This document shows, one piece after another, positions 1-64,000 of a stretch of DNA of 64,000 nucleotides. Source of the DNA: Pseudomonadales bacterium. GTDB taxonomy: Bacteria; Pseudomonadota; Gammaproteobacteria; Pseudomonadales; Azotimanducaceae. A program made the position numbers and the translations under genes. Numbering within the stretch: position 1 is the stretch's first letter; each line of letters opens with the position of its first letter. The notes beneath the pieces were generated by a model that had not been told where the DNA came from, searched no databases, and was given only the letters and a program-made list of their open reading frames with translations. The stretch lies in assembly GCA_022822135.1 (NCBI GenBank), contig JAJECH010000018.1:62001-126000 (forward strand), in the 5' to 3' direction.

Positions 1-55
1 GTTAGCTTGTTGTGATCAAAATATATCGCGTTGCTACCCAGAGAGGTTGTCGAGC

Positions 56-151
56 ATGTCAATTGGTCCACTCGAATTAACACTGCTCGTTGCGATCTTC
101 GTTGGGTTGGGTTTCTTCATCAGATTCATCGTGCGTCGCATCCGTCGGTAG
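56..151 (+). CDS. TatA-like microprotein (31 aa)
   Basis: A 31-codon ORF (ATG at 56, TAG at 149-151) directly precedes tatA by 12 bases. It starts MSIGPLELTLLV and ends RFIVRRIRR. The IGPLE motif and single hydrophobic helix copy the first 20 or so residues of the TatA encoded next ([14 protein letters not shown]), but the amphipathic helix and acidic tail are absent and replaced by a short Arg-rich end. A purine-rich AGAGAGG lies about 8 bases upstream of the ATG. What is seen is an intact small ORF with a membrane helix; that it is translated and related to TatA is inference. It could modulate or join the Tat complex, or be a decayed tatA duplicate. Confidence 0.6.
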   Translation: MSIGPLELTLLVAIFVGLGFFIRFIVRRIRR

Positions 152-163
152 AGGTATCCCAAA

Positions 164-370
164 ATGGGTGGTATTGGTCCACTTGAAATCGGTCTGATCC
201 TTGTGATCGTTCTTTTAGTTTTTGGAGGAAAGAAGCTGAAGTCTCTTGGTAGTGACCTCGGCCATGCAATCAAGGGTTTTCGGTCCAGCATGGGAACTGA
301 GCAGTCCGCCGATGCCTCAGAATCTTCGAGTCCTGACTCGGGCGAGCCAACCCAGAAATCGAGCGACTAA
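164..370 (+). CDS. tatA: Sec-independent protein translocase subunit TatA
   Basis: TatA oligomerises to form the protein-conducting element that moves folded, twin-arginine proteins across the inner membrane. The 68-residue product has the typical plan: a short N-terminal membrane helix (about residues 5-20), the hinge VFGGKKL, an amphipathic helix with the GSDLG segment, and a Ser/Glu-rich soluble tail. It is the first gene of tatABC, 6 bases before tatB. The DUF1552 protein encoded at 26199 carries a twin-arginine signal and is a plausible substrate within the window. Confidence 0.95.
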
Positions 371-376
371 ATCGCC

Positions 377-733
377 ATGTTCGACATCTCATTTGCCGAA
401 CTATTTCTTATTAGTGTGATCGCGCTTCTTATTCTCGGTCCGCAACGCCTTCCCGAGGTGTTACGAACGATCGGACTATGGATGGGACGAATGCGGCGAG
501 TCTACAACAACGTTCGTCAGGAAATCGACCGTGAAGTCGGTATGGACGATATTCGTCGCCAGCTCCACAACGAGCAAATCACGGCAGAACTTAAACAGGT
601 AGAAGCTGAAGCGAAGGCACTAAAACGCGATATCTCAAGTAGCGTGTCGGACGCTGCGCGTGAAGGCGAAGCCGAGATTAAAGACAATCCATCGCCCAAA
701 CCTCCGAGCGATCAGAAACCCGCTAGTGAGTGA
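377..733 (+). CDS. tatB: Sec-independent protein translocase subunit TatB
   Basis: TatB forms the substrate-receptor complex with TatC. The 118-residue protein has Glu8 in the transmembrane helix and the Gly21-Pro22 hinge that distinguish TatB from TatA, followed by a long charged amphipathic helix (to about residue 95) and a Pro/Lys-rich tail. Its last 8 bases overlap the likely GTG start of tatC at 726, consistent with translational coupling. Confidence 0.95.
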
Positions 734-1520
734 CCCGCTCTACCCGGACGACAAACCGCCAGATCGAGAAAGCGAACACGATGCGGCGGTGGACAACGAC
801 GAACAGCCGCTCTTAAGCCACCTCGTCGAGTTGCGGAAGCGCATTTTGCGTGCGCTGCTCGCTGTTGCACTTGCATTCGTTCCGCTGATGTTGTTCGCAA
901 ACGATGTGTATCACTGGATCGCATCACCGTTGATGGCGCACTTACCCGGTGGTGCGACCATGATCGCCACCGAGGTCGCTTCGCCGTTTCTAACCCCTTT
1001 CAAGATGGCTGCTTATGGCGCTTTGTTTATAGGGATGCCATTCGTACTTCACCAGATCTGGGCATTCGTTGCACCCGGTCTGTATCTCAAAGAAAAGAAA
1101 TTCGCCATACCTTTGCTCGTTTCGAGCGTCGTACTTTTTTATCTTGGAATGGTATTTGCGTATTTCATCGTGTTCCCGCTCGTATTCCAGTTTTTCGCGG
1201 CAACGATCCCAGACGATGTCACGTGGATGACCGATATCAATGCCTACCTTAGCTTCGTCATCAAGATCATCACGGCTTTCGGCATTGTCTTTGAGATACC
1301 GATCGCGACGATGCTTATTGTGTTGGTGGGTTTTAGTACTCCTAAGCGCATCGCGCGGAAGCGACCTTACGTGATCGTCGGGTGTTTTTTTATTGGAATG
1401 ATGTTGACGCCACCGGACATCATTTCTCAAGTGCTTCTAGCAATTCCCGCGTGGATTCTCTTTGAGCTAGGCATCTTGATGTCGAAGCTGGTGTTCAAAC
1501 CTGACGAAGAAGAAGAGTAA
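726..1520 (+). CDS. tatC: Sec-independent protein translocase subunit TatC
   Basis: TatC is the polytopic inner-membrane component that recognises the twin-arginine motif. I place the start at the GTG at 726, overlapping tatB by 8 bases, because the frame upstream of it only reads through tatB in another phase. The product is then 264 aa, close to the family norm. Seen: an acidic N-terminal extension, the signature SHLVELRKR (residues 31-39), the periplasmic motif [12 protein letters not shown] containing the conserved Glu, and six hydrophobic segments. The 3' end overlaps the convergent dtd gene by 26 bases. Confidence 0.93.
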
Positions 1521-1935
1521 CTGGTCCATCGTTCACTAGAGAGACCTGCATATTGGCTCCAAAACGACCAGTCGCTACAAACGGGACGCTCTGTCGCAGT
1601 ACTTCCACATAGTGATCTACGAGAGGTTCCGCATCACTAGGGTCCTCAGCATCTGAAAAACTTGGTCGATTCCCTTTGCTCACGTCCGCGGCGAGCGTAA
1701 ATTGCGACACGACCAAAACCGAACCGTCCGTATCCACGACGGATCGATCCATCGGTTTGCTGTCACTCGGAAAAATCCGTAACGATGCGGTCTTATTTGC
1801 TAGCCGAGTCGCAATTTCGGCGGTATCTCCGCGTTCTACTCCTAGAAACACCAAGACACCAGGACCGATCGTGGCCAATTCAACGTCTTCGACTGAAACA
1901 GAGGCTCTCGCGACTCGTTGAAGCAGCGCTTTCAC
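1495..1935 (-). CDS. dtd: D-aminoacyl-tRNA deacylase
   Basis: Dtd hydrolyses D-amino acids mischarged on tRNA. The 146-residue length is normal. Both family motifs are present: SQFTLAAD in the middle (the SQFTL substrate-gating loop) and NDGPVTLLL near the C-terminus (the cross-subunit Gly-Pro motif). It is convergent with tatC, overlapping by 26 bases, and divergent from the PP-loop gene at 1959 with only 23 bases between, so its promoter must sit inside the neighbouring coding sequence. Confidence 0.95.
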   Translation of the reverse strand: MKALLQRVARASVSVEDVELATIGPGVLVFLGVERGDTAEIATRLANKTASLRIFPSDSKPMDRSVVDTDGSVLVVSQFTLAADVSKGNRPSFSDAEDPSDAEPLVDHYVEVLRQSVPFVATGRFGANMQVSLVNDGPVTLLLRQV

Positions 1936-1958
1936 GCAGCCCTCCTAAAATTCCGCCT

Positions 1959-3023
1959 ATGACGGCTCTCTCCCGACAACCTCGTGCGGTTGCGTTGATT
2001 TCTGGCGGACTTGATTCCATGTTGGCCGCGAAAGTTGTGCAATCTCAAGGTGTGTACGTTGAAGGCGTGAATTTCTTCACCGGATTTTGCGTAGAAGGAC
2101 ACACTCAAGCCGTCAAACGTACTAAGAAGCAAAAGGTCAAGCGACACTCAGCACTCTGGTGCGCTGAACAGATCGGCATTCCGATGCAAATCGTCGACAT
2201 ATCCGAAGACTACAAAGATATCGTCATCAACCCTGAATACGGCTACGGTCGGCTATTGAACCCGTGTCTAGACTGCAAGATCTTCATGGTAAATCGTGCG
2301 CTTGACTTGAAGAGTAACCATGGCGAACCATTCGATTTCGTCATCACCGGTGAAGTAGTTGGGCAGCGTCCGAAGTCACAACGTAGCGAAACGATGGCGA
2401 TTATCGCCAAGGACTCCGGTGCAGAGGATCGACTCCTACGCCCTCTCAGCGCTAAGAATCTTCCACCGTCGCTACCAGAACGCGAAGGATGGGTGGATCG
2501 GGCACAACTTCACGGGTTTTCAGGTAGAAGTCGCAAACCGCAATTTTCACTTGCTAAAGAACTGGGCATCAACGAATGGAGTCAACCAGCGGGTGGATGC
2601 TGTTTCCTTACGGACGAAAGTTACACTAAGAAACTACAAGACCTTTGGGACTCGCGCGGTCGGCGAGACTATGACCTCGAAGACGTCGTCCTGTTAAAGA
2701 TTGGACGACATATTCGGCCTGCACCTCACTACAAGCTCATCATCGGCCGAGAGGAAGGTGAGAACCAGTACCTTCGTGGATTCCGCCACAAATTTGCGTA
2801 CATGTCTACGGTCTCTCACGTAGGACCTTTGTGTCTTATCGACGGCGACCCTACCAAAGAAGAGCGCCTGCTTGCATCACGAATCCTGGCCCGATACAGT
2901 CAAGGAAGAACGGCGCGCGATGTGACGATTCGAATTACGGATCAGTCTGGTGTTTCTGAAGAAATCGTCGTTGAACCGTTGCAACCCCACTCGATTCCTC
3001 GGGAATGGACGCTAACGAATTAA
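1959..3023 (+). CDS. PP-loop ATPase of the MnmA/ThiI-like sulfur-transfer type
   Basis: A 354-residue protein (ATG at 1959; an upstream start at 1785 would run back-to-back through dtd and is rejected). It has a PP-loop SGGLDS at residues 15-20, characteristic of ATP pyrophosphatases that adenylate a nucleobase for thiolation. Further motifs are NPCLDCKIFM and a Cys pair in AGGCCFLTDE, which resemble the two catalytic cysteine regions of MnmA. The C-terminal third looks like the NFACT-R type domain found in a MnmA-like clade. TusA, a sulfur carrier, is encoded next with a 19-base overlap. A tRNA thiolation or other sulfur-transfer role is therefore likely; the exact target is unknown. It is not canonical MnmA. 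Confidence 0.75.
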   Translation: MTALSRQPRAVALISGGLDSMLAAKVVQSQGVYVEGVNFFTGFCVEGHTQAVKRTKKQKVKRHSALWCAEQIGIPMQIVDISEDYKDIVINPEYGYGRLLNPCLDCKIFMVNRALDLKSNHGEPFDFVITGEVVGQRPKSQRSETMAIIAKDSGAEDRLLRPLSAKNLPPSLPEREGWVDRAQLHGFSGRSRKPQFSLAKELGINEWSQPAGGCCFLTDESYTKKLQDLWDSRGRRDYDLEDVVLLKIGRHIRPAPHYKLIIGREEGENQYLRGFRHKFAYMSTVSHVGPLCLIDGDPTKEERLLASRILARYSQGRTARDVTIRITDQSGVSEEIVVEPLQPHSIPREWTLTN

Positions 3024-3268
3024 TGCCTGGCGCACACGTTCTGGACACCAAAGGACTCCTGTGCCCACTACCTGTAATTCGGCTTCAAGAGTTCGCTCGA
3101 AGCGTCGAGAGCGAGACCGAAGTCGTCGTAATCGCGACCGACCCCGGAGTTCTGGCAGACATACCCAGTTGGTGCAGAGTGAACGGTCATGAACATGTCT
3201 CATCGAAGCAGCTTGATCATGAGTTTCATGTAATCGTTCGCGCATTGCCTCAATTTATCGACAGCTAG
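3005..3268 (+). CDS. TusA-family sulfur carrier protein
   Basis: A small (87 aa) sulfur-relay protein with the LLCPLPV motif; Cys20 is the expected persulfide-carrying residue. The ATG at 3005 overlaps the preceding PP-loop gene by 19 bases. An in-frame ATG at 3023 forms a TAATG stop-start and would shorten the protein by 6 residues; either is plausible. The tight coupling suggests it delivers sulfur to that PP-loop enzyme (inference). Confidence 0.88.
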   Translation: MDANELMPGAHVLDTKGLLCPLPVIRLQEFARSVESETEVVVIATDPGVLADIPSWCRVNGHEHVSSKQLDHEFHVIVRALPQFIDS

Positions 3269-3375
3269 TGTCGGTTCAGAAGCCAAATAAATCGAAACTC
3301 AGAAAAAGTACGCGTCTGCAGACAGGTGGTTCGTCCATAGTTTCTAAAATGCCGCGTTCAAAACAAGGAACGACC

Positions 3376-4476
3376 ATGCCAGCTACCAAAGAATCCATAT
3401 CACGAGCCGTTTCACCTAAGGACGGCCCCGTAGCCGTTACGGGCGCTAGCGGGTACATCGGTTCGTGGATCGTCGAAGATCTTCTTGACCAAGGCTACGA
3501 AACACGAGCCTGTGTGCGGGATCGGAGCAGACCAGAAAAGGTTGACCATCTAGTTGAGTTGGGAGAAGATCCAGCATATCGCGGACAGCTTGAGCTATGT
3601 GAAGGCGATTTGAACGAGCAAGGTAGCTACGACGACGCGTTCCGTGACTGCAGCGCGGTAATTCACGCAGGTGCGGCTGTCGGTTACAACCGCGAAACGC
3701 CGCAAGAAGTGTACGACGGATGCTTCACTGAAGTGACACACGTTCTCGAGAGCGCTATTAATGGCGGTTCTCTACGCAGATTTGTCTTTACTAGCTCATT
3801 TGCAGCGGTTGGACATCCGCGTCCTCAAGGTTATGTATTCACCGAAAAGGACTGGTGCGGGGATAACGTCGAGGGTTACCGAGGTCGATGGACCGAAGAG
3901 CAAATCCCGAGGAATCGCGATATCGCATACGCGATGGCTAAGGCAAACACTGAACGCATGATCTACAAGCGTGCCGAAGAAGCAGGAACGTTCGACGCGA
4001 TGGCGATTCTGCCATTGCACGTGATTGGTCCATTGATGTGTGCAAATCACGACCAAGGCTGGAGCTGGCAAAACTGTATGCGGTACATGATGCAGGGCAA
4101 ACCATATAAGAAATCGGCAGGAGGTCGAATGTTGTGGAACTGTGTCGACGTCCGTGATACCGCACGTGCGCATCGGTTAGCGGCCGAAAGCACGATCGGA
4201 ACGAACGGTTCTCGGTATATCCTGTCGGCGGCTGATCGAAGTGGTGAGCTCTACACATGGGAGCTACAGCAATTGCTCTACGATCTATACCCAAACGTCG
4301 ACCTCATCGGTGGCGAAGAGATGGAAGGCGAAGAACCCGCACAACCCACCTACGAATCTCCACGTTCTTACTGTCTCCTTGCGAAACAGGAATTAGGATT
4401 GGATTCGTATCCGATCGAGGAGACCGTTCGCGATACGATCGATTCTTACTACGCATTAGGAATTCTGGATTCCTGA
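3376..4476 (+). CDS. NAD(P)-dependent epimerase/dehydratase (extended SDR, DFR-like)
   Basis: An extended short-chain dehydrogenase/reductase resembling dihydroflavonol-4-reductase and aldehyde reductases. Seen: the nucleotide-binding TGASGYIGSWIV near the N-terminus, SSFAAVGHPR, and the catalytic YAMAK. The frame is open from a GTG at 3268 that touches the tusA stop. I prefer the ATG at 3376 because AAGGA lies 6 bases upstream and the Rossmann fold begins soon after, giving 366 aa. Substrate not predictable. Confidence 0.85.
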   Translation: MPATKESISRAVSPKDGPVAVTGASGYIGSWIVEDLLDQGYETRACVRDRSRPEKVDHLVELGEDPAYRGQLELCEGDLNEQGSYDDAFRDCSAVIHAGAAVGYNRETPQEVYDGCFTEVTHVLESAINGGSLRRFVFTSSFAAVGHPRPQGYVFTEKDWCGDNVEGYRGRWTEEQIPRNRDIAYAMAKANTERMIYKRAEEAGTFDAMAILPLHVIGPLMCANHDQGWSWQNCMRYMMQGKPYKKSAGGRMLWNCVDVRDTARAHRLAAESTIGTNGSRYILSAADRSGELYTWELQQLLYDLYPNVDLIGGEEMEGEEPAQPTYESPRSYCLLAKQELGLDSYPIEETVRDTIDSYYALGILDS

Positions 4477-4589
4477 CGGCGGCGTAGCTCAGTACATCAC
4501 GACTGCGGGTACATCTCGCGAGCCAGTCCGATCCCGTTCTGTAGTTTCTCGACCGAAACCACCAGCCTGCTCACATTTTGAGCATATTC

Positions 4590-4608
4590 ATGCACTATTA
4601 TTGTGCAT
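4590..4608 (+). promoter_or_regulatory. NtrC-binding box upstream of ntrB
   Basis: A perfect inverted repeat, ATGCAC-N7-GTGCAT, matches the enterobacterial NtrC consensus (TGCAC-N7-GTGCA). Its centre lies about 60 bases upstream of the -12 element of the sigma54 promoter at 4645-4660. It is probably the enhancer through which NtrC-phosphate regulates its own operon. Only one clear site was found. Confidence 0.8.
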
Positions 4609-4644
4609 CCTATGGGTGACGAGCGCAAAAATGGCAATTTCTGA

Positions 4645-4660
4645 TGGCACGAATATTGCA
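4645..4660 (+). promoter_or_regulatory. Sigma54 (RpoN) promoter of ntrBC
   Basis: TGGCACGAATATTGCA matches the -24/-12 consensus TGGCAC-N5-TTGC at every defined position; the GG (4646-4647) and GC (4658-4659) are separated by exactly 10 bases. The predicted start of transcription, about 12 bases downstream near 4671, leaves a leader of roughly 20 bases before the ntrB ATG at 4693. Confidence 0.85.
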
Positions 4661-4692
4661 TAGGTCAATTACGACCTTGCAGTAACTGCACC

Positions 4693-5763
4693 ATGCCAGT
4701 CCATCATGACATTCTTGACGCGATCAAGGTCGCGATTGTCGTTGTGGATGCACAGTTTGCGATCCAATACATGAACAACACCGCGGAAGATTTTTGTGGC
4801 GGTAGTCTTGAGCACTTTCGCGGTGAGAAGATTGGCTCTCTTTTCGAAGGTCAGGAAGTAACCGAAGAATCACTTCAACAATGCTTCGATGCCTACGAGA
4901 CCTACACCTTGAGACAGGTGCAATTGATGGTCTCGGCTACCAACCAAAAAACCACAGCCAATATCGCCGTGTCGCCGATCCCCGGTCAGCATTTAGTTTT
5001 CGAAATTGAGCCGTTCGACCGCGTCTTGCTTATGAATAAGGAGGACCAGATGCGCAACGCACAGCTTGCGAGCCGTCAGTTAGTGCGAGGCATGGCACAC
5101 GAAATCAAGAACCCACTGGGCAGCATACGAGGTGCTGCGCAGCTTTTGCGCAAAGAACTTGCAACCAGCGAACAAATTGACTACACCGACCTCATTATCG
5201 GCGAAGTAGATCGACTAAAGACGTTGGTGGATCGGCTGCTAGGGCCGAATCACACGCCTTGTTTTGAAGGTGTCAACGTCCATGAAGTACTAGAAAAAGT
5301 GCTCCAGATTGTCTCAAGCGACGATCGCGGAAAATGGGATCTTGTACGCGACTATGACCCGAGTATGCCTGAGGTACTAGGTGACTTCGATCAACTCACC
5401 CAGGCGATGCTAAACATCATTCAGAACGCGAATGAAGCAATGCAATCCGAAACGTCACCGCAGCTTGTGATTCGTACGGGGATCGAACACCAGTTTACGA
5501 TCGGTAGAAAGCGTCATGCGATGGTTGCTCGTATCCAAATCGAAGACAACGGCATAGGAATTCCCGCAGAAATTCAGGATCAGATCTTTTTTCCACTCGT
5601 CACGGGCAAGTCAACCGGGACCGGCTTGGGTCTGGCGATTACGCACACCATCATCGGAATGCATCACGGATTGATTGTGTGCAACAGCGAGCCAGGCTTC
5701 ACTAACTTTGCAATCTATCTGCCACTTGCAGCTAACGTCGGCCGAGGCTCTCATACGACATGA
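4693..5763 (+). CDS. ntrB: Nitrogen regulation sensor histidine kinase NtrB
   Basis: NtrB (GlnL) phosphorylates NtrC under nitrogen limitation and dephosphorylates it when bound by PII. The 356-residue soluble protein has an N-terminal PAS domain (about 1-110), the H-box RGMAHEIKNPLGSI with phospho-acceptor His136, an N-box (NIIQNANEAM), and G-boxes (EDNGIGIP and TGTGLGLAI). There are no membrane segments, as expected. It overlaps ntrC by 4 bases (ATGA). glnA, the usual upstream neighbour, is not in this window; an SDR lies there instead. Confidence 0.94.
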   Translation: MPVHHDILDAIKVAIVVVDAQFAIQYMNNTAEDFCGGSLEHFRGEKIGSLFEGQEVTEESLQQCFDAYETYTLRQVQLMVSATNQKTTANIAVSPIPGQHLVFEIEPFDRVLLMNKEDQMRNAQLASRQLVRGMAHEIKNPLGSIRGAAQLLRKELATSEQIDYTDLIIGEVDRLKTLVDRLLGPNHTPCFEGVNVHEVLEKVLQIVSSDDRGKWDLVRDYDPSMPEVLGDFDQLTQAMLNIIQNANEAMQSETSPQLVIRTGIEHQFTIGRKRHAMVARIQIEDNGIGIPAEIQDQIFFPLVTGKSTGTGLGLAITHTIIGMHHGLIVCNSEPGFTNFAIYLPLAANVGRGSHTT

Positions 5764-7154
5764 GTTTCGATTCAGTATGGATCGTCGACGACGACAAAAG
5801 CATCCGCTTCGTACTTGAACGAGCATTGAGCAACTTCGGGATGACCGCACGCACGTTCAATTCCGTTCAAAGTGTGCTGACCGAACTTGAGGACGATCAA
5901 CCTAAAGTCATCCTTACCGATGTCCGGATGCCCGGATTAGACGGATATGAACTTCTCCGTCAGGTTAAGGCGCTGCATCCTGAAATTCCGATCGTCGTGA
6001 TGACCGCCTACTCCGATTTGGAAAGTACGGTGACATCGTTCAGTGAAGGCGCATTCGAATATCTGTCAAAGCCGTTCGATATCGACGACGTTCACAGCAC
6101 GCTGCAACGTGCACTAGCACAAAGTCGAACTGGCGCGCTCACTGATTCCAAGACGCCACCAGTTACTGATGCAATCATCGGCCAAGCGCCAGCGATGCAA
6201 GAAGCGTATCGAGCGATCGCAAGACTCTCACAATCAAACGCAACCGTACTGATCACAGGTGAGACAGGTACAGGTAAAGAGCTTGTCGCGAATGCGCTGC
6301 ACACGCATAGTCCTAGAGTAGCCACACCGTTCGTTGCTTTAAACATGGCGGCGCTACCCAATGATCTTATTGAAGCAGAGTTATTCGGATTTGAGAAAGG
6401 TGCGTTTACAGGCGCGAACGCGAGGCGAATCGGGTTGTTCGAGCAAGCTCATTCGGGAACTCTGTTTCTCGACGAAATCGCTGATATGCCCCTGACCGCG
6501 CAAACAAGATTGTTAAGGGTTCTCTCGGATGGAAGTTTTTACCGCATTGGCGGTCGCGAATCGATTACGGTAGACGTTCGCATCATTGCCGCGACCCACG
6601 GGGATATGGAGCACCTAGTTCGCGAAGGACAATTTCGAGAGGATCTCTACCATCGCTTAAACGTGATACGCATCCATGTACCGCCTCTTCGTGATCGCAA
6701 GTCAGACATTGTCGCGTTAACTCAAAAGTTCATGAGCGAAGCGGCCGAGACACTAGGTGTTGAAACGAAAACGCTGACCGATGAGACGCTTGCGTATCTT
6801 GAGTCACTAGATTGGCCAGGAAACGTGCGGCAATTGGAAAACACGTGCCACTGGCTTACCGTTATGGCACCTGGTCGTGAAGTCGTCGTCTCGGATTTAC
6901 CTCCTGAGTTACACTCGGAGAGTCAAGCTGAACCGATCTCCAGCGACTGGGCGCGTTCGTTACGAGCGTATATACAAGAGCATCTGGACAGCGGCGGCGC
7001 CAATTTACTCGACGCAACGCAGCCGATGTTCGAAAAAACACTCATCGACATGGCATTGACCCACACATCAGGACATAAGCAGGAAGCAGCAAAACTTATT
7101 GGTTATGCACGCAATACACTTTCACAGAAGATCAGCAAATACAACATTGCGTGA
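5760..7154 (+). CDS. ntrC: Nitrogen regulation response regulator NtrC
   Basis: A sigma54-dependent enhancer-binding activator (464 aa). Receiver domain: Asp54 in ILTDVRMPG and Lys104. AAA+ domain: Walker A GETGTGKE (167-174), the sigma54-contact loop GAFTGA (214-219), and LFLDEIADM as Walker B. The C-terminal Fis-type helix-turn-helix includes EAAKLIGYARNTLSQKI. Start and stop interlock with ntrB and trmL by 4 bases each, implying one operon. An NtrC box and sigma54 promoter precede ntrB, so autoregulation is likely. Confidence 0.95.
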   Translation: MSFDSVWIVDDDKSIRFVLERALSNFGMTARTFNSVQSVLTELEDDQPKVILTDVRMPGLDGYELLRQVKALHPEIPIVVMTAYSDLESTVTSFSEGAFEYLSKPFDIDDVHSTLQRALAQSRTGALTDSKTPPVTDAIIGQAPAMQEAYRAIARLSQSNATVLITGETGTGKELVANALHTHSPRVATPFVALNMAALPNDLIEAELFGFEKGAFTGANARRIGLFEQAHSGTLFLDEIADMPLTAQTRLLRVLSDGSFYRIGGRESITVDVRIIAATHGDMEHLVREGQFREDLYHRLNVIRIHVPPLRDRKSDIVALTQKFMSEAAETLGVETKTLTDETLAYLESLDWPGNVRQLENTCHWLTVMAPGREVVVSDLPPELHSESQAEPISSDWARSLRAYIQEHLDSGGANLLDATQPMFEKTLIDMALTHTSGHKQEAAKLIGYARNTLSQKISKYNIA

Positions 7155-7645
7155 CCGACGCTTCCACTGAATTCAGCAAGAGACTGCTGAATATCGTTCT
7201 CTATCAACCAGAAATACCGCCGAATACTGGTAACACGATCCGTCTAGCGGCGAATACGGGTGCTTCGTTAACACTAGTCGAACCGCTTGGATTCGAAATG
7301 GACGATCGTCGATTACGACGTGCTGGACTCGATTACGACGAGTGGGTCAAGGTTAGAGTCTGCAGTACATTAACCGAAGCGTTAGAGCCTTTTGATCCGA
7401 ACCGGGTTTTCGCTTTCTCAACGAAAGCATCACGTTCGTTCACCGATGTCGTATATCAACCGTACGACGTGCTCATGTTTGGTCCGGAAACGAGTGGCTT
7501 ACCGGAAAACCTACGGCAACGATTCCAAAAGAATCTCTTGCGTATTCCTATGTTGCCTCACAGCCGAAGCATGAACATGGCTAATTCTGTGGCAGTCGCG
7601 TTATACGAAGCTTGGCGTCAACTGAATTTTGCAGAAGGTCGTTAA
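7151..7645 (+). CDS. trmL: tRNA (cytidine/uridine-34-2'-O)-methyltransferase
   Basis: A SPOUT methyltransferase that 2'-O-methylates the wobble nucleotide of tRNA-Leu isoacceptors. The 164-residue product has the N-terminal PEIPPNTGNTIRLAANTGA, MFGPETSGLP, and the C-terminal knot LPHSRSMNMANSVAVALYEA, all diagnostic of TrmL. The GTG at 7151 overlaps the ntrC stop (GTGA), so it is cotranscribed with ntrBC. Its end is 7 bases from the convergent secB. Confidence 0.93.
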   Translation: MTDASTEFSKRLLNIVLYQPEIPPNTGNTIRLAANTGASLTLVEPLGFEMDDRRLRRAGLDYDEWVKVRVCSTLTEALEPFDPNRVFAFSTKASRSFTDVVYQPYDVLMFGPETSGLPENLRQRFQKNLLRIPMLPHSRSMNMANSVAVALYEAWRQLNFAEGR

Positions 7646-7652
7646 TCGCCGC

Positions 7653-8153
7653 TTAATTCAGAACTTCGTCGGTGCTGACATTGGCACTCATTGCGGACTG
7701 GGCGTGCTTTAGATTCATTTGGCGCAGTCCTTCTTCAAACACCTTCTCGAAATTGACGTGACCTAACATCAGCGGCGGTAGCGACATCCGAACAGCGAGA
7801 TTGTCAACAGCTTCGCGCACATACGGAAACAACGCGTTCGCCGCTTCAACCACAAGAATCCGCTGCACATCTGATTGGTTTTTCTCCGACTGGACCCGGA
7901 CCAATGCGGCCTGTTCGAGGGTCATCTCCAACGCCAACTTCCCGAGGTTTTTACAAGTCATCGTGAGCTTGAGGGAAACTTCGTAGCGATTGTCCCCCGC
8001 CTTCCGGAAGTCACCTTGGATGTTCATATCGGCATTCGGCTGCCATTTCAAATCAAACAGATCCGGCGTGTCATGCAACGTCACATTGACGTTGCGGAGA
8101 TAAATACGCTCAAATCGCCACGCGAGATCGATCTGAATCGTCGTATCCGCCAT
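7653..8153 (-). CDS. secB: Protein-export chaperone SecB
   Basis: SecB keeps preproteins unfolded and hands them to SecA. The 166-residue protein shows the typical fold sequence, including IYLRNVNVTLHDTPDLF and the C-terminal segment LPPLMLGHVNFEKVF. It is encoded 11 bases downstream of a YibN-like rhodanese gene. In many gammaproteobacteria grxC lies between yibN and secB; it is missing here. Confidence 0.95.
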   Translation of the reverse strand: MADTTIQIDLAWRFERIYLRNVNVTLHDTPDLFDLKWQPNADMNIQGDFRKAGDNRYEVSLKLTMTCKNLGKLALEMTLEQAALVRVQSEKNQSDVQRILVVEAANALFPYVREAVDNLAVRMSLPPLMLGHVNFEKVFEEGLRQMNLKHAQSAMSANVSTDEVLN

Positions 8154-8164
8154 AACTTAATCGA

Positions 8165-8587
8165 CTAGTTACGTCCTTTAATTAGCGGCATGTTCTCAGC
8201 TTGCCACGCACTCAAGCCACCACGCAGCCTCGACACGTTTCGGAATCCCGCTTTCTTCAACATCGTTCCCATCGAACCAGCGTGCTGACCCATCTTGCAC
8301 ACAATTACGATCGGACGTTCCTTGAATTTCTCTAGCTCGTTCATGCGTGACTGTAATGAAGAATGTGGTATGTTGATCGCATCTGTAATGTGACCCGCGG
8401 AATACTCACTCGTGTCCCGAACATCCAAAACTACGGCTTTTTCAATGTTTACAAGATTGACTAGCTGCTGCGACGATATGGATTGCCCGCTCCGCTTCAT
8501 TTCATTAATGAAAAATGCTGCGAGGAGCGCCGCAAAGGTCGTGGATAGCAACCAATGATTTGCTATAAATTCGAAAAATTGCTCCAT
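8165..8587 (-). CDS. yibN: Membrane-anchored rhodanese-like protein (YibN type)
   Basis: A 140-residue protein with one N-terminal membrane helix (about residues 12-27) followed by a single rhodanese domain. The active-site loop begins at Cys97 (VCKMGQHAG), and the RLRGGLSAW motif lies near the end. It is likely a sulfur or thiol transferase on the cytoplasmic face of the membrane; substrates are unknown. It is first in a two-gene unit with secB and divergent from gpmI, matching the enterobacterial arrangement. Confidence 0.88.
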   Translation of the reverse strand: MEQFFEFIANHWLLSTTFAALLAAFFINEMKRSGQSISSQQLVNLVNIEKAVVLDVRDTSEYSAGHITDAINIPHSSLQSRMNELEKFKERPIVIVCKMGQHAGSMGTMLKKAGFRNVSRLRGGLSAWQAENMPLIKGRN

Positions 8588-8626
8588 GAAGGAAAGCGGA
8601 TCGTAAACAACCTATTAATGCCAAAA

Positions 8627-8632
8627 ATTATA
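8627..8632 (-). promoter_or_regulatory. Candidate -10 element for yibN-secB
   Basis: On the minus strand a perfect TATAAT lies about 40 bases upstream of the yibN start. The sequence 17 bases further upstream (TAATTA) is a poor -35 match, so this is tentative. Confidence 0.3.
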
Positions 8633-8688
8633 GGATCGGTCACTCGGTCTAATTACACTATCGCGCTGATTTTTTCACGGCGGAAGCG

Positions 8689-10227
8689 ATGAAGCCAACC
8701 ACGTTACTCGTCATTTTGGATGGTTGGGGTCATCGCGACGAAACAGAATTCAACGCCATCTTCCACGCCAAAACACCAACGTGGGATCGACTTTGGCGTG
8801 AGTTTCCGCATGCGCTACTCGAATGTAGCGGACAGCACGTTGGGTTGCCTGACGGCCAGATGGGAAATTCCGAAGTCGGTCATATCACCATTGGAGCGGG
8901 GCGTATCGTACGACAGGATCTCAACCGGATTGATCACAGTATCAAGGACGGATCGTTTGCACGAAATCCTGCAATCCAATCAATCACGAGTTCACTTGGA
9001 ACAGGCACGCTTCACATATTTGGATTGCTCTCTCCAGGTGGTGTTCACAGCCACGAAGAGCACATCTTTTCGTTAATCGATCTTGCGCTAGCTGCGAATC
9101 GCGAGGTAGTCCTTCACGCATTCCTGGACGGAAGAGATACACCGCCTAGAAGTGCCAAGGACTCGATCATGCGAGTCATGCAATTCCAGGAAACTTCGAG
9201 TCGTTTCACGCTGGCGTCAATCAGTGGGCGCTATTACGCGATGGATCGAGACAATCGGTGGGAACGAACCAAAGTAGCGTATGACCTCTATGTCGATGGC
9301 ATATCGCGTTTCCAAGCTCCTGATGGTTTACAAGCGCTGCACAACGCATACGAAAGGGGCGAGGCAGACGAGTTTGTAATTCCAACTCAAGTCGGAACGG
9401 AACGGACTGTCCAAGACGGAGACGACGTTGTGTTCATGAATTTCCGAGCGGACCGCGTACGTCAAATGTGTCGCGCATTTATGAAAGAACAGGACGAAAG
9501 TACCTTTCCGCGTGCTACTCGACCTTACATCAATCGATTCGCCTGCTTAGCACCTTACGCTGACGATATCACGAACGGAAGTAGTCACGTCAAGGAGGTT
9601 CTGGTTGCATTCGAACCTGAGGAATTACAAGACACGCTTGCATCCGTTTTCGCAAAGGCAAACAAAACGCAACTCCGTATCGCAGAAACAGAAAAATACG
9701 CGCACGTTACGTACTTTTTCTCGGGTGGCTCGGAAGAACAGTACAGCGGTGAGTCGCGTCGCATTATTCCTTCCCCGAAAGTAGCCACCTACGACCTTCA
9801 GCCTGAGATGAGCGCCCAAGAAGTGACCGCCGAAATCGTGTCAGCGGTTCGAGAGTCAAAGTTCGACGTCATCGTCTGCAACATAGCTAATGCGGACATG
9901 GTGGGACACACAGGTGACTTTCACGCGGCAATTCGCGCAGTCGAGTGCATCGATGACTGTCTGCGCCAGATCACTGATGTCACACTTGACAATGATTCAT
10001 GCTGCGTCATCACTGCAGATCACGGTAACGTCGAGGAAATGGTGAATACGGCTAGCGAGCAACCCCATACCGCACACACAACTGGTCTGGTACCTCTCGT
10101 CTGCGTAGGACATCGTATGCCTGAAGTCGAATCACGAGGCGGTCTGGAGGACGTTGCGCCCACCATTCTGGCGCTGATGGATATGGAACAACCAAGCGCC
10201 ATGACAGGTCGGTCTCTTCTTCATTAG
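8689..10227 (+). CDS. gpmI: 2,3-bisphosphoglycerate-independent phosphoglycerate mutase
   Basis: A Mn-dependent enzyme interconverting 3- and 2-phosphoglycerate in glycolysis. The 512-residue length is normal. Seen: N-terminal LLVILDGWGHR (metal-binding Asp), MGNSEVGH with the phospho-acceptor Ser61, HAFLDGRDTPP, SGRYYAMDRDNRW, and the C-terminal metal site ITADHGNVEEM. GGCGGAAG precedes the ATG. One base separates it from the EnvC-like gene. Confidence 0.96.
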   Translation: MKPTTLLVILDGWGHRDETEFNAIFHAKTPTWDRLWREFPHALLECSGQHVGLPDGQMGNSEVGHITIGAGRIVRQDLNRIDHSIKDGSFARNPAIQSITSSLGTGTLHIFGLLSPGGVHSHEEHIFSLIDLALAANREVVLHAFLDGRDTPPRSAKDSIMRVMQFQETSSRFTLASISGRYYAMDRDNRWERTKVAYDLYVDGISRFQAPDGLQALHNAYERGEADEFVIPTQVGTERTVQDGDDVVFMNFRADRVRQMCRAFMKEQDESTFPRATRPYINRFACLAPYADDITNGSSHVKEVLVAFEPEELQDTLASVFAKANKTQLRIAETEKYAHVTYFFSGGSEEQYSGESRRIIPSPKVATYDLQPEMSAQEVTAEIVSAVRESKFDVIVCNIANADMVGHTGDFHAAIRAVECIDDCLRQITDVTLDNDSCCVITADHGNVEEMVNTASEQPHTAHTTGLVPLVCVGHRMPEVESRGGLEDVAPTILALMDMEQPSAMTGRSLLH

Positions 10228-10228
10228 C

Positions 10229-11377
10229 GTGCGGAAACCTATTCGAGTCTGCGCCTTGCTCGGCGCGTTCGCCTTATTCCATCTTACGGCGACAGTAGCT
10301 AACGGACAACAACCGTCCGACCCTGACCAAGAATTCGAACAGATCAAGACGGCGATTTCTACCAAGCAATCGTTGCGCGCCAGTAAAGATCGTGAACGCG
10401 CTGAATTGCGCCGCCAAATCGCAGCGGTCGAGAACGAGCTCGATCGCCTGCAAACTCTTCACCGTACGTTAGAACACAATCTAGAGCAGTCCGAACAAAC
10501 GCTCTCCGAAAATACCACCAAAGTCATTTCATACACGGAATTACGCGATCGGAAAACGACTGAGCTCGTGTGGAACGCCGTGACCTCTCAACAACTAAAG
10601 GCGCGTAACCCGATCACGATGCTGATCGTGCAGAGCGATCCATTGAAGGTAGATCGTCTATACCACTACCACCGATATTTTGTTGGACAACTAGAAACTC
10701 AGATCGATGAACTAGAACAGCATCTTTTAACTCTAGAGAGACTAATTGTCGATGCGAAAAACGCTCGTGAAACCTTCGATGCTGATGAGCGTGACTACAC
10801 TGCTAACGCATCCGCTCTCCATGATCGAAGCAATCACCTTACGACCCTAAACGATCAACTACAGACAGAAATTGACGCCCTCGATCGAGACCTTGTTCAG
10901 CTCATCCGAGAACGCGAGCGACTTAGTCAACTGATTGCAGCTCGAGCACCGGTCATTGCTCGGACCGGACCAGCAATTACACCTGCGTCGCGTGGAGGCA
11001 TGTCAAACTGGCCGATTACCGGCGAAGTTCGTCAGCGATTCGGTTCACTACGTGCGGACGGACGAATTCGTTCCGAGGGTATCGTGATTGACGCCATCCA
11101 AGGCGCGCCCATTACCGCGATCGCAGGCGGAACCGTGCTGTTCGCTGAATGGTTCGAGGGTTATGGCAACACCATGATCATCGACCACGGCGACGAACTA
11201 ATCGCCATATACGCTCACTGCGACACGTTACTTAAACAAGCTAGCGAGCCGGTCGAAGCTGGAGAGACGATTGCGACAGTCGGAATTAGTGCAACCGAAG
11301 ACGCCGCAGGTCTTTATTTCGAGATTCGGGTGCGCAATGAACCAACCGATCCATTGCGCTGGTTAGATGGTTCCTAG
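10229..11377 (+). CDS. envC: EnvC-like murein hydrolase activator
   Basis: A periplasmic activator of the amidases that split septal peptidoglycan. The 382-residue protein has a signal peptide (cleavage near ATVANG-QQ, residue 26), a long coiled coil (about 30-235), and a C-terminal LytM/M23 domain. The M23 zinc ligands are altered: the first His site reads RSEGIVID and the last motif is GLYFEIRV rather than HxHFE. This fits a catalytically dead activator, as in EnvC, not a peptidase. GTG start one base after gpmI; same pairing as in enterobacteria. Confidence 0.88.
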   Translation: MRKPIRVCALLGAFALFHLTATVANGQQPSDPDQEFEQIKTAISTKQSLRASKDRERAELRRQIAAVENELDRLQTLHRTLEHNLEQSEQTLSENTTKVISYTELRDRKTTELVWNAVTSQQLKARNPITMLIVQSDPLKVDRLYHYHRYFVGQLETQIDELEQHLLTLERLIVDAKNARETFDADERDYTANASALHDRSNHLTTLNDQLQTEIDALDRDLVQLIRERERLSQLIAARAPVIARTGPAITPASRGGMSNWPITGEVRQRFGSLRADGRIRSEGIVIDAIQGAPITAIAGGTVLFAEWFEGYGNTMIIDHGDELIAIYAHCDTLLKQASEPVEAGETIATVGISATEDAAGLYFEIRVRNEPTDPLRWLDGS

Positions 11378-11385
11378 AGCGGGAC

Positions 11386-14130
11386 CTAAAGTTCCCATTT
11401 AGCGTTGAGTAGCACAGACGTGCCGACGTTCTGTTCAATCACGCTCACGTCGCCTTGTGTTACTTCAATAGTTGAACCAAGGATATTTCTGACGCGTAGT
11501 TTGAAGGACAAGCTCTCCGACGGGTAATACGCATAGACGAAATCCAACGAGTTGAACGGTTGCTCGTAGCCGTCAGGCTGTCCACTGATACCTGCGAAGA
11601 ACACACGTTCGCCAAACGCGTTGTATACGATCGAGCCCGAGTGTTTTAGATCCAACGCGTCGAATCCGACCTGTAGATTGAGAACCCATGGAGATTGTTG
11701 CGTCATCGTTCGACGTTCATTCGTAATGTCGCCGACGCCGTGCCCAACGGGGATATAGATTTCGGAATCGCTGAGGGTTGTATTCCCAGCGAAATAAAGC
11801 GTTTCCGTCCATTCACCCCAGTTCGACAGAAAGTCAAGCGTCTTCCTCCACTCGACTTCGACACCGTATACCTCTGCGCTGTCGGCGTTTACGAAGTTAA
11901 AACGAATGTTGTCCTCGGTCGCCCCGCCTTGAACTGTTTCAATCGGATTGGCAACATCCTTAAGAAAAATCGAAACGGAAAACAAATCGCTGTTCGACCA
12001 GAACCATTCTCCGCGCACGTCGAGGTTTGTGAGGTCGCTAACAACCAAATTCGGATTCCCACGGACACGCGCTTCCGTCAATGGATCAATATACGTCGAA
12101 GCAGACATTTCGCGAATGTCAGGTCGCGCTACCGTCCGCGACACGCCCGCACGCAGCTGGAACTCATCCGCCCATATTCCCGGGTGGATGTATGTCATTG
12201 CTGCACTTGGATACACGTCTTCAGTCTTTAGTCGAGCGAAACCATCCAGATCAAGGCGTCGCGAGTCGTACTGTAAGTAATCAACTGGTAACACCACTTG
12301 CTCGAAAAGTTCAGAACGAACGCCACCCGACAGTCGCCAGGTCTCATTAATCAGTACGTCAATCTTGCCATAACCGGCTTCAACGAATTGGTCTGCGATG
12401 TAGCTCTCCGAACCAAACGCGCCAATGCCGACGATTAATTCCATACCGTATCTGGGGTTCAGAATGTTCGTATCCGAGAACACCGCAGACGGCGTGTTCG
12501 AACTAATGGCGTTAAAGCCTGGGATTGATGATCCAAGTCCAAGCGACGTCTGTCGGTAGTTGCGCGACTTGTACAGATAGTCGTATCCCCCAGAAAGTTC
12601 AATGCTCATGTTGTCGTGAAAGAAGGGGAACGACGCGTCCCAACCGTAGGTTTCGATTTCATCGCTCAAGTCAGAGTAACGAAATTCGGCGGACGTGGCA
12701 GTCGTACGAACAGAAAAGTTAGTCGCTTCGCCGTTTGGACCTGACAGTCTCTCCTGACCACTTATCGAGACTTCGTGAGGCAGCGCGGTTTCAGCCGTTG
12801 CGAACGTGTAGTACCAAGCGATGTTTCCCTCACGCAAGAACTCCATGAAATCGGGGAGCACATCTAATGTCTCATCGCCCAGCGTGTGTTTGCCGTTAAA
12901 CTGGTGCATCAACATTTCCCGTTGTTCGTATCGCATGCCATGGATACGACCTTGGACAGGGCTTGATTCATCCATGCAGTCGTTGTATTGACCTTGTGAG
13001 CAAGTGCGGGTGCTTGTCGCGTCGTCTTCAGTATTACGCAGTAACAGATGGATAGAACCAAGTTCGTGATCGTCGGTTAAGCGAATTCCAAAGTTCAATG
13101 AGCCTGTGATATTGACTTCGTGTGTGGTTCGCAAAGACTCAGCGAAATCAGTCGTCGGGTTCGAGACTCGTCGCACGATTCGCTCCCGATTCCTTTCATC
13201 ATTGGCATAGGAACCCAGTGCGAGCACGCCCACATCGAAACGGTCGTTGATATAGTGCCTATAACCCGCGAGTAGCTCACCTTCTATGTCGGGTGCAGTC
13301 TGTTGTGTGGTGAAATCAAGGTTGCGATTTAGCAGGGTTGCCAACTGTCGGTTAACACCTTTTGCTACTTCGATGCTGTTAATCGACTGACCACTAGCCG
13401 AGGAACGCAGAATCGTCACTGGCGACAATGAACCGCGATAGGTATCGATCGCTTGGAAAATCGCCGGCGCAATCGCGCGCGTGCCGTCATCGACACCGAG
13501 TGCGTCATCCCCGCCACCGGGATAACTCAGACCATCACCACTCTCTGAATTAGTACCAGTCTTGATCTCGATATGGAACAATCCCGCTTCCGGAACGCGC
13601 TTGGTTCGAATATCGACATTACCGCCGCCGAATGACGCGCCCAATTCAGGCGAGTACCCTTTTTGAACTTTCATCGAATCAATGATGTCAGCGGGGAAAA
13701 TGTCGAGTGGAATGACATTTCGCGTGATGTCGGGCGAGGGCACCGATGATCCATTAAGCTGAGCGCTCGAGTAGCGCTCGCCTAACCCTCGAACGTAAAC
13801 AAACTTGCCTTGCGCAAGGGTCAAACCCGGCATCCGTCGAAGAAGTGCGGCGGCGTCGCTATCACCTACCCGTGCGATAAACTCCGAGTCGACGAAATCA
13901 GCTTGGACATCGAGAAGGATCCTCTCAGACTCGACATCCGTTTCCGTCGCGAGGCTCTGACCAAAAACGTTCAACTCCTCAAGTTGCTGCTGTGAAACCG
14001 TTGAGCTTTCATATTCCGACTCGGCTTCCTCGGTCGTTTCTTGGGCGTTCGCAGTACTGAACACCAAAAGCACGCATAACGCTGAGCACCTTAAGAGCGA
14101 AGCAATCTTGGATCCTTGAAGTTGATTCAT
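11386..14130 (-). CDS. TonB-dependent outer-membrane receptor
   Basis: A 914-residue receptor with a signal peptide (cleavage near residue 29, TANA-QE), a plug domain (about 60-190, with VYVRGLGERYSSAQLNG and PLDIFPADIIDSMKVQKGY), and a large beta-barrel ending in an aromatic-poor KWEL terminus. No unmistakable TonB box was found between residues 35 and 60. It lies 33 bases downstream of a lipoprotein gene on the same strand, and both are preceded by a Pho-box array at 15814-15853. I infer uptake of a phosphorus-containing substrate in partnership with that lipoprotein. Confidence 0.9.
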   Translation of the reverse strand: MNQLQGSKIASLLRCSALCVLLVFSTANAQETTEEAESEYESSTVSQQQLEELNVFGQSLATETDVESERILLDVQADFVDSEFIARVGDSDAAALLRRMPGLTLAQGKFVYVRGLGERYSSAQLNGSSVPSPDITRNVIPLDIFPADIIDSMKVQKGYSPELGASFGGGNVDIRTKRVPEAGLFHIEIKTGTNSESGDGLSYPGGGDDALGVDDGTRAIAPAIFQAIDTYRGSLSPVTILRSSASGQSINSIEVAKGVNRQLATLLNRNLDFTTQQTAPDIEGELLAGYRHYINDRFDVGVLALGSYANDERNRERIVRRVSNPTTDFAESLRTTHEVNITGSLNFGIRLTDDHELGSIHLLLRNTEDDATSTRTCSQGQYNDCMDESSPVQGRIHGMRYEQREMLMHQFNGKHTLGDETLDVLPDFMEFLREGNIAWYYTFATAETALPHEVSISGQERLSGPNGEATNFSVRTTATSAEFRYSDLSDEIETYGWDASFPFFHDNMSIELSGGYDYLYKSRNYRQTSLGLGSSIPGFNAISSNTPSAVFSDTNILNPRYGMELIVGIGAFGSESYIADQFVEAGYGKIDVLINETWRLSGGVRSELFEQVVLPVDYLQYDSRRLDLDGFARLKTEDVYPSAAMTYIHPGIWADEFQLRAGVSRTVARPDIREMSASTYIDPLTEARVRGNPNLVVSDLTNLDVRGEWFWSNSDLFSVSIFLKDVANPIETVQGGATEDNIRFNFVNADSAEVYGVEVEWRKTLDFLSNWGEWTETLYFAGNTTLSDSEIYIPVGHGVGDITNERRTMTQQSPWVLNLQVGFDALDLKHSGSIVYNAFGERVFFAGISGQPDGYEQPFNSLDFVYAYYPSESLSFKLRVRNILGSTIEVTQGDVSVIEQNVGTSVLLNAKWEL

Positions 14131-14163
14131 TGTGTTCCGTTAGTTCAGGAGTTGAAGCAGGTG

Positions 14164-15726
14164 TTAGAGAAACCAGGGACCACAGGATTCGGTCGCACGT
14201 GCGCGAAGACAAATCGCCCAACCTTCGGTCCAGTCGTTAGCGCGAGTAACCGCACCGATGTGAGTCGCCCCATTTGAGGGTGTAACAGTGAACGCTTCTC
14301 CTTCTGCATCAGCAAAGGAGGTTGCGGTATAGAAACCTGTAAGTAGCTGAATGTCGGTGTCTAGCACGGCGTCGCCGTTACCTTGAATCGCAACGTTGTT
14401 TGTTCCCGCCGCAAACCAATCCGCAACGCTGGTGCCGTTCGCTAGGGAGTCTTTACCTACCTCGTCGCAAGCGATCACGGTACTGTTGATAGTCGTAGCG
14501 CCATTCTGAGCGTGCATGCGCGTTTCGGCTTCGTCCAACTCAAGACACTCATTGCCGTTAACGCCTTCTTCATTCGCATACAGATCAACGACAATGCTGT
14601 TGTTGATCGTCGACATGACGCCACGGCGAAGCAGGATGCCCTCGGAATCACCGTGCGTTCCTAACCCGCCGCCTTCAACACTGTCCGAACCGGAAGTGAT
14701 GCACGTCATGTTGTTGATCGTGCCGTTCGTATTGGGCTGCGCGTCGAACACGCTTCCTTGGTTATCCGCTTCGATGCACCGATTGCCGTTATCACGGTGA
14801 TGAATGATCAGTGCGTTATTTACTGAACCTACCCACCCATCAGCGTAGTCAATGGAATCGTCATTGACATAGAGCGCAATCAAGTTTGAAACAGAGACTG
14901 CACCACCAAAGAACTCAACACCATCATCAAACGTCGAATAAACCTGGATGTTTTCAATCGTCGTGCCGCTACCAACCGCATTAAGCGTCAGTCCATTCAG
15001 CTCGTCGCCGGGCGCGGCTTCAGAACCGGAGTGCTTGATGATGACGTAAGTAAGTGTTCCTGAACTGTCAGCGTTGTCATTTCCACCGTAGTGACTAGGC
15101 TTCCCTTCAGACTGGATATGGCAAGTGTCGTTTGCGCGTTGCTCGTCGCTGCATTTGTTCGTAATTCCCTTGCCATTGATGACCACACCACCCCACAACT
15201 GGACATCGTCAAAAGCCGCCGTACCCGAGACTGCGTCTTCGTAACCCGTCAAAGTAATCGGTGCAGTCGACGTGCCGTTCGCTTGCATAGCAGAACCGCG
15301 CGTGACCAGAAGGTAGTCGTCTTTGTTCGTCCATACCAATGTGTTTCCAGCATCAACGGTTAGCGTTGGACCATCAGGCGGAGTACCAGTGTCAACGTCT
15401 TCGCCGACTTGTAACGTCGCTTCGAAAATGTGCACACCATCGATCAACGGAATGGTGAGATCCACGCTCAATGGCGAGTCTTCACTTACAAATAGAGATG
15501 AGTACACGCAGTTGTCGCCGTCGACTTGTCCTTGGCGAGTCGTACCACTTTCAGTGTATGACGCGCATGGATTCGTTGCGGTTGGGGTCGTTGGTGCTGG
15601 CGCAGGAGCAGGCGCGGGAGGATCAACAGCAATATTGCTGCCTCCGCCGCCACATGCTTGAAGGAATATGAAGAGGAGACTGGATGCTACAACTCCAATG
15701 CGATTAAAAATACCCGCGACGTACAT
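14164..15726 (-). CDS. Surface lipoprotein with beta-helix-like repeats
   Basis: A 520-residue predicted lipoprotein: signal helix, then lipobox LQAC with Cys25 followed by a Gly run and a Pro/Ala-rich linker (about 35-50). The body holds repeated short beta-strand units rich in Asn, Gly and Asp (TIENIQVYS, GAVSVSNLIALYV), suggesting a right-handed beta-helix. Several Cys residues occur (as in DTCHIQ and NRCIEAD). It belongs to no enzyme family I recognise. It precedes the TonB-dependent receptor gene and lies directly downstream of tandem Pho boxes, so it is probably a phosphate-starvation substrate-binding lipoprotein of that receptor (inference). Confidence 0.78.
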   Translation of the reverse strand: MYVAGIFNRIGVVASSLLFIFLQACGGGGSNIAVDPPAPAPAPAPTTPTATNPCASYTESGTTRQGQVDGDNCVYSSLFVSEDSPLSVDLTIPLIDGVHIFEATLQVGEDVDTGTPPDGPTLTVDAGNTLVWTNKDDYLLVTRGSAMQANGTSTAPITLTGYEDAVSGTAAFDDVQLWGGVVINGKGITNKCSDEQRANDTCHIQSEGKPSHYGGNDNADSSGTLTYVIIKHSGSEAAPGDELNGLTLNAVGSGTTIENIQVYSTFDDGVEFFGGAVSVSNLIALYVNDDSIDYADGWVGSVNNALIIHHRDNGNRCIEADNQGSVFDAQPNTNGTINNMTCITSGSDSVEGGGLGTHGDSEGILLRRGVMSTINNSIVVDLYANEEGVNGNECLELDEAETRMHAQNGATTINSTVIACDEVGKDSLANGTSVADWFAAGTNNVAIQGNGDAVLDTDIQLLTGFYTATSFADAEGEAFTVTPSNGATHIGAVTRANDWTEGWAICLRARATESCGPWFL

Positions 15727-15813
15727 AGGTTCTCCGTGACAAAGGATCGAGATGTATTGACCAAGGGTGTCGTTCGTCGTCCCTGTGGCCGCGGGTAACG
15801 TTAGATCTGAGGT

Positions 15814-15853
15814 GTAACAGTTTTATGTCGGATATGTGTCAGATTAATGACAT
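15814..15853 (-). promoter_or_regulatory. Four-unit Pho-box array (PhoB binding)
   Basis: Read on the minus strand there are four 7-base units, ATGTCAT, CTGACAC, CCGACAT and CTGTTAC, each separated by exactly 4 A/T bases (TAAT, ATAT, AAAA). The PhoB consensus is CTGTCAY repeated every 11 bases with an A/T-rich spacer. Matches per unit are 6, 6, 5 and 6 of 7. The array ends 88 bases upstream of the lipoprotein start; TAACGT, 10 bases beyond the last unit, could be the -10 element. A hairpin with GGTGG/CCACC arms (15858-15875) lies between the array and the hisA stop. Confidence 0.75.
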
Positions 15854-15888
15854 GTTAGGTGGAAGATATCCCACCCCGATAATTCGAT

Positions 15889-16629
15889 TTAGAGGTTAGT
15901 TTTTAGTACTAGTACGCCTCTTCTAAAGTCCAAAACTCTCTCGTATAACGCACTGCCACTGATTGCCCCAAGCAACCGTTTTTCACCTACGCGAAGATCT
16001 CGGAGACGTTCTAGGTCGAGAATTCCTTTGACGCCGCCAGATGCGATGACTGGAATGTCCGTCGCAGCAAGGACCTGTTCGGTACGCTTGAGATTCACGC
16101 CTGTCATCATGCCATCGCTTTCAATGTCAGTGAACACCAATGCAAACAGTGGTAGTTCCGCACAAATCTCTAGTACTTCGAGAACTGACACCGTCGTCGT
16201 GGTTTTCCATCCGCGCGTGGATACAAAGCCTCCTCGCGCGTCAAGCGCAAGGATGATCTGATCCGGAAAACGATTTGCTACCGACGTGAAGAAATCTACG
16301 TCTTCAATCGCTTGCGTACCGATACAAACTTGGGAGATTCCTGCGTCAATCCAGGTCGACACAGCTTCCTCGGTACGAATACCGCCGCCAAGTTGCACTG
16401 GCGTACCGCCTGCCGCATCAACGATGGCACGAATACTCGTGTTGTTTTCAGACTGACCAGAAAACGCACCATCTAGGTCGACCACATGGATACGCTCTGC
16501 ACCTTCGTTAATCCAATGTGTCGCTAGTCGACCAGCATCGTTCTCGTAAATCGTCGCCGTATCAAGCAAACCACGCTTCAGTTGAACGCAATGACCGTCG
16601 TGTAAATCGATGGCCGGTATCAGGATCAC
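15889..16629 (-). CDS. hisA: ProFAR isomerase HisA
   Basis: This TIM-barrel enzyme performs the Amadori isomerisation in histidine biosynthesis. The 246-residue protein has the catalytic Asp in [16 protein letters not shown], the phosphate-binding QLGGGIR and ASGGVKG. It overlaps hisB by 4 bases. hisH and hisF, which normally flank hisA, are absent here. Confidence 0.95.
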
Positions 16630-17213
16630 AGGGAACCCTTCGTAGAGGGTGTACCTTCAACTTCAGAATCCAGTGTCGTCGCCATGCGCAACGCCCTTCC
16701 AAACGCCTTGAAAATCGTCTCAGCTTGGTGGTGTGCGTTAATCCCCTTAAGGTTGTCGATGTGCAGCGTAACGAGCGCATGGTTCACGAAACCCTGGAAG
16801 AACTCTCGAAACAGATCAACGTCGAAATCCGAAATGCGTGGTCGGACAAACGAAACCTCATACGATAGTCCAGGTCGCCCTGACACATCGACGACAACTC
16901 GCGACAGTGCTTCATCGAGAGGTACATACGAATGTCCGTATCGCGTGAGACCCGATTTATCTTCCGTTGCTTCCGCAAATGCCTGCCCTAACGTAATACC
17001 GATGTCTTCAACCGTATGATGAGCGTCAACATCCAAATCCCCCTGTGCGTCAATGGACATATCGAACAACCCATGACGGGCGATTTGCTGCAGCATGTGC
17101 TCGAAAAACGGTAAGCCAGTATTCAGCTGTGCTTCACCGCGACCGTCAAGTTCTAGCCTGACGGTGATTTTTGTCTCAAGCGTATTTCGGGTGACTTGCG
17201 CGGAGCGGGACAC
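16626..17213 (-). CDS. hisB: Imidazoleglycerol-phosphate dehydratase HisB
   Basis: Monofunctional IGPD, the sixth step of histidine biosynthesis. The 195-residue product has the Mn-binding motifs [24 protein letters not shown] and the C-terminal [13 protein letters not shown]. It lacks the phosphatase domain of the enterobacterial bifunctional HisB. Coupled to hisA by a 4-base overlap. Confidence 0.95.
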
Positions 17214-17261
17214 GTTTAAAGCGGTTCAATTGCGTTGAGCGATTTTAAGGAAGGTGTCGCC

Positions 17262-17654
17262 CTAGAGGCGATCTGCGAGACTGCCATACGGCAGAAAACG
17301 ATTTTGAGTGTGTGTCTTAATCCAAGTAAACAGATCGACTGGTAACGCATCTCGCGACTTCAGAACATTGATGAGTGTCAATACCGGAGAGCGATTCCCT
17401 GCTTCAAAACCGTTAAAGTCTCGTTCGACTAACGTCAATACCTTGATCCATGCTTCTACTGATGCGTTCGACTCGTCTGCGACAAACGTTAACCACGCTT
17501 CCGCCTCGACGACCATCGTAGGGCGAAGCAAAGCTTGTTCATCATCGGTGAGCTGCAACGTCGCTGACTCAAGTTGCAAAGCCGCATGATTCAGAATTAC
17601 ACGATGTCTTGAAGTCAGGCTTGTTGCGGATGGATCCCAGCTTTCGACCGTCAC
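17262..17654 (-). CDS. Hypothetical protein (130 aa)
   Basis: I do not recognise this protein. It is acidic and Leu/Val/Ala-rich, predicted helical, with no signal peptide or membrane segment; it ends FLPYGSLADRL. It sits 48 bases upstream of hisB on the same strand and divergent from mutY, with an uninterrupted frame and codon use like its neighbours, so I take it as real. It may be cotranscribed with hisBA; no function can be assigned. Confidence 0.6.
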   Translation of the reverse strand: MTVESWDPSATSLTSRHRVILNHAALQLESATLQLTDDEQALLRPTMVVEAEAWLTFVADESNASVEAWIKVLTLVERDFNGFEAGNRSPVLTLINVLKSRDALPVDLFTWIKTHTQNRFLPYGSLADRL

Positions 17655-17739
17655 GTGCTAATTCCACTCCATTCGGTGATCAGGAAGACAAAATTATCGA
17701 ACGCTGGCGTCCAACGCCAAGCACAACACAAATTCAAAG

Positions 17740-18792
17740 ATGACCGACTGGTTTGCACAACGAGTTCTATCGTGGGCGGAGCGGTATGGACGGACTGATC
17801 TTCCGTGGCAACACGAACGAACTCCGTATCGTGTTTGGGTAGCCGAAATCATGCTTCAACAGACGCAAGCACGAACCGTGATCCCTTATTTCGAGCGATT
17901 CACGTCAAGATTACCCACCGTGACTTCGCTCGCCGAAGCCCCGCTTGACGATGTTTTAAGTCTCTGGACTGGTCTCGGTTATTACCGCCGCGCTCGATTA
18001 CTGCACAAGGCGGCACAAAAAGTTGTGCACGAACACAACGGACAAGTACCGAACACGCTAGACGAGCTAATTGAACTACCGGGCATTGGTCGTTCTACTG
18101 CTGGTGCGATCCTCTCTAGTGGCTTCGACCAACCTGGTGTCATTCTCGATGGGAACGTAAAGCGAGTCCTTGCTCGCTTCCACGCCGTGGATGGTGAAGT
18201 GCGTCGCGCCGCAGTATTGAACCAACTATGGGCATTGGCGGAATCGCACACCCCCAACGTTCGAAACGCTGCATATGCACAAGCGATCATGGATCTCGGC
18301 GCAACGTGCTGCACTAAGAGCACACCGAATTGCTCACAGTGTCCTATTAGCTCCCGCTGTGAAGCGCTTGACGCCGATAAAGTAGCTCAGTACCCAAACC
18401 CGAACCGACCGACGTCAGTACGTCACGAAACACTACGCTTACTTTTGATCGTCGATGCTCAAGGAAGGTCGTTATTACAGCGTCAATCGCAAGACGGTCT
18501 TTGGGGCGGTTTATGGTTACCGATACGTAACGAAAGCAATGCCTGCATCCCCGAATTGTTGATTCAACTCGGAATTGATACAGAACAAAACCGTAGAGAG
18601 GAAACGCTGGCACCCTTTATTCATACACTCTCACACATCCGCTTCGAGGTCACGACACACGTGGTTTACCTTGCAGAGGAAGCGAGTCTTGACTCGTCGC
18701 GAGATGATTTAGTTTGGTTTGATAGCGACGATTCGCCGTCGCTTGGCCTGTCCAAACTCACACTTGCATTGCTGGACAAGGTGCAAAAATGA
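17740..18792 (+). CDS. mutY: A/G-specific adenine DNA glycosylase
   Basis: MutY removes adenine mispaired with 8-oxoguanine. The 350-residue protein has the helix-hairpin-helix LIELPGIGRSTAGAI, catalytic Asp in VILDGNVKRVLARF, and the iron-sulfur cluster ligands in the spacing C-X6-C-X2-C-X5-C (CTKSTPNCSQCPISSRC). A C-terminal Nudix-like recognition domain follows. yggX is encoded about 100 bases downstream, a conserved gammaproteobacterial pairing. Confidence 0.95.
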   Translation: MTDWFAQRVLSWAERYGRTDLPWQHERTPYRVWVAEIMLQQTQARTVIPYFERFTSRLPTVTSLAEAPLDDVLSLWTGLGYYRRARLLHKAAQKVVHEHNGQVPNTLDELIELPGIGRSTAGAILSSGFDQPGVILDGNVKRVLARFHAVDGEVRRAAVLNQLWALAESHTPNVRNAAYAQAIMDLGATCCTKSTPNCSQCPISSRCEALDADKVAQYPNPNRPTSVRHETLRLLLIVDAQGRSLLQRQSQDGLWGGLWLPIRNESNACIPELLIQLGIDTEQNRREETLAPFIHTLSHIRFEVTTHVVYLAEEASLDSSRDDLVWFDSDDSPSLGLSKLTLALLDKVQK

Positions 18793-18893
18793 AGACGAAA
18801 CCCGATCAATCACACACACCGCCTTGCCGCGCTCACTGAATTACAGCGAAGGCATGGTTACGATTTCGCCGTTACACAACTTCGTGCAGTGAC

Positions 18894-19163
18894 ATGCGAA
18901 CGGTCCAATGCCGAAAACACGGCAAGGAACTACCAGGATTAGATGCCCCACCGATGCCGGGTCCTCTTGGCGAAGATATCTACAACAATGTTTCGGCAAG
19001 GGCGTGGGAAGAGTGGCAGACACTCCAAACAATGCTAATTAACGAGCATCACTTGTCACTCCGCGACGCGGATTCACGCAAGTACCTTCTTGATCAGATG
19101 AATCGGTTCTTGCGCAACGAAGAAACAGAAACACCGTCAGGCTACGTTAAACCTGAAGATTGA
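18894..19163 (+). CDS. yggX: Fe(2+)-trafficking / oxidative damage protection protein YggX
   Basis: A small cytosolic protein linked to protection of iron-sulfur clusters from oxidative damage. At 89 aa it matches the family: VQCRKHGKELPGLDAPP at the start (conserved Cys), RIYENVS-like IYNNVSARAWEEW, and a LRDADSRKYLLDQMNRF helix. It is downstream of mutY, an iron-sulfur enzyme in DNA repair. Confidence 0.93.
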   Translation: MRTVQCRKHGKELPGLDAPPMPGPLGEDIYNNVSARAWEEWQTLQTMLINEHHLSLRDADSRKYLLDQMNRFLRNEETETPSGYVKPED

Positions 19164-19192
19164 ACGCTACAGACACTAAGGAGTAGATATCG

Positions 19193-19912
19193 ATGATTTT
19201 TGAAAGAGGCGACGTAAAGATTCATTACGAAATCCATGGCGATGGATTCCCTATCCTCCTGTTCGCGCCAGGCGGGATGCGTTCTGCAGCATCGTTTTGG
19301 CACGGGAGCGAATGGGATCCGATAGAGACGTTGTCAAATGATTTCCAAGTCATCGCAATGGATCAACGGAACGCCGGGGATTCCACCGCGCCTGTCTCTG
19401 GCTCCGATGGCTGGGCTACCTATACGGCAGACCACATTGCGCTAGCGGATCATTTAGGTCTCGACCGATTACACCTCATGGGAGGTTGTATCGGTGGTCC
19501 GTATTGCTTCGGATTTATCGAAGCCGCACCTTCACGTGTGTGCGCAGCTGTCATACAACAATCGATCGGCGTAGACAACAATCAAGACCTGTTCTTTGAG
19601 ATGTTTGACCAGTGGGCGAATCCGATTAAGAGTTCACATCCCGAAGCGAGTGACGCGGACTGGACGCAGTTTCGTTCAAACATGTTCGAGCAAGAGTTCT
19701 TGTATAACGTCGATCGCGATTTCATTCGAACGTGCGAGACACCATTGTGGGTGTTGATGGGATCCGATCCGTACCACCCAGAAGTCGTGTCTCGAGAGAT
19801 CGCAGATCTTGCACCAAACGCGACGCTTGTTGAACAATGGAAGAACCCGGACGAAGACGATACGGTCGAGAAGGTTCTAGTGTTTTTACATGAAAACACG
19901 CCGAAGAGCTGA
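19193..19912 (+). CDS. Alpha/beta-hydrolase fold protein with Cys at the nucleophile elbow
   Basis: A 239-residue alpha/beta-hydrolase with a strong AAGGAG ribosome site 10 bases before the ATG. The nucleophile elbow reads MGGCIGG, placing Cys99 where most members have Ser. The acid is probably Asp in MGSDPYHPE. No His occurs in the usual C-terminal GH context; the region reads VEQWKNPDEDDTVEK. It could be a Cys-dependent dienelactone-hydrolase-like enzyme or a non-hydrolytic relative. Downstream is a MOSC gene 24 bases away. Confidence 0.8.
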   Translation: MIFERGDVKIHYEIHGDGFPILLFAPGGMRSAASFWHGSEWDPIETLSNDFQVIAMDQRNAGDSTAPVSGSDGWATYTADHIALADHLGLDRLHLMGGCIGGPYCFGFIEAAPSRVCAAVIQQSIGVDNNQDLFFEMFDQWANPIKSSHPEASDADWTQFRSNMFEQEFLYNVDRDFIRTCETPLWVLMGSDPYHPEVVSREIADLAPNATLVEQWKNPDEDDTVEKVLVFLHENTPKS

Positions 19913-19936
19913 CATAAGCGTTAGCAGAGGATTCCG

Positions 19937-20572
19937 GTGATGCAACTAACTAGCATAAATGTCGGTACCGCATTGCGGCTCGGGGATTTGCTCACGGGTA
20001 TCTGTAAACAGTCGCAGATTGGAACAGTAAAGGTCTCTACTCTCGGTTTACTAGGCGATGCGGTGTGCGACAAGAAATTCCATGGCGGTCCTGATCAGGC
20101 TATCTATGTCTACGGTGGGGATGACTACGCGTACTGGGCCGATTCACACGGTCTTAACCTCGAACCAGGAACGTTCGGTGACAATCTCACAATTGCGGGA
20201 CTAAGCTCACTTTCCGTCTGTGTGGGTGATCGTTTTCGGATTAACGACGTTGTACTAGAAGCAACTGCGCCTCGAATTCCATGCGCGACGTTAGGAAAAC
20301 GTATGGATGACCCTAAATTCCCTGTTGTGTTTCGGAAAGCACAACGATCCGGGTTTTACTGTCGCGTCATTGAAACAGGACTCCTCGAAGCCGGCAGTGA
20401 AGTAATTCATGAGCCGACCAAAGTGCCAAACGCTCTTTCAATACTCGATATGTTTGAGCTGTATTACGATCCAGAGCCATCACTAGATCGACTCAAACAT
20501 GCGCTCGCCGCGCCAATTGCTATTCGTGACCGGGAACGATTTATCGCGCGCCTTGAGAAGCTAAATGCTTAA
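19937..20572 (+). CDS. MOSC-domain protein (YiiM-like)
   Basis: MOSC domains bind the molybdenum cofactor or transfer sulfur through a conserved Cys. The 211-residue protein has FHGGPDQAIYVYGGDDYAYW, GTFGDNLTIAGL and APRIPCATLGKRM with the conserved Cys, followed by the YiiM-type C-terminal helix region. In E. coli, YiiM detoxifies N-hydroxylated base analogues; a similar role is possible. The next gene starts 8 bases before its stop. Confidence 0.88.
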   Translation: MMQLTSINVGTALRLGDLLTGICKQSQIGTVKVSTLGLLGDAVCDKKFHGGPDQAIYVYGGDDYAYWADSHGLNLEPGTFGDNLTIAGLSSLSVCVGDRFRINDVVLEATAPRIPCATLGKRMDDPKFPVVFRKAQRSGFYCRVIETGLLEAGSEVIHEPTKVPNALSILDMFELYYDPEPSLDRLKHALAAPIAIRDRERFIARLEKLNA

Positions 20573-20762
20573 CTACGACTCCGGCACAGCGATCCACTTC
20601 ATCGTATTCGCTGTGTTATTTACGTCAGCATTCGCTTTCGTAACGTGGCGCATCGTTCGGAATCTTGAAAAAGAGGATGAAGCTGCTTCGCACGATGAAC
20701 CTAGCGCCGACGAGTCCGAAGACTTGGACGCAGATCAAAACACTGATACCACAAAGCCTTAG
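20565..20762 (+). CDS. Small single-pass membrane protein with acidic tail
   Basis: A 65-residue ORF overlapping the MOSC gene by 8 bases. It has one membrane helix (about residues 10-28, HFIVFAVLFTSAFAFVTW), then a strongly acidic tail (DEPSADESEDLDAD). I know no family for it. Position inside a tightly spaced run and overlap coupling support expression. Confidence 0.55.
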   Translation: MLNYDSGTAIHFIVFAVLFTSAFAFVTWRIVRNLEKEDEAASHDEPSADESEDLDADQNTDTTKP

Positions 20763-20783
20763 ACCTCTGTCGCTAACTGTCCT

Positions 20784-21362
20784 ATGGATTCTGATCGCGA
20801 GAGATGGAACCAGCGCTACTACGACGGCGCGTACGTAGCACGACCCCATCCTACGTCACTACTAGAAAATTGGCTTGCGCGACTTCCGCATGCCTACGCG
20901 TTAGACATTGCGTGTGGTAGCGGTCGGAATTCGCGATTCATTGCTCAGTCGGCCGAGCAAGTCATCGGCGTCGACATATCGGACATCGCAATTCTTCAAG
21001 CTCGTGAGCTTTCGGCTGATTTCGAAAACATCCACTTTCTAATCGCCGATCTTGAAAACGGATTACCGTTGAATCAAAAGTTCGACTTGATTGTGCTGGT
21101 TCGTTTTGTCAATCTAGAACTGATACAACAGCTGCAAGACTTTCTCGTGCCGGGTGGTACCGTTCTTGTCGAAGAACACCTGCAATGGGATGAGCCAGAC
21201 CTTGAACTCGCTGGTCCTAAAAACCCAAATTACCGTGTAGCGCCGGGCGCGCTCACTCAAGCCTTGTCCTCGTTCGAATGCTTGCATAGTTCCGAGGGAT
21301 TGGTTCGTGATCCGCTAGGGGAGCTATCGGCATTAGCTCAATTCATTGGCAGAAAGTTCTGA
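20784..21362 (+). CDS. Class I SAM-dependent methyltransferase (TehB-like)
   Basis: A 192-residue Rossmann-fold methyltransferase. Motif I is ALDIACGSGRNSRF, the SAM-ribose acidic residue is in VIGVDIS, and motif IV is KFDLIVLVRFVN. It resembles TehB/thiopurine-type small-molecule methyltransferases; substrate unknown. It follows the small membrane protein gene by 21 bases. Confidence 0.85.
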   Translation: MDSDRERWNQRYYDGAYVARPHPTSLLENWLARLPHAYALDIACGSGRNSRFIAQSAEQVIGVDISDIAILQARELSADFENIHFLIADLENGLPLNQKFDLIVLVRFVNLELIQQLQDFLVPGGTVLVEEHLQWDEPDLELAGPKNPNYRVAPGALTQALSSFECLHSSEGLVRDPLGELSALAQFIGRKF

Positions 21363-21438
21363 CGAAAGGAAAACGAAGAAACGACGTAGCTCACAATTAC
21401 CATAATCGATATGGTCAAGACTAAGTACAAGCTATACG

Positions 21439-22602
21439 ATGCCTTACATCAGTGATCGACCAGTCCATGATGCGGATTCACACGTCATGGAAATTCCTCA
21501 TTGGCTGGATGATTTCGGCACTAAACGCGTCGTTGATCAGTTTAACGCTCGTCTTGGACGCGGGAAATCCGACTTTTACACCAATCTCATCGCGAAACAC
21601 GAGGCCGCGAATTTCGGTCCGAGCGATGAAGATCGTGTCATGGGTTTGAAGAATCACGAAGCTATCGGCGCATTCAGAAAAGAAGATCGATCCGTTGCGC
21701 TCGATCTAATGGGTGTCGAGACGCAATTAGTGTTTCCGACATCTACGAACGTTTGGCTTGAGACGCTCGAACACGGCGACGATCTTGACTTACTCTACGA
21801 AACAGCGAGCGCGACCAACCGATCACAGATTGATTTTTGCAGTCACGATAAACGACTCCTCCCGGTCGGCTACGTGCCACTCGCTGATCTTGATCGTGCA
21901 ATCACAGCAACTAAAGAGGCTCTTGAACTGGGGGTCAAAGCACTTCTAATCCCATGGGCTTGTCCGCGTAATCACGCGACAAGCCACGTTAAACTCGACG
22001 CCGTGTGGTCGCAAGCGGTGGACGCATCTGTCCCTGTATTGCTGCATGTGGGTCTCGCCGACCGTGTACTACCAGATGCGCACACGAACAACGGACTACC
22101 GGCAGTCCCTGATTTCCACGGCGGCGAGGAGAACTTTCGGTCAATCTCATACATGGCGATCCCGCACGGCCCCATGCAAGCGCTCGCTATGTTGATTCTC
22201 GATGGGGTCCTGGATCGATTCGAAGCATTGAAGATCGGCGTGATTGAGCTCGGCGCTTCATGGGTTCCGGGATTTATGCGGCAGCTGGATTCCGCACTTG
22301 AAGCGTTTGGCCGCCACGAAACGCGACTTCAGGAGCTTTCCCTCAAACCAAGCGAATATGTTCGACGGCAAGTTCGCGTAACGCCATACCCCACCGAACC
22401 CACCGGATGGATCATCGAGCAGTCAGCGCCAGAAATCTGCATGTTTTCTTCAGACTATCCGCACCTTGAAGGCGGCCGTAATCCATACGGACGATTTACA
22501 CGCAGTACGACGAATCTAAACGAGCGATCGCTTGACCGATTCTTCCGCGCGAACTTTGAGGACCTTCTTGGTCCGGTCGTCTTTCCGAGTCAAGCGATCT
22601 AA
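21439..22602 (+). CDS. Amidohydrolase-2 family metal-dependent hydrolase/decarboxylase
   Basis: A 387-residue protein of the ACMSD-type amidohydrolase superfamily. Seen: the metal-binding start HDADSHVME, LLHVGLADR, VIELGASWVPGFMRQLD, and the diagnostic MFSSDYPHLEGG. Such enzymes hydrolyse or decarboxylate aromatic or related acids; the substrate cannot be read from sequence. Convergent with the DUF1080 gene, 5 bases apart. Confidence 0.88.
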   Translation: MPYISDRPVHDADSHVMEIPHWLDDFGTKRVVDQFNARLGRGKSDFYTNLIAKHEAANFGPSDEDRVMGLKNHEAIGAFRKEDRSVALDLMGVETQLVFPTSTNVWLETLEHGDDLDLLYETASATNRSQIDFCSHDKRLLPVGYVPLADLDRAITATKEALELGVKALLIPWACPRNHATSHVKLDAVWSQAVDASVPVLLHVGLADRVLPDAHTNNGLPAVPDFHGGEENFRSISYMAIPHGPMQALAMLILDGVLDRFEALKIGVIELGASWVPGFMRQLDSALEAFGRHETRLQELSLKPSEYVRRQVRVTPYPTEPTGWIIEQSAPEICMFSSDYPHLEGGRNPYGRFTRSTTNLNERSLDRFFRANFEDLLGPVVFPSQAI

Positions 22603-22607
22603 CGTGA

Positions 22608-23375
22608 TCAGTCCGCTTGTAGTTTCTCGAGTTCTCTGATCCAGATGTTGCGGAACTGGACCCGATCGCCATGATCCTGTAACACCAACGGCCCTTTTGG
22701 ACCATGTGGGTCAGCATACGACGCCAATGCACGATGTTGGGTAGGTCCTTGCATCTCCTGCCTGTGATGTACTAATACGCCGTTATGAAAAACCGTCATT
22801 GCTGCGGGTTTCGCCAGCTTTCCGTGATGGTACTCCGGAGATTCGAAAACCACGTCGTAGGTGTGCCATACCCCAGGTGGTACGCAAACGTTTACTAAAG
22901 GCGGGTACTGCCCATAAATTGCTGCTGTGACGCCGTCAGCGTAGGTCGGGTTTTCGTAGCCATCCAAGACCTGGATTTCGTACAGACCAAGCAGGAAGAC
23001 ACCGCTATTACCTCGGCCTTGACTGTCGGCGTAGATCTCAGTCGGCGCTTTCCATTCAACATGAAGCTGGCACGTGCCGAATTCATCTTTCGATCGTATG
23101 TCACCTGTTCTAGGAGTGACTTCCATCGCATCTCCGTCCACCAGCGTCCATCCGCACGAGTCGCCATTTCGATGTATCCAGCCGTCCGTGCTAGTTCCAT
23201 CGAACAACACGAGCGCGTCAGATGGCGGTTCGCCAACCAATGCTTGTGTTGCGTCTGATGCGGGTGCTATGACCGGTGGCATCGGCCGATCCACATCATG
23301 AACACGCCACACCTGACCAGGAATTACCGGAGTGTCGCTGTATCCTTTAGGAAGGACCCGGATTTCGTCAGACAT
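22608..23375 (-). CDS. DUF1080 (3-keto-disaccharide hydrolase-like) protein
   Basis: A 255-residue protein of the jelly-roll DUF1080 family, some members of which hydrolyse 3-keto-glycosides. Seen: ALVLFDGTSTDGW near residue 55, RGNSGVFLLGLYEIQVLD, and the C-terminal GPLVLQDHGDRVQFRNIWI. There is no signal peptide, so a cytoplasmic location is predicted, unusual for the family. Divergent from the DUF1592-type cytochrome gene, a pairing also common in planctomycetes. Confidence 0.85.
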   Translation of the reverse strand: MSDEIRVLPKGYSDTPVIPGQVWRVHDVDRPMPPVIAPASDATQALVGEPPSDALVLFDGTSTDGWIHRNGDSCGWTLVDGDAMEVTPRTGDIRSKDEFGTCQLHVEWKAPTEIYADSQGRGNSGVFLLGLYEIQVLDGYENPTYADGVTAAIYGQYPPLVNVCVPPGVWHTYDVVFESPEYHHGKLAKPAAMTVFHNGVLVHHRQEMQGPTQHRALASYADPHGPKGPLVLQDHGDRVQFRNIWIRELEKLQAD

Positions 23376-23667
23376 ATTGCTCTCCTCAATGCGCTATATC
23401 GAAGCAACCAAATTTGCTGCGGTCTATGTGGTACTTGCGACTACCGCTTCACTTGGTGTCGCTTGTTTCGTTCGCCGAATATACGAACTTCATGACGTGT
23501 GATACACATACAAGCACCAGACAAGCTACTGATTTAACGATTCAACCCTTTGGTGTTATGCTCACACACTCACTGTTGGCTTACGGTCTTGAACTATTGG
23601 CAAGTCGATCTTTCCATGCAAGAAATCGACCAAACTCGATATTTGTATTTTGTTCGCAGCTAGATAA

Positions 23668-26196
23668 ATGTCGATACTAAGCGGTCTTCGTACACCTTTT
23701 GACCGATTTGATAGCGTAGGCTGCGTTCTGTTGCAAATTCAGCGCAAAGCCGAAATCAAACTCACTTTTTTCCGTCGCAGCTTAGGGCTAATCGCCTGTG
23801 CAGCGTTGCTGGCTGGTCCCTTACATGCGTTCGAGGAAGAAGTGCAGCCTTTGCTTACCTCGACATGCCTCGCGTGTCACAGCAATGAAGCACTGAGCAT
23901 GCTTGATTTCACCAAGTTGAGCCGCGATCTTTCCGATCCGGAAATCTATCGCAGGTGGGAACGGGTATTTGATCGTCTTGAGCGAGGCGAAATGCCCCCG
24001 GCACCGATGCCAACTCCAGATGCCACTTTGCTTGAACCAGCTATGGCTGCGCTCAAGCAAGCACTGACGGAAGCCAATCTTGAGCGACGCGGGACTCGTC
24101 GCACGTCGTTGCGACGTCTCACGCGACTGGAATATCAATACACGATTGAAGATCTGTTGCACATCGATCCCGAAGCAGCACAAGATATAGTCGTTGTGTT
24201 ACCCGTAGAGGCGGATTCGGGCGGTATCGATACCGTTGCCGCGAATCAGGGTATTTCGCCGCTACATGTGCGCGGATACATGGCTGCAGCACAGAATGCG
24301 CTCGACATTGCGTTGCAAGTGGGACCGCGACCTAATACTGGCATGTTCGTCGCGAACTACGCTAAATCTGGTTACCTACGTTTCATGTCGGACGCAGAGA
24401 TCCTCGGGGGCGGTATCACCAAAGTCCTCGATGACGCAGTAGTCGGCTATTTCGACGGCGGCTCGACGTATCTCTTTCACAGCGGCACCGAAGGCCATGA
24501 GGTGCCGATGCCAGGTCGATACACGGTCCGAGTTGACGCGTACCCCCATCGAAGTGTTAATCCCGTTACTTTTTCTATCGAATCTGGACCCAAGGCATCC
24601 GGTGCCACCGCCGTACTCTCGAATATGCTGGGGGTCTACGACTTAGATGAACCTGACGGTCGTCAAATCGAATTGACGACTTACCTAAGGCCTGGCGATG
24701 TCGTAACCCCTGTACCGTATCTCTCGATCCCGCCATGGGTATATATGTATTACGACCCGGATAAGAAAATCGATGAGTACGAAGGCGAAGGTATCGCTTT
24801 CAGATCATTAGCTATTCACGGGCCGCTTTTTGATCAATGGCCTCCGGCCAGTACGCGGCAATTGCTCGTTGGCATAGAGTTTCAGGATGGTCAACCTGTC
24901 TTAACTAAGTCACCAGAAACACATGTGCGTGAGGTAGTCGCTGCGTTTGCACCGCGCGCATTTCGACGTTCCCTTTCCGATCAGACGATCGACCGGTATG
25001 CCGCTTTGGCACATCCTGCCCTAGCTGAAGGTCGTAACTTTCTTGACGCAGTTCGAGTACCGTTGACTGCGATTTTGACCGCACCAGCGTTCCTTTTTCA
25101 ATCAGGGGAAGGCGAATACCTGGACCATTTTGCGCTCGCATCAAGAATGGCCTACTTCCTGTGGCGGAGCATGCCTGACGACGAGTTGCTTACCCTTGCG
25201 GCGAGCGGTGAGTTGTCTGATCCCGACGCGATCAAGTCTCAGATCGACCGTATGCTCGATGATCCTAAGAGCCAACGTTTTGTAAAAGATTTCGTCGGAC
25301 AAGCGTTTCGACTCTATGAGCTGCACGCCACTAGCCCAGACCCGAGACTGTACCCCGAGTACGACTCTAGACTCGCAAGGGCAATGGCTGAAGAAACCGA
25401 ACTATTCCTCGCCGAGCTTGTTGGGAATGATCATGGTGTACGCAATCTGATCAAAGCCGATTTCACGTTCTTGAATCGTCGATTGGCGGAACACTACGGT
25501 ATTGCAAACGTCGACGGCCAATATATGCGGAAGGTATCCCTGCCGAGCAATCACGTCCGTGGTGGCTTACTATCGCAAGCGTCCATTCACAAAATCACTG
25601 CCAACGGGACCACTACTTCGCCTGTACCTCGTGGCAACTTCGTATTAACCAACGTTCTCGGCCAACCTGCTCCGCCGCCACCCCCCAACGTCGCCGGACT
25701 TGAACCGGATACTCGTGGTGCAACAACCATTCGCGAACAGCTCGACGCGCATCGATCCAATACCGTATGCGCAAGCTGCCATCTCAGTATCGATCCGCCC
25801 GGCTTCGCGATGGAGTCGTTCGATCCTATTGGCGGATTTCGTAATCACTATCGATCAACCGGCGACCCGGTCACACTGGATGGTGAAGGTTTCGAAGGAC
25901 AGACGTTACCTGGTCCCTATCGGTTGGGTATGAAAGTCGACGCAAGCGGAGTAACGCCCGAAGGGGACTCCTTCTCAGGTTTCGCTGAATACCAGGATTT
26001 CATGGTTGATACGAAACTCAAATACGTTGCTCAGCATTTAGCATCTCAACTGATTGTCTTGGCCACAGGTGCGGAAGTGCAATTCGCGGATCGCGACGCA
26101 ATTAATAACATCATCGCTCAGGTCGAACCCGCTGATTACCCCATGCGAGGCTTGATTCATGCGGTGGTTCAAAGTGATCTCTTTGGGAGGCAGTAG
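23668..26196 (+). CDS. DUF1587/DUF1592/DUF1588/DUF1585 planctomycete-type cytochrome c protein
   Basis: A large secreted protein (842 aa as listed; the true start may lie later, just before the signal helix RRSLGLIACAALLAG). Domains in order: a c-type haem motif (CLACH, about residue 68), DUF1587 (about 125-180), a divergent beta-rich insert (about 210-400), DUF1595 (about 410-475), DUF1592 (about 480-610), DUF1588 (about 640-740, with a second CxxCH motif, CASCH), and DUF1585. Function is unestablished. It is coupled to the DUF1552 gene with 2 bases between. The two families nearly always occur together. Confidence 0.88.
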   Translation: MSILSGLRTPFDRFDSVGCVLLQIQRKAEIKLTFFRRSLGLIACAALLAGPLHAFEEEVQPLLTSTCLACHSNEALSMLDFTKLSRDLSDPEIYRRWERVFDRLERGEMPPAPMPTPDATLLEPAMAALKQALTEANLERRGTRRTSLRRLTRLEYQYTIEDLLHIDPEAAQDIVVVLPVEADSGGIDTVAANQGISPLHVRGYMAAAQNALDIALQVGPRPNTGMFVANYAKSGYLRFMSDAEILGGGITKVLDDAVVGYFDGGSTYLFHSGTEGHEVPMPGRYTVRVDAYPHRSVNPVTFSIESGPKASGATAVLSNMLGVYDLDEPDGRQIELTTYLRPGDVVTPVPYLSIPPWVYMYYDPDKKIDEYEGEGIAFRSLAIHGPLFDQWPPASTRQLLVGIEFQDGQPVLTKSPETHVREVVAAFAPRAFRRSLSDQTIDRYAALAHPALAEGRNFLDAVRVPLTAILTAPAFLFQSGEGEYLDHFALASRMAYFLWRSMPDDELLTLAASGELSDPDAIKSQIDRMLDDPKSQRFVKDFVGQAFRLYELHATSPDPRLYPEYDSRLARAMAEETELFLAELVGNDHGVRNLIKADFTFLNRRLAEHYGIANVDGQYMRKVSLPSNHVRGGLLSQASIHKITANGTTTSPVPRGNFVLTNVLGQPAPPPPPNVAGLEPDTRGATTIREQLDAHRSNTVCASCHLSIDPPGFAMESFDPIGGFRNHYRSTGDPVTLDGEGFEGQTLPGPYRLGMKVDASGVTPEGDSFSGFAEYQDFMVDTKLKYVAQHLASQLIVLATGAEVQFADRDAINNIIAQVEPADYPMRGLIHAVVQSDLFGRQ

Positions 26197-26198
26197 GT

Positions 26199-27452
26199 GT
26201 GACGAAACTTGCCTTAAATAGGCGGCGATTTTTACATGCTTCAGGCGTCGTCCTTGCGTTACCCATGCTCGAGTCGATGTCACTCGCCAGCGCTAAGTCT
26301 CCTACTCGAATGGTCAATATCTGCGCGACGCTGGGACTGTACGCCGATGCTTGGTTCCCAAAAGCTGCAGGAATCGAATACGAAGCGAGTGAGTACTTAA
26401 AACACATCGACACATATCGAGACCACTACACCGTGTTCTCAGGGTTAGGACACCAAAACCAGACTGGTCGGCAAGCTCATAACTCCGAAATCACCTGGCT
26501 CACTTCAGCGGAGCATCCGGGTCTGGACGGATTCGTTAATACGATTTCACTTGATCAAGCAGCCGCTGATCACATCGGTTACGTGACGCGCTTTCCTTCG
26601 TTAGTGCTTGCGACCAACAATCCTCAAAGCCAGTCTTACACAAAAGGCGGCGTCATGGTGCCAGCCGAAACGAGCCCGTCTGCGCTATTTACTAAGTTGT
26701 TCCTTCAAGGAGATCCAGCAACTGTCACACGCGAGACCCAGCGCTTAACGGATGGCGGCAGTATCCTCGATCATCTTCAATCCGAGACCGCATCGCTCTT
26801 ACCTCAGGTCAGCAATACTGATCGAAGCAAACTAGACGCGTATTACGAAGCGCTAAGGTCCGCTGAGCGCGAATTGGTCTCGATACGCGCATGGCACGAG
26901 CAGCCGAAACCGACCGTCGCTCATGAACCTCCTGTGGATATCGAAGACCGGGCGGATCTCATCGGACGATTCAGAGCGATGCTGAAATTGATCCCCCTGA
27001 TACTCGAAACGGACTCATCGCGAGTCGTGAGCCTAATGATTCAGGATCACGGGGTTGTTCTGAACGGCTTCGATGCGGTAGTTGACCAACACAATCTGTC
27101 CCACCATGGTCAAGACGAGCAGAAGATCGACCATCTACGGCAAGTCGAAAACGCGATTGTCAAAACCTTTGCGGAACTATTGGCCAGTCTGAGTGCTACA
27201 CATGATGATGGTTCGAGTCTACTTGATTCCACGACCGTGCTGTTTGGTAGCAATCTCGGTAACGCAAACTCTCACAGCGCTACGGATCTGCCGATCCTCG
27301 TTGCGGGCGGACCGTTCTCACATGGCAGACATATCGTGTACGAAGGAGAGAGGAATACGCCGTTGTCGAATTTGTTTGTATCGTTGCTACGCACCATCGG
27401 ATTAGAAACTAACTCGTTCGGTCACAGCACTGAAGCGTTGCATTGGACTTGA
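26199..27452 (+). CDS. DUF1552 protein with twin-arginine signal
   Basis: A 417-residue DUF1552 protein. GTG start at 26199; GGGAGG lies 10 bases upstream, inside the previous gene. The N-terminus NRRRFLHASGVVLALP is a twin-arginine signal, so it should be exported folded by the Tat system encoded at 164-1520. A sulfatase/alkaline-phosphatase-like architecture is suggested by the family (VVSLMIQDHGVVLNGF, VLFGSNLGNANSH), but the reaction is unknown. Operon partner of the DUF1592-type cytochrome. Confidence 0.88.
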   Translation: MTKLALNRRRFLHASGVVLALPMLESMSLASAKSPTRMVNICATLGLYADAWFPKAAGIEYEASEYLKHIDTYRDHYTVFSGLGHQNQTGRQAHNSEITWLTSAEHPGLDGFVNTISLDQAAADHIGYVTRFPSLVLATNNPQSQSYTKGGVMVPAETSPSALFTKLFLQGDPATVTRETQRLTDGGSILDHLQSETASLLPQVSNTDRSKLDAYYEALRSAERELVSIRAWHEQPKPTVAHEPPVDIEDRADLIGRFRAMLKLIPLILETDSSRVVSLMIQDHGVVLNGFDAVVDQHNLSHHGQDEQKIDHLRQVENAIVKTFAELLASLSATHDDGSSLLDSTTVLFGSNLGNANSHSATDLPILVAGGPFSHGRHIVYEGERNTPLSNLFVSLLRTIGLETNSFGHSTEALHWT

Positions 27453-27636
27453 ACCCGATAGCTCAAATCATTCGATTCATCTACCGTACTATCCCATCTG
27501 TAAAAACTTGCGATCTGATCGAACATTTTTACAACATCAGAACCTAAATTTGCACATAAAACTCGAACGCCGTTTAGGCAAGTTTCTATCGCTCAGGGAT
27601 AAGACGAACGCTATGGAGATCGATTCGATATAAAAA

Positions 27637-27660
27637 AGAAGGCGGCAATTGCCGCCTTCT
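27637..27660 (-). terminator. Intrinsic terminator of the aldehyde dehydrogenase gene
   Basis: A perfect 24-base palindrome (arms AGAAGGCGGC, centre AATT). Read on the minus strand it is followed by TTTTTT. It starts 24 bases after the aldehyde dehydrogenase stop, the canonical position for a rho-independent terminator. Confidence 0.9.
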
Positions 27661-27683
27661 CCATGTTCGTTAGAACGATTAGT

Positions 27684-29102
27684 CTAGCCGATAATCGCCT
27701 TCGTTTCCAAGAACTCCTCGAAACCGTAACGACCCCACTCGCGCCCGTTTCCAGACTGCTTATAACCTCCGAAAGGCGCTTGCTGGTCAGGACCGGCTCC
27801 GTTGATGTGAACGTTTCCAGTTCGTATACGACGAGCCAAGTTGCGAGCTCGGTCTGCGTCATTGGAAGAAATGTAGCCCGAGAGTCCGTACACGGTGTCG
27901 TTGGCAATATTGACCGCGTCGTCATCGTTCTCATAACCGATCAACGACAGAACCGGACCAAAAATCTCTTCTTGTGCGATCGTCATATCGTTGGTCACGT
28001 GCGAGAAAACCGTCGGCTTGACGTAGTAACCCGCGTTCAACCCGTCGGGCCGCCCCGTTCCACCAATCTCTAGCTTCGCACCCTCATCGATGCCGGCTTG
28101 GATGAGATTCTGGATTTTTTCGAATTGCACAGCTGAGACAACGGGACCAATCGTCGTACCGGGATCATTGGGATCACCAACCTTGACTTGAGAAGCTGCG
28201 TTTTTAGCGATTTCCGCCGCTTCATCCATCCGCGTTTGTGGTACCAACATTCGGGTCGGTGCGTTACAGCTTTGACCCGAGTTATTGCACATACCGAAAA
28301 CATCACGCGAGATCGCTTCTTGGAAATTCGCATCGTCCAAGATGATGTTCGCTGACTTGCCACCCAATTCCTGAGCGACTCGCTTCACGGTTGGGGCTGC
28401 ATTCTTCGCAACCTCGACACCGGCTCGCGTAGAACCAGTAAATGAAACCATGTCGATCTTAGGATGCGACGACAGCGCAACACCGACGGTGGGACCGTCT
28501 CCGTTCACAAGGTTGAAAACACCTGCCGGAACACCAGCTTCATCCATCACCTCTGCGAACAGAATCGCGTTAAAAGGTGCAACTTCGGAAGGCTTTAACA
28601 CCATCGTGCAACCTGCCGCAAGTGCGGGCGCGACCTTGCAGGCGATCTGGTTGATTGGCCAATTCCATGGCGTGATGAAAGCGCAGACACCTGCAGGTTC
28701 TTTCACTACCTGCGCGCCGCCGAGCGTCTCTTCGAAATCAAAATCACGCAAGACGCGGAGTGTGGTCATCAAGTGGCCAAGACCCGCAGGAGCTTGAGCT
28801 GCGTTTGCGAGCGAGAGTGGTGCACCCATCTCCTCGCTGATGACCTTCGCGATTTCGGGAATACGACCCTTGTAAACGTCGATGATTTTTTCGAACAATT
28901 CGACCCGTTCTTCGCGGCTCGTCTGTGAGAAGGATTCGAAGGCGTCGTAAGCTGCATCGACTGCTTTATTAACGTCGTCCTGATTACCCAATGCGACAGG
29001 TCCGATGGGTAATTCGGTCGCTGGATTTACGACTTCGAGAGTTTCTGAAGTCGAAGGTTCAACCCATGCACCGTTGATATAGAACTTTGTGCGGTTGCTC
29101 AT
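27684..29102 (-). CDS. NAD(P)-dependent aldehyde dehydrogenase
   Basis: A 472-residue member of the ALDH superfamily. Seen: N-terminal FITPWNWPIN (cofactor/substrate site), SFTGSTRAG, the general base in VAQELGGKSAN, the catalytic Cys in NNSGQSCNAP, and EIFGPVLSLIGY. It oxidises an aldehyde to the acid; the specific substrate is not predictable. It is a single-gene unit with its own terminator downstream. Confidence 0.93.
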   Translation of the reverse strand: MSNRTKFYINGAWVEPSTSETLEVVNPATELPIGPVALGNQDDVNKAVDAAYDAFESFSQTSREERVELFEKIIDVYKGRIPEIAKVISEEMGAPLSLANAAQAPAGLGHLMTTLRVLRDFDFEETLGGAQVVKEPAGVCAFITPWNWPINQIACKVAPALAAGCTMVLKPSEVAPFNAILFAEVMDEAGVPAGVFNLVNGDGPTVGVALSSHPKIDMVSFTGSTRAGVEVAKNAAPTVKRVAQELGGKSANIILDDANFQEAISRDVFGMCNNSGQSCNAPTRMLVPQTRMDEAAEIAKNAASQVKVGDPNDPGTTIGPVVSAVQFEKIQNLIQAGIDEGAKLEIGGTGRPDGLNAGYYVKPTVFSHVTNDMTIAQEEIFGPVLSLIGYENDDDAVNIANDTVYGLSGYISSNDADRARNLARRIRTGNVHINGAGPDQQAPFGGYKQSGNGREWGRYGFEEFLETKAIIG

Positions 29103-29197
29103 AGAAGTGGATGTTCCTCGATGTGAATTTACAACTGGCGTTTCCGTTCCGTCGAGAAGGACCGCGCAGCTATTTGGGGGCGAAAATTTTAGTGACG

Positions 29198-31717
29198 CTA
29201 GTTGTCGCTAGACTGACCTAGGTAGTCGCTACGCATTTGCTCAACGACGTCTTCAAACATCTCTTGGTTCTTTTTATTTAGGTGTGCAAGCGCGTCGTGT
29301 GCCGAGATGACTCGTGTGTTTCGATCCAAGCGTCCACTGGCCGCCAATGGCAAGCTATTTAAGGGCGTCCAGACGGGTTCCTCGACGATATGGTTTAGCA
29401 CGTCTCCCAATCCAAGTTCAACGAACGTGTTTTTCACTTCTTCTGATACGTTTTGTAGTTTGACATCGATGTCACTATATGTCGCTCGTTCGACAATCTG
29501 GTGCAGGGTACCAAGCATTGCACTATCAAGATACTCACACGACTTAAACTCGATAACGATGGGACGATGTTCATCGAGAACGGATGTCGCGGCATCGAAA
29601 AACGATTCCCCGTAAGTCCAAGTCACACGACCAGATAGATACAGGTACGTTACAAGCTCCGTTTCCGCGTACTCAACGGCTGCCTTCCCGTCGGGATGCT
29701 CGACTCGAGCGATCGGTACGTCGCTGCCTGGACGCGAACCGGTACGTACCCAATTCTGATTCGGTATTGCCGACAGCAGGCACAACGTCACATCGTCACG
29801 GTCGACCAGTTCAACACTTCCTGAACCAAGCTCAAAAATCTGTTCAAGAACCGGTTTGTCAAGATCAGGTTTTCGCATTACAGCAGCGAGCGCATCTAAC
29901 GTCGGCGGATCATCATCGCCCACGTCGAATAGTCCATCGGTGTAAACCAGAAGTTGATCGCCGTCGACTAAACAAAATCGATGCACACCAAAACTTGCCT
30001 GTACCGACAGACCTAACCCCGGTCCAGTTCGTTCCAGCTTCGTGACATCGCCATTCGCGCGCACGAGCAGTAACGGTGGGTGACCCGCGCTCACCATCTT
30101 AATTTCCCGGGTTCGCGTGTTAAGGACCAGCAACAAGGCAGTTACAAATACTCCCGGCGCAGCTAGATCTTCCACGAAATCACGGTTGACCCGTGTGAAC
30201 AACGTAATAGGATCGAGCAACTCATATGCGTTTGGTGACTCGAGCCGTAGTTTGAACAGCACTGACAGCATCGCTGCGCTAGCACCATGTCCCGCGGAGT
30301 CGGCGATTAAAAACGCCACGTGCTGATCGTCGATCTGAACTACGTCATACAGATCGCCTCCCACGGCTGTACCGGGTAAGTACATGGCCGCAAGTGAAAA
30401 TCCAGGCATATCGGGAATAGATTTCGGGAGGAGCGATTTTTGAAAGATCTCGGCACGGCGCAGATCGCGTTCCATCAAGTCATTTTGAGTTTCGACCCGT
30501 TCAACGACTAGTTGTAATCCGGTATTCGACCTCTCTAGTTCCTGTGTGCGTTCACTCACTTGCTCACGAAGACTCTGTGTGTAGTTCGAACGTTCCTTCA
30601 AAATCGCATTGAACGCTCGACTCAGGACACCGAATTCATCTTGCGACTCTGCCGTAATGTCGAGCTCAACATCTTCTCTTTTCAATCGACCAGTCGCTTC
30701 CGCGAGATCGTTTATTGGCATCAGCGAACGCCGTACAAATAGGATCGCGAATACAACTGAAATCGCAATAAACAACACGGCGGTCAGTAGCAAGGTCCAA
30801 AACGCCTGGCGGACGGGTAAGTAGATTTCCCTGGCATCAACCTGAGAGACAAGACCCCAAATCGAGTCTTGAATGCCTATTGGTCGGTATGCTGCAACAA
30901 CCTCTACTCCTCGATGATCGAGCATGCCATCAAGAAACCCGGAACGTTGCTCTAACGCTAGTTGCATTGCTTCATCCGTTGAAGAAGCGAGTTCCGCCGA
31001 ATGAAGCCCGTTCGTTACGAAGAGGTATCTCAGGTTTCCGTCTTCACCGATCATTCCCAATCGAACACTCGACGTTTCGTGACCAGTTTGTAGCACCTCG
31101 ATCGCGTCGCGTAGCAATTCACCCTCGATATCGGCGATCACAACACCAACGAGTTCTCCGTCTACATTTCGCACGGGTCCGCTAAGGTGAGTTACGTTGG
31201 GATCATCCATCAGACGTAATAGACTTAAGAATGGTCCATTACGACCCGCAAGAAACCTCTCGTCGGAAACCATCGACATTCCGAGTGTTGCTAATTCAGT
31301 ACTCGCGATCACGACGCCTTCAGGCGACACGACCTGGATATCTAAGACGTCACTCCAAAATCGTTGTAGTTGAACGAGTAGCTCTGCCGTGTTCGTTTGA
31401 ACTTCGTTAGGCGAGATTAGGTCGTCAACGAAGGCACCAAGATTCTGTTGTAGAACTAACTGGTTAGTGAGCGCGTCGATTCGACCGTGTTGATAGTCCA
31501 CGGCCGATTGCAAGATTTCGCGCATCGAGTCGTTTTGTAGTGTAAGACCCACATGCACTTCGTCGAGAATCGAACTACGCACCGTACGATAGTTGATGAT
31601 CGACATCAATACGATGGTGACCAGAATGAGGATCACCACGAGTAGGGATAGCCGCGCACCCATCGTACGTATGAATGGGATTCTGGCGTTGTTGCTGGTT
31701 GCCGTTAACGTAACCAT
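29198..31717 (-). CDS. Membrane sensor PP2C (SpoIIE) phosphatase fused to a STAS domain
   Basis: An 839-residue single-chain regulator. Order: TM1 (about 21-42), extracytoplasmic Cache-like sensor (about 45-300), TM2 (306-328), HAMP (329-381), coiled coil (about 380-425), SpoIIE-type PP2C phosphatase (about 440-640; metal-site motifs GGDLYDV and IADSAGHGASAAML), and a C-terminal STAS domain with EFKSCEYLDSAMLG, including a Ser in the position phosphorylated in anti-anti-sigma factors. Phosphatase and substrate-like STAS in one protein suggests a self-contained partner-switching module. No anti-sigma kinase is encoded nearby. Confidence 0.88.
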   Translation of the reverse strand: MVTLTATSNNARIPFIRTMGARLSLLVVILILVTIVLMSIINYRTVRSSILDEVHVGLTLQNDSMREILQSAVDYQHGRIDALTNQLVLQQNLGAFVDDLISPNEVQTNTAELLVQLQRFWSDVLDIQVVSPEGVVIASTELATLGMSMVSDERFLAGRNGPFLSLLRLMDDPNVTHLSGPVRNVDGELVGVVIADIEGELLRDAIEVLQTGHETSSVRLGMIGEDGNLRYLFVTNGLHSAELASSTDEAMQLALEQRSGFLDGMLDHRGVEVVAAYRPIGIQDSIWGLVSQVDAREIYLPVRQAFWTLLLTAVLFIAISVVFAILFVRRSLMPINDLAEATGRLKREDVELDITAESQDEFGVLSRAFNAILKERSNYTQSLREQVSERTQELERSNTGLQLVVERVETQNDLMERDLRRAEIFQKSLLPKSIPDMPGFSLAAMYLPGTAVGGDLYDVVQIDDQHVAFLIADSAGHGASAAMLSVLFKLRLESPNAYELLDPITLFTRVNRDFVEDLAAPGVFVTALLLVLNTRTREIKMVSAGHPPLLLVRANGDVTKLERTGPGLGLSVQASFGVHRFCLVDGDQLLVYTDGLFDVGDDDPPTLDALAAVMRKPDLDKPVLEQIFELGSGSVELVDRDDVTLCLLSAIPNQNWVRTGSRPGSDVPIARVEHPDGKAAVEYAETELVTYLYLSGRVTWTYGESFFDAATSVLDEHRPIVIEFKSCEYLDSAMLGTLHQIVERATYSDIDVKLQNVSEEVKNTFVELGLGDVLNHIVEEPVWTPLNSLPLAASGRLDRNTRVISAHDALAHLNKKNQEMFEDVVEQMRSDYLGQSSDN

Positions 31718-31809
31718 CGACGTTCTTTGGTTATCGGATTAAATCGCCGCAGTTATTTGACCGCTTTCATCAGAAAAGTTGCGCGATGCGCATTAGTATG
31801 GAATCGATC

Positions 31810-33861
31810 TCAAATCGTGGCAGTCGTTTGCAGTTCTACAAAGCGTCGGTACGCACTATCTTCACGAGCAACCAATTCGTCATGCGTTCCTTGCTCCAGA
31901 ATTTGACCCTCGTCAAGGTAGATGATCCTGTCTGCGTGCGCGATGGTCGAAAGTCTATGTGCGATGATGATGACAAGTCGATCCTTCGCTGCTTCATGCA
32001 ACGAGCTGACTAAATACTGTTCCGTTTCAGGATCTAATGCTGAGGTCGGTTCGTCCAAGATCAGTATCTTCGAACGTCGTAAGAGTCCTCGTGCAATCGA
32101 AATTCGTTGTTTCTGACCAACCGAAATCTTCGCGTTCGTGTTTCCTAATCGTGTATCGTATTGCTCCGGTAACGACATGATGAAGTCGTGGATACCTGCA
32201 ACACGTGCTACGCGCTCAACCTCTTCCTGTTCAGCATTTGGGTTTCCGAAACGAATGTTGTCTCGAATCGAATACGAGAATAGCTGCGTTTCCTGAAATA
32301 CGTATGTGATCTGGTCACGGAGGCTGGATACGTCAAATTCATTGATGTTCACATCATCTATACGGACGATACCCTCACTTGCTACGTGATAACGTGGTAT
32401 CAGGTACGCTAAGCTCGTCTTCCCGGCACCCGTCGGACCAACAAACGCGACGATTTCACCAATCGACGCTTTGAAGCTAATGTCGCTAAGCGCACGTCGT
32501 CCGTCAGGATAAATCAATCCGACCGAATCAAACTCAACCCCTTGCTCAACTTCCTGCATCGGCATATTGCCTAGTTGAGCTTCCGGCTCTAAGTCTAAGA
32601 GCGCGAACACGCGACGCATGGCAGCAACGTTGTCCTGAAATCTGATCCACAACCAACCTAGTGCCAGTGCAGGACCAATCATGTATCCGTAGTACGTGAA
32701 TATCGCTGCATGATCCCCTGCCGTCATGTCTCCCGCGATAACCTGGCTGATGATGTAGAAGGAGAACCAAACGAAGACGACATGACCGAAGACACCGCTG
32801 AGCTGGCCGATAAATATCCATAGCAAGCTCACCATTCGATGGCGGAAAAACGATTCCTTGCTATCGTCGCCGAACCGTTTCTTCTCCTTGACGTTCCCGC
32901 CAAGGCTTTGTACCGCAAGCACGTTATCCATGCCTTCTTCGATTGTCGCCGTTGTAATTGCGCCTGCGGCCCTAGCAGCTTGACCGCGTCGACGAACAAT
33001 ACGAGAGAACAATGCCGCTGACAAGCCCCATGCAGGGAAAACTGCGATCGTGACATACGCAACCATTAGATTGTCGGGGTATGCGCTCAACATCGTCAGT
33101 AGCGCCTGGATGAACAATATCGTCGACATCAACGGCGTATGCGTGACTTCGTAGAAAATCTCATTAATCTGCGGTGTGTCATACATCACCCGATAGATCG
33201 AGTCTCCGATCCGCTGTTCTTCGAGCTTGGTAATCGATAACGCTTGAATGCGATTAAAAAGGTGTGAGCGAAGCGTGTGGTTTAGCGCTTGAGTAAGACG
33301 CGTGTTGAGTTTGAATTCAAACCAGCCGTAAAGACCACCAGCAGTGGAGTGGCCTCCGTGCATTTTGTTTTCGACCTGAGTGGCGTAGTCGTGTCCTTGT
33401 GCTAATCCGGCTTCGACTTCGTCCTCGAAACCACCCGTATAGGAACCTATCGTTAGCACAAATATGATCCCGAATGCGGCGAGCGCGAGCGCTAACTCGA
33501 TTGGCGAGGCGCCATACAGCGCCGTGATCACCGGTTCCCAGTATCCCGGATAACCCGCAATCGTGCCGTCGACCATTTCTGGTAGAGGTTTCGCCAAAAT
33601 CACGTGATCGACAAGCATTTTGGCTGGCCACGGTAGCAACGCCAAAGGCATTGCATACGAGCAGAGTTTTAGTACAAATTTTGTGACGTATCGCCCTGGA
33701 AACAGCGCGATGTACTTCGCACTACGACCGATGATGCGCAGCGTTTCAGCCGCACCGATGTCCGTTCTAGTGTCAAGTCCGCTCGATCGACGATCGAGTT
33801 CCGCTTCCCTCTCGCGTCGCGTCTGCTTTCGCGCCGCTCTAGCGTTAGTTACATCGCTCAT
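31810..33861 (-). CDS. ABC exporter half-transporter (subunit B)
   Basis: A 683-residue type IV (exporter) half-transporter: membrane domain (about 55-420) then nucleotide-binding domain. Walker A GPTGAGKTS, Q-loop YVFQETQLFS, signature ISVGQKQRISIARG, Walker B ILILDEPTSAL. Residues 85-170 contain a long extra loop between the first helices. It overlaps the larger partner gene by 4 bases, so a heterodimer is probable. Substrate could be a lipid, drug or peptide. Confidence 0.9.
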   Translation of the reverse strand: MSDVTNARAARKQTRREREAELDRRSSGLDTRTDIGAAETLRIIGRSAKYIALFPGRYVTKFVLKLCSYAMPLALLPWPAKMLVDHVILAKPLPEMVDGTIAGYPGYWEPVITALYGASPIELALALAAFGIIFVLTIGSYTGGFEDEVEAGLAQGHDYATQVENKMHGGHSTAGGLYGWFEFKLNTRLTQALNHTLRSHLFNRIQALSITKLEEQRIGDSIYRVMYDTPQINEIFYEVTHTPLMSTILFIQALLTMLSAYPDNLMVAYVTIAVFPAWGLSAALFSRIVRRRGQAARAAGAITTATIEEGMDNVLAVQSLGGNVKEKKRFGDDSKESFFRHRMVSLLWIFIGQLSGVFGHVVFVWFSFYIISQVIAGDMTAGDHAAIFTYYGYMIGPALALGWLWIRFQDNVAAMRRVFALLDLEPEAQLGNMPMQEVEQGVEFDSVGLIYPDGRRALSDISFKASIGEIVAFVGPTGAGKTSLAYLIPRYHVASEGIVRIDDVNINEFDVSSLRDQITYVFQETQLFSYSIRDNIRFGNPNAEQEEVERVARVAGIHDFIMSLPEQYDTRLGNTNAKISVGQKQRISIARGLLRRSKILILDEPTSALDPETEQYLVSSLHEAAKDRLVIIIAHRLSTIAHADRIIYLDEGQILEQGTHDELVAREDSAYRRFVELQTTATI

Positions 33862-36293
33862 GTAACCAGCCGCCTGCTCGTGTCGGTCAGGGTCATTTCA
33901 GCCTCTACGAACGATCGATATGCGCCACCTTCGATCGCCATCAGTTGATCGTGATTGCCGCTTTCAACGATACGGCCTTCGTCTAGGTATAGGATGTTGT
34001 CCGCACGTCGTATCGTCGAAATCCGGTGCGTGATCAGAAAGATCGCTCGATCTTTGCCCCACTCCGATAAGTTCGACAAGACCCGCAATTCGGTCGCCGC
34101 ATCCAATGCCGCTGTCGGTTCATCCAGCACGAGAATCGGCGTATCTCGAATGACAGCTCTCGCAATGGAGAGACGTTGCTTCTGACCTGATGAAATTTTG
34201 CCGCCGCGGTCACTGAGGATTGTGTCGATACCGTTCGGTAATCCATCCACGTAGTCGTCCATCGCCGCGACGCGGATAGCGTCATAGAGCTGACTATCCG
34301 TAGCGCTTGGTGCTACGTACTTGATGTTGTCTCGGACGCTTAACGCGAAAAGTACGTTCTCTTGCAGCGCAATACTGATCGAGCTTCGCAATGAGTTAAC
34401 CTGGAAATCCCTGATATCGCGGCCGTCGATCATGATGCGTCCGTTTTGCGGATCAAACATGCGCAACAGCAACGCCATGAGTGAGCTCTTCCCCGACCCT
34501 GTCGGACCGATGATGGCTGTGATCGTACCGGCGTTTGCTGTAAAACTGACGTCATCGAGCACTGGTCGGTCTTCGACATATCGGAAGTTCACATTTTCGA
34601 ATGTGATTTCATTCTCAAACTCTCCAAACGGTACTGCGTCAGGATCATCCTTAATGTCGGGTTCAATGTCCAGAATGTCGAACACCCTTTTGAGACCCAT
34701 CGCCATATCCTGACAGGTCATCCAGTTTCTTAGTAACCACCTGAGGCTATTAGCGGAACCACGGAACTCGCCACTCGCGAATCTAAATGCCGCGAGATTC
34801 CAGAGTACAAACGTTACACCTACCAGCGCAATGAGCTCAGTCCCCCACGTTGAGAGCCCCCCACGAGCCCAAAATGCCATTGTGAACTCACCTGAGATCA
34901 TCACTGTAGCCGCTAAGGTGAACATTACGATCGTGACTGCGGCGATTAGATTTCGGATTCGATAGGCTGCGTTGAACGAAACGAGTGAATCCTCCTCCAT
35001 CTTGTCTTGTGCTTGCTCAGAGGCATTAAATGCTTTTATGACGCGGATTGAACTAAACGTCTCCTGAACCGTGGCAGTCACATCTGACGCAGCAGCGCGG
35101 TACGCCAACGAGCGTTCGCGAACTTTCGGCATCGCGAAATAACCCAAGATGAAAGCAGGGATCAATACTGATGCTGCTACAGTGCCAATCAATGGGCTCA
35201 AGAGGAAGATAACTGCGACCGTGGTGACATAACTGAAAATCCGTAGTGTGATATCAATCAACATTCGAATCACATTCGTGACCATCGCGCTATCTTGGTA
35301 GATTCGGAAAATCGAATCACCGGTACGATGGTCGCTGTGGTAGGTGATCGATAGTTGATGCCACCTCTCGACTAGAGCTTCACGCAGATTCTGATTGATC
35401 ATCTGCATGATCCACATGTTGTAGTAGCCCATCGCTACGTTAATCGGTAGCATGACGAAGAAATATCCGAGGTTAATCACTACCCACCGGTAGAGCAAGT
35501 CCATCCTCTCCGAGTACGAAAGGGTCTCGATATAGGCGCTCGAAAGCTCAGGAAAGCCCAGCAAGGTTGACAGGATCGGGGCTAAAGGTTCGCCTTGAAG
35601 TAGCGCTTGATTCAGTAAGTCGGCGTTGAGTAACGCAAAACCAACACCCAACATCCTTTGGGTGAAACTAACTAAATAGAAATAAACTAAATGTGCTTTC
35701 AAACGAAAGCGAAAGGTCCATCCTCTCTCGGGACTCCTACGGTATTGGAACATCCAACCCGCCAGACTCACGAACACTAGGAAACCCGCGATTACCTTTG
35801 CCTCCCAACCGTTCACGAAGTACATCGCGGAAATCGCGATTGCGAGCAAACAGAAGATCAAAGCGATCGTGCCAACAAGCTGGTTTGTACCCCGAGTAAA
35901 AACGACCGCGAATAAGGCTGCGACGACCGCGTACATCGGTACGTAAAGCAAACCTGTCTCTAGCGCTCCTTTTGGCGGGAGAAGGCCGAACAAGGGAACC
36001 GCTACCGCAACGAGCAGCGCAACGATAGCGCAGTATTCGAAATTGTGATTGTCGTCGCTGACTAAGTCCGCTAGCTCAGAGTCGATTCCTTTATTTGGGT
36101 ACCACCAATTACCAAGGAAAAAAGGTCGAATAAAAGGCCACGACCGGAAGAAAAGTACAAGTACTTCACTCGATCCCTTCGGTACGTCCTCGGGATCAGG
36201 CATCCTGGCTGCTGGAATTTCGCCAAAGCCATAAATTGGAACCGCTTTCGCGCGTCGCTTTAACGCTTCTCGTTCGCTTGCACTTTCACGCAT
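33858..36293 (-). CDS. ABC exporter half-transporter with extra N-terminal membrane domain (subunit A)
   Basis: An 811-residue exporter half. The first 220 or so residues form a cytoplasmic lead-in and four extra hydrophobic helices (about 85-185) not seen in standard 580-residue halves. A canonical six-helix exporter domain follows, then the ATPase with Walker A GPTGSGKSS, Q-loop IALQENVLFA, signature ISSGQKQRLSIARA and Walker B ILVLDEPTAAL. Both partners keep the catalytic Glu after Walker B, so both sites may hydrolyse ATP. It is upstream in the two-gene operon. Confidence 0.9.
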   Translation of the reverse strand: MRESASEREALKRRAKAVPIYGFGEIPAARMPDPEDVPKGSSEVLVLFFRSWPFIRPFFLGNWWYPNKGIDSELADLVSDDNHNFEYCAIVALLVAVAVPLFGLLPPKGALETGLLYVPMYAVVAALFAVVFTRGTNQLVGTIALIFCLLAIAISAMYFVNGWEAKVIAGFLVFVSLAGWMFQYRRSPERGWTFRFRLKAHLVYFYLVSFTQRMLGVGFALLNADLLNQALLQGEPLAPILSTLLGFPELSSAYIETLSYSERMDLLYRWVVINLGYFFVMLPINVAMGYYNMWIMQMINQNLREALVERWHQLSITYHSDHRTGDSIFRIYQDSAMVTNVIRMLIDITLRIFSYVTTVAVIFLLSPLIGTVAASVLIPAFILGYFAMPKVRERSLAYRAAASDVTATVQETFSSIRVIKAFNASEQAQDKMEEDSLVSFNAAYRIRNLIAAVTIVMFTLAATVMISGEFTMAFWARGGLSTWGTELIALVGVTFVLWNLAAFRFASGEFRGSANSLRWLLRNWMTCQDMAMGLKRVFDILDIEPDIKDDPDAVPFGEFENEITFENVNFRYVEDRPVLDDVSFTANAGTITAIIGPTGSGKSSLMALLLRMFDPQNGRIMIDGRDIRDFQVNSLRSSISIALQENVLFALSVRDNIKYVAPSATDSQLYDAIRVAAMDDYVDGLPNGIDTILSDRGGKISSGQKQRLSIARAVIRDTPILVLDEPTAALDAATELRVLSNLSEWGKDRAIFLITHRISTIRRADNILYLDEGRIVESGNHDQLMAIEGGAYRSFVEAEMTLTDTSRRLVT

Positions 36294-37029
36294 TACGTCA
36301 TGTGCTCCATCAACGATCTAACAAATCGTGCGGAAACTCCGGTCTTGTGATCATGCTACAAACCGTATTCGCTGGCTACGAAACCGTAGGAGGGAAGTAA
36401 ACAGCCATCGAAACCCCTTAACGACGCTACTGTATCGCAAATAGTCGTTGTATTAAACGCAATAAGGTCGTGCGAAGCGGTCGTTATAGATGTAAAGTCA
36501 GACGAAGGAGCAGTTCCGATCTTCACACGAACGAGATCTGCGGAACCCACAATGTAGTCGCCGAGTTATTTGCAATCTAGAGATTTGCTCACGCCGCGGC
36601 TGATATTGGTCGTAAAGCGAACCCGTATGCACAACACTAATCAGATGAGTATCAACCCCTAACACTACTAACTCAAGCGTGACAGCTTGCTTGATAATCA
36701 GATGTCCACTAGAAGGGAGTACAACCATAAACAAAATCTAGAAGCAATCCTCACTTTCACTAACGCGTACCATAGCGAAGGTGAATGCTGACTTCACTAC
36801 TCATGCGGATGAAACTGCAAGGAGCGATAGTTCAATAGGATATATTGGTAAGTCCCCGATCGAGCTCAATCGATCAACTGTTCACTGTTAGTTTGCTTGA
36901 CGAACACGCGGTTCTCGTGACGAAAATCGGTGATACGCATTCACTCGGCTTGACAGCCAGTGGAAGCAGGAGCTTCAAAGGTATGTAATAGACCAGTCCA
37001 TGTTAGGGCATGGCTACGATCAGGCGGTA
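36294..37029 (+). other. Long non-coding stretch at left edge of accessory patch
   Basis: About 735 bases with no supportable gene. Open frames here are short, lack ribosome sites and resemble no family. I saw no tRNA, repeat array or clear insertion-sequence end. The start of the ABC operon promoter should lie near 36294-36400, but no convincing -35/-10 pair is visible. Confidence 0.5.
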
Positions 37030-37950
37030 GCGCCTTTCTGTACTAAGTCTGCCAAGGACAACCACACCCTCGAAAACCGCCAGGTCATCTGCGACACCTG
37101 TGCGATCGTGTCGAGTTCACGCAAGTTGCGCCGTTCGGCATACTACTTTACGTAGCGTTCGCGGTGCTTCTGGGTGACTTTGTGTGGTAGATCCCGACAC
37201 AACCGCGTTTAAGCATCGACCAGAACAATTCGATTCCGTTGGTGTGAACCGAATCGCGGACGTATTCGCCGATGCGATGCTACTCCGCCTCGTGGGTTTG
37301 TGGGAAGTCGTCGTAGGTCGCGATCTGGTCGGAGTACACGGTCGGAACCGATAAATCATTCTCTTTCAGATGACCCTCTAACTCGTCCTTTTTGGTGTCG
37401 TCGACCACTTTCGCGTGCACGTGCCCCATTGCTCGATTCCAGATCCCAACCACCAACCATTTGCTGTCCACCCCACGACTCCCGCCGCGTTCGAAAGCAT
37501 GATGATTTCTGTCTTCCCCACCGATGTACGTATCGTCGATCTCCACTGGTCCCATCAACGAGCGGTCTTCCCCGTTGGCGAACGCGGCATGAATACGATC
37601 ACCTAGATGCCATGCGGATTTCTGTTTGATCCCGAGATTGCGTGCCAGTTTCGTGCTGGCAACGCCTTTCAAGCCGTTCAGCACCTGATAAACCGCGACA
37701 GCCCAGATGCGACAACCTAGCGGGGAGCGACGTATGACCAAGTTGGTTTTCACCGAAAAGAAACAACGCCAGTGGAGCATGGGCCGACGATTTGTACGCC
37801 CGTTGACGCAATCAGAGTCACGATGGGTACGCCGTACGGTCAGCGCCGTTCAACGAACCAGGCTTTCGCCATGGTTTCGTCATTCGCGAATTCATCGAGA
37901 AACTGTACAAGTGAAATGCCTTCTCGCGGGCATCGCGCGTCGCGTTAGCG
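37030..37950 (-). pseudogene. Degenerate IS1595-family (ISXO2-like) transposase
   Basis: Minus-strand remnants together make one transposase. An N-terminal piece reads SLVQFLDEFANDETMAKAWF. After a frameshift comes CFFSVKTNLVIRRSPLGCRIW, then the longest intact part (37280-37780) with NGLKGVASTKLARNLGIKQKS and VEIDDTYIGGED. An in-frame TAG near 37268 interrupts, then YVRDSVHTNGIELFWSMLK continues in the same frame. A further shift leads to KHRERYVK-stop-YAERRNLRELDTI. At least two frameshifts and two stops mean it is inactive. Terminal inverted repeats were not identified. Confidence 0.85.
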
Positions 37951-38194
37951 AACTATCATGATCGTTAAATGAGGTGGGGGCAAAAACAAATCCCTCTAAT
38001 TCACGCGATGATTTGTGTCGCATCTTCGCGTTTTGTGGTTAAGTGATTATTCCCCATCGCGAATGCCAGTGAGTCCTAAATTACTGAGGGCTGTATCGTA
38101 CGCTTTTCCAACTCGGACGTTTCTGTGGGTAATCTAAGTAAATTCCTGAAATTTGCCTTTCCTACCGTGAGTGCCGATCGGTTGACGACAAAAG
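37951..38194 (+). other. Non-coding stretch between transposase remnant and terminator
   Basis: No coding potential that I can support. The only structured element is the hairpin that follows at 38195-38226. It may include the worn outer end of the insertion element. Confidence 0.4.
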
Positions 38195-38226
38195 AGCGCT
38201 CGTCCACTAAGAAATGGGCGAGCGCT
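38195..38226 (-). terminator. Hairpin terminator for the secreted-protein unit
   Basis: Arms AGCGCTCG and CGAGCGCT (8 perfect pairs, extended by three more including a G-T pair) enclose a 10-base loop. On the minus strand the hairpin is followed by CTTTTGTC. It lies about 85 bases beyond the stop of the small membrane protein gene at 38310. Confidence 0.65.
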
Positions 38227-38309
38227 GAACGATCAACTGAGAAACTGTAGTGCACAATGATGTCGAAGAACTCTCCTGGCCTTCGCCAAGCACCGAACGG
38301 TAAGCGGCC

Positions 38310-38504
38310 TTACCGATGTATTGTTGAGTGGGGCGAATCTACTATTTTCTTATCCACCTTGCGATGCATTGATACAAGGCAAACAATCATCACAACAGCA
38401 ATTGAAAAACAGAAAATCGCTGAAAGAAAGTCGTTTTCTCCCCACTCCGCAATCCCGATCGCCGCCATGACAAAAGCAAGAAGCCAAAGGAAAAGATATC
38501 GCAT
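38310..38504 (-). CDS. Small two-helix membrane protein
   Basis: A 64-residue ORF with two hydrophobic helices (LFLWLLAFVMAAIGIA and FCFSIAVVMIVCLV), a short acidic loop (EWGEND) and a basic tail. It starts 9 bases after the stop of the His/Cys-rich secreted protein gene and is followed by a terminator, suggesting a two-gene unit. No recognised family and no strong ribosome site. Confidence 0.45.
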   Translation of the reverse strand: MRYLFLWLLAFVMAAIGIAEWGENDFLSAIFCFSIAVVMIVCLVSMHRKVDKKIVDSPHSTIHR

Positions 38505-38513
38505 AGCGACAGT

Positions 38514-39086
38514 CTATTCGCATTTTTCGAAGTTCTCGCCAATTATATAGTTGCCAGCGCCTATGCATGTGGCCACACATACCGCCTTTGTTTTTTGGTC
38601 GCGAACAGAATCACAAATCTCGGCACACTCAAGACCAATTCGCACAGCAGTAATCGCCCTAGTTTCTCCTTCCAATGCGCAGAATCTTTCTTTGAATTCC
38701 TCAGCGGAAGGTATCGTAGGCGGTGGCGCACATACGTATTGTGAGGGAAGCGGAAGAGGTCCGCCGGGTGCAACTTCAGGCATAGTTGGATACTCTCCCT
38801 CTGGACATGTTGGAAAAACATACAGGTTTAGGATAAAAGGTAATTCATCTTCGATGTTAGGTTCCGCAGTCGGGTTTGTCCCATCTGGAGGACCCCAAAA
38901 GTCATCCGGTGAGTTTGCATCCTCTGAGCTACCAGATTCCCTCGGGTTTTCGGGTTGTGCGGTGGGAGCGGGTTCGTCATGCTCATGTGGGTGTTCACTG
39001 TCATGTGCCTGAAGACTAGATAATCCCACAAACGAAATGACGATTACCACCATAAATAACCATGGTGCACGAGTTAAGTAGTTCAC
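38514..39086 (-). CDS. Secreted His-rich/Cys-rich protein
   Basis: A 190-residue exported protein, GTG start. Signal helix (WLFMVVIVISFVGLSSLQA), then the mature N-terminus HDSEHPHEHDEP, rich in His and acidic residues, a low-complexity Pro/Ser/Asn linker, and a C-terminal domain with eight Cys, including ECAEIC and AVCVATC. The pattern suggests metal binding or disulfide-stabilised structure outside the cytoplasm. I recognise no family. It is encoded in an accessory patch between a dead transposase and a recombinase. Confidence 0.7.
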   Translation of the reverse strand: MNYLTRAPWLFMVVIVISFVGLSSLQAHDSEHPHEHDEPAPTAQPENPRESGSSEDANSPDDFWGPPDGTNPTAEPNIEDELPFILNLYVFPTCPEGEYPTMPEVAPGGPLPLPSQYVCAPPPTIPSAEEFKERFCALEGETRAITAVRIGLECAEICDSVRDQKTKAVCVATCIGAGNYIIGENFEKCE

Positions 39087-39095
39087 GATGATTCT

Positions 39096-39114
39096 CCATC
39101 GTTAAAAACGATGG
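39096..39114 (-). promoter_or_regulatory. Hairpin overlapping the ribosome site of the secreted-protein gene
   Basis: Arms CCATCGTT and AACGATGG pair perfectly around a 3-base loop. On the minus strand the 3' arm ends in GG, the first half of the likely Shine-Dalgarno GGAG, 9 bases before the GTG start at 39086. On the plus strand the hairpin is followed by TTTT, so it could instead act as a plus-strand terminator. Confidence 0.45.
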
Positions 39115-39206
39115 TTTTGAAACACTGGAGGGGTTTACGAGCGCGAGTGTAGTGTGGACCCCGCTGGATCGTAGGCTAGGTAAGGGTTTAGAGGTAAATC
39201 GAGCGG

Positions 39207-39225
39207 TGCAACACGATAGGTTGCA
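39207..39225. repeat. Inverted repeat, possible operator
   Basis: Perfect 6-base arms TGCAAC and GTTGCA around a 7-base spacer, about 120 bases upstream of the secreted-protein start. The size suits a dimeric repressor; no regulator is known. Confidence 0.35.
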
Positions 39226-39412
39226 AAAATTAGGCTAAAAACTGAATTAGAAGATTCTGCTACTTTCTGTCGTTTTTGTCTACGAGAAGTGTGAAGTTTA
39301 TGTGTTAGAAATGCTAGTGTTTATATCAGTATATGTATTATTTTCGCGTTATTGCTGTACTAAAAACCATAGTTATTGTACGAAATGACAAACGCATTGC
39401 AAGTCACCATCT

Positions 39413-39437
39413 AGGAACCGCTTCAGAGCGCGTTCCT
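39413..39437. repeat. Inverted repeat upstream of serine recombinase
   Basis: Arms AGGAAC and GTTCCT, extended by CGC/GCG with one bulged base, lie about 75 bases before the recombinase ATG. Possible recombinase-binding site or hairpin. Confidence 0.3.
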
Positions 39438-39509
39438 GGGTAACACGGCACAATGTTTCCAAAAACAGGGTTGAAACACTCCAAAACTCAAGGTAGGTTT
39501 ATAGAACAC

Positions 39510-40145
39510 ATGAATCAAGTAATCGGATACGCACGGGTTAGCACACGCGATCAAAATCCTCAATCTCAGCTGGACCAGCTCAAGGAAGCTGGCTGCGAGA
39601 CGCTCTTTGTCGACCATGCATCGGGAAAAGACACACGTAATCGAACAGACCTGGGAAGGCTATTGAATCACGTGCGGAAAGGAGACGTCGTGGTGGTCAC
39701 ACAACTGGACCGCTTGTCGCGTTCGTTGATGGACTTGCTGAACTTGGTCGACCGCTTGGGGAAGCTTGGGGTCCAACTGCGGTCACTCAAGGAGCCGTTC
39801 GATACCACGACCCGAAATGGAAAACTGAGCTTTCACATCATGGGTGTGTTGGCAGAGTATGAGCGTGATCGAATTCGCGAGCGAACCTCGGAAGGATTGA
39901 AGTCGGCGAGAGCTCGAGGTCGTGTTGGCGGTCGACCGCGAAGTCTTAATGAAAAGCAGGAAACATTGATCCGGCACATGCGTAAGCACGGAGACAGCAT
40001 GCGGGAGATTGCTCGAACGTTTAACGTATCAGTCGGTACGATCAGGCGAGCCTTAGATCGGCATTCGGAATCAAATGGAACAGTCGAAGTAAATGATTCT
40101 TCCACAACCGATTGTGACGAATCTCACGTTGAGCAGAGAGATTAG
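39510..40145 (+). CDS. Serine recombinase (resolvase/invertase family)
   Basis: A 211-residue small serine recombinase. I use the ATG at 39510, where the domain starts (MNQVIGYARVSTRDQNPQSQ, with the nucleophilic Ser), not the earlier open frame from 39453. Later motifs are LDRLSRSLMDLL, GVLAEYERDRIRERT, and a C-terminal helix-turn-helix (MREIARTFNVSVGTIRRAL). The length is intact and catalytic residues are present. No transposase of Tn3 type is adjacent, so its target is unclear. Confidence 0.92.
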   Translation: MNQVIGYARVSTRDQNPQSQLDQLKEAGCETLFVDHASGKDTRNRTDLGRLLNHVRKGDVVVVTQLDRLSRSLMDLLNLVDRLGKLGVQLRSLKEPFDTTTRNGKLSFHIMGVLAEYERDRIRERTSEGLKSARARGRVGGRPRSLNEKQETLIRHMRKHGDSMREIARTFNVSVGTIRRALDRHSESNGTVEVNDSSTTDCDESHVEQRD

Positions 40146-40272
40146 CTAGCCATTTGAAGCCTCGGTCATCTCTAGTTCAACGCACTGGTGTTGAAAGCCG
40201 GTTCCGATTGACTCTATCGCGGATATCGAATTCGCTAAAATCGCTTGTCCAATTTCAGATGAGAAAAGCCGC

Positions 40273-41553
40273 GTGAAATTTGGCATCTTCTACGAGCACC
40301 AATTGCCAAGACCTTGGAACGACGGTGACGAACAAAAGTTATTCAATGACGCCCTTGAGCAAGTTGAAGTCGCTGACCGACTAGGCATTGACTACGCTTG
40401 GGAGGTAGAGCACCACTTCCTTGAAGAATACAGTCATTCGTCCGCACCGGAAGTCTTCTTAGCAGCGTGTTCGCAACGTACGAAGAACATTCGCCTGGGT
40501 CACGGTATCCGACAAGTGATACCCCAGTACAACCATCCAGCACGAACAGCCGAAGTGATCGCAACACTTGACCTAGTTTCGAATGGCCGTGTTGATTTTG
40601 GTACCGGAGAGTCGTCTGCTGAGTTGGAGCTCGGTGGATTCCAAATTCCAGTTCACATGAAGCGGAAGATCTTTATGGAATCTGTCGAGCAGATTGCCAA
40701 CATGCTCGCGATGGATCCTTACCCCGGTTACAAAGGGCAGTTCTTCGAAATGCCTTGTCGCAATATCGTGCCAAAGCCGGTGCAGCGACCTCATCCCCCA
40801 CTCTGGGTTGCATGCTCGCAACGGGAGACTATCCGTATGGCAGCGCGGCTAGGGATCGGAGCACTGACGTTTGCTTTCGTTGATCCAGCGGAAGCAACGG
40901 AATGGGTCGAAGAGTACTACAGCATCATCAAATCGGAAGAGTGTGTCCCAATTGGTCATGCGATCAATCCGAACATCTGTATGGTCTCGAGCTTCTCCTG
41001 TCATCATGACCGCGAAACGGCGATAAAGCGCGGATTGAACGGTTTTGAGTTTTTCGGATTTGCACTCGGTAGCTTGTATGCATTTGGTGAACACAAGCCC
41101 GGACGAACTGACCTATGGAAACAGTTTGAAGCAACGCGGATGACAAAGATCGAAACGCTTGACATCACCGAATCGCTAGTGGGTAGTCAAGGTGGCATAG
41201 GTACACCTGACGATCTACGCGAGCACTTGCTGAAATTCGAGAAATGCAACGTCGATCAAGTCACGTTTATTCAGCAAGCCGGTCGAAATAAGCACGAGCA
41301 CATCTGTGAGTCGTTGGAGATCTTCGCGACAGAGGTGATGCCAGAATTCAAAGATCGTGCAGAAGAGCGTGAGCGAAAGAAAATGGAAGAGCTGGCGCCG
41401 TATCTCGAACAAGCCATGGAACGTAAGATCGCGATGCGTGACCTCAACGATGACGAGATTCCGACCTTCGTGTCACTTGGACGCAAAGTGAGCGAAGAGT
41501 CGGCGAAAGAAGAGTCAATCTACGAGGAGCCTCAGCAGCAAGCCGCTGGTTAA
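40273..41553 (+). CDS. LLM-class flavin-dependent monooxygenase
   Basis: A 426-residue luciferase-like monooxygenase. The GTG start gives MKFGIFYEHQ; typical features follow: EVEHHFLEEYSHSSAPEVFL, RVDFGTGESS, and PHPPLWVACSQRETI. Such enzymes use reduced flavin to oxidise aldehydes, amines or organosulfur compounds. The C-terminal 60 residues are charged and helical, longer than in many members. No flavin reductase is adjacent. Confidence 0.9.
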   Translation: MKFGIFYEHQLPRPWNDGDEQKLFNDALEQVEVADRLGIDYAWEVEHHFLEEYSHSSAPEVFLAACSQRTKNIRLGHGIRQVIPQYNHPARTAEVIATLDLVSNGRVDFGTGESSAELELGGFQIPVHMKRKIFMESVEQIANMLAMDPYPGYKGQFFEMPCRNIVPKPVQRPHPPLWVACSQRETIRMAARLGIGALTFAFVDPAEATEWVEEYYSIIKSEECVPIGHAINPNICMVSSFSCHHDRETAIKRGLNGFEFFGFALGSLYAFGEHKPGRTDLWKQFEATRMTKIETLDITESLVGSQGGIGTPDDLREHLLKFEKCNVDQVTFIQQAGRNKHEHICESLEIFATEVMPEFKDRAEERERKKMEELAPYLEQAMERKIAMRDLNDDEIPTFVSLGRKVSEESAKEESIYEEPQQQAAG

Positions 41554-41597
41554 GCAGTTTGTGACCATACGTTAGAAAACGCTTAGCTACTTTAATA

Positions 41598-41633
41598 ACG
41601 TTCAAGCGCCACCGATCCTTGGCGCTTGAACGT
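41598..41633 (+). terminator. Probable terminator after the LLM monooxygenase gene
   Basis: A perfect 13-base-pair inverted repeat (ACGTTCAAGCGCC and its complement) with a 10-base loop lies 45 bases after the stop. The following CTTCCTC is T-rich but not a classical U-tract. Confidence 0.6.
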
Positions 41634-41735
41634 CTTCCTCGAATTGAACTTACTTATCTATTAACTGTTTAACTTTCTGACGCAACGTACTTTGATATTT
41701 GTGCGGCGTCACTATCAGTTCAATCGAGTAAGGAA

Positions 41736-42668
41736 ATGCGTAAGTCAGCGTTTATCGTCTGTTCAATTCTTCTCGCGTTCTCGATTTCCGCAGCCCAAGA
41801 GGATTGGGAAAGCGCGGTTGACGAGATTCGCGATGAGCTCCGAAAAAGCATGGAGGAGATAGAAGCACTCAAAGAGAGATTGCAAGAAGACGGCTTACCA
41901 TCTTTTCGCGGTCTGGACTCGTTCGGTACGCAAGACGGTGCTTCACTCGGAATCTTGGTCACGGAGGGTAACGATCAACGTTTAGTCATCGTTGGGTTTA
42001 CCCGTCAATCGAACGCTCGAGAAAGTGGAGTTCAAGAAGGCGATGTGCTGATCGCCATCGACGCCCAAGACCTCACTGGTGACTCAGCCACCGCACCAAC
42101 GGTGATCGAATACCTCGAATCCATCGAGCCAGGCGAGGAAGTCATCTTATCGGTGGAACGAGGAGACGAAGAACTGCAATATACGGTTGAAACGCAATCC
42201 CCGCGCATGTTCGACTGGATCGAACGTCGGTTTGGTGGACGCGACGATCTTCCCGGTTTTAGCTTCCGACATAACGATCGTGATCGAGCAGATGTGTGGA
42301 TCGATCGTTTGCCTCGCATCGAATGGGATCGATCGCGTTCAAATGACGGTGACGTGCAGGTCACCGATCTAAATTCGGACTTAGGCAGCTATTTCGGCGT
42401 CGAATCCGGTGTACTCGTGTTGAAAGCAGGAAAGGAAAGTTCGCTAGAAGCCGGAGACGTGATCGTCGCCGTCGGCGATCAACCCGTCGGAAATTCTGAC
42501 GAACTTCATGAGCAACTTAAGGACGGCAGCGGTTCGGTTACTGTTCAACGAGATGGTAAAACAATTGAGTTGTCAATCGATGAAACACTCGACGGTTTAC
42601 GCCTTGAACGTGAAGTCAGGATCTTCTCTCGTCGATCAGACAATCCAACAGATAGGCGAATATGGTAG
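41736..42668 (+). CDS. Secreted tandem-PDZ protein
   Basis: A 310-residue exported protein. Signal peptide (cleavage near FSISAA-QED), an acidic coiled coil (about 22-50), PDZ1 (about 68-150, GVQEGDVLIAIDAQD), an Arg/Asp-rich linker, and PDZ2 (about 215-285, LEAGDVIVAVGDQPV). No protease domain is present, so it is not a DegP-type enzyme. It may scaffold or regulate periplasmic proteases; this is inference. Confidence 0.8.
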   Translation: MRKSAFIVCSILLAFSISAAQEDWESAVDEIRDELRKSMEEIEALKERLQEDGLPSFRGLDSFGTQDGASLGILVTEGNDQRLVIVGFTRQSNARESGVQEGDVLIAIDAQDLTGDSATAPTVIEYLESIEPGEEVILSVERGDEELQYTVETQSPRMFDWIERRFGGRDDLPGFSFRHNDRDRADVWIDRLPRIEWDRSRSNDGDVQVTDLNSDLGSYFGVESGVLVLKAGKESSLEAGDVIVAVGDQPVGNSDELHEQLKDGSGSVTVQRDGKTIELSIDETLDGLRLEREVRIFSRRSDNPTDRRIW

Positions 42669-42723
42669 GTCTTGACCAGTTCTCATCCACACGGAGAAAA
42701 ACGGTTTAGATTTGCACCTCAAT

Positions 42724-44586
42724 TCAAGCATCCGAGGATAGAGCTACCCACTCTTCTTCCATAACTTCGAGCTTCTTTCGTCTTCGCCCGTATTTCGCGA
42801 AGATTGTTTGAAGCTCGTTGTTGTCGATTTTTCCTAGAGCTTCGGAATCAGCCAACAAATCTGACAGTTCATTCAACTCCCTTTGGAGTTGGTGTATTGA
42901 TTCTTCGAGCTCGTTTCTTCGACGATCGTTTTCTCGACGACTCTCACGTTCAATTGCACGCTCCCGTCGAAGTTCTTTCCGAGATCTATTCACGGAGCGG
43001 CGTTTCGGCGAGTCGACCTCAACCGAACGCGCGACCAATGCTTCATAGTCGTCCAAATCACCCATGAAATGTGTGATTGCACCATCCCGAACCAGCCAGA
43101 ATTCGTCCGCACATTCTCGTAGCAATTGTTGATCGTGCGCGACCATCAGCACAGCACCTTCGTATTGGTTTAACGCCGAGGTCAGCGCTTCGCGCATTTC
43201 GAGGTCAAGGTGGTTTGTTGGTTCATCAAGCACCAACAGGGATGGCTTGTGACGCGTAATGAGCGCGAGCACCAGCCGAGCCTTTTCGCCACCACTAAAC
43301 GACGAGACAGGGCGAAAAATGTCGTCGCCGTGAAAACCCCAATATCCAAGGAAATTACGGGCTTGTTGAGTCAATACAGACCCGTCAGCGATCACGTGAT
43401 CGTACGCACACATCGTTTCGTCAAGCAGCTCAAGCTGGTGCTGCGCGAAATAGCCAATCGTCGTATGCATCCCGTTCTGACGAGAACCATCAAGTAGATC
43501 CAATTCACCCGCCAAAGACTTTAGGAATGTGCTCTTGCCGGCACCATTTAAACCCAGTAAAGCGATTCGATCACCTGGATATATTCGTTCAGTAACGTTG
43601 GTTAGAACGACATGCTCGCCGTATCCGAGCGATGCGTCATCGATTGAAAGCATGGGTCGATCCATCTTTCCCGGTGCTTCAATCGAAAATTTGTACGGGG
43701 AGAGCGCGCGAAGAGGTGCTGTCGCACTCATTTTCTCAAGCATCTTCACGCGACTTTGAACCTGTTTAGCTTTCGACGAGTAGGTTCGAAAGCGGTCGAT
43801 GAACGCTTGAACACGCTTTCGTTCCTTCTCCTGCTGTTCAAACACCTTGCCTTCGTATTCAAGGCGTTCGGCCGCTTGGCGTTCATATGACGAATAGCCA
43901 CCTTGGTACATCACACCATTTTTGCGCTCAAGATGGAGAACCTCGTCAACGGTTTGATCAAGGAATTCGCGGTCGTGCGATACACATAACATCGTTCCTT
44001 GATATCGCGAAAGCCACTTCTGCAACCAGACCGTAGCCTCTAGATCAAGGTGGTTCGTCGGTTCGTCCAGGAGCATCAACTCCGACGGTTGACTGAGTGT
44101 TTGCGCGAGATTGAGACGGATTCTCCATCCACCTGAAAACGCACTGTACGGTTTGTGGAACTCGTCCGCGCTGAATCCCAACCCAGCTAGGATCATGCCT
44201 GCTTGCGCTTCTGCTTGAAATCCGCCAAGTGCGCCGTAGGTGTCAAACAAATCTGCGTACGCGTGCATGTCGTCACGTGCTTCAGCATCTCGGATTTGCT
44301 TCTCAACCTTGCGCAATTCACGGTTTCCATCGACCACGAAACTCAATGCGGGTCGATCCGACTCAGGCATGTCTTGTCGCAACCACGCAATCCGCCAACG
44401 CTCGGGCACTACGACTTCGCCTTCGTTTGGAATGTAAACGTGACGAATCAAATTAAAAATCGTCGACTTTCCGATCCCATTTCGGCCGATGACACCAACT
44501 CTATGGCCAGTGTGGATTACGAACGAAAGATCCTCGAAGAGGAACTCTTCATCGAATCCGAACCAAATGTGGTTCAGTTGAATCAT
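42724..44586 (-). CDS. ABC-F family ATPase (YheS-like)
   Basis: A 620-residue soluble ABC-F protein with two ATPase domains: Walker A GRNGIGKST and GLNGAGKST, signatures FSGGWRIRLNLAQ and FSGGEKARLVLA. Between them is the charged linker (KRVQAFIDRFRTYSSKAKQ) that reaches into the ribosomal E site. A C-terminal coiled coil (about 530-610) follows. The N-terminus MIQLNHIWFGF resembles YheS. It acts on stalled ribosomes, not as a transporter. 17 bases downstream of dsbB. Confidence 0.92.
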   Translation of the reverse strand: MIQLNHIWFGFDEEFLFEDLSFVIHTGHRVGVIGRNGIGKSTIFNLIRHVYIPNEGEVVVPERWRIAWLRQDMPESDRPALSFVVDGNRELRKVEKQIRDAEARDDMHAYADLFDTYGALGGFQAEAQAGMILAGLGFSADEFHKPYSAFSGGWRIRLNLAQTLSQPSELMLLDEPTNHLDLEATVWLQKWLSRYQGTMLCVSHDREFLDQTVDEVLHLERKNGVMYQGGYSSYERQAAERLEYEGKVFEQQEKERKRVQAFIDRFRTYSSKAKQVQSRVKMLEKMSATAPLRALSPYKFSIEAPGKMDRPMLSIDDASLGYGEHVVLTNVTERIYPGDRIALLGLNGAGKSTFLKSLAGELDLLDGSRQNGMHTTIGYFAQHQLELLDETMCAYDHVIADGSVLTQQARNFLGYWGFHGDDIFRPVSSFSGGEKARLVLALITRHKPSLLVLDEPTNHLDLEMREALTSALNQYEGAVLMVAHDQQLLRECADEFWLVRDGAITHFMGDLDDYEALVARSVEVDSPKRRSVNRSRKELRRERAIERESRRENDRRRNELEESIHQLQRELNELSDLLADSEALGKIDNNELQTIFAKYGRRRKKLEVMEEEWVALSSDA

Positions 44587-44603
44587 CGTGAGTAGAGCGT
44601 ACC

Positions 44604-45077
44604 TTAGCCCGACGTTCTTGATCTGAGATGCATAACGAGCATAGTCAGCAAGATCAGAAATCCAGCCAGCGCTAAAAAAGGAATGACTGAAGGTTCAGCA
44701 CAGTCACCTGACCCCATTAACATCGTTCTCACGATACTCGAAAACGGATACTCATTCGCAATCAAGAAATCAATACCCGGACCGCAATTGGCTGACGCGC
44801 CAGGTACGTACATGATCCAAAGCTGTCTAAACGCTACGACACATCCAGCAAACCAAAATAGTGCTGCGACAACGGGATATGTCAACGGTGCGCGTTGATG
44901 TAGGAGTGCAACTGCAATCACGAGCACGCCGCACGCCATGAAAAGACGTTGCGTCATGCACAGTGAACACGCGCTAATCTGAATCAGGAGGGCAGCAGCC
45001 AGGAACACACTCCCGGAAAACAAGATCGCAAGTAACCAGTCTCTATCGGTCAAACGCAACAACCAAGCTACCTTCAT
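44604..45077 (-). CDS. dsbB: Disulfide bond formation protein B
   Basis: DsbB reoxidises DsbA and passes electrons to quinone. The 157-residue four-helix membrane protein has the first periplasmic Cys pair as ACSLCMTQR (Cys37, Cys40) and the second pair at Cys98 (NCGPG) and Cys126 (GDC). It overlaps acpH by 4 bases. No dsbA lies nearby; dsbD is at the right end of the window. Confidence 0.92.
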   Translation of the reverse strand: MKVAWLLRLTDRDWLLAILFSGSVFLAAALLIQISACSLCMTQRLFMACGVLVIAVALLHQRAPLTYPVVAALFWFAGCVVAFRQLWIMYVPGASANCGPGIDFLIANEYPFSSIVRTMLMGSGDCAEPSVIPFLALAGFLILLTMLVMHLRSRTSG

Positions 45078-45664
45078 GGCATAGAACTCGTTTCAGCGAA
45101 CCATGCGGATGTGACATCCTGCAAATCCTGGAAATAAGCTTCAAAGTCTTCTCTAAAGCCGATTTCGTTCTCTCGTAATTGACGCGCCAGATTCTGTTCC
45201 ATGTCGGTGAAGCGCAAGCGCTTGAGAATTCGCACCATGATGTCCTCAACAACCTCAAGCTGCGAATAACGTGCTAGTAAGTCAGTACGCTGCATGTGCT
45301 CATAAAAACGACGTGCGGACACCGGTACCTCAAATCGTTCGATGGCGTCATAGCAGCTTTGGGTGAACTCCAGAAGTTCCCCGGTACCAAACTCTTCCCA
45401 GTGTTTAGCAAATACGTGATCTGCCATTAGGTCGAGCAATATCGGTGCAGGACGACGTAATTCCGCACCAAATCGGTGATAGGTGGTTCGCATACTAGGT
45501 AATCGGTTGCTCTGTACGTCAATGTGTCGGTGTAGCAACAATCCTCGTTTGAGATCTGGGGGAATGTCATCTTCGAGGGTCCCCTTTATGAAATCGCCTA
45601 GAAACCCTCCTGCTTGCAATCCAGGATCAGCTCGGCCAAGCCAACAGTGCAGTAGGTAGTTCAT
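45074..45664 (-). CDS. acpH: ACP phosphodiesterase
   Basis: AcpH removes the phosphopantetheine arm from acyl carrier protein. The 196-residue protein matches the family: MNYLLHCWLG, GGFLGDFIKGTL, LLLHRHIDVQSNRLPSMR, and APILLDLMADHVFAKHW. It lies between gshA and dsbB with 4-base overlaps on both sides, giving a tightly coupled three-gene set. Confidence 0.9.
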   Translation of the reverse strand: MNYLLHCWLGRADPGLQAGGFLGDFIKGTLEDDIPPDLKRGLLLHRHIDVQSNRLPSMRTTYHRFGAELRRPAPILLDLMADHVFAKHWEEFGTGELLEFTQSCYDAIERFEVPVSARRFYEHMQRTDLLARYSQLEVVEDIMVRILKRLRFTDMEQNLARQLRENEIGFREDFEAYFQDLQDVTSAWFAETSSMP

Positions 45665-47223
45665 GATCCTTCGCGGAGCGACAGATAGTCTGCTAGATAC
45701 GCCTCGAATGGCATCTCATCTGATGCCTCTATCGCTTCTCGATCATGTACCGACTGACGCGCTAGGTCGGCAAAATATGACTGTTGCTGATTGGACAAGC
45801 TGGTCTGCATCATGGTCTCATGGTGCTCAAAAGCTAGTTCTAAACCAAGTGATGCAAAAGGTTGAGCGCGATCAACCATTAGACGATGCAGTTTCGCGGA
45901 CGGCGTAAGCGAAACATCCGTTACTTTCTCGATCTGCCGCGTAACCAGCGATTGGCTATCGCGTTTGCCGCTCGCGTCATCCAGGAGTGCCCCGATCTCG
46001 CGACACTCTTCGAGTATCTCCTGAGCCCAGCTCACTAATTTGCGCGAACCATCAGGCGCCGCCAATTCCAGCTCAGGGTCGCGACCACTGAGAACCGTCT
46101 TCCTCTGATTGTCCAAATTGCGTACGGATTGTGCTGCGGATTCACCTTCGTTCGGGACCAGAAGCGAATGCAGCAGAAACACGTCCATAAATTTCGCAGT
46201 GTCGACGTTGATCCCTAATGGTTCGAAAGGATCGGCGTCGAGACACCTCACTTCGACATATTCGATACCTCGCCGTCGCAAAGCAACCAATGCGCGTTCA
46301 CCAGGTTGAGCTTTTCGCTTCGCGCGGATTGTCGCGTAGAGTTCGGCTTCTACCTGCAGAAGCGCGTCCGTTAACTGCTTGTACGCGTCCCCATCGCGAG
46401 TTCCGATCGCCTCGTAAGGCGGATGTGTTCGTGTCAGAGCCGGTATCATCGAATCAATGAACTCAGGCAGCGAGTCATATACGACGCGGTGGTGGCTCTG
46501 TTCCTCGCTTTGGTAACCCAATGGACCCATGCGTAGCGAAGTCGCGAACGGCAGGTAACAGGTGCTCGCGTCCAAGTGATCGAGGTTATGTTCTTTGTTT
46601 CGTAAGAACGAAACACATACAGCCGGCGACGCACCAAACAGATAAATCAAGAGCCAGCTGTTTTTTCTGAAGTTGCGGATGAGACGTAAGTAGCCTTCAT
46701 TTCTTGCGGCTTGGTCCGAAGATGTACCGTCGATCTTCGCAAGCACATTCCAGATAGCTTCCGGAATCGAGTAGTTGTAATGAATACCTGATATGGTCTG
46801 CATCACACGGCCGTAACGATAACCTAACCCTTCGCGGTATATCTCTTTAAACCGTGCAGGATTTGAACGACCATAACGCGCAACTGGAATAGCGTCGTCA
46901 TTCGAAATACCACAGGGCATCGACGCCGGCCACAAAAGTTCTTCGTCAAGCTGATGATGGATAAACGTATGGATGTCCGCTAGTTCCTGCATGCACGATT
47001 CAACACTCTGATGCACACCTGTGATCAACTCAAGCTGTGCTTCACTGAAATCCGTCGTAATCGAGGGATGGGTAAGCGGTGAGCCGAATGCTTTTGGGTG
47101 TGCAGTCTGCGCTAGGGAACCAGACGGCGTGATTCGCAAGGCTTCGCGTTCGATGCCATGGTTGAATTGGGTGAGAGCGGGATTGCCCTGCAATCCACGC
47201 ATTCTGAGTTCAAGACTCGACAA
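45661..47223 (-). CDS. gshA: Glutamate-cysteine ligase
   Basis: It catalyses the first step of glutathione synthesis. The 520-residue protein is of the proteobacterial GshA type (GIEREALRI, THPSITTDFSEAQLELIT, SGIHYNYSIPEA, YVEVRCLDADPFEPLGI). Coupled to acpH and dsbB by overlapping ends, putting thiol-redox genes in one transcript. Confidence 0.96.
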   Translation of the reverse strand: MSSLELRMRGLQGNPALTQFNHGIEREALRITPSGSLAQTAHPKAFGSPLTHPSITTDFSEAQLELITGVHQSVESCMQELADIHTFIHHQLDEELLWPASMPCGISNDDAIPVARYGRSNPARFKEIYREGLGYRYGRVMQTISGIHYNYSIPEAIWNVLAKIDGTSSDQAARNEGYLRLIRNFRKNSWLLIYLFGASPAVCVSFLRNKEHNLDHLDASTCYLPFATSLRMGPLGYQSEEQSHHRVVYDSLPEFIDSMIPALTRTHPPYEAIGTRDGDAYKQLTDALLQVEAELYATIRAKRKAQPGERALVALRRRGIEYVEVRCLDADPFEPLGINVDTAKFMDVFLLHSLLVPNEGESAAQSVRNLDNQRKTVLSGRDPELELAAPDGSRKLVSWAQEILEECREIGALLDDASGKRDSQSLVTRQIEKVTDVSLTPSAKLHRLMVDRAQPFASLGLELAFEHHETMMQTSLSNQQQSYFADLARQSVHDREAIEASDEMPFEAYLADYLSLREGS

Positions 47224-47253
47224 TGTACGTATACGTGCGAACTAGCTAAGGGA

Positions 47254-47268
47254 GGCCCCGAAGGGGCG
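47254..47268 (-). terminator. Weak hairpin between pckA and gshA
   Basis: A short hairpin with GCCCC/GGGGC arms and a 3-base loop sits 6 bases after the pckA stop. No U-tract follows on the minus strand, so termination is doubtful. Confidence 0.35.
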
Positions 47269-47273
47269 CGCTG

Positions 47274-48713
47274 TTAGGACGGACCAGCCGCGATAATCGC
47301 GGCATCGACGTCAAATTTCTGAAAGTTGCGTTGAAATTTAACGATCAGTTCTTTTGCCGCGACGTCATACGCGTCTTTGTCCGACCAAGTGTCACGCGGA
47401 AATAGAAGCTTAGTATCAACGCCGTCGACATGACGAGGTACATTCAAATTCAATGCATCAAGATGCACGACGTTGTCAGTGTCAATCGAACCTGACCTAA
47501 TGGCTCGGATGATCGCTCTCGTGACCGGGATTGCGAAGCGGTGTCCTTCACCGTAGCCGCCACCAGTCCATCCAGTATTTACTAAAAACACCCTCGTCCC
47601 AAACGACTCGATACGTTTCATCAGCAGATTAGCGTAATCGCCAGGAGGTCGTGGAAGAAACGCCTCGCCAAAACACGCAGAGAACGTTGCAGAATAGGCT
47701 TCCGTGGAGCCGACCTCAGTTGACCCTACTTTCGCGGTATAGCCTGATAGGTAGTGGTACGCAGCACCCTCCTTCGACAGAATCGCGACTGGTGGTAGCA
47801 CGCCACTAACGTCGCACGTCAAAAAGATAGCAACATGCGGTTCTTGACCTTGATTCTCAACGACGCGTTTCTCGATCCGTTCGAGTGGATAGCATGCTCG
47901 AGTGTTTTCGGTTAATCGCGTGTCCGCGTAGTCGGGCTCACGTGTTTCTGGATCGAGAATGACATTCTCTAGAATCGAGCCAAAGGACAAAGCATCCCAG
48001 ATCATAGGCTCATTTTCCTTCGACAGGTTCACGCACTTGGCATAGCAACCTCCCTCCAGATTGAAAACTCTTCCCCCGCCCCATCCGTGCTCGTCGTCCC
48101 CGATTAGAAAGTACTCTGGATCTGCTGATAAGGTGGTCTTACCAGTTCCAGAAAGCCCGAAAAACAGAGCAACGTTATCGTCTTCAGCAACACTCGCTGA
48201 ACAGTGCATTGGTAGCACACCATCTTCCGGCAATAGGAAGTTCTGCACCGAAAACATCGCCTTCTTCATTTCACCAGCGTAGTACATCCCCGCCAATAAG
48301 ACTCGACGTCCTTTGAAATCCAATATAACAGCGCCGTCCGAATGGGTGCCGTCTCGATCGGGTTCGCACTTGAAACCAGGAGCGCTGAGTAGCTGCCACG
48401 GTTTCTTGTTCAGCGGGTTATAGGACGTCGGTTCGATGAACATAGAACGAGCAAACATGCCGTGCCACGCCAATTCCGTCGTTACTTCTATTGGTTGATA
48501 TACGTCCGCATGCGCACCGACATGTAGTTCCGCGACAAATGCGTCCTGCGAATCCAAATACGCCTCGACTCGATGCCACAGAACGTCGAATTGCGATGGT
48601 GCGATCGGTTGATTGATTGGTCCCCACGCGATCTTATCCTGCGTGGTGGGTTCTTGAACGATATATCGATCCGCTGGCGAGCGACCTGTACGCTTGCCCG
48701 TAACGACGACCAA
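47274..48713 (-). CDS. pckA: Phosphoenolpyruvate carboxykinase (ATP), start uncertain
   Basis: It converts oxaloacetate to PEP in gluconeogenesis. The ATP-type signature [14 protein letters not shown] and the [19 protein letters not shown] motif are present. The given start (TTG at 48713) yields 479 residues, about 50 short of the family, and begins inside the conserved block before TGKRTGRSP. The frame upstream continues with family-like sequence ([20 protein letters not shown]), at least to 48809-48818, up to a stop at 48867-48869. No ATG, GTG or TTG occurs there; an ATA (48816-48818) or ATT (48807-48809) are the only near-cognate candidates at the expected place. The real CDS probably starts there. 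Confidence 0.9.
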
Positions 48714-48909
48714 TGCGCCATTTCTCGCAAGCTGGGCTTCGCGTCGTGCAATCGCGAGTTCTGCTAGTGCGGTTGAACTCAGTTCAAAACGATTGGCAGG
48801 GAGGTCAATAGCTCTTATGGTCTTAGCCTGAAGGGGCGTATTTCGGCAGAATTCTACTTGCGGGTTTTAAGGTAATGATCTGAGTTATAGGACGTGAAGT
48901 CCCCGAGAT

Positions 48910-49284
48910 TCACGCGGGTTTTTGCTTCAAATTACGCAATGCTCGACGAGCGCTTTTGGTCGGTTTCAACTTCGGCGTCGCAAGACCTGCACGTGCCATC
49001 CGACGGTTTGCCGCCTCTTCGAGTCGTCGGTTGAGTGACTCTTCAGTTTCCTCATAAAGTTCTTTTGCTGCCGCACCGTTACCACGCCGTTCCGACAGAC
49101 CAGTGATGACAACCATTTCCTTGTCGAGACCACGACTAATCTCCAATTTGTCACCGATCCGTACGTCTCGAGCCGCTTTCGTTCTCTCGCCATTGATATG
49201 GACTTTTCCACCTAATACCGCTTCTTTTGCTTTACTACGAGTCTTAAAGAAACGCGCAACCCATAACCACTTGTCGATTCTCAT
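48910..49284 (-). CDS. hslR: S4-domain RNA-binding protein (Hsp15/HslR-like)
   Basis: Hsp15 binds 50S subunits carrying stalled nascent chains. The S4 fold starts MRIDKWLWVARFFKTRS, so I use the ATG at 49284 rather than the longer frame from 49389, giving 124 aa. Further motifs: GGKVHINGERTK and a basic C-terminal tail (KPTKSARRALRNLKQK). Located between pckA and nudE. Confidence 0.9.
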   Translation of the reverse strand: MRIDKWLWVARFFKTRSKAKEAVLGGKVHINGERTKAARDVRIGDKLEISRGLDKEMVVITGLSERRGNGAAAKELYEETEESLNRRLEEAANRRMARAGLATPKLKPTKSARRALRNLKQKPA

Positions 49285-49459
49285 TGTGATCTTGCTTTCC
49301 AGATTTCTCCGACCTTCCAACATAAATAGACATGCAGTTGGTGCAACTATCTTAAGACACCGTAACGTGCTGGGAACCGAACTTTGCAAAAGCTCTTAAG
49401 TAGCTGTCAAATTTGACCAATCGCGTATCCTTGTGCCGATTTAGCTATCACATGATCAA

Positions 49460-50035
49460 TTGAAACTGCCATCAATCCTAAATTCGGAGATCGTAGCGTC
49501 AAGTCGATTGTTCAGTATCGAATCTCTCGATTTGCGTTTCTCAAACGGTGAAACCAGAACGTTCGAACGTTTACCGAAACGTGGGCGAGAAGCCGTCATT
49601 GTTTGCGCGGTTACGGAGAAGCAGGAAGTCGTACTCATTCGCGAATACATGGCAGGACTGCATAAGTACGAGCTTGGGCTACCCAAGGGACGAGTAGATC
49701 TTGGCGAGTCGTTTGCTTATGCTGCTAATCGTGAACTCAAGGAGGAAGCAGGATTCGGTGCAGAATCGATCGTACACCTGAGAGAACTATCGCTCGCGCC
49801 CGGTCAAATGGGATTCTCGATTCACGTGATGTTGGCTACCGATCTTTATCCAGAGTCTCTCCCTGGTGACGAACCCGAGCCCCTAGAAGTCGTGTTGTGG
49901 CCACTGGACCGGATTGACGAGCTCATCTTCAGCCACGAACTATCTGAAGCCCGTTCGATCGCCACATTAAAGATCGCGGAAGTTGCCTTGAGAGGAGACC
50001 ATCCCGAAGAACCGACGTTAATCGCCGCTGGCTAA
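49460..50035 (+). CDS. nudE: ADP compounds hydrolase NudE
   Basis: A Nudix hydrolase acting on ADP-ribose, NADH and diadenosine polyphosphates. The Nudix box is present (GRVDLGESFAYAANRELKEE). The start is TTG at 49460; the nearby ATG at 49452 leads to a stop after three codons. The 191-residue product pairs with cysQ downstream, as in many gammaproteobacteria; both act on adenine-nucleotide by-products. Confidence 0.92.
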   Translation: MKLPSILNSEIVASSRLFSIESLDLRFSNGETRTFERLPKRGREAVIVCAVTEKQEVVLIREYMAGLHKYELGLPKGRVDLGESFAYAANRELKEEAGFGAESIVHLRELSLAPGQMGFSIHVMLATDLYPESLPGDEPEPLEVVLWPLDRIDELIFSHELSEARSIATLKIAEVALRGDHPEEPTLIAAG

Positions 50036-50103
50036 TCTGAACGCCGGTCTCTGGGTCTAAAACTCGATGATTCCTCATCTAACGTGCATCCTTCGGTGAT
50101 TCG

Positions 50104-50934
50104 ATGACAGACACCTCGCTGAAATCAGATTTGCTCCAAATCGTTAATACAGCGCACGCAGAGATACTCGATGTCTACAACAGCCCGTTCAATGTGGACC
50201 GGAAGACCGACGACACGCCAATCACCGAAGCTGACCGCCGCGCCCACGACGCAATCGTCAACGGCCTGTCACGACTTGATTCAAAGATTCCTATCGTGTC
50301 CGAGGAATCGCGCTTGGCTGCATATGAGGAAAGAAAGAAGTGGCGGAAGTACTGGCTAGTCGATCCTCTTGACGGTACGAAGGAGTTCGTGAAACGCAAC
50401 GGCGAATTCACCGTCAACATCGCGCTCGTTGTTTCTCATGAACCGCAGGTTGGAATGGTTGGACGTCCTACCACAAATACTGTTTACTTCGGAGATGTCG
50501 AGTCGAAACAAGCAGTAAGAATCTCGTCAGAAGTTGAACTACCGATCGCTACGCGCACGATCGAGCTTGACAGCGTGCAAAGCGTGCAAAGTCGCCGACG
50601 CGCTAATCCCCTAGCCGAACAGTTTCTAATCGATCTCGAGTCCGACGTAGGACCGATTACTCGGGATTTTCGAGGCAGCAGCTTGAAATTCCTAGCCCTC
50701 GCAGAAGGTGAAGCAGATTTGTACATACAGCCTGGCGGCACGTCCGAGTGGGATACCGCCGCCGCTCAAGCCGTGTTACAGGCGGCGGGAGGCACTGTCA
50801 TGTCTTTTAACGGCAAATCTCTACAGTACAACAACGGCGATAGTGTGCTCAACGATCCGTTCATCGCGATCGGTGATTCCTCATCCGCATGGCGGAACAC
50901 AGTGCTTAGACGCTTGACTATCTTCAAAGACTAG
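50104..50934 (+). CDS. cysQ: 3'(2'),5'-bisphosphate nucleotidase CysQ
   Basis: It hydrolyses PAP, the by-product of sulfate assimilation. The 276-residue protein is of the inositol-monophosphatase fold. Metal-binding motifs: EES (residues near 62) and DPLDGTKEFVKRNGEFTVNI; C-terminal GGTSEWDTAAAQAVL. Follows nudE by 68 bases. Confidence 0.93.
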   Translation: MTDTSLKSDLLQIVNTAHAEILDVYNSPFNVDRKTDDTPITEADRRAHDAIVNGLSRLDSKIPIVSEESRLAAYEERKKWRKYWLVDPLDGTKEFVKRNGEFTVNIALVVSHEPQVGMVGRPTTNTVYFGDVESKQAVRISSEVELPIATRTIELDSVQSVQSRRRANPLAEQFLIDLESDVGPITRDFRGSSLKFLALAEGEADLYIQPGGTSEWDTAAAQAVLQAAGGTVMSFNGKSLQYNNGDSVLNDPFIAIGDSSSAWRNTVLRRLTIFKD

Positions 50935-51016
50935 CCGACGGAACAAGACCCACCGCTATACTTGCGCCTCTCGCAGCACCTGTCGCTGCCAACTTAATAT
51001 CCCTAGGAAACGGTCT

Positions 51017-51442
51017 ATGAGCAAAGAAGGCTTACGGCCTCGCTATGCGCCCACACCAACACCCGATACCGAGCACTTTTGGGAAGGTACAAGAAATCAC
51101 AAGCTCCTGCTTCAAAGATGTAAGGACAGTGGAACCGTGTACTTTCCTCCCCGAGCGTTCTGTCCAGAGAATGGTTCGACCAACATCGAGGTTTTCGAGG
51201 CAAGCGGTAAGGCGAAACTGATTAGTTACACCATTAATAACCGCCAACACCCATCGTTCGAGAGTCCGTATGCAATCGCGATCGTCCAACTCGAAGAAGG
51301 TCCCATGATGATGAGCAACATCGTTGATTGCGAGCAGACGCCTGAAGCACTTGTGCTTGATATGCCGCTTGAAGTCACTTTCGAAAAGGTGTCGGACGAG
51401 ATCACAGTGCCCCTCTTCCGCCCTGCAGGAGAATCGTCATGA
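51017..51442 (+). CDS. DUF35 OB-fold protein (thiolase partner) with degenerate zinc ribbon
   Basis: DUF35 proteins bind acyl-CoA and associate with lipid-transfer-type thiolases. The 141-residue protein keeps the order of rubredoxin-like ribbon then OB-fold. Of the usual two CxxC pairs only Cys35 and Cys49 remain (LLQRCKDSG and AFCPENG), so zinc binding is doubtful. It overlaps the thiolase gene by 4 bases, supporting a complex. Confidence 0.88.
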   Translation: MSKEGLRPRYAPTPTPDTEHFWEGTRNHKLLLQRCKDSGTVYFPPRAFCPENGSTNIEVFEASGKAKLISYTINNRQHPSFESPYAIAIVQLEEGPMMMSNIVDCEQTPEALVLDMPLEVTFEKVSDEITVPLFRPAGESS

Positions 51443-52572
51443 CCGTTGCCGTAGTAGGGGCTTCAGAAACCACAGAACTTGGTCGCATCCCGCATCTCAG
51501 CCAAACACAGCTTCACGCTGATGGTGCATTCAATGCACTAGCTGATGCCGGATTGACCGTAAAGGACATTGACGGGATTGCAACCGCAGGTGCATCGCCC
51601 GTCGACCTAACTCATTACTTAGGACTCGAGCCTCGGTGGATCGATGGTACCTCCGTCGGTGGGTGTTCATTCCTCATTCATGTCCGTCACGCGGTTGCTG
51701 CACTAGAAGCGGGATACTGCGAAACCGTATTGATCACTCACGGTGAGAGCGGACGGTCCGGTGTTGGCCGTGGCGGTGGAGGCGGCGGCGCAGCGTCCTT
51801 CGCTAGCCAGTTCGAACTCCCGTATGGACCAATGGGTCCAACGACGCTTTTCGGTATCGGTGTGCTGCGTTATATGAAGCAGTACGGCATGACGCACGAG
51901 CAACTCGCATCCGTCGCAGTCGCGCAGCGCGAGTGGGCAGGTATGAACCCGCGCGCAATGTATCGGGACCCGATCACCGTAGACGACGTGCTTGAGTCAC
52001 GCGTGATCGCATATCCATTCCATCTATTAGAGTGCTGTCTCGTGACCGACGGTGGTGGTGCATTAATCCTCACCAACGCAGAAAGAGCAAAGGACTTTCC
52101 GCAACCGCCCGTCTACATCCTCGGGTCGGGTGAAAGTGTCGAATCGCCGATGATCAGTCAGATGGCTGACCTCACTAGCTCTAGAAATTTCAGGATCGCC
52201 GGTCGGGACGCTATGGAAGCGGCTGGAATTAAGCACGCCGACGTCGACCATCTAATGGTCTACGATGCGTTTGCCCATCTACCGATTTACGGACTCGAAG
52301 ATTTAGGTTTCGTGGAGCGTGGCGAGGCAGGTCCCTTCATTGAGGAAGGCAACACTCGACCAGGTGGCAGACTACCCCTAAATACGAATGGCGGTGGATT
52401 GTCGTATACCCATACCGGTATGTACGGGATGTTTGCGCTCCAAGAAAGCGTTCGCCAGGTGAGGGGTCAAGCACCTGCTCAAGTCGATGGCGTCAATGTA
52501 TCAGTCTGTCTGGGTGTTGGCGGCATGTTCGCGGCTGGTGCGTGTATCGTGTTTGGCAAGGAATTGCCTTAA
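51439..52572 (+). CDS. Lipid-transfer/SCP-x-like thiolase
   Basis: A 377-residue thiolase-superfamily protein. Cys76 lies in VGGCSFLIHV at the position of the nucleophile, and C-terminal motifs NTNGGGLSYTHTG and CLGVGGMFAAG are present. A seven-Gly-rich run (GRGGGGGG) occupies a loop near residue 113. Partner of the DUF35 protein. Such pairs act in side-chain cleavage of steroids or in beta-oxidation of branched acyl-CoAs; the substrate here is unknown. Confidence 0.88.
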   Translation: MTVAVVGASETTELGRIPHLSQTQLHADGAFNALADAGLTVKDIDGIATAGASPVDLTHYLGLEPRWIDGTSVGGCSFLIHVRHAVAALEAGYCETVLITHGESGRSGVGRGGGGGGAASFASQFELPYGPMGPTTLFGIGVLRYMKQYGMTHEQLASVAVAQREWAGMNPRAMYRDPITVDDVLESRVIAYPFHLLECCLVTDGGGALILTNAERAKDFPQPPVYILGSGESVESPMISQMADLTSSRNFRIAGRDAMEAAGIKHADVDHLMVYDAFAHLPIYGLEDLGFVERGEAGPFIEEGNTRPGGRLPLNTNGGGLSYTHTGMYGMFALQESVRQVRGQAPAQVDGVNVSVCLGVGGMFAAGACIVFGKELP

Positions 52573-52608
52573 CGACGAAGCGACAACACTCTAATCAAGG
52601 ATTTTTCA

Positions 52609-53460
52609 ATGAATCGACGTTCAATAACCTGCATTCGCTCCGTACTCGTACTAACCGCTGTCGTTGCTACAACGATTTTCGGCGGTGATGGTGTCCAAGA
52701 GGACATCGTTTACGTCGAGCGAGATGGACTCGAAGTTACATATGACGTCGTTCCCGCATCAGACCCAAATGGCGCTGCCGTTTTACTCATGTCAAGCGGT
52801 GGTTGGTTCAGTGGTAAGCAACCAATCGATCGAGTTACGGAACGATTCGGGTTTCTCCTGGACGCTGGTTACACGTTAGTCCCAATTCGTCACCGTAGCG
52901 CACCTGATTTCAAGGTCCCCGATGCAGTAGCTGACGTGCAACATGCTGTACGGCATGTTCGGTACCACGCCAAGGATTACGGAATCGATGCTGCGCGCAT
53001 GGCTGTAATGGGGTTTAGCTCAGGTGGTCACTTAACCCTGATGATTGCGCTTGATTCCGATGATGGGACACCGACCGAAGGCAACGATTCGGTTGCGAAT
53101 ACCTCGAATCATGTCACCGCGGGAATCGCCTATTTCCCGCCCGTCGACCTCGAGAACATCGTAGGACCTAGCGAACGTTTTCCAGCCCTCGACTTTGAAC
53201 CTTCGTTAGCCACATCCGTATCTCCTATCAACTTTGCTGACGCCGAGGATCCACCGATCCTCTTCCTGCACGGTACGGCGGACGAGCTCGTTCCATTACA
53301 GAACAGCACGCGGATGCACGAGGCTCTCGCAAGCGTCGGCGTGGAAAGTAAATTAAGCGTGTTCGAAGGTGCTGGTCACGGCTTCAGAGATCCGGCGGAT
53401 CAGGCACGCGCTAGGAGCGAGATTCTTGCGTTCCTCACATCTCAACTCAGCTCAAACTAA
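52609..53460 (+). CDS. Secreted alpha/beta-hydrolase (BD-FAE/esterase-like)
   Basis: A 283-residue hydrolase with an N-terminal signal helix (about 7-27). A complete triad is visible: Ser in MGFSSGGHL, Asp in HGTADELVP and His in GAGHGFRD. It resembles acetyl/feruloyl esterases of the BD-FAE group. It lies in a same-strand catabolic run, 36 bases after the thiolase gene. Confidence 0.88.
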   Translation: MNRRSITCIRSVLVLTAVVATTIFGGDGVQEDIVYVERDGLEVTYDVVPASDPNGAAVLLMSSGGWFSGKQPIDRVTERFGFLLDAGYTLVPIRHRSAPDFKVPDAVADVQHAVRHVRYHAKDYGIDAARMAVMGFSSGGHLTLMIALDSDDGTPTEGNDSVANTSNHVTAGIAYFPPVDLENIVGPSERFPALDFEPSLATSVSPINFADAEDPPILFLHGTADELVPLQNSTRMHEALASVGVESKLSVFEGAGHGFRDPADQARARSEILAFLTSQLSSN

Positions 53461-53538
53461 GACGTTCGTTGGCCGAAGCGATGGTCTAAGGTTCACGGTC
53501 CTATCAGGCAAATAAATGCTAATTTCCGGCCCTCTCGT

Positions 53539-54393
53539 ATGGCGACTTCCAACGGTCTAACACCGAAACAACGGTCGTTCTGGGACGACAACGGCTTTCT
53601 CGTATTACCAAGCGTGTTCACCGCTGATGAAGTCTTGCGCATGCAGGCGGACGCAGACTTCATTCTTGAATTGATCATAAATTCGTCTATTTGTAATCAA
53701 CGTCAAAGCCGCAGATTGGACATTCGTGAACGACAAAGTGGCGGACTCATCGTTCGCAAGATTCAGCCTATCAACGATCTCTCGCTTGTCCTCTCCGAAG
53801 TAGCTGAGGATGATCGGTTGCTCGCACCCATGTCCGAGCTCATGGGTGATCAACCTGTCCTCATGGAGGAAAAACTCAACTACAAGCAACCGGTGAGAGC
53901 GTTGGAGAAGTTCAGGGTCCCGGTCGACGACGACAGGTTCCCCGTACATAACGATTGGGCGTACTACAAATACAACGGTTACCCAGATAACATCATCTCA
54001 TCAGCCATCACGCTTGATGATTGTCATCCGGGCAACGGAGCGATTCGGGTGTTTCCTGGTACGCACCACCAACACATCGAGCACGATAGAGTGCGGAATG
54101 GACTTGAAGTACCGCAAGGATCCGTTGATCTCAGCACTGGAACATTTTTAGATGCACCTGCTGGATCCGTGATGTTCTTTCACGCAAAGATCGTCCATAC
54201 ATCCGAACCGAATCCCACCCCCAATCCTCGTCGCGTGATGATCTATAGTCACTATCCGCAGCAAGCCGATATGGGAATCGACATTCGCAATGGTCCCAAT
54301 CGCCTTCGTGAATCGCCTTGGGAATGGGAATACAGAAGACGTAAGGACGCTGGCGAATTTATCGACCAATTCAGACTGGAGTCGAATTCATGA
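53539..54393 (+). CDS. Phytanoyl-CoA dioxygenase family protein
   Basis: A 284-residue Fe(II)/2-oxoglutarate oxygenase. Iron ligands: HND in FPVHNDWAYYKY and His in KIVHTSEPNP, followed by the 2-oxoglutarate-binding Arg (NPRRVMIYSHYP). Substrate unknown; PhyH members in bacteria hydroxylate many small molecules. Its stop overlaps the GH4 gene start by 4 bases. Confidence 0.9.
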   Translation: MATSNGLTPKQRSFWDDNGFLVLPSVFTADEVLRMQADADFILELIINSSICNQRQSRRLDIRERQSGGLIVRKIQPINDLSLVLSEVAEDDRLLAPMSELMGDQPVLMEEKLNYKQPVRALEKFRVPVDDDRFPVHNDWAYYKYNGYPDNIISSAITLDDCHPGNGAIRVFPGTHHQHIEHDRVRNGLEVPQGSVDLSTGTFLDAPAGSVMFFHAKIVHTSEPNPTPNPRRVMIYSHYPQQADMGIDIRNGPNRLRESPWEWEYRRRKDAGEFIDQFRLESNS

Positions 54394-55883
54394 GTTTGAA
54401 AATCACGATTGTTGGAGCAGGCAGCATCGGGTTCACGCGGCGTTTGCTGCACGACTTTCTGATGGTGCCAGAATTCAGAGATGCGGAATTCCGATTCCAA
54501 GACATCAGCGCGTCGAATCTTGATATGGTCGTACGCCTCTGTCGTCGTGACATCGAGGCGAATACCCTACCCGCCACTATCGTCGCCACCGAGGATCGCA
54601 AGACTGCACTGCGCGACGCAAACTATGTCATAAACACGGCGCGAGTCGGCGGTCTAGAAGCATTCAGAACCGACGTTGAAATTCCGCTACGGTACGGTAT
54701 TGATCAATGCGTGGGCGACACGATCTGTGCAGGTGGTTTGATGTATGGGCAGCGTACAGTACCAATGATCGTCGAACTATGTCAACAGATTGAGCAGTTC
54801 TCAAACCCTGACGCAGTCCTCTTGAATTACGCGAATCCAATGGCTATGAACACCTGGGCTGCGTTAGATGAGTCTAGTGTAGAAACCATCGGATTGTGTC
54901 ATGGTGTTCAAGGAGGCCACCGATTACTCGCCGGATTGATTGAAAATCACGTCAATCAAGGCAAGAAAAAGGACGATGCAGATTTCCAGCCTGTCACGAA
55001 GCAAGACGTTGACATTGCCGCAGTAGGCATCAATCACCAAACTTGGTATATGAACGTTGTACACGAAGGTGTCGAATGGGCTAATCAGTTACTGCCACTA
55101 TTCGATGCGGTTCCTGGAGTCGCCGCGAACGAGAAAGTTCGAATGGACATGATCCGACGCTTTGGATACTTCAGCACCGAATCGAATGGACACCTGTCGG
55201 AATACGTCCCGTGGTATCGAAAACGTCCCGACGAGATACCTCAGTGGACCTCAATGGAGCGTTGGATTCATGGCGAATCAGCTGGATATCTAAGAGTTTG
55301 CACTGAAAACCGCAACTGGTTTGAGCAGGACTTCCCAAGATGGCTTAAAGAAGATGCTTGGAAGCTCGACACGGCAACAAGAAGTGACGAGCACGGTTCC
55401 TGGATTGTTGAAGCAATTGAGACCGGGCGGACGTATCGAGGTCACTTTAACGTACGCAATCAGCACACCGTGACTAACTTGCCTATAGACTGCGTCGTCG
55501 AAGTCCCTGGATACGTCGATCGGAACGGTATGTCAATTCCGCAGTACGGCGACCTCCCACTTGGGTGCGCCGCGATCTGCAACAACTCAATCCAAGTTCA
55601 ACGTATGGCAAAAGATGCCGCGCTGACCGGCGATGTCGAGCTACTTAAACAAGCCTGTTTGTTGGATCCTCTCGTTGGTGCCGTATGCAACCCGCCCGAG
55701 GTTTGGCACATGGTCGATACCATGCTGGTCGCGCAAGAAGAATGGCTCCCTCAATACGCAAGCGCGATTCCCGATGCGAAACGCAGATTGGCAAACTCCC
55801 CAGACTTATCCAATTCAACGTCGAACGGCGCAATGCGGCGCGAAGTGCGAACGATCGAAGAGCTGAGAGCAGCGCAAGCCTAG
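54390..55883 (+). CDS. Glycoside hydrolase family 4 protein
   Basis: A GH4 NAD- and Mn-dependent glycosidase (497 aa), related to alpha-galactosidase/alpha-glucosidase MelA/AglA. Seen: ITIVGAGSIGFTRRLL (NAD site), NYANPMAMNTW, the metal ligands Cys and His (IGLCHGVQGG and GINHQTW), and YVPWYRKR. These enzymes act through redox-assisted elimination. Coupled to PhyH by ATGA. Confidence 0.92.
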   Translation: MSLKITIVGAGSIGFTRRLLHDFLMVPEFRDAEFRFQDISASNLDMVVRLCRRDIEANTLPATIVATEDRKTALRDANYVINTARVGGLEAFRTDVEIPLRYGIDQCVGDTICAGGLMYGQRTVPMIVELCQQIEQFSNPDAVLLNYANPMAMNTWAALDESSVETIGLCHGVQGGHRLLAGLIENHVNQGKKKDDADFQPVTKQDVDIAAVGINHQTWYMNVVHEGVEWANQLLPLFDAVPGVAANEKVRMDMIRRFGYFSTESNGHLSEYVPWYRKRPDEIPQWTSMERWIHGESAGYLRVCTENRNWFEQDFPRWLKEDAWKLDTATRSDEHGSWIVEAIETGRTYRGHFNVRNQHTVTNLPIDCVVEVPGYVDRNGMSIPQYGDLPLGCAAICNNSIQVQRMAKDAALTGDVELLKQACLLDPLVGAVCNPPEVWHMVDTMLVAQEEWLPQYASAIPDAKRRLANSPDLSNSTSNGAMRREVRTIEELRAAQA

Positions 55884-55917
55884 TCGATCGACGAAACTTA
55901 TCAATATCAGCACGACC

Positions 55918-56892
55918 ATGAGATTCATCATCTATGGAGCAGGTGGAATTGGCGGCTCCATCGGCGCTCGGTTACATCTCAATGACGAGCAGGTACTGTT
56001 GGTCGCGCGTGGCGAGCATTTCAAGGCTATAAGAGCTGCGGGATTGGAATTCCACTCCCCAACGATCCACAAAACGCTACCCATAGACGTGGTTTCACAT
56101 GCTCGTGAGATTCGCATCCAAACTGATGATGTCGTCATACTGTGCATGAAGACCCAGCACGTAGAGGGTGCTTTGCGCGATCTACAGTTGAATGCACCAT
56201 CGGATACGCCGATCGTTTGTTGTCAGAATGGTGTGGCGAGCGAGCGCATGGCTTTGCGAAGATTTTCGCGGGTCTACGGCATGGTTGTCTGGGTCCCGGC
56301 CGAGCACCTCAAGCCAGGGGTTGTCGTTAATTTCGCCGAAAACCGCGCTGGTAATCTCGACGCTGGTTGCTATCCGAGCGGTGTGGACGAGACAATTGAA
56401 CGAGTTACGTCGGCAATTCATGCGGCTGGATTTGTTTCTCGACCAGATCCAAACATCATGGCGCAAAAATACGCGAAACTAATGGTGAATCTAACCAATG
56501 CCTTAGATGCGGCCTGTGCAGAACGTCCTGACGACACGATTCGGGAAATGCAAGCAGAAGCCCAAATCTGCTGTGATGCTGCAGGTATCGAATATGCCGA
56601 CTATCGATCTGCACGTGCCAATCGCGGCGACATAAGAGGTGGACCAGTGGACGGGTTCCAACGCCATGGCAGTTCGACACTTCAGAGCCTGTTGCGCAGC
56701 ACCGGAGATCTAGAAGCGGACTACATGAATGGCGAAATCGTCCAGCTTGGTCGATTGCACGGAATTCCGACACCAGTCAATGCCGCAGTCCAGAATATTG
56801 GTATTCGACTTATACGTGGCGAGATAAAACCCCGCTCCCTGACGACCGATTCGTTACGTAAGTTGGTGTCTCAGGAGCAAGACGCGCGTTAG
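55918..56892 (+). CDS. Ketopantoate reductase family (PanE/ApbA) protein
   Basis: A 324-residue NADPH-dependent reductase. N-terminal IYGAGGIGGSIGARL, catalytic Lys in QKYAKLMVNLTNALDA, and the C-terminal helical domain with a Ser-containing SSTLQSLLRS. Its place at the end of a catabolic run suggests reduction of another 2-keto acid rather than pantothenate synthesis (inference). Confidence 0.88.
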   Translation: MRFIIYGAGGIGGSIGARLHLNDEQVLLVARGEHFKAIRAAGLEFHSPTIHKTLPIDVVSHAREIRIQTDDVVILCMKTQHVEGALRDLQLNAPSDTPIVCCQNGVASERMALRRFSRVYGMVVWVPAEHLKPGVVVNFAENRAGNLDAGCYPSGVDETIERVTSAIHAAGFVSRPDPNIMAQKYAKLMVNLTNALDAACAERPDDTIREMQAEAQICCDAAGIEYADYRSARANRGDIRGGPVDGFQRHGSSTLQSLLRSTGDLEADYMNGEIVQLGRLHGIPTPVNAAVQNIGIRLIRGEIKPRSLTTDSLRKLVSQEQDAR

Positions 56893-56903
56893 TGCTCCTG
56901 TTG

Positions 56904-59705
56904 TTAGGATCCGAACCGGTACCTTAACTTCAACACAATGACGTCTACGATCGGGTCACGTAGTGCTTCTCGAAAGAGACGATCAAACTCCGCATGTCCG
57001 AGACTCGGCAAATTGCTTCCTCGTGTGTAGACCACGAAGAGGTCAGATAAAGGTGCAATTTCCCATCGATAACGGACCTGTGCTGTCAAACGTGAAATCG
57101 TGAAATCTTTCGAGTCAGCGCTCAGTTCATCACGCGTTATTGATACGAGCTTGCCGAGTTCCTCAGGGACTCGCCAAAAGTCTCGTTCCGTAGCGTTGAT
57201 TCCAGTCCACTGTAAAGTGGCTCGGAACTGCTGTCGTGCCGATATGAAGAAATCAAAACCAAATAGATGAGATAACTGTTCACTATAGAAGCGTGTGAAG
57301 TCCCCATCACCCCTATGAAGTAACCAACCTTTACTATCGCGAAATCTCAAGTCGTAATCGAGCCGCAAACGGGAGATGGGACTATACGTAAATCCAATAT
57401 CACCAATATATGCTGGATCACCTAGTTCATCGTCCATAAGGCCCGTTTGAACAGAGTAAGAGAACTTTTTAGCAGTATCGGTACCGTAGGTGATCGTAAT
57501 GAACTTCGTAGGTTCGACCTCGAAACTGCCATTTCCGAAGCTACTTCGATCGTCGACTATTTCCGGTCGATATGACAGTTGTACGTTCAGCGCAGACTGA
57601 TTAGCGAAGTAGAACCCGATCCCAGAGCCAATATAGGATCGAATCAATTCACCGTCCGAATTCGCTTGACTGGACAAGAAAAGTCCGATCGATCGTGACC
57701 GCAGAAATCCAGGCAAGTCACGTGAGGTATTGTGAAATCTTGCGTAACGAAAACCGCGCAAATCGTTCCGTCGTAAAAAACCAAGGTCACGGACATCCAA
57801 GGTGTCGTCGAGAAAATCTAACGAGAGCCTGTGAAAAATCCCTTGCTTAGGCGTGAAACGAATGTCAGCAAACCCGCCGTACCCAGACTCTGAGTCTTTT
57901 TGTGAATTGATCAGCTGGGAATCAATACTCCACTTCCCGCTCTGCGTCAGGAAATGGGAGTCAAGACCATTGACTACCGCACTGTATTCAGGCGTATCTG
58001 CAAGTGTCGTGATGAAACCGTGCGCTTGACGACCAGTCCCTGATTGACGCTCCCACAGTACGCGTGCCACGCCAAAATCGCGACCTGTGGACGATACGAT
58101 GACATCCTCTTCTTTAAGAGTCCCTTCATCATCCGTGTGCTCCACGGTCCCGCGCAACGCAACGTCGTCCTCGACTGCACCCAGAAAGCCAAAACGAAAT
58201 GCGCTGGCTTGCCCAACTACTTTAACGGCGCCTAGGAGATCAGTAGGTTTGCTTAGCTCGGGACCAGGCACGTCTATCACGTCTCTGTCATAATCCAGAT
58301 GCTTCGCGGATCCACCTATACGCCGAGTGTTCAGCAAGGTAGTCGGCTCCATGGTATAGGTAGACGGTGCTACGCGAGCACCCCCGCTTTGTGAACTTCC
58401 ACGAAAAGGTGTGCCGCGCGGTGTCGTCTCGAACACCTCTGATCCTTCAAGGAAAAACAGCCGCTTCTCAGGGAAGAACGTCTCGTAAGCGGTGAGATTG
58501 ACAACGACATCGTCTGACTCCACCGCACCGAAATCAGGATTCGCTGCGCCAGTCACCTGTAGATTTGGCGCGGGTCGCCACGAGAAATTCAAGCCAACCT
58601 TTCGGTCCATTTCGTCGTAGATTCCATCAGCACTCGTCGTTGCGTACGGAAAAAGCTCCCACTGTTGTTTTGGATTCACGTCCTCCATGGCCATAGGTTG
58701 CATCGCTGACATGAAGCGAGCTTGAGTGAACGGTAGCGCTGGCCAACCGTAACGTTCATTGCGAAACGCAACTTGACGATTAACGTAGAAGCTCATGTTG
58801 CGTTCGCCGCCACCAGGTGGCATGGCCAAGATTGACCACGGGATAAAGATCTCCGCAGCCCAGCCACTAGCGGTCACCGCCGTCGCGCCGTGCCACGCAC
58901 CATCCCATTCTCTGCTGAAATTCCGTTCCGGTAATACCTTACCGTCTTCCTTCGAACCGCCAAGGTTGACCGCAAACCAAAACCCGAACATGCCCTTACC
59001 GGAAGTGTCGAGAGTGATCCCGAAGCCATCTCGATTTAGGTCTTGGTCACGAGCGGATAACCGCTGCACCAACGTATCTGCCGGTTGCTCCATATCTGCC
59101 GACACGTAGAGTCCACGCTGGGTATAGAAAATCCGAACGAATGTACGAAACTCGGGCGTAACGAGTGTGTCCGGCGAAACAACAATCATGTTCTCGAAAC
59201 CGTCCACTCGTGTCCATGCATCTTCGTCGAGGTGACCATCAATCACGATGTCTACGCCATTCAGTTCCACCAAGTTCATTTGAGGAGGGATATCAATCAC
59301 ACGCCCCGAACCGGAATACGTCACTTCACCATCGGATCCGGATTCGTTCGTTTGGATGTCTGTGAGCGGGAGACTACGCAAACTAGAAGTCGCATCTACA
59401 TCGTCAGAAGCAGCCGTCGGACGCGAAGAAAGCGTGGCTTCTCGCGTCAAGGTAAATAAACTCGGACCGGATGCGGGACGCACCTCTGCCGCAGATACCA
59501 CTGGCTGAGCAACCGATGGTGGCGAACGCATGTCACGCATCGCCGCACTACGAGCCGCGCGGTCTTTTTGACCAAGCACTAACCCACTAAATGGGTCGTC
59601 GTCAGACGATGTTGGTGTTTCGTTCGCCAGGAGCGTGTGTGCGAAAAATGTAAGTGTCGCGAGTACTGCGAAAGAGAAATATCTGCGTCTGCTACACACG
59701 CTCAA
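56904..59705 (-). CDS. CBM9-like / DUF5916 outer-membrane protein
   Basis: A 933-residue exported protein. Signal peptide, then a low-complexity region (about 30-115), a CBM9-like carbohydrate-binding module (about 145-330; IDGHLDEDAWTRVDGF, YVSADMEQP, GFWFAVNLGG), and a long DUF5916 region rich in alternating aromatic strands, resembling an outer-membrane barrel and ending KLRYRFGS. Likely surface-located; a glycan-related role is suggested by CBM9. Convergent with the PanE-like gene. Confidence 0.88.
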   Translation of the reverse strand: MSVCSRRRYFSFAVLATLTFFAHTLLANETPTSSDDDPFSGLVLGQKDRAARSAAMRDMRSPPSVAQPVVSAAEVRPASGPSLFTLTREATLSSRPTAASDDVDATSSLRSLPLTDIQTNESGSDGEVTYSGSGRVIDIPPQMNLVELNGVDIVIDGHLDEDAWTRVDGFENMIVVSPDTLVTPEFRTFVRIFYTQRGLYVSADMEQPADTLVQRLSARDQDLNRDGFGITLDTSGKGMFGFWFAVNLGGSKEDGKVLPERNFSREWDGAWHGATAVTASGWAAEIFIPWSILAMPPGGGERNMSFYVNRQVAFRNERYGWPALPFTQARFMSAMQPMAMEDVNPKQQWELFPYATTSADGIYDEMDRKVGLNFSWRPAPNLQVTGAANPDFGAVESDDVVVNLTAYETFFPEKRLFFLEGSEVFETTPRGTPFRGSSQSGGARVAPSTYTMEPTTLLNTRRIGGSAKHLDYDRDVIDVPGPELSKPTDLLGAVKVVGQASAFRFGFLGAVEDDVALRGTVEHTDDEGTLKEEDVIVSSTGRDFGVARVLWERQSGTGRQAHGFITTLADTPEYSAVVNGLDSHFLTQSGKWSIDSQLINSQKDSESGYGGFADIRFTPKQGIFHRLSLDFLDDTLDVRDLGFLRRNDLRGFRYARFHNTSRDLPGFLRSRSIGLFLSSQANSDGELIRSYIGSGIGFYFANQSALNVQLSYRPEIVDDRSSFGNGSFEVEPTKFITITYGTDTAKKFSYSVQTGLMDDELGDPAYIGDIGFTYSPISRLRLDYDLRFRDSKGWLLHRGDGDFTRFYSEQLSHLFGFDFFISARQQFRATLQWTGINATERDFWRVPEELGKLVSITRDELSADSKDFTISRLTAQVRYRWEIAPLSDLFVVYTRGSNLPSLGHAEFDRLFREALRDPIVDVIVLKLRYRFGS

Positions 59706-59790
59706 AGGGAATAAAGATAGGCATGGAATTATCCATTACTTCTCAAATTCGAGGGCATAATCCATCGGTTCATTCCTGAGGTTCAATTCG

Positions 59791-60609
59791 GTGGAAGAGA
59801 CAGTCGGAAAGGTCGCATTTGTGACCGGAGGTGCGAACGGAATCGGTTTGGGCATGGCTCAAGCATTCCTGGAAGGTGGGGTAAAGGTCGCGATCGCGGA
59901 TATTCGCGAGGATCGTCTTCGCCGCGTGGAGCCACAGCTAAGGGAAATTAGTGACGATGTACTGGCTATACGATGCGATGTAGTTGATACTGACGCGATC
60001 GCGCGTACGTTGGATCAAATCGAGGCGAAACTAGGTCCCATTCAGATTTGCTGCAACAATGCGGGTATCGGTTTAGGAGGTCCATTTCAGACCTTTGATG
60101 AAGCTACTTGGAAACGCATCCTCGATGTGAACCTGTGGGGTGTCATACGCGGCGGTCGAGAGATTTCAAATCGACTTATCGAGCGCGGACTTGAAGGCCA
60201 TATTGTGAATACAGCGAGCATCATGGGAATGATCACAGGTCGCGGTTCAGCCGCGTACTGCGCCACGAAGCATGCGGTAGTCGCAATATCTGAATGTATG
60301 AGCGAGGACCTAAAGCCACATCGAATCGGCGTATCGGTGCTCTGTCCTTTTATCGTTGACACATCGATTTTCTATCCAGACCTCGATGACGACGATCATG
60401 AAGCCATTGCTGAACGAAAGAAGAAGAACCCTCTTCACAAATTCGCACTCGGACCGAAATACGTCGGCGAGTTAGTTCTGCGAGCCATACACGAGAACGA
60501 ATTGCACATTTTTTGCGACGGCAAGGAAACGCCGGACATGATCAAGAATCGATTCGATCGTGTCACAAGCGCTTTCGCACGACAGTTTCCGGAACCAGCC
60601 GATACGTAG
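59791..60609 (+). CDS. Short-chain dehydrogenase/reductase
   Basis: A classical SDR (272 aa), GTG start. TGGANGIGLGMA binds the cofactor; NNAG, the Ser in NTASIMGM, and YCATK provide the catalytic set. Basic residues after the Gly motif (ADIREDR) leave NAD versus NADP open. Substrate unknown. Confidence 0.92.
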   Translation: MEETVGKVAFVTGGANGIGLGMAQAFLEGGVKVAIADIREDRLRRVEPQLREISDDVLAIRCDVVDTDAIARTLDQIEAKLGPIQICCNNAGIGLGGPFQTFDEATWKRILDVNLWGVIRGGREISNRLIERGLEGHIVNTASIMGMITGRGSAAYCATKHAVVAISECMSEDLKPHRIGVSVLCPFIVDTSIFYPDLDDDDHEAIAERKKKNPLHKFALGPKYVGELVLRAIHENELHIFCDGKETPDMIKNRFDRVTSAFARQFPEPADT

Positions 60610-60652
60610 CTTCTGGTTTAGATTGAGCCATTCGACCATCGATGTCGTGTCC

Positions 60653-61717
60653 GTGAATCGAATTCTTCCATTTCACGCGGTCGGCAAGAACCAACGTCCA
60701 CGGACTCGCCATGGAAGCTGCTCGTTCCCTTGGATCTGGTTATTATTGCTTTTTTTCATCGTTACGAAACCCACGCCCGCACAATCTAATCAACAGGTTC
60801 CTCAACCGGACAGCGAGCCTTTGTCAATCGAGGAGCTTCGATGGTGCAAGAACGAAGTCTTTCGATTGTCAGGAGAAGCAAAAGAAGTCGATCAGAGCGA
60901 ATATTGGGAGATTCATGACTACAACCAAAACGTAACGCGATACCGGAATCTATGTCTAAATCGAACGTCTCTGGCAGACGCTGCTCAACGCATCTCGAAC
61001 GAACTAACACCCACAGCTAAGCAAGGGGTTCGAGACGCCGGGGTTCGTCGCTTCGCATTCAGTCGGCTCAATCGCAACGAGAATCGAATTTACGTCACAT
61101 CTGAGCGCGCGAAGGTATTCCAGTCTAATCGTCCAGACGCACCTCAGGTTGCCGAACTCAGACAGTGGGAAGAGGCGTTTTTGTTGGGCCGAACACAATC
61201 AAACCGAGTTGAAATTGAGTGGTTGATCGGCATACCACAAATCCGAAACACCGGGTGGATCGTCAAATCTGACTATTCTCCAGGAAACGGTAAGCAGGCG
61301 CGGGAGGCGTATTGTCGCGCGAATCAAGGTGCTCCTGTCCAAGCAAATGAATTGGTGCTCGGTAACCTCTCCCGCGACCGATTTATGTTGCTACAGGTTC
61401 ACAATCTAGCGCCTCAAGATGCATATGTGAAGCTCCTTCAGACAGATCGAAACGTGATCGTCTCATTTTTAGTCGCGGCTCATTCAAATCGAACGATCAA
61501 TGGTCTCCCGCAAGGTGAGTATGAGATAGCGTATGCAACTGGGTTCGAATTCAGCCGCGGTTGTGGCTCATTCGTCAAACGAGGATTTACAGGTCGGGTC
61601 TCGCAACCGATTATTTTTGACGATCACAGTTACGAGTGGGCTATTTCAATTAAAACACCGACCGGCGTGACTACAGCCCGCGACACAAGAGCATACTCTG
61701 AATTCGAATCGCTCTAG
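60653..61717 (+). CDS. Secreted/anchored protein of unknown function
   Basis: A 354-residue protein whose likely start is the GTG at 60653 (60647 also possible); the frame upstream overlaps the SDR. An Arg/Lys-rich N-terminus precedes a membrane helix (SFPWIWLLLLFFIV), then a Gln/Pro-rich segment. Residues near 60-135 carry a helical region with Cys (LRWCKNEVFRLSG, YRNLCLNR). The middle resembles an SH3-like domain (VTSERAKVFQSN to TGWIVKSDYSPG), and the C-terminal part is beta-rich. No named family. Confidence 0.65.
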   Translation: MNRILPFHAVGKNQRPRTRHGSCSFPWIWLLLLFFIVTKPTPAQSNQQVPQPDSEPLSIEELRWCKNEVFRLSGEAKEVDQSEYWEIHDYNQNVTRYRNLCLNRTSLADAAQRISNELTPTAKQGVRDAGVRRFAFSRLNRNENRIYVTSERAKVFQSNRPDAPQVAELRQWEEAFLLGRTQSNRVEIEWLIGIPQIRNTGWIVKSDYSPGNGKQAREAYCRANQGAPVQANELVLGNLSRDRFMLLQVHNLAPQDAYVKLLQTDRNVIVSFLVAAHSNRTINGLPQGEYEIAYATGFEFSRGCGSFVKRGFTGRVSQPIIFDDHSYEWAISIKTPTGVTTARDTRAYSEFESL

Positions 61718-61823
61718 CTAGACAGAAGCTCCGAGCATCGTTGTCGCCACTAGAAGCAAATCTTCTGCGTCGTTAAACACTCTTCAGCTACGTCTTAAGT
61801 TGAGGAGGTGCTAACTGCTGAAA

Positions 61824-61899
61824 TGGTGGCCAGGGGCAGAATTGAACTGCCGACACGAGGATTTTCAGTCCACTGCTCTACCGACTGAGCTACCTGGCC
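61824..61899 (-). tRNA. tRNA-Phe (GAA), CCA encoded
   Basis: The minus strand folds as a full cloverleaf: acceptor GGCCAGG/CCTGGCC, D-arm AGCTCAGTCGGTAGAGC, anticodon stem-loop with loop CTGAAAA (anticodon GAA), GTGTC variable loop, and T-arm GCAGTTCAATTCTGC. The 3' CCA is encoded. Its first 10 bases overlap the thpR coding sequence, including the stop codon. Confidence 0.97.
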
Positions 61900-62360
61900 G
61901 CGGATTCCAACTTTTTGTATTGACCTTGCCTAGACTCGATCAGGGACGGTGCCGGGATCGTAATACGCACCATGGTTGACCAATCTGGAATATCGATCGG
62001 CTTGCGACGAGCGTAGCCAAGGGTAATGTGCGGTAGAAATGACCGCTGCTCCGGTCGCAACGCCTCTAGCCGCCCTTCGGTGTCGAGGAATAATACAAAA
62101 ACACGTGCACGATGACGGTTAGGGAATCCGCCATACGAGACTTTCGTACACGTGATGGGAAACGATGATCGCCAAGCTTCTACCGTGCACCAATGTTGCG
62201 CTAGATCTTCGTTCTTGACATCGTCCCCGAGGAACTCAAGCGTTAGGTGGTACTTGCTTGGTTTCACCCACCGTACAAGCTGGTCGTTCAAGTCCGGCTT
62301 TAGTTTTTCGATGGTTCGTTGGTCATCCTCGCTCAGAATCGAACCTATGAAGCACCTCAC
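61890..62360 (-). CDS. thpR: RNA 2',3'-cyclic phosphodiesterase (2'-5' RNA ligase family)
   Basis: A 156-residue 2H phosphoesterase. Both HxT/S motifs are present: YHLTLEFLG and PHITLGYAR. The family is usually 170-190 aa, so this one is short at the C-terminus. The stop TAG is bases 8-10 of the downstream tRNA-Phe, so coding sequence and tRNA overlap by 10 bases. Three bases separate it from aroQ. Confidence 0.9.
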   Translation of the reverse strand: MRCFIGSILSEDDQRTIEKLKPDLNDQLVRWVKPSKYHLTLEFLGDDVKNEDLAQHWCTVEAWRSSFPITCTKVSYGGFPNRHRARVFVLFLDTEGRLEALRPEQRSFLPHITLGYARRKPIDIPDWSTMVRITIPAPSLIESRQGQYKKLESAAR

Positions 62361-62363
62361 AGA

Positions 62364-62804
62364 TCAATCGCCGAGGTGATTTACCGCAGCCCTTAACGCT
62401 AGCTCATATGAGTATGAACCGAAGCCGGCTAACGTGCCAACCGCGATATCAGCTAAGTACGAGTTCTTTCGAAATTCCTCCCGAGCGTGCACGTTCGACA
62501 AGTGGAGTTCAATCATTGGTATATCCACTGCCAAAAACGCGTCACGTAACGCCACGCTTGTATGAGTAAACGCACCTGGATTTATCAGAATGAAAACAAC
62601 ACCTTGGTCTCTCGCTGATTGAATCTTGTCGATCAGCTCACCTTCAATATTCGATTGAAACGTGATAAGTGAAACCGCTAACTCATTGGCAACATTCTCT
62701 AAATGTGCAAGTATGTCCGCCAGCGTTTCCGCTCCATAAATATCAGGCTCCCGTGTACCGAGCAGGTTCAAATTCGGACCGTTGAGCACCAAAATCTTCT
62801 TCAC
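62364..62804 (-). CDS. aroQ: 3-dehydroquinate dehydratase, type II
   Basis: The third step of the shikimate pathway. The 146-residue protein has the type II signature [21 protein letters not shown] (first 20 residues or so), [11 protein letters not shown], and [16 protein letters not shown] with the catalytic His. Overlaps dsbD by 4 bases. Confidence 0.95.
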
Positions 62805-64000
62805 GTTGACCGCCCTTCGTATGTATCTAAGAAATTTCGTACCAAATCGGGTGTTAACACTTGAGGTAGAACCACCGGTTGACCTATAGAAGGATAGAGA
62901 ACGTACATCGGAACACCATAACGACCAAATTGTTCAAGTAACTTCGTCACCTGTGCGTCTCGGTTCGTCCAATCAACCTTGATGTATGTGACACCGTAAG
63001 CGTCAAATGTTTGATGAACGCCTTCTCGTGCTAGGGTCGTCCTCTCATTTGCGAGGCACGTCAAGCACCAATCCGCCGTCACATTTAAGAAGATTGGTCG
63101 CTGTTCCGCAACCATAACTTGATATCGCTCATACTCGAACGTTTCTGAATCTGCTGTTTGCAGTGTTTCGTCCGGTCGCGAGACTGCATATACAGCGCTC
63201 GCAATGACAACGAGCATGATCGCCCATACTGACGTCAGCCACTTGACTTGCCGTCTACCTACAAGAGCTGCGATTGCCAACAAAATCATCGCAGCGCTAG
63301 ACCACAGAATGCCAATCAAGCCAACCTGACGTGTTAATACCCACACTAACCAAATGACGGTCAAGACCATTGGAATGGACATGACACGCTTGAATGTGAC
63401 CATCCATTGACCAGGACGAGGCAGCCAAGCTGCAATCCGTGGCGTTGCGGTGACAACGATGTAAGGCAGCGCCATACCGACGCCCATCATCGCCATGATT
63501 AGGACGAGATTAATACCACCCTGCGATATCGCATACCCGATCGCCGCTGCCATGAACGGAACAGTGCATGGCGTTGCGACGATCACTACAAGTACCCCTG
63601 TCATGAACGGATTGGGTTGTGTCATCGAAAGTCCAAATCCAGGAATTTCAATCACCCCAAGCAGGTTCATGCTCATGACAAAGAACAACAACGTCATCGC
63701 AACCACAAATCCCGGAGATTGCAGCTGAAATCCCCAACCAATCGCGGCGCCGAACCCTCGTAAAACGAGTAGCAGGATCGCAAGCACTAGAAACGTTACT
63801 ACGACACCACATAGATAACCAAGAGCGTGGCGTAAGTTCTCAGATTGACCTGCACTCTGCACCAACGAGAAGGCTTTTATTGACAGAATTGGAAACACGC
63901 ATGGCATGAGGTTCAGAATCAACCCAGCAAGCAACGCGGAACCAATCGCGACCCAAATGCTGATACCCGCGGATCCTGAGACTGTAAGCTCGGAGGCAAC
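62801..64000 (-). CDS. dsbD: Thiol:disulfide interchange protein DsbD (partial, runs off right edge)
   Basis: DsbD carries electrons from cytosolic thioredoxin to the periplasm. At least 399 codons lie in the window; the frame is still open at 64000, so the N-terminal domain is outside. Seen: membrane domain with [15 protein letters not shown] and [16 protein letters not shown] (the two redox Cys), eight or so helices, and a C-terminal thioredoxin-like domain with [13 protein letters not shown]. The dsbD-aroQ order is typical of gammaproteobacteria. Confidence 0.93.

Follow-up and report, generated by a model that had tools for sequence, protein, structure and literature searches.

In water, dissolved phosphorus is frequently bound up in compounds that pass porins poorly. 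We analyzed a 64-kb stretch of DNA (64,000 nucleotides, here called the window) from a Pseudomonadales bacterium, in which short direct repeats precede genes for a lipoprotein and a TonB-dependent receptor. Do these repeats place the two genes under the control of PhoB, and what might the pair then do for the cell? From the sequence, we consider it very likely that the lipoprotein/receptor pair is controlled by PhoB through a tandem Pho box.

A putative four-unit Pho box precedes the gene pair

The features of the locus are these:

15889..16629, minus strand: hisA, the upstream neighbor, with 35 bp between its end and the array
15814..15853, minus strand: candidate four-unit Pho-box array, scored against the consensus as described below
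15847-15853, minus strand: array unit 1, ATGTCAT
15836-15842, minus strand: array unit 2, CTGACAC
15825-15831, minus strand: array unit 3, CCGACAT
15814-15820, minus strand: array unit 4, CTGTTAC
15798..15803, minus strand: TAACGT, a −10 element by prediction only, starting 10 nt past unit 4
15730..15735, minus strand: GGAGAA, likely ribosome-binding site, identified by eye
14164..15726, minus strand: lipoprotein gene, 520 aa, ElpS-like by gene layout
11386..14130, minus strand: TonB-dependent receptor gene, 914 aa, second gene of a presumed unit

Read on the minus strand from 15853 to 15814, the array is ATGTCAT-taat-CTGACAC-atat-CCGACAT-aaaa-CTGTTAC. The preliminary description of four 7-base units at an exact 11-base period, separated by 4-base A/T spacers, is borne out by the sequence: the spacers taat, atat, and aaaa are all A/T and all 4 bases long. 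The array does precede the lipoprotein and receptor genes, as had also been stated, and it ends 87 nt before the lipoprotein ATG. Its units are imperfect. Each has one or two mismatches to CTGTCAY, five in total, giving a score of 23/28 against four copies of the consensus.

No other site in the 64-kb window reached a score of at least 21 on either strand. When the 350-nt upstream region containing the array was shuffled with dinucleotides preserved, 0 of 200 shuffles reached 23/28 (p at the 0.005 floor). We extended the search to the whole genome (3.75 Mb, 97.6% complete) with a three-unit pattern, and the array was the only place with at most one mismatch. Allowing up to two mismatches gave five matches, two of which are registers of the array, versus one for the reversed control. 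A loose two-unit pattern was uninformative on this scale, with 305 + 325 matches versus 302 + 309 for its reversed control. One two-unit site in the window (58274-58291) lies inside a long open reading frame on the opposite strand, and we took it to be a chance match.

The array is conserved in many homologous loci, at a period of 11 only

The preliminary description had also suggested comparing the same intergenic region in homologous loci. Counting the window's own, 18 of the 58 genomes had a homologue of the lipoprotein. The comparison set had 91 loci: the window, 11 stretches of relatives, and 79 loci from a genome-collection scan. The last group comes from the top 80 among 556 confirmed stretches, the best-scoring part of a larger set. 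In 85 of the 91 loci, the receptor gene followed the lipoprotein gene on the same strand, and in 84 of these, no more than 201 nt separated the two genes; no receptor match was found in the available stretch of the other 6. Start codons of the homologues were assigned by rule. Removal of three near-duplicates (L056, L089, and L119) left 88 upstream regions of 350 nt each.

The 11-bp periodicity, whose absence from homologous loci had been named as a refutation, was kept. At period 11, 36 of the 88 nonredundant upstream regions scored at least 20/28, whereas at each of the periods 7 to 10 and 12 to 16, only 0 or 1 of the 88 did; these counts are not independent, because the loci are related to one another. 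The other 52 regions fell below 20, and in some of them (L048, L083, L086, and L134, for example) no array is visible. Judged by shuffling instead, 48 of 91 loci had p ≤ 0.01 on the forward strand versus 12 of 91 on the reverse strand, which was itself mildly enriched. Within the 36 arrays, the four registers had mean unit scores of 5.7, 5.1, 5.1, and 5.8 of 7, and the flanking registers had means of 1.9 (preceding) and 3.0 (following); the background was 2.0. The following register, numbered 4, showed a slight excess. The 36 arrays had been chosen for having four units; therefore, the actual test is the finding that they hardly extend further.

The array is kept in two genomes of the same genus (G017 and G001, 23/28 each), and it scores 21 in a third (G004, locus L054). 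G006, also of this genus, has only two good units (17/28, p = 0.095). In an alignment of four same-genus gaps, the array was among the best-kept parts in three; G006 is the fourth of these gaps, and G004 counts as a fifth outside the alignment.

A predicted −10 element lies at a constant distance from the array

We looked for the motif TAnnnT downstream of the 36 homologous arrays, a feature that had played no part in selecting them. It occurred exactly 10 nt past unit 4 in 22 of the 36, the window's array included. At the other 59 offsets examined in these arrays, the mean was 0.37 occurrences, and the highest was 4. In the window, the motif is TAACGT, and we predict from this spacing that the array stands in for the −35 element of the promoter. 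A scan for a sigma-70 consensus around the array found no match; this says little, because shuffles gave only 0.6 matches on average. Combining the array and the −10 element in a joint score gave about the same separation of targets and controls as the array score by itself.

Four Escherichia coli promoters were scored in the same way. The pstS promoter, with four units scoring 26/28, has TATTTT at +10; phoA, whose box has two units and scores 13/14, has TATAGT there. In the best four-unit registers of the ugpB (23) and phoB (21) promoters, TAnnnT is absent at +10. Therefore, two of the four promoters (pstS and phoA) have the spacing seen in the window. The pstS promoter is a close parallel to the window's array, with four 11-bp units in the same sense and TAnnnT 10 nt past the last of them, although it is nearer to the consensus (26/28 versus 23/28) and drives expression of a periplasmic binding protein.

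The earlier claim that both the periodicity and the unit sequence fit PhoB binding is supported by the score of 23/28, the enrichment at period 11 only, and the −10 spacing in 22 of 36 arrays. One alternative, that TGTCA-like words merely happen to follow one another in an intergenic gap, is extremely improbable. Such a run would sit well with the one or two mismatches in each unit and with the 52 homologous regions below 20. It would not readily produce the only site of at least 21 in the window, a score out of reach of 200 shuffles, retention in G017 and G001, or enrichment across 88 loci at a single period, and the tests of period and −10 spacing speak strongly against it.

Pho-type arrays also precede other genes at these loci

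As controls, we used intergenic starts of other genes in these loci, and 6 of 191 scored at least 20. Compared with 36 of 88 for the lipoprotein gene, Fisher's p is about 3e-15 if the loci are taken as independent, although they are related. The six high-scoring controls precede phoB, pstS, DUF3450 genes (two), gspC, and a probable porin gene (called from the start of its sequence and a Porin_4 tally, without an individual domain scan). Judged by the genes that they precede, most of these six look like additional pho-regulated genes and only apparently like false positives. Among the genes scored in homologous loci, 20 was reached by one of eight gspC, one of five pstS, and one of ten phoB genes. 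The phoB figure shows that some genes for which PhoB control is expected also fall below the cutoff of 20.

The DUF3450 gene had an array of 19 to 25/28 in all eight relatives in which it was scored (L111, L101, L110, L095, L122, L126, L109, and L114), with TAnnnT at +10 in four. The start of the L110 gene is uncertain, because its best site overlaps the called start. At a cutoff of 19, the intergenic controls numbered 16 of 191, including at least two of these DUF3450 genes. The arrays in the eight relatives suggest that the DUF3450-ExbB-type TonB energizer cluster is phosphate controlled in several lineages. If so, phosphate starvation may bring its own outer membrane energy supply.

Two other genes with upstream arrays were noted individually. 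The probable porin gene in L093 (8990-9896) has a Pho-type array of 21/28, and it is perhaps a phosphoporin. In a Maricaulis genome, gspC (L116, 9137) has its own Pho-type array, 21/28, with TAATCG at +10.

PhoB is encoded in the genome, and pho genes lie near some homologous pairs

A PhoB family search of the window's own genome matched nine places, of which only one exceeded the PhoB cutoff (302 bits versus 296.2). This protein is 47% identical to E. coli PhoB and keeps its RTVDVH and VQTVRG stretches. PstS is also encoded, and the open reading frames between and after phoB and pstS are, by eye, PhoR, PstC, PstA, PstB, and PhoU. The genome that has CTGTCAY direct repeats with an 11-bp period and a predicted −10 element about 10 nt downstream also encodes PhoB. 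The region upstream of its own phoB gene scored 19. Some 1.2 kb away from phoB, with one gene between, is a DUF3450-ExbB-ExbB-ExbD-TonB-TPR cluster, on a contig other than the window's; its DUF3450 gene was examined for an array, and none was found (15/28).

BLAST with the window genome's proteins (cutoffs of at least 45% identity for PhoB and at least 35% for PstS or PhoU) found PhoB, PstS, or PhoU somewhere in the available stretch of 16 of the 88 loci. A more distant PhoB-type regulator, 36 to 41% identical to the window genome's PhoB, was found in 7 of 88. In these seven (L049, L059, L076, L078, L079, L085, and L087), it is close to the pair and is possibly a dedicated paralogue. In raw counts, pho genes or a PhoB-type regulator were present in 23 of 88 loci, a DUF3450/ExbD/TonB cluster was present in 11, and the union was 31. 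The nearest open reading frames of at least 130 aa were also scanned for families (118 of the 133 listed proteins). Families listed for the upstream neighbors (n = 60) included Response_reg (8), Trans_reg_C (8), PhoU (4), PstS type (3), PhoR (2), and PHO4 (1). Among those for the downstream neighbors (n = 58), DUF3450 (6) and T2SS protein C (3) stood alongside numerous unrelated families.

We considered whether the array might be bound by another regulator of the OmpR/PhoB family that has similar 11-bp half-sites and responds to a signal other than phosphate. The nine family matches in the genome, only one of them above the PhoB cutoff, and the regulator of only 36 to 41% identity near seven homologous pairs leave some room for this. 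However, the units fit CTGTCAY, the −10 spacing is that of E. coli pstS and phoA, phoB and pstS themselves are among the array-bearing control genes, and PhoB, PstS, or PhoU is encoded in 16 of the 88 loci. We regard binding by such a regulator as quite improbable. Control by PhoB is well supported because of the array, its conservation at period 11, the −10 spacing, and the neighborhoods with pho genes, although 52 of the 88 regions fall below 20.

The pair resembles ElpS and CC0171 of Caulobacter crescentus in gene layout

The lipoprotein has a lipobox, LQA-C25, recognized by eye, and it had no family match in Pfam (E ≤ 0.001) or NCBIfam. Its predicted model (pLDDT 87.8) is a mostly beta fold of short strands. 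A Foldseek search with this model found nothing at E ≤ 0.001 (best 0.005, TM 0.27); therefore, we do not claim an enzyme activity. The best of these weak matches were beta-helix proteins, namely tailspikes, alginate lyase, and polygalacturonases, with query TM scores of 0.1 to 0.33. The receptor gene begins 33 nt past the lipoprotein gene on the same strand. Its product carries plug and barrel domains (PF07715 and PF00593), and TonB-dependent receptors, PhuR and FecA among them, match its model (pLDDT 85.5). For neither protein did a sequence search against solved structures find a relative. For a lipoprotein left unnamed by annotation, with no Pfam or NCBIfam family, a conserved PhoB-type promoter provides a regulon-level handle.

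A lipobox protein encoded beside a TonB-dependent receptor is the arrangement of the ElpS type. ElpS (CC0170) of C. crescentus is described as a surface lipoprotein made under phosphate starvation (PMC2996285). The window's pair is like ElpS and CC0171 in that a lipoprotein adjoins a TonB-dependent receptor and there is a link to phosphate starvation (PMC2996285), a likeness drawn from homologues that share this gene layout. The preliminary description had tied two otherwise anonymous outer membrane proteins to phosphate. The tie to phosphate stands at the level of sequence, but "anonymous" does not, given the ElpS/CC0171 layout (PMC2996285). The receptor gene cc0171 is reported, with the data not shown there, as not phosphate regulated, unlike elpS (PMC2996285). 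The Caulobacter PhoB regulon is reported to include the T2SS and several receptors (PMC11208175).

In Caulobacter, elpS and cc0171 are followed by T2SS genes, and this adjacency is described as conserved in some species and is not reported there as universal (PMC2996285). Unlike that arrangement, no T2SS gene was recognized beside the window's pair, and GspD is encoded elsewhere in the genome. We found gspC after the receptor gene in seven homologous loci, four from Oceanicaulis, Maricaulis, and Eilatimonas (L112, L116, L129, and L132) and three that are gammaproteobacterial (L065, L068, and L070). The first four are presumably alphaproteobacterial; of these, only L112 reaches 20 before the lipoprotein gene, and the other three score 17 to 18. 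All seven share the reported Caulobacter elpS-cc0171-T2SS layout (PMC2996285).

Two further systems can be compared by description. The low-phosphate-induced lipoproteins FI, FII, and FIII of Flavobacterium johnsoniae are reported to have modest homology with ElpS, and two of four uncharacterized low-phosphate lipoproteins of that species are encoded downstream of a receptor gene (PMC8115612). This is a Bacteroidetes system, and the receptor comes first, unlike the order in the window. The phosphate-controlled PusCD pairs, SusCD-like systems for phosphate utilization, likewise combine a receptor with a surface lipoprotein (PMC8115612). We rejected membership of the window's pair in SusCD/PusCD, as the lipoprotein has no Pfam family at E ≤ 0.001, SusD included, and its weak likeness is to beta-helix proteins. 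A literature search over the titles and abstract openings of the records listed found no description of a conserved Pho array before ElpS-type gammaproteobacterial pairs. The available part of PMC2536512 has nothing on this pair, that of PMC12872454 has nothing on the lipoprotein, and a phosphate passage was not found in that of PMC7190382.

The pair might take up a phosphorus-containing substrate

Our proposed mechanism is as follows. Under phosphate starvation, phosphorylated PhoB would bind the array in place of a −35 element, probably as two dimers on the four units. Bound PhoB would recruit RNA polymerase to the predicted −10 element TAACGT ten nucleotides on, and the ElpS-like lipoprotein gene and the receptor gene would be cotranscribed. 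Their products most likely cooperate at the cell surface, where the lipoprotein might bind or present a phosphorus-containing substrate and the receptor might carry it across the outer membrane, powered by a TonB complex. Of the roles considered for the pair, uptake by a lipoprotein/receptor complex is the likeliest. Taken by itself, we hold this uptake step to be somewhat more probable than the alternatives together, and with it the substrate might be a phosphorus compound too large for porins, as had been suggested before.

The main rival to uptake keeps PhoB control and differs in what the proteins do. The pair might serve release instead, with a shed lipoprotein activating an extracellular phosphatase or with the receptor helping to export a protein. 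Release of ElpS is reported to depend on the T2SS, and its overproduction raises phosphatase activity in the supernatant (PMC2996285). There is also a precedent for export in Myxococcus, in which the receptor Oar helps to export the protease PopC (PMC6434023). In our data, gspC after the receptor gene in seven homologous loci is in line with release. However, the receptor has both a plug and a barrel and its model matches uptake receptors, a TonB energizer cluster is found in the available stretch of 11 of the 88 loci, and loss of elpS alone is reported to have caused no measured change in Caulobacter, phosphatase activity included (PMC2996285). We therefore consider release or phosphatase activation rather unlikely and favor uptake. 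With the conserved promoter, the ligand of ElpS-type systems becomes a directly testable question.

A broader version of the uptake reading is tentative but conceivable. In many gammaproteobacteria, and in at least one Caulobacter relative, PhoB might control a whole module for acquisition at the outer membrane. In such a module, an ElpS-like beta-helix lipoprotein would act as a SusD-like catcher alongside the receptor and a dedicated TonB energizer (DUF3450-ExbB-ExbB-ExbD-TonB-TPR), itself preceded by Pho arrays in several lineages; in some cases, the T2SS would also take part. The module would import a polymeric or complexed source of phosphorus.

Genomic neighborhood of the pair

In the window, the neighboring genes are hisB, hisA, and one for an M23 peptidase. 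Within the genus, the pair is patchy, with a match in 6 of 18 genomes. One of these matches is a decayed remnant (L017 in G007, about 1325-1749) that has only a short piece of the lipoprotein and C-terminal pieces of the receptor; hisA was not found around it in a 3.2-kb stretch. In all four same-genus loci with an intact or contig-cut pair (L044, L053, L045, and L054), hisA precedes the pair. Farther along the window, a large cytochrome-type protein (23668-26196) and its neighbor (22608-23375) resemble what we take to be Planctomycetes-type DUF1592/DUF1080 proteins, presumably unusual in a gammaproteobacterium.
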